From: Candidatus Desantisiibacteriota bacterium
GTDB lineage: Bacteria; JACRDZ01
Length of the DNA stretch: 10,006 bases
NCBI GenBank assembly: GCA_016209155.1
Contig: JACQWU010000261.1
Span: 1-10,006, forward strand
Direction of reading: 5' to 3'
Shown here: piece after piece, positions 1-10,006 of the stretch
Numbering within the stretch: the stretch's first letter is position 1
How the letters are laid out: each line of letters starts with the position of its first letter
Notes under the pieces: generated by a model
The model's database searches: none
Told to the model about the DNA's origin: nothing
Seen by the model: the letters and a program-made list of their open reading frames with translations, nothing else
Program-made: the position numbers and the translations under genes

Positions 1-83
1 TGGGAATCCCTTATCAGACATTAATTTCAGCAATGATCCATCGTTATATTGAAGGTGAATTAGTAGATAGTAAGAATAGATAA
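1..83 (+). CDS. CopG/RHH-type antitoxin, C-terminal fragment
   Basis: This is the 3' end of a gene that begins before the window; the reading frame starts at base 3 and ends with TAA at 81-83. The 26 visible residues begin GIPYQTLISAMIHRYIEGEL. That is the second helix and tail of the ribbon-helix-helix antitoxins that pair with BrnT-like toxins, and the intact antitoxin at 618-920 ends in a closely similar way (LKYSALIKSVMHKYITGQL). By family knowledge it would bind its own promoter and neutralise a toxin. The toxin and the DNA-binding strand lie outside the window, so I cannot tell whether the gene is whole. Its presence next to a HigA remnant and another CopG locus suggests a toxin-antitoxin cluster extending leftward. 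Confidence 0.7.
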   Translation, partial: GIPYQTLISAMIHRYIEGELVDSKNR

Positions 84-110
84 CAATAGCGCTGCTCCTG
101 ATAACATTCG

Positions 111-365
111 ATGACGCATCCATGAGATAGAAAGGGACAATAATGATATAGGGGTATCCTCCCGCGCAGAATCAATGAAATTATTCACAGTAATCGTAGA
201 ATTACAGCTGATACTGCTCTCCGTTTAGCAAGATACTTTAAAATGTCCCCCCAATTTTGGTTGGGTTTACAAATGGATTATGACCTTGATATTGAGGAAG
301 ATATTTTAGCATCGAGAATTGAAAAAGAAGTAAGTATTTATGAATTAGTTCATAAAATAGCATAA
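111..365 (+). pseudogene. higA: HigA-family antitoxin pseudogene
   Basis: Several reading frames together spell a degraded HigA antitoxin, an XRE-type helix-turn-helix protein that normally represses and neutralises HigB. ATG 111 opens MTHP, matching the THPGE start of the family, but the next codon is TGA (123-125) where Gly is expected. Most of the first helices are then missing. The frame at 142-168 reads NDIGVSSRA, two extra bases (GA, 169-170) shift it, and 171-365 reads INEIIHSNRRIT, then ALRLARYFKMSPQFWLGLQ, ending in TAA. The YF..SPQFWL..Q stretch is the hallmark of HigA. No higB is visible between it and the fragment ending at 83. One nonsense codon, one internal deletion and one frameshift make function very unlikely. 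The C-terminal 65 codons are well preserved, so the decay looks recent. Confidence 0.85.
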
Positions 366-418
366 TATTTGAATATATCGAACAGCAATGGAAAGAATTT
401 CAAAAAAGGAAAAATTAA

Positions 419-616
419 ATGAACAAGATTCATAAAATAAAAAATATCAAAATAATCGGTGATAAATTAATGATAACGTTTTATAATGTTATTGACTCAA
501 TAAATAAAAATGGAATCCTACTGGATTTTGAGCATCCAAATAGAAAAAAATATCCTAATCAAAAGATACTTGTTATAAATATTGATATTAAATATTTAAT
601 TGGAAAGGATGAATAA
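419..616 (+). CDS. shortened BrnT-like toxin (partner of CopG antitoxin)
   Basis: This 65-aa ORF has a plausible ribosome binding site (AGGA about 10 nt before the ATG) and ends at TAA 614-616, one base before the preferred start of the next gene. I read it as a toxin of the BrnT-like family that pairs with CopG-type antitoxins. Residues 18-55 (MITFYNVIDSI, HPNRKKYPNQKILVINID) match the central pattern I recall for that family: ISFE.V...I, then HPN...YP.QKI.V..ID. Family members are usually about 90-95 aa and continue through a Y.VPFV strand and a LKTI.PSRKATKKYL tail. Here ID is followed at once by IKYLIGKDE, which looks like the far C-terminus joined directly to the middle. About 25 residues, including the basic tail, seem to be missing, so the protein is probably inactive. 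The assignment rests on remembered patterns, without alignment. Confidence 0.55.
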   Translation: MNKIHKIKNIKIIGDKLMITFYNVIDSINKNGILLDFEHPNRKKYPNQKILVINIDIKYLIGKDE

Positions 617-617
617 A

Positions 618-920
618 ATGGATAGATATGAAATACAATATCTAAATAAAGAAGAAAAAGAATTAATGGAGGATATTAATAAAATTGATGTTAAAACATT
701 AAAAAAGCCTTCGAAAAAAGAACAAATATTATTTAAGAAAGCAGCCAAGAATTTCGTTGCAAAAGAAACAAAAATGAATATTAGGATTGCTCCATATGAA
801 TTAAACAGAATTAAAGAAAGAGCCGGTAAAGAGGGTCTTAAATATTCTGCATTAATAAAAAGCGTAATGCATAAATATATTACCGGCCAATTAATAGAGA
901 AAAGAAAAAAAATTGCATAA
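618..920 (+). CDS. CopG-family ribbon-helix-helix antitoxin
   Basis: This 100-aa protein belongs to the CopG antitoxins of type II toxin-antitoxin systems. An acidic and lysine-rich N-terminal half (residues 1-50, the likely toxin-binding part) precedes a ribbon-helix-helix domain: strand KMNIRI at 52-57, first helix about 58-71, then LKYSALIKSVMHKYITGQL at 75-92. Family members bind operator DNA through the strand and cap the partner toxin. I prefer ATG 618 because AGG at 606-608 sits about 9 nt upstream. An in-frame TTG at 600 and ATG at 609 lie on or too near that site. The gene follows the shortened toxin at 419-616 by one base, the toxin-first order usual for BrnT/BrnA-like pairs. Nothing in the antitoxin looks broken, so it has outlived its apparent toxin. 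Confidence 0.8.
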   Translation: MDRYEIQYLNKEEKELMEDINKIDVKTLKKPSKKEQILFKKAAKNFVAKETKMNIRIAPYELNRIKERAGKEGLKYSALIKSVMHKYITGQLIEKRKKIA

Positions 921-938
921 CAAAATTAATAGTGCTTG

Positions 939-980
939 CACCTGACAATAGCCATTGATGAGCCTGTTGCAGGTGGGCTA
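939..980 (+). promoter_or_regulatory. overlapping inverted repeats in leader of small ORF
   Basis: Three complementary pairs overlap here and cannot all form together: CACCTG (939-944) with CAGGTG (970-975); TAGCC (949-953) with GGCTA (976-980); and CCTG (963-966) with CAGG (970-973) around a TTG loop. The last two are compatible and give a bulged hairpin, while the first competes with it. The region is richer in G and C than its surroundings and lies about 30 nt before a very strong ribosome binding site. That arrangement fits a switchable leader or an old terminator, but there is no U-tract after the hairpin. I do not recognise a known riboswitch class. Confidence 0.35.
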
Positions 981-1018
981 CATAGACAATGAAACAACAA
1001 AACAAGGAGGGTGAGAAA

Positions 1019-1141
1019 ATGTGTGAACCATTCAGAACTTTTATCCCGCAGAACAATGAAATTTCGGAGTTCGGCGAAATGGCAATAAATCAAATTGTAG
1101 ATTTGCTGAGAAAGTATAAGACAAATCCGGAGGCAGTTTAA
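1019..1141 (+). CDS. small hypothetical protein, possibly shortened by a stop
   Basis: A 40-aa ORF begins MCEPFRTFIPQ and ends at TAA 1139-1141. Its best support is AAGGAGGGTG at 1003-1012, a near-perfect Shine-Dalgarno sequence about 6 nt before the ATG and the strongest in the window. The middle (about residues 20-35, MAINQIVDLLRKY) looks like an amphipathic helix. After the stop the same frame continues with FIADMLEE and another TAA, and that tail also looks like a helix end, so the first stop may be a nonsense change in a 49-residue protein. I do not recognise the family. It stands alone between the CopG antitoxin and the restriction operon, whose own promoter lies downstream. It could be a small regulator, a leader peptide or a remnant. 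Confidence 0.45.
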   Translation: MCEPFRTFIPQNNEISEFGEMAINQIVDLLRKYKTNPEAV

Positions 1142-1192
1142 TTCATCGCTGATATGCTGGAAGAATAAAAGTAAAATAATAAATAAAAAATG

Positions 1193-1221
1193 TTGTAAAA
1201 TAATTATTTTTCTTTTAAAAT
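1193..1221 (+). promoter_or_regulatory. promoter of the DpnII-like operon, predicted leaderless
   Basis: TTGTAA (1193-1198, four of six matches to the -35 consensus) is followed after exactly 17 nt by TAAAAT (1216-1221, five of six to the -10 consensus). Six bases then separate the -10 box from ATG 1228. Transcription normally starts about 7 nt after the -10 box, which falls on the A of that ATG. No Shine-Dalgarno sequence precedes the gene, which supports a leaderless message. The same geometry recurs before 4420, 7228 and 9031. Confidence 0.7.
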
Positions 1222-1227
1222 CAACAC

Positions 1228-2214
1228 ATGCTAAAAAAAATAAAAAATAAAAAAACAACACAAATAGCTAAAGCAGTAAATTATGATCTTTCAGCGAACC
1301 CTACAGAATTTTATATATCAGAACAAACAGAGCCATATAATAACAACAGCAAACAAAAACCATTCATCGTTTCCTACGATAATCCTGAACATTCATTGAA
1401 ACTTCTAAAAGGCGATTGCATAGAAATATTAAATCGCGCCAGAGAAAACAGCGTTGATATGATATTTGCCGATCCGCCATATTTCCTTTCAAATGGCGGC
1501 ATTACATGCCATGCCGGTAAAATGGTTTCAGTAAATAAAGGTAAGTGGGATAAATCAAAAGGAATAAAAGAAAGCCATGAATTTAACCTTAAATGGCTCG
1601 AAGCCTGCCAGCGAGTATTAAAACCTAATGGAACTATCTGGGTTTCCGGAACAACTCATATAATTTATTCAATAGGTTATGCCATGCAGGAGCTTGGATA
1701 TAAAATATTAAACGATATTATCTGGTATAAACGTAATGCCCCGCCAAATTTAGCATGCAGATATTTCACTCATTCAACTGAAATTGTTTTATGGGCGGCA
1801 AAAAATAAAGACAGCAAACACTATTTTGATTATCAATTAATGAAAAAAACAAATTACGGTAAACAAATGCGTAATTTTTGGCAATTTCAGGAAAATGAGG
1901 AAGAACAAAGACAAATTGATAATGCATGGCAAATATCTTCACCCCCTCCGGTTGAAAAACACTTTGGTAAACATCCTACACAAAAGCCTGTTGAGCTTTT
2001 AAAAAGGATAATTTTAGCTTCCACAAAAGAAAGGGATTTAGTTTTAGACCCATTTTGCGGAAGTTCAACAACCGGTGTTGCAGCAATCTCGTTGAATAGA
2101 AAATATGTTGGGATTGATAAGGAAGAAGATTATCTTGAACTTTCTAAAAAACGACTTGAAGAAGCTATAAATAAAAATGTTTTACTTGAAGTTGTGAGCA
2201 AACAAAATGTATAA
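1228..2214 (+). CDS. DpnA-like DNA adenine methyltransferase (GATC)
   Basis: This 328-aa enzyme is a site-specific DNA N6-adenine methyltransferase that uses S-adenosylmethionine. The catalytic motif DPPYFLSNGG (residues 82-91) comes first, the target-recognition region lies between, and the SAM-binding motif LDPFCGSSTTG (273-283) with KHPTQKP (248-254) comes last, which is beta-class order. Blocks such as ADPPYFLSNGGI, CRYFTHSTE, GKHPTQKP and RIILASTKE closely match what I remember of DpnA, the second methylase of the Streptococcus DpnII system. DpnA modifies GATC, including in single-stranded DNA. An N-terminal extension of about 50 residues before the core is poorly conserved. The start is the ATG placed exactly at the predicted transcription start, and there is no other in-frame ATG before the catalytic motif. 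It would protect host GATC sites from the endonuclease at 2656. The usual Dam-type partner methylase is absent. Confidence 0.92.
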   Translation: MLKKIKNKKTTQIAKAVNYDLSANPTEFYISEQTEPYNNNSKQKPFIVSYDNPEHSLKLLKGDCIEILNRARENSVDMIFADPPYFLSNGGITCHAGKMVSVNKGKWDKSKGIKESHEFNLKWLEACQRVLKPNGTIWVSGTTHIIYSIGYAMQELGYKILNDIIWYKRNAPPNLACRYFTHSTEIVLWAAKNKDSKHYFDYQLMKKTNYGKQMRNFWQFQENEEEQRQIDNAWQISSPPPVEKHFGKHPTQKPVELLKRIILASTKERDLVLDPFCGSSTTGVAAISLNRKYVGIDKEEDYLELSKKRLEEAINKNVLLEVVSKQNV

Positions 2215-2650
2215 AATGAAAAATATTTTGATTGAAAAAATAAATAAGTCATATTGGTGGCATGTACCACCTATGGATCCCCTTGCCTATCAAAAAAGGG
2301 GGAAATTTTTAGCTTCAACTTATCTTCAGGCAGAATTTTATGGGCGTCCGAATCGTTATCCGGAAAAAGTAAAAATATCAAATCCGGTTTTTGGATTTTC
2401 AGAACCTGAAATTTTAAAAATTCTTTTTGGGAAAGATGCAGAAACAAAAATATTAAAAGAAGCTATTATTAAGGATAATGTTTATAATAAAAAATGGTAT
2501 GAGGAAAGAATTAATTTAGATGCGGAAATGTTTCAGAAAGCGAAGACATTAGGATATGATGCGATTGTGCTAATTTGCAAAAGTGGTAAAAAATCTTTAA
2601 TACAAAATAGAAAACCAAGATCGATTGAGTTAAATTTGTTAAGGGTTTAA
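2207..2650 (+). CDS. unknown 147-aa protein in RM operon, possible ADP-ribosyltransferase fold
   Basis: I do not recognise a named family. The gene overlaps the methylase stop by 8 nt (ATG 2207 inside ATGTATAA; a second in-frame ATG lies at 2216) and ends 5 nt before the endonuclease, so it is translated as part of the operon. Visible landmarks are WWHVPP (17-22), FLASTYLQAEFYGRP (34-48), VKISNP (55-60), GYDAIVLI (116-123) and SIELNLL at the C-terminus (139-145). A His near the first strand, an aromatic AST..AEFYG block and a late Glu after a GYDAI strand resemble the arrangement of ADP-ribosyltransferase-like folds. If so, H19 and E141 would be candidate catalytic residues, but this is only an impression of fold. 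There is no signal peptide, transmembrane segment or helix-turn-helix. It could modify or regulate the RM enzymes, or be a passenger toxin or anti-phage effector. Confidence 0.6.
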   Translation: MYKMKNILIEKINKSYWWHVPPMDPLAYQKRGKFLASTYLQAEFYGRPNRYPEKVKISNPVFGFSEPEILKILFGKDAETKILKEAIIKDNVYNKKWYEERINLDAEMFQKAKTLGYDAIVLICKSGKKSLIQNRKPRSIELNLLRV

Positions 2651-2655
2651 GAAAT

Positions 2656-3573
2656 ATGAAATATATTAATTTTTATGGTGATATTTTAAAATGCAAAAAT
2701 CAAGATGATGTTTTTGATTACTTTATAGAACATTTGAAGCCTAGTATTTTACTTTGGTCATATTTTGTCAACTGGGAAAAGGTTTTTGAAAATACACGAA
2801 AAATTGAAATTGCACTTAATAATTTAAATTATTTGATCGGAAAAAAGAATTTTGACGATGAATTTAGATTTCTAGTTAAACAAAATCCTGAAATAGCAAA
2901 AGTTATTCCTGCTTTGGTTGTTCGCGATGGAGCTAATAGCACTAAATTTAAAATCCTAGTTGACTATAAAAAAAAAAAGCTAATCTACGATGATTATGAT
3001 TTTAGTAAAGAGCATATCAACTCAGATGATATCGAAAAATATTTAAATTTTGTAAAAGAATCCGGACTAAAAGATTTAATTATATCCCAAAAAATAAAGA
3101 ATCTTGTTGATTATATGATTGGTGTTGAAGCTGGGCTTGATAGTAATGGGAGAAAAAGTAGAAGCGGTAATTGCATGGAAGATATAGTTGATTTTTTTAT
3201 CCGAGATATGTGTGAGAGAAAAAGGTTTAAATATTTAAAAGAAGCAAATACCGATAAAATTAAAGAAGAGTTGGGATACAATGTGCCAGCAGGGAAATCT
3301 TCAAGAAGATATGATTTTATTGTGGACAATGGAAGGGAATTAATTATATTTGAAACTAATTTTTATGGTGTTGGTGGATCAAAGTTGAAATCCACAGCTG
3401 GGGAATATCGGAATTTATTTGATGTATTAGCTGGTAAATATAAATTTGTTTGGATTACTGATGGTTTTGGATGGAAATCTACATCAAGACCATTAAGGGA
3501 AACATTTGATCATAATGAATATATTTTAAGTTTAGATATGCTAGAAAAAGGTATTCTAGAATATTTTATATAA
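2656..3573 (+). CDS. DpnII-family type II restriction endonuclease (GATC)
   Basis: This 305-aa protein matches the DpnII/MboI family of type II endonucleases, which cut unmethylated GATC. Family blocks I can place are IEIALNNLNYLIG (50-62), NPEIAKVIPALV (77-88), LVDYMIGVEAGLDSNGRKSRSG (150-171), RRYDF (217-221), ELIIFETNFYGVGGSKLKSTA (228-248), FVWITDGFGW (264-273) and LRETFD (280-285). D220 with E233 and N235 fits the metal-binding core of the PD-(D/E)XK-like fold as it appears in DpnII. The length is close to that of DpnII (about 288 aa), and no inactivating change is visible. It is the last gene of the operon and starts 5 nt after the 147-aa gene, with AAGGG about 12 nt before its ATG. No controller protein gene is present. 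Repeat copy 1 begins 29 nt after the stop. Confidence 0.93.
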   Translation: MKYINFYGDILKCKNQDDVFDYFIEHLKPSILLWSYFVNWEKVFENTRKIEIALNNLNYLIGKKNFDDEFRFLVKQNPEIAKVIPALVVRDGANSTKFKILVDYKKKKLIYDDYDFSKEHINSDDIEKYLNFVKESGLKDLIISQKIKNLVDYMIGVEAGLDSNGRKSRSGNCMEDIVDFFIRDMCERKRFKYLKEANTDKIKEELGYNVPAGKSSRRYDFIVDNGRELIIFETNFYGVGGSKLKSTAGEYRNLFDVLAGKYKFVWITDGFGWKSTSRPLRETFDHNEYILSLDMLEKGILEYFI

Positions 3574-3602
3574 AAATAATATTGAGGTTTTAAAGAAAAA
3601 GC

Positions 3603-3907
3603 GTTGATTTTTACGGTGCATAACCATCAACTAAAATAATAATTAAAACAATATAAAAAATAAAATGACATTAATCCTGCCCCTCAAGTAGTTTTAAGCA
3701 GATTCTTTCATGTGTTAGGTAATAATGAAAATGGAATGTTAAATTTAAAGATGACAAATCAGGGAAAAAAATATGCCTTATGCAATGTTTCATGAATATT
3801 TTAAAGAAATTGCAAAGAATGAGACTCGTTCATTTACAGTGTTTGATAATTCAAAGTTACCGGTTGGGAATTATGGACTTTTAGAGATGTATTGCGATGA
3901 ACCCGGT
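3603..3907 (+). repeat. dispersed repeat copy 1 with start of the 148-aa gene
   Basis: This segment is repeated at 6117-6418 with scattered differences. Its first 80 bp or so are also found at 4273-4350. It opens with a possible hairpin: GTTGAT (3603-3608), a six-base bulge TTTTAC, GGT, loop GCATA, ACC, then ATCAAC (3626-3631), giving nine base pairs. An AT-rich stretch follows, then ATTAATC, CAGATTCTTTCATGTGTTAG and the first 45 codons of the gene at 3773. A five-codon ORF (MKMEC) with AGG in front lies at 3726-3743; copy 3 has MKIKC in the same place. Confidence 0.9.
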
Positions 3908-4219
3908 TGTGATTGCAGAAGAGTTTTTCTCTCCGTGATATCATCCGTAACACAACAAGTCGAAGCAGTAATATGTTTTGGCTGGGAAAGCCGCGAATTC
4001 TATGTTAAATGGGCAAGAGATGACGATCCCCATATTATCAATGAATTAAAAGGGCCTGCTTTAAATTTATGTAGTCCACAATCAAACATAGCGCCGGCAA
4101 TTCTCGATATTGTAAAAAATAATGTACTTTGTGATCAATCGTATATAAAAAGACTTCAAACTCATTATAAAATATTTAGAGAACGCATAGAAACAAAATC
4201 AAAAATCAAAAAAAAATGA
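3773..4219 (+). CDS. conserved protein of unknown function with CDxPGCDC motif
   Basis: A 148-aa cytoplasmic protein with no signal peptide. I recall the pattern (TRSFTVF, LPVGNYGLLEMYCDEPGCDC, GWESREFYVKW, DDDP, LNLCSPQS, APAIL, YIKRL..HY) from uncharacterised bacterial proteins that occur in many genomes, often in several copies, but no function is known to me. Cys41, Cys46 and Cys48 in CDEPGCDC, followed by RR, suggest a metal or redox site. The final 12 residues are very basic (KSKIKKK). AGGGA about 9 nt before the ATG serves as ribosome binding site. The gene ends with TGA. Repeat copy 1 covers its upstream region and first 45 codons, and copy 2 begins 53 nt after its stop. The first 45 codons are duplicated at 6284, so this gene lies inside a segment that has been copied locally. 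Confidence 0.75.
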   Translation: MPYAMFHEYFKEIAKNETRSFTVFDNSKLPVGNYGLLEMYCDEPGCDCRRVFLSVISSVTQQVEAVICFGWESREFYVKWARDDDPHIINELKGPALNLCSPQSNIAPAILDIVKNNVLCDQSYIKRLQTHYKIFRERIETKSKIKKK

Positions 4220-4272
4220 AGAACCCTACAGCAGAAACCGCAGGGAAAATAAAAAACGGTAAAAAGCGGGAC

Positions 4273-4350
4273 GTTGGTTCTTACGGTACATAATTATTAA
4301 CTAAAATAATAATTAAAACAATAAAAAAAACAAAATGCCATTGATCTGAC
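4273..4350 (+). repeat. dispersed repeat copy 2 (short form)
   Basis: It matches the first part of copies 1 and 3, in the same orientation, and diverges after CTGAC at 4350. The possible hairpin is GTTGGT (4273-4278), bulge TCTTAC, GGT, loop ACATA, ATT, ATTAAC (4296-4301). Relative to copy 1 both arms have changed, but every pair is kept as Watson-Crick or G-T. It lies between the stop of the 148-aa gene and the BrnT promoter. Confidence 0.88.
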
Positions 4351-4384
4351 AATTCGAACTTTTAATAAGTAAATTAAATAATTA

Positions 4385-4413
4385 TTGACAAAACATTACA
4401 ATGTAGGTATATT
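4385..4413 (+). promoter_or_regulatory. promoter of brnT/brnA, predicted leaderless
   Basis: A perfect TTGACA (4385-4390), exactly 17 nt, then TATATT (4408-4413), followed by six bases and ATG 4420. The expected transcription start coincides with the A of the ATG, and no Shine-Dalgarno sequence is present. BrnA normally represses the promoter of its own operon, so an operator would be expected across or near these boxes. Confidence 0.8.
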
Positions 4414-4419
4414 GTAAAC

Positions 4420-4710
4420 ATGCCAAACATATCATTTGATTGGGATAAGGATAAGACACTTCAAATAAACATAAACATGGTATATCCTTTGAAGAAGCTC
4501 AAACAGTATTTGCTGATGAAAATGCATTGCTTCTCCATGACCCTGACCATTCACATGAAGAAGATAGATTTATACTTTTTGGTTTAAGCTCCAATCTTCG
4601 CATGTTGGTTGTTTTGCCATTGTTATCGAAGGAATGATGAAGTAATAAGAATTATATCTGTTCGGAAGGCAACTCGTTTAGAACAGAAACAATATTGGGA
4701 AAGGCAGTAA
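4420..4710 (+). pseudogene. brnT: BrnT toxin gene with two frameshifts
   Basis: Read across three frames, this is a complete BrnT ribonuclease-like toxin. Frame one (4420-4475) gives FDWDKDKTLQINI. After one missing base, 4476-4613 gives HGISFEEAQTVFADENALLL, then HDPDHSHEEDRFILFGLSS and LRMLVV. After one extra T in the run 4612-4615, 4615-4710 gives CHCYRRNDEVIRIISVRKAT and ends WERQ, TAA. The W..DK.....KHGISFEEA start and the ISVRKATRLEQ tail, which carries the conserved basic residues, are typical. BrnT inhibits translation by cutting RNA and is neutralised by BrnA, encoded next. Both lesions are single-base indels in or beside short A or T runs, so sequencing error has to be excluded. If they are real, the toxin is dead. 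Confidence 0.88.
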
Positions 4711-4713
4711 AAC

Positions 4714-4929
4714 ATGAGAAAAGAATACGATTTTTCAAAAGCTAAAAAAAATCCTTATGCCAGTCGTCTGAAACGACAAGTTACAATCAGGCTTGATGAG
4801 GAAACAATTAAGTATTTTAAAAAACTTTCGGAAGAAGCAGAAATACCATATCAAACCCTGATTAATCTTTATTTACGTGATTGCGCCGCTTCAAGCCGTA
4901 AGCTTTCTTTGCAATGGAAAGTGGCTTAG
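4714..4929 (+). CDS. brnA: BrnA antitoxin, ribbon-helix-helix
   Basis: A 71-aa protein that matches BrnA closely: an N-terminal YDFSKAKKNPYASRLKRQ (5-22) that wraps the toxin, strand QVTIRLDE (22-29), helix TIKYFKKLSEEAEI (31-44), then PYQTLINLYLRDCA (45-58). The family forms a BrnT2-BrnA2 complex that represses its own promoter. It starts 3 nt after the BrnT stop, with AAGG at 4701-4704 as ribosome binding site, and ends at TAG. Unlike its partner it has an open, undamaged frame. It should still be transcribed from the promoter at 4385, although translation of BrnT upstream would stop early. Confidence 0.88.
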   Translation: MRKEYDFSKAKKNPYASRLKRQVTIRLDEETIKYFKKLSEEAEIPYQTLINLYLRDCAASSRKLSLQWKVA

Positions 4930-5004
4930 TAAATTAAAATGTCTAATCAATAAAACAGACGATGTATAGCTGCGTGGATTATTTCTGATCTAAAAAGGAT
5001 CCGG

Positions 5005-6111
5005 ATGTTCAATAAAATATTTGGATTAATTCTTATATTTTTATCTCTAAATATCTATATTATTGCTAATGATAAAATTCCTATCAATGAAAATAATTCT
5101 ATCCTGTCCAGTGGATATACTTTTGAAGATGTTAAAAATTTAAAAAAACGATTAAACAAATCCAGAAATATTAATTCACCTAAAATAATTCATTTTACAA
5201 CTCCCAAACATAATGTGATTACTGATAATGCATTTCAAGCTGTAAGTGGAATTGTTGAAGATCCTTCAATAGAAAACATTATTTTAATTGTTAATAAAAA
5301 TTCGCGAAATATACCTGTAAAAAATGGTTGTTTTAGTGCCGGCATAGAATTGATGTATGGGAAAAATACAATTAAAGTAATTGCGCAGGATAAACAAAAA
5401 AATATATCTGTGGACAAAATTGAAATAATATATAAAACAAATAAACCCGGGCCTAAAGTATTAATAGAATATCCTTCGAAAAATGAAACCATAGATGTTT
5501 CAAACAGTTTAATAACCAGCTTAAAAGGAACAATAGATGATTTAAATATTTCTAATGGTAAATTGATGATAAATAATATCCCCTTCAATATTAAAATAAA
5601 AAATGGAAATATTAATACTAAAATAGTTCTTTTTTCAAAAATAAGCAATTTACAAGTTCAAGTTATTAACGCGGAAGGTATTATAGGAGTGAGTGATACT
5701 ATTACAATTAAAACTTCAGAAATTAAAAAATATGATGCTATTATTATACTTAGCTGGGACACATCTTTTATAGATTTGGATTTAGTTTTAAATTTTGGGA
5801 GCGAAAAAAAACAATCTATTTCATCTAAAAATCCAAATGGTTTATCCGGAGCTAAAATTCAATCGGAAAATAATGATGGAGATGGGCTTGAGGTTATAAC
5901 CTTAAATGATGCTTCTCCCTGATTATATAGTGTTTATGTTGATTATCCTTCAGTAAATAGTAATAAATATGTAGATGCAAGTGTAACAATAATTTTTCCT
6001 GACGATTATATACACTCTACAATATTCGGTCCGAAAAAAATTAAAACAGGAGAATCCTGGGCAGTTACTTTTATAGGTATGCCCGAGAAAAGAGTTTACA
6101 GAATTGAATAA
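5005..6111 (+). pseudogene. secreted Ig-like/YfaP-like protein interrupted by TGA
   Basis: The open part (5005-5922, 305 aa) begins with a signal peptide (hydrophobic residues about 5-20, cleavage near IIA/ND). Two Ig-like beta-sandwich domains follow (about 60-143 and 150-236), each with the pattern VSGIVEDP/LKGTIDD ... VINAEG. A C-terminal domain (243 on) resembles YfaP/DUF2135: LSWDTSFIDLDLVL, NNDGDGLEVITLNDASP. The codon after P305 is TGA (5920-5922). The same frame then runs 62 more codons, LYSVYVDYP ... VTIIFPDDY ... RVYRIE, to TAA 6109-6111, and this clearly completes the domain; related proteins have PGTYTVYV here, so TGA stands where Gly is expected. The protein would be exported and may be anchored or involved in surface binding. 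The ribosome binding site is AAGGA, 5-8 nt before the ATG. It may be a pseudogene, a sequencing error or a readthrough case; I favour a recent nonsense change. Confidence 0.75.
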
Positions 6112-6116
6112 AAAAC

Positions 6117-6418
6117 GTTGGTTCTTACGGTGCATAACTATTAACTAAAATAATAACTAAAACAATATAAAAAACAAAATATCATTAATCTGACCCTTAC
6201 GTGGTTTTAGGCAGATTCTTTCATGTGTTAGGTAATAATGAAAATTAAATGTTAAATTTAAAGATGACAAATCAGGAAAAAATATGCCTTATGCAATGTT
6301 TCATGAATATTTAAAAGAAATTGCAAAGAGAGAGACTCGTTCATTTACGGTATTTGATAATTTAAAGTTAGCGGTTGGGAATTATGGGCTTTTAGAGATG
6401 TATTGCGATGAAACCGGA
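6117..6418 (+). repeat. dispersed repeat copy 3 with truncated gene start
   Basis: It matches 3603-3907 along its length. It opens 5 nt after the TAA of the secreted-protein gene with the hairpin GTTGGT (6117-6122), bulge TCTTAC, GGT, loop GCATA, ACT, ATTAAC (6140-6145). It includes the CAGATTCTTTCATGTGTTAG block and the first 45 codons of the 148-aa gene. Similarity stops near 6418, directly before the 3' end of the opposite-strand gene at 6432-6575, and this marks a recombination or insertion junction. Confidence 0.9.
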
Positions 6419-6454
6419 ACAATCAACAACTTTAATTTATTGTTATTCGCTTAA
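6284..6454 (+). pseudogene. truncated duplicate of the 148-aa Cys-motif gene
   Basis: ATG 6284 opens MPYAMFHEYLKEIAKRETRS, nearly identical to the start of the gene at 3773 (differences include F10L, N16R, S27L and P30A). The match runs through LLEMYCDE and the following Gly. It then passes into unrelated sequence read from the antisense strand of the zeta partner gene (INNFNLLLFA), ending with TAA at 6452-6454. The CDxPGCDC motif is cut in half, so Cys46 and Cys48 are gone. AGGA lies upstream, so a 56-aa chimera could be translated, but function is unlikely. Confidence 0.85.
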
Positions 6455-6575
6455 CCTTACCATTTCCCCAAATGGCAAGAGGGCGGCCACTTTTTTTGTG
6501 TTTTATTATAACTTCTTTTATAGCTTCCTTAAATGCAAGTTCTGCTTTATCATGTAATGATATTTTCTTTTTCAT
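6432..6575 (-). CDS. small partner of zeta-like toxin, putative antitoxin
   Basis: A 47-aa protein beginning MKKKISLHDKAELAFKEAIK, followed by EVIIKHKKSGRPLAIWGNGKVKRI. I recall short proteins of this pattern (an AE.A...A...VI..H...G.P...W.NGKV.RI core) encoded directly beside zeta-type kinase toxins, and they are presumed to be the antitoxin. Its ATG overlaps the TGA of the zeta-like gene as ATGA (6575-6572), the coupling usual for such pairs. The helical first half and the beta-hairpin-like second half look intact. Its last codons reach the border of repeat copy 3 (near 6418), so the final residues TIN may have been altered by that junction. There is no evidence of its own promoter; expression probably depends on the toxin transcript. 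Confidence 0.65.
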   Translation of the reverse strand: MKKKISLHDKAELAFKEAIKEVIIKHKKSGRPLAIWGNGKVKRITIN

Positions 6576-7062
6576 ATTATTACTCCAAATTTGTTTAATA
6601 TTTTATCAAATAATAATTTGTCAATAATGTCCATATCACCATTTTTTTTTGCAATTAATTTAGGTTCTATCCCGGCATTATTGAACAATATCCATGAATC
6701 TGATAAAGGTTTATAGATTTTAAAAAAATTAGAAATGCTTCTTTCGAAACGACGTATTATATCCTGAGTAGGAACATTATGTCCACCTTCAGCTACTCTG
6801 TCTTTAATTCGGGCAATTGCCAGTTCCGAAGTTGGAATCCATAAGAAAAAAATATGTAATTTGTATCCTTAATCTGTTCTATAACAATTTTCCCTGCTTT
6901 GATTGCTGCTTGCTGCGGAGAAAATGGAGATAAACCCAGAGCAATAAGATCCGCATTTACAAAATGAGGACATTTTATGTATTCAGGTAAAAATTTCATC
7001 GCAAATGTCGTTTTACCTGATCCATTTGGACCTGCGATTATATAAGCATTTTTGTTATTCAT
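6572..7062 (-). pseudogene. zeta-toxin-family kinase with internal deletion
   Basis: The first 68 or so codons from ATG 7062 carry the P-loop AGPNGSGKTTFA (residues 9-20), NADLIALGLSPFSPQQAAIKAG and KIVIEQIKD. The frame then runs wrong, giving an 89-aa ORF. From about 6868 to 6572 another frame continues the same protein: GYKLHIFFLWIPTSELAIAR, IKDRVAEGGHNVP, IIRRF, ending at TGA. The part normally between them (roughly 35 residues, containing an ETTLSG-type segment) is missing, and the two halves are out of frame. Zeta toxins phosphorylate UDP-N-acetylglucosamine and block cell-wall synthesis; without this segment and in two frames the product should be inactive. A deletion of this size cannot be a homopolymer read error. 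The gene is divergent from the Fic gene. I see no clear promoter or ribosome binding site before 7062. Confidence 0.85.
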
Positions 7063-7192
7063 TATATTTATTTAAAGTCTCAATATGACTATACTATTAG
7101 AGATTTAATTCAAAATATTGAATACTATTTATATTACCAAACACTATATATAAAGTGCAAGAGAAAAATGTCGTTCATTTTTTTATTACATC

Positions 7193-7221
7193 TTGACAAT
7201 CGTCTAATATTCGTCTATAAT
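7193..7221 (+). promoter_or_regulatory. consensus sigma70 promoter of the Fic operon, leaderless
   Basis: TTGACA (7193-7198), a 17-nt spacer and TATAAT (7216-7221) make a perfect consensus promoter. Six bases follow and then ATG 7228, so the message should begin at the start codon. No Shine-Dalgarno sequence is present. This decides the Fic start: an upstream in-frame ATG at 7168 would put the promoter inside the coding region. The rest of the divergent gap (7063-7192) is AT-rich; I see no other feature in it. Confidence 0.88.
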
Positions 7222-7227
7222 ACGCTT

Positions 7228-8289
7228 ATGAAAAATAGCACTGTTCCGTTTAATCCATTGTATTCAATAACCCCAAATCTGCTTGATTCAATAAAACGGA
7301 TATCCGCGCAAATAGCATTGTTAAACACACGGCGGTTTCCGAAAATAATCATGGCAGAATTTGAAAGGCATGCGCGGGAAATTTCTGCTTTTTCTTCCAC
7401 AAGCATTGAAGGAAATCCGCTTCCATTAACTGAAGTAAGACGAATTCTTAAAAATCTGCCGCATAATATTACAAACAGCCAAAAAGAAGTTGCGAATTAT
7501 AATGATGCGCTTGTCATGCTTAATAGGCAACTTACAACACATCAAAATTTATCACTAAATCTGCCGTTAATTCTGGAGATTCATAAAATTATTATGAAGG
7601 ATTTACTTATCAAAAGTAAGTGCGGCATATTGCGCAAAGAACCGGTATTTGTGAATGACCCGCGTTTACAAAAAACTATATATTGGCCGCCGGATCATGA
7701 GGATGTCCTTAATCTTATGGACGAACTTACCGGTTATATCAAGCAAAACGTGTCAAAGCTTGATCCTATAATACTTGCCGGTATTTTTCACAAACAGTTT
7801 GTGGTGATTCATCCCTTTATTGACGGGAATGGAAGAACTGTGCGGCTTTTGGTAAAAGTACTTTTAGCAGGGATGGGGCTGGATACCTTTAATTTGTTCA
7901 GTTTTGAGAATTATTATAACAGAAATGTAACTCGCTATTTTCAAAATGTCGGGGTAAAAGGGAATTATTACGATATTGCAAATACTCTGGATTTCACAGC
8001 ATGGCTGGAATATTTTGCCGAAGGGATTTTAGACGAACTATATAGAATCTCGAAGGAGCTCGATATTGCTGTTATTGAACCATCAACCGAGCTGAAAGAA
8101 TATCATAAAGCCATGCTTGCGTATATTGACAAAAAAGGATTTATTACAGACAGGGAGTATACCCTGGTTACCAGCCGTGCCAGACCAACCCGGGCACTCG
8201 ATTTTAATAAAATGATAACTCTGGGATATATTGAACGCCTTGGCAAAGGGAAGGCAACCTACTATAAGCTTAAAAAAGATAAAGGATAA
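7228..8289 (+). CDS. Fic family AMPylase, class II, with C-terminal winged helix
   Basis: This 353-aa protein is a Fic-domain enzyme, a family that usually transfers AMP from ATP to hydroxyl side chains of target proteins. The catalytic motif HPFIDGNGRT lies at residues 195-204, with H195 as catalytic base and R203 for phosphate binding. The self-inhibitory helix motif SSTSIEGN (56-63, with E61 as the blocking Glu) lies N-terminal to the Fic core, which makes it class II. Substrate-flap residues probably lie around PVFVNDPRLQKTIYWPP (139-155). The C-terminal 60 residues (EYHKAMLAYIDKKGFIT ... LDFNKMITLGYIERLGKGKATYY) form a winged helix-turn-helix, common in such Fic proteins. All key residues are present, so the enzyme looks functional and auto-inhibited. 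Its target is unknown. It shares a transcript with the methyltransferase 3 nt downstream. Confidence 0.93.
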   Translation: MKNSTVPFNPLYSITPNLLDSIKRISAQIALLNTRRFPKIIMAEFERHAREISAFSSTSIEGNPLPLTEVRRILKNLPHNITNSQKEVANYNDALVMLNRQLTTHQNLSLNLPLILEIHKIIMKDLLIKSKCGILRKEPVFVNDPRLQKTIYWPPDHEDVLNLMDELTGYIKQNVSKLDPIILAGIFHKQFVVIHPFIDGNGRTVRLLVKVLLAGMGLDTFNLFSFENYYNRNVTRYFQNVGVKGNYYDIANTLDFTAWLEYFAEGILDELYRISKELDIAVIEPSTELKEYHKAMLAYIDKKGFITDREYTLVTSRARPTRALDFNKMITLGYIERLGKGKATYYKLKKDKG

Positions 8290-8292
8290 ATT

Positions 8293-8919
8293 ATGAAATC
8301 GAACAGTAAGCATTGGGATACAATATTTTCTAATACAGAGGATTCAAAATTAGGGTGGTATGAAAAAAACGCATCACAAACATTTGAATTATTAAATCAA
8401 ATTCCTGATTGGAAGAAGTCTACAATATTTTTACCCGGTGCCGGAACTTCAGTTTTGATAGATGAGCTTTTGTCAGCGGGTGCAAAATTAGTTCTTAATG
8501 ATATTAGTATTGAGGCTCTAAACAAGGTTAAAGACAGGTTATCTGAAAAGAGTGAAAAAATTGTCTGGCTTTGTCAGGATATATCACAACCGGTAAAAAG
8601 TACATTGCCGGGGGTTGATATTTGGATTGATAGAGCGGTTTTGCATTTTTTAACTGATGAAGATGATATCGGCGGATATTTTGAAAATGTAAAATCAATA
8701 TTAAAAACAGGCGGCTATGCAGTATTTGCGGAATTTTCAAAAACAGGAGCGCCAAAATGCGCAGGGCTGACTCTTCACAGGTATTCAATAGAAGAATTAT
8801 CAGAAAAACTAGGATCGTCATTCAAACTTATTGTACATTTTGAATATACATACACAAATCCGAGTGGTGGCCCAAGGCCGTACATTTATGCTTTATTTAA
8901 AAAAGAATCGCAGAAGTAG
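8293..8919 (+). CDS. class I SAM-dependent methyltransferase (TPMT-like)
   Basis: A 208-aa small-molecule-type methyltransferase. HWDTIF and GWYEK (residues 7-24) form the N-terminal cap seen in thiopurine- or tellurite-methyltransferase-like enzymes. IFLPGAGTSVLIDELL (45-60) is the SAM-binding loop, D70 in LVLNDIS the likely ribose ligand, DIWIDRAVLHFL (109-120) motif IV, and LKTGGYAVFAEFS (137-149) the following strand. The C-terminal TYTNPSGGPRPYIYALFKK closes the sheet. The substrate cannot be read from the sequence. It begins 3 nt after the Fic stop, with AAAGGA about 7 nt before the ATG, so it is coupled to Fic and transcribed from the promoter at 7193. It is followed by a hairpin terminator. 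The pairing with Fic may only reflect shared transcription. Confidence 0.85.
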   Translation: MKSNSKHWDTIFSNTEDSKLGWYEKNASQTFELLNQIPDWKKSTIFLPGAGTSVLIDELLSAGAKLVLNDISIEALNKVKDRLSEKSEKIVWLCQDISQPVKSTLPGVDIWIDRAVLHFLTDEDDIGGYFENVKSILKTGGYAVFAEFSKTGAPKCAGLTLHRYSIEELSEKLGSSFKLIVHFEYTYTNPSGGPRPYIYALFKKESQK

Positions 8920-8921
8920 CG

Positions 8922-8944
8922 GGCGAATTACGATTCGCCATTTT
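8922..8944 (+). terminator. intrinsic terminator-like hairpin after the Fic operon
   Basis: GGCGAAT (8922-8928), loop TACG and ATTCGCC (8933-8939) form a perfect 7-bp stem with a tetraloop, followed by ATTTT. The T-tract is short, so termination may be partial. It begins 2 nt after the methyltransferase TAG and separates the operon from the next promoter. Confidence 0.75.
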
Positions 8945-8994
8945 GATTAATATAAAATAGCACACACCCGGATGCTGAGGTTGTTGAGGTTTAC

Positions 8995-9023
8995 TTGACA
9001 GGTTTCTATAATCATAGTATCTT
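8995..9023 (+). promoter_or_regulatory. promoter of the TIGR03790-family gene, predicted leaderless
   Basis: A perfect TTGACA (8995-9000), 17 nt, then TATCTT (9018-9023, four of six). Seven bases separate it from ATG 9031, so the transcript would begin at or one base before the start codon. There is no useful Shine-Dalgarno sequence; GGA at 9025-9027 is too close to the ATG. Confidence 0.7.
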
Positions 9024-9030
9024 TGGAATT

Positions 9031-10006
9031 ATGCTGACATGGATATTTTATAAATTATATAAAAAATTATATTTAGTACAACTCTTTATTTTTTTACTGA
9101 TTACTATTTTGGGAATTCAAAGCGCCTCGGCGCTGGTACCGGAAGATATTCTGGTGGTTTATAACCAAAATCAATCCGCAAGCTTTGATGTGGCTAAGTA
9201 TTATATTAGTAAAAGAAAGGTACCTGCCGGCAATCTTTTGGGTCTTAATATTCCTGATTCTGAATATATTTCCTGCGAAGAATTTGAAAAGCATTTACCG
9301 ATTATTCAGAAAGCGGTGAGTGCTTTAAAAAAAAATAATCATAATCCGGTAATTCTCCTTGTGTATGGTATTCCTATAAAAATCGGACCTCTCACTATAA
9401 AAAGAAATAACCAGCAGAAAGAACTGATAGAACAAAAAATTAAGGAACAAAAATATCTTGTAGCAAGGCTGACAAATCAACTTAACAAATTGATGGGGAT
9501 ATCCTTAATTATTCCCGATAGCTTAAATGAAACTGACCCAACAGATAAAAGTTCAGCGGCTCTTGACAGTGAACTGACTCTTTTGTTTGCTGAATCCTAT
9601 TCAAAAGCCAAATGGCTGCCAAATCCCTTCTTAAAACAATTTGATAATTTCTTAGGAATAGATCATATACGTGAAACTACAATTAAAGTCTGCCGATTGG
9701 ATGCATCCACACCGCAGTTGTCTAAACGGATAGTTGATGACGCTATCTGGACAGAAAATAACGGGTTAAAAGGCACTTTTTATATTGATGCACGCGGTCT
9801 CAGTACAGAAAAAAAGGAAGATGCTTATGGTCAATATGACGAGCACTTACGAAAACTTTATGATTTAATTAAGAAAAAAAGTTTAATACCTGTAGTCCTT
9901 GATAACAAACCGGCGCTGTTTCCTGAAAATTCCTGTCCGGATGCGGCTCTTTATTGCGGCTGGTATTCATTGGGCAAATATATAGATTCTTTTAAATGGC
10001 AAAGAG
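9031..10006 (+). CDS. TIGR03790-family secreted protein, 5' part
   Basis: The gene runs off the right edge; 325 codons are visible. A signal peptide (basic residues 8-12, hydrophobic 13-30, likely cleavage after SASA at 34) precedes the family start PEDILVVYNQNQSASFDVAKYYISKR (37-62) and VPAGNLLGL (64-72). LLVYGIPIKIG (109-119), SSAALDSELTLL (174-185) and WLPNPF (195-200) follow, with FYIDARGL further on and PDAALYCGWYS near the edge. These match the TIGR03790 family, found in many environmental bacteria, whose biochemical role is not known to me. A charged, helix-prone segment (about 124-155, QQKELIEQKIKEQKY...) could be a coiled-coil insert. It is exported, so it acts in the envelope or outside the cell. 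It has its own promoter and no visible link to the defence genes. Confidence 0.85.
   Translation, partial: MLTWIFYKLYKKLYLVQLFIFLLITILGIQSASALVPEDILVVYNQNQSASFDVAKYYISKRKVPAGNLLGLNIPDSEYISCEEFEKHLPIIQKAVSALKKNNHNPVILLVYGIPIKIGPLTIKRNNQQKELIEQKIKEQKYLVARLTNQLNKLMGISLIIPDSLNETDPTDKSSAALDSELTLLFAESYSKAKWLPNPFLKQFDNFLGIDHIRETTIKVCRLDASTPQLSKRIVDDAIWTENNGLKGTFYIDARGLSTEKKEDAYGQYDEHLRKLYDLIKKKSLIPVVLDNKPALFPENSCPDAALYCGWYSLGKYIDSFKWQR

Follow-up and report, generated by a model that had tools for sequence, protein, structure and literature searches.

We consider it likely that the genome carrying the 10,006-nt stretch of DNA analysed here (the window) uses Shine–Dalgarno (SD) sequences for most purposes and holds a small class of leaderless genes, and that, for the toxin–antitoxin (TA) operon brnTA, the layout behind this class is a property of a recurring module carried between hosts. 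In this layout, the -10 box of a sigma70-type promoter ends 6 nt before the ATG of the toxin gene brnT (gap 6), and the same arrangement was found again at brnT genes with unrelated upstream DNA.

A sequence-only reading had described sigma70-type boxes with 17-nt spacers immediately before four ATG codons of the window, at 1228, 4420, 7228 and 9031. Indeed, direct reading and a scan recovered all four box pairs, with spacers of 17 nt at each of the four sites and -10-to-ATG gaps of 6, 6, 6 and 7 nt, and none of the four is preceded by an SD motif (GGAG, GAGG, AGGA or AAGG in the 22 nt before each ATG). The motif is present, as had also been stated, before 618, 1019, 4714 and 8293, strong at 1019 (AAGGAGG) and weak at 4714 (AAGG only). 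The promoters, scored out of 12, and the genes are as follows.

1193..1230, + strand: TTGTAA (1193-1198), TAAAAT (1216-1221) and ATG (1228), before the methyltransferase gene; 9/12
1228..2214, + strand: N6/N4 DNA methyltransferase of a DpnII-type restriction-modification set (Pfam PF01555, E 5e-65)
2207..2650, + strand: 147-aa ORF between methyltransferase and endonuclease, without a family match
2656..3573, + strand: DpnII-type restriction endonuclease (Pfam PF04556, E 1e-87)
4385..4422, + strand: brnT promoter, TTGACA (4385-4390), TATATT (4408-4413) and ATG (4420); 11/12
4420..4710, + strand: brnT toxin gene, broken (PF04365 in two pieces, 4458-4616 and 4603-4683)
4714..4929, + strand: brnA antitoxin gene, following brnT in the operon and preceded by a weak SD (PF14384, E 6e-9, 36.6 bits against a cut-off of 26.1)
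7193..7230, + strand: Fic promoter, TTGACA (7193-7198), TATAAT (7216-7221) and ATG (7228); 12/12, full consensus
7228..8289, + strand: Fic/DOC family protein (PF02661, E 1e-19)
8984..9012, + strand: competing promoter TTGAGG-17-TATAAT ahead of 9031; 10/12, predicted leader of about 12 nt
8995..9033, + strand: promoter-like TTGACA (8995-9000), TATCTT (9018-9023) and ATG (9031); 10/12
9031..10006, + strand: TIGR03790 family protein (NCBIfam TIGR03790, E 4e-47), continuing past the window end

In the scan, the top plus-strand promoter matches of the window were those at 7193 (12/12) and then 4385 (11/12), while the score of the site at 1193 (9/12) is common to about 40 other sites in this AT-rich DNA. 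When the local 100 bp were shuffled with dinucleotides preserved, the chance of an equal promoter at a gap of 5–8 nt was 0.011 for 1228, 0.0008 for 4420, 0/5000 for 7228 and 0.0018 for 9031. Placement by chance is thus unlikely for 4420, 7228 and 9031 (P ≤0.002) and marginal for 1228. Over the whole window, promoter-like sites were not in excess (54 found, 53.5 expected from shuffles), and since the four sites were picked for looking alike, no independent evidence comes from counting sites inside the window. The housekeeping RNA polymerase usually initiates about 7 nt past the -10 box, so that gaps of 6–7 nt put the predicted first base of the transcript at the A of the ATG or beside it. Judged from their sequence, the four sites are probably for the most part real housekeeping-sigma (sigma70-type) promoters with mRNAs predicted to be leaderless; this prediction, already made in the earlier reading, is reasonable for at least 4420 and 7228, but the site at 1228 is weak and that at 9031 ambiguous.

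The brnTA operon of the window resembles known BrnT/BrnA type II systems in that both genes are Pfam-matched, with the toxin first and the antitoxin second, and differs from intact ones in that brnT is frameshifted. A profile search placed PF04365 above cut-off at 4458-4616, and three-frame translation revealed two compensating frameshifts within 4420-4710, by which the frame is left and then regained; this copy is a pseudogene or an assembly error. The neighbourhood also includes an SD-led small ORF (1019) lying 86 nt upstream of 1228, and further upstream (175-920), by eye, a fragment resembling HigA and a small protein resembling CopG. Taken together by eye, the restriction-modification set, brnTA, Fic and these upstream pieces suggest a toxin–antitoxin/defence or addiction island. 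A truncated P-loop ORF on the minus strand (6793-7062) is zeta-type toxin kinase-like, with weak family matches. A stretch of 317 bp occurs twice (3590-3906 and 6104-6417, 90.5% identity) and once more in part, at about 4260/4271-4350. It holds the small inverted repeat GTTGAT...ATCAAC, together with ORF 3773 in truncated form; an assignment of the three copies as integron attC sites was rejected, because the inverted repeat GTT...AAC is the reverse of the attC orientation.

We then examined the host MAG (3.08 Mb, 79% complete, 33% G+C) through a 1.22-Mb sample (40% of the MAG), in which 1130 genes and their start positions were called by a simple purpose-made gene caller. As a result, an SD-like motif was found ahead of 53% of the 1001 best starts; in the first 0.72-Mb subset, the motif preceded 46% of starts versus 8.8% of internal ATGs. 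In mean composition, SD-led starts peaked in G between -12 and -8, as in textbook examples, and SD-less starts had no -10 signal. The 16S rRNAs of two same-phylum genomes end in CACCTCCT, with the CCTCCT anti-SD kept; no 16S gene was found in the MAG itself. The SD frequency, the textbook spacing and the anti-SD in the phylum indicate that the lineage is normally SD-using.

Promoter gaps were scored at 215 SD-less ATG starts separated by over 20 nt from any gene upstream. Ten of these carried a gap-6 promoter (9 without the window), versus a shuffle mean of 1.4 and a maximum of 7 in 100 shuffles; the neighbouring gaps of 3–5 and 7–11 nt had 0–3 promoters each, and the gap-6 promoter was seen at none of 325 SD-led starts. 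The gap-6 share is about 2% of non-internal ATG starts, a figure that weaker -10 boxes would lift somewhat, where a leaderless-rich lineage would have about 20% or more of its genes led by a -10 box. The genome scan that had been proposed for the four promoters thus returned a real gap-6 peak, but one confined to some 2% of such starts, and the suggestion of a whole-genome habit of fusing promoter and start codon fails against the SD frequency and the anti-SD. Leaderless-like starts are a small, ordinary minority class in an otherwise ordinary SD-using genome. In a relative, full-consensus promoters are fused to both ATGs of a divergent pair (L191/L194, G001:C60:31034-31263) that encodes a LexA-like protein (gap 7) and a MazE-like antitoxin (gap 6).

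The brnTA operon offered a comparison across hosts. The window copy shares 86% DNA identity over 577 nt with that of the same-phylum genome G003, in which the brnT match is unbroken. Elsewhere in G003 (G003:C59:770-818), an 80% match covers window positions 4374-4422 only and stops exactly at the ATG; from its sequence, it is perhaps a copy of the brnT promoter, possibly heading another gene. TTGACA-N17-TATAAT-N6-ATG was seen at brnT in IMG/VR viral-contig relatives of BrnA, and we assembled 70 aligned BrnT loci together with plasmid and prophage loci. Removal of upstream regions more than 75% identical left 59 brnT regions (viral contigs, plasmids and one prophage), whose starts were set independently of any promoter, by annotation for the plasmids and the prophage and as the nearest ATG before the FEWD motif for viral contigs. 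With a promoter defined as a TTGACA-like box, 16–18 nt and TA...T, with at most two mismatches per box, 18 of the 59 dissimilar regions had a sigma70-type promoter at gap 6, and each of the other gaps between 3 and 30 nt had 0–2. Shuffled regions gave a mean of 0.8 and a maximum of 5 at gap 6, with the -35 box treated more laxly than in the real count. The window brnT has the same layout (TTGACA-like, 16–18 nt, TA...T, 6 nt, ATG), and an SD was present at 0 of the 18 gap-6 loci. Both AT-rich and GC-rich loci are among them, with unrelated spacers, with Agathobacter (L281) among the named hosts; because spacers and operators are so different among them, common descent of one DNA copy is not the explanation.

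The second ORF, brnA, served as a negative control, and indeed the gap-6 promoter was found at 0 of 54 brnA starts. At the same loci, an SD precedes 47 of 54 brnA genes versus 11 of 54 brnT genes. The layout occurs in about one third of the sampled brnT loci only; some others have an SD or promoters at other gaps. In its strict form it is absent from most of the plasmid copies of Proteobacteria and cyanobacteria (L282-L291, L297), so that it is not a universal property of brnT. At least for 4420, the geometry tracks the gene family (brnT) and not the lineage. Among the papers searched, we came across none that describes brnT as leaderless; two of them mention both BrnT and leaderless.

For the other gap-6 candidates, relatives were less informative. 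Distant Fic relatives (26–33% identity) do not share the gap-6 layout, and several have an SD. The DpnII-type methyltransferase had no relatives among the viral contigs; on plasmids, the related genes are internal ones whose starts allow no comparison, and a distant plasmid methyltransferase (L300) showed no such layout. The LlaDCHI operon of pSRQ700 (L298) has TATAAT-6-ATG at its first methylase, in line with the dpnII operon of S. pneumoniae, for which Sabelnikov in 1995 is said to have described a leaderless transcript. A leaderless reading of the restriction set and Fic is possible but finds no backing in these relatives. Another gap-6 gene of the genome sample, L004, has a promoter nearly shared with G003 (36 of 38 nt) and is by eye possibly a RelE-like toxin, without a family or structure match; neither L004 nor the gap-6 gene L058 had relatives in viral contigs.

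Several promoters contain repeats. The spacer of the 1193 promoter includes a 14-nt perfect palindrome, AAAATAATTATTTT (1197-1210). At brnT, an inverted repeat, TTACAATGTA (4396-4405) and TATATTGTAA (4408-4417), lies over the -10 box (P 0.04, shuffles), and at Fic, a direct repeat TCGTCTA (7200-7206 and 7211-7217) with an 11-nt period runs into the -10 box (P 0.02, shuffles). In the shuffles, such operator-like repeats reached significance at some promoters only, and at many others no significant ones were found. Related viral brnT loci (L245, L247, L253-L259) share a long conserved ATATGGCT palindrome in their upstream regions, and none of these has a clear sigma70 promoter at gap 6.

Could the geometry be chance in AT-rich DNA, singled out by a reader? 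The number of promoter-like sites in the window equals the shuffle mean, the sites were chosen after looking, and 1193 reaches only 9/12. Nevertheless, 4385 and 7193 are the best plus-strand matches, with local shuffle probabilities of 0.0008 and <0.0002, and the 4420 layout was found again in unrelated brnT loci, so that we regard chance as improbable. Somewhat less remote, although still rather unlikely, is the reading that the promoters are real and the transcripts carry short leaders or come from other upstream promoters, with A-rich or S1-type initiation. The promoter at 8984, which scores as well as the one adjoining 9031, would fit a short leader, and the SD-led 1019 ORF, 86 nt before 1228, would allow read-through from upstream, yet this reading does not account for the sharpness of the gap-6 peak, whether among brnT loci or genome-wide.

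A habit of the whole genome or lineage, as in Deinococcus or Actinobacteria, is largely refuted and in our view highly improbable. The gap-6 peak is genuine, and perfect-consensus promoters near ATGs have gaps of 6–7 nt in 12 of 22 cases in four same-phylum genomes versus 16 of 65 in other phyla (60 genomes; the numbers are small). Against this stand the SD motifs, in textbook spacing, at more than half of the starts, the SD-less starts without a mean -10 signal, a gap-6 share near 2% and the intact anti-SD of the phylum. That the leaderless starts of this genome belong only to imported genes, of the TA, restriction and mobile kinds, is likewise doubtful. Such genes are among the candidates (brnT, Fic, the DpnII methyltransferase, an AbiEi-like antitoxin and DUF4143 ATPases, as well as the MazE-like antitoxin of the relative), but so are murJ, gltX and bioB, and outside the window a defence-gene link was seen for 3 of 10 gap-6 starts versus 2 of 20 random controls, which is not significant. 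We retain, as likely, the small leaderless class in an SD-using genome, with the brnTA layout as a property of the module.

Leaderless genes are widespread across many phyla at low levels, with predicted shares of about 39% in Deinococcus-Thermus, about 19% in Actinobacteria and 4.2% on average in Firmicutes (Zheng et al. 2011, PMC3160421). The gap-6 genes resemble the TA-led genes of that study, with TANNNT some 12 nt ahead of the start codon and no SD, but at only about 2% of the non-internal ATG starts their share is far lower than in Deinococcus-Thermus (39%) or Actinobacteria (19%). Another likeness is S. pneumoniae D39, an SD-using genome with a leaderless minority, in which 9% of operons are leaderless and efficiently translated (PMC6212727); these starts were mapped, whereas ours are predicted. 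Leaderless initiation is also known for the paaR2 TA regulator of E. coli O157 (PMC8630535) and for C.PvuII, where the transcript of the first gene begins with its initiator codon (PMC2997769). Unlike in the C.PvuII and dpnII operons, the first gene of the restriction set in the window is only the second-type methylase, and its promoter is weaker. In M. tuberculosis, leaderless mRNAs are over-represented among TA modules: of the 37 TA pairs whose primary start has been mapped, 32 are leaderless (Cortes et al. 2013, PMC3898074), as is predicted here for the first gene of brnTA. However, M. tuberculosis belongs to a lineage with a quarter of its genes leaderless, while brnTA occurs in SD-using hosts of several phyla, and in brnTA only the first gene, the toxin, is leaderless-like and the antitoxin is SD-led. 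Leaderless TA operons are known already; what appears to be new, on the evidence of these sequences, is one family predicted to be so across SD-using hosts, in an asymmetric operon.

In the mechanism that we propose, RNA polymerase would initiate at the ATG of brnT, and the toxin BrnT would be translated by leaderless initiation, with ribosomes on the bare AUG, while the antitoxin gene brnA, second in the operon, would be translated via its own SD. BrnA or the toxin–antitoxin complex would probably repress at the repeats over the -10 box and start codon. With initiation leaderless for the toxin and SD-led for the antitoxin, the toxin would stay low and the antitoxin in excess despite the toxin gene coming first. 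We put forward only tentatively, as somewhat less probable than its opposite, that this translational asymmetry, a leaderless toxin fused to its promoter/operator and an SD-led antitoxin, is conserved in brnTA across several phyla.

A vague claim about a lineage thus becomes a concrete one about a single TA family in hosts that are otherwise SD-using. If true, a leaderless toxin with an SD-led antitoxin would be a simple route to antitoxin excess and an answer to the dosage problem that a toxin-first gene order creates. Toxin translation would then rise under stress with a shift to leaderless-favouring (70S) initiation, and TA activation would be tied to conditions that alter the mode of initiation.
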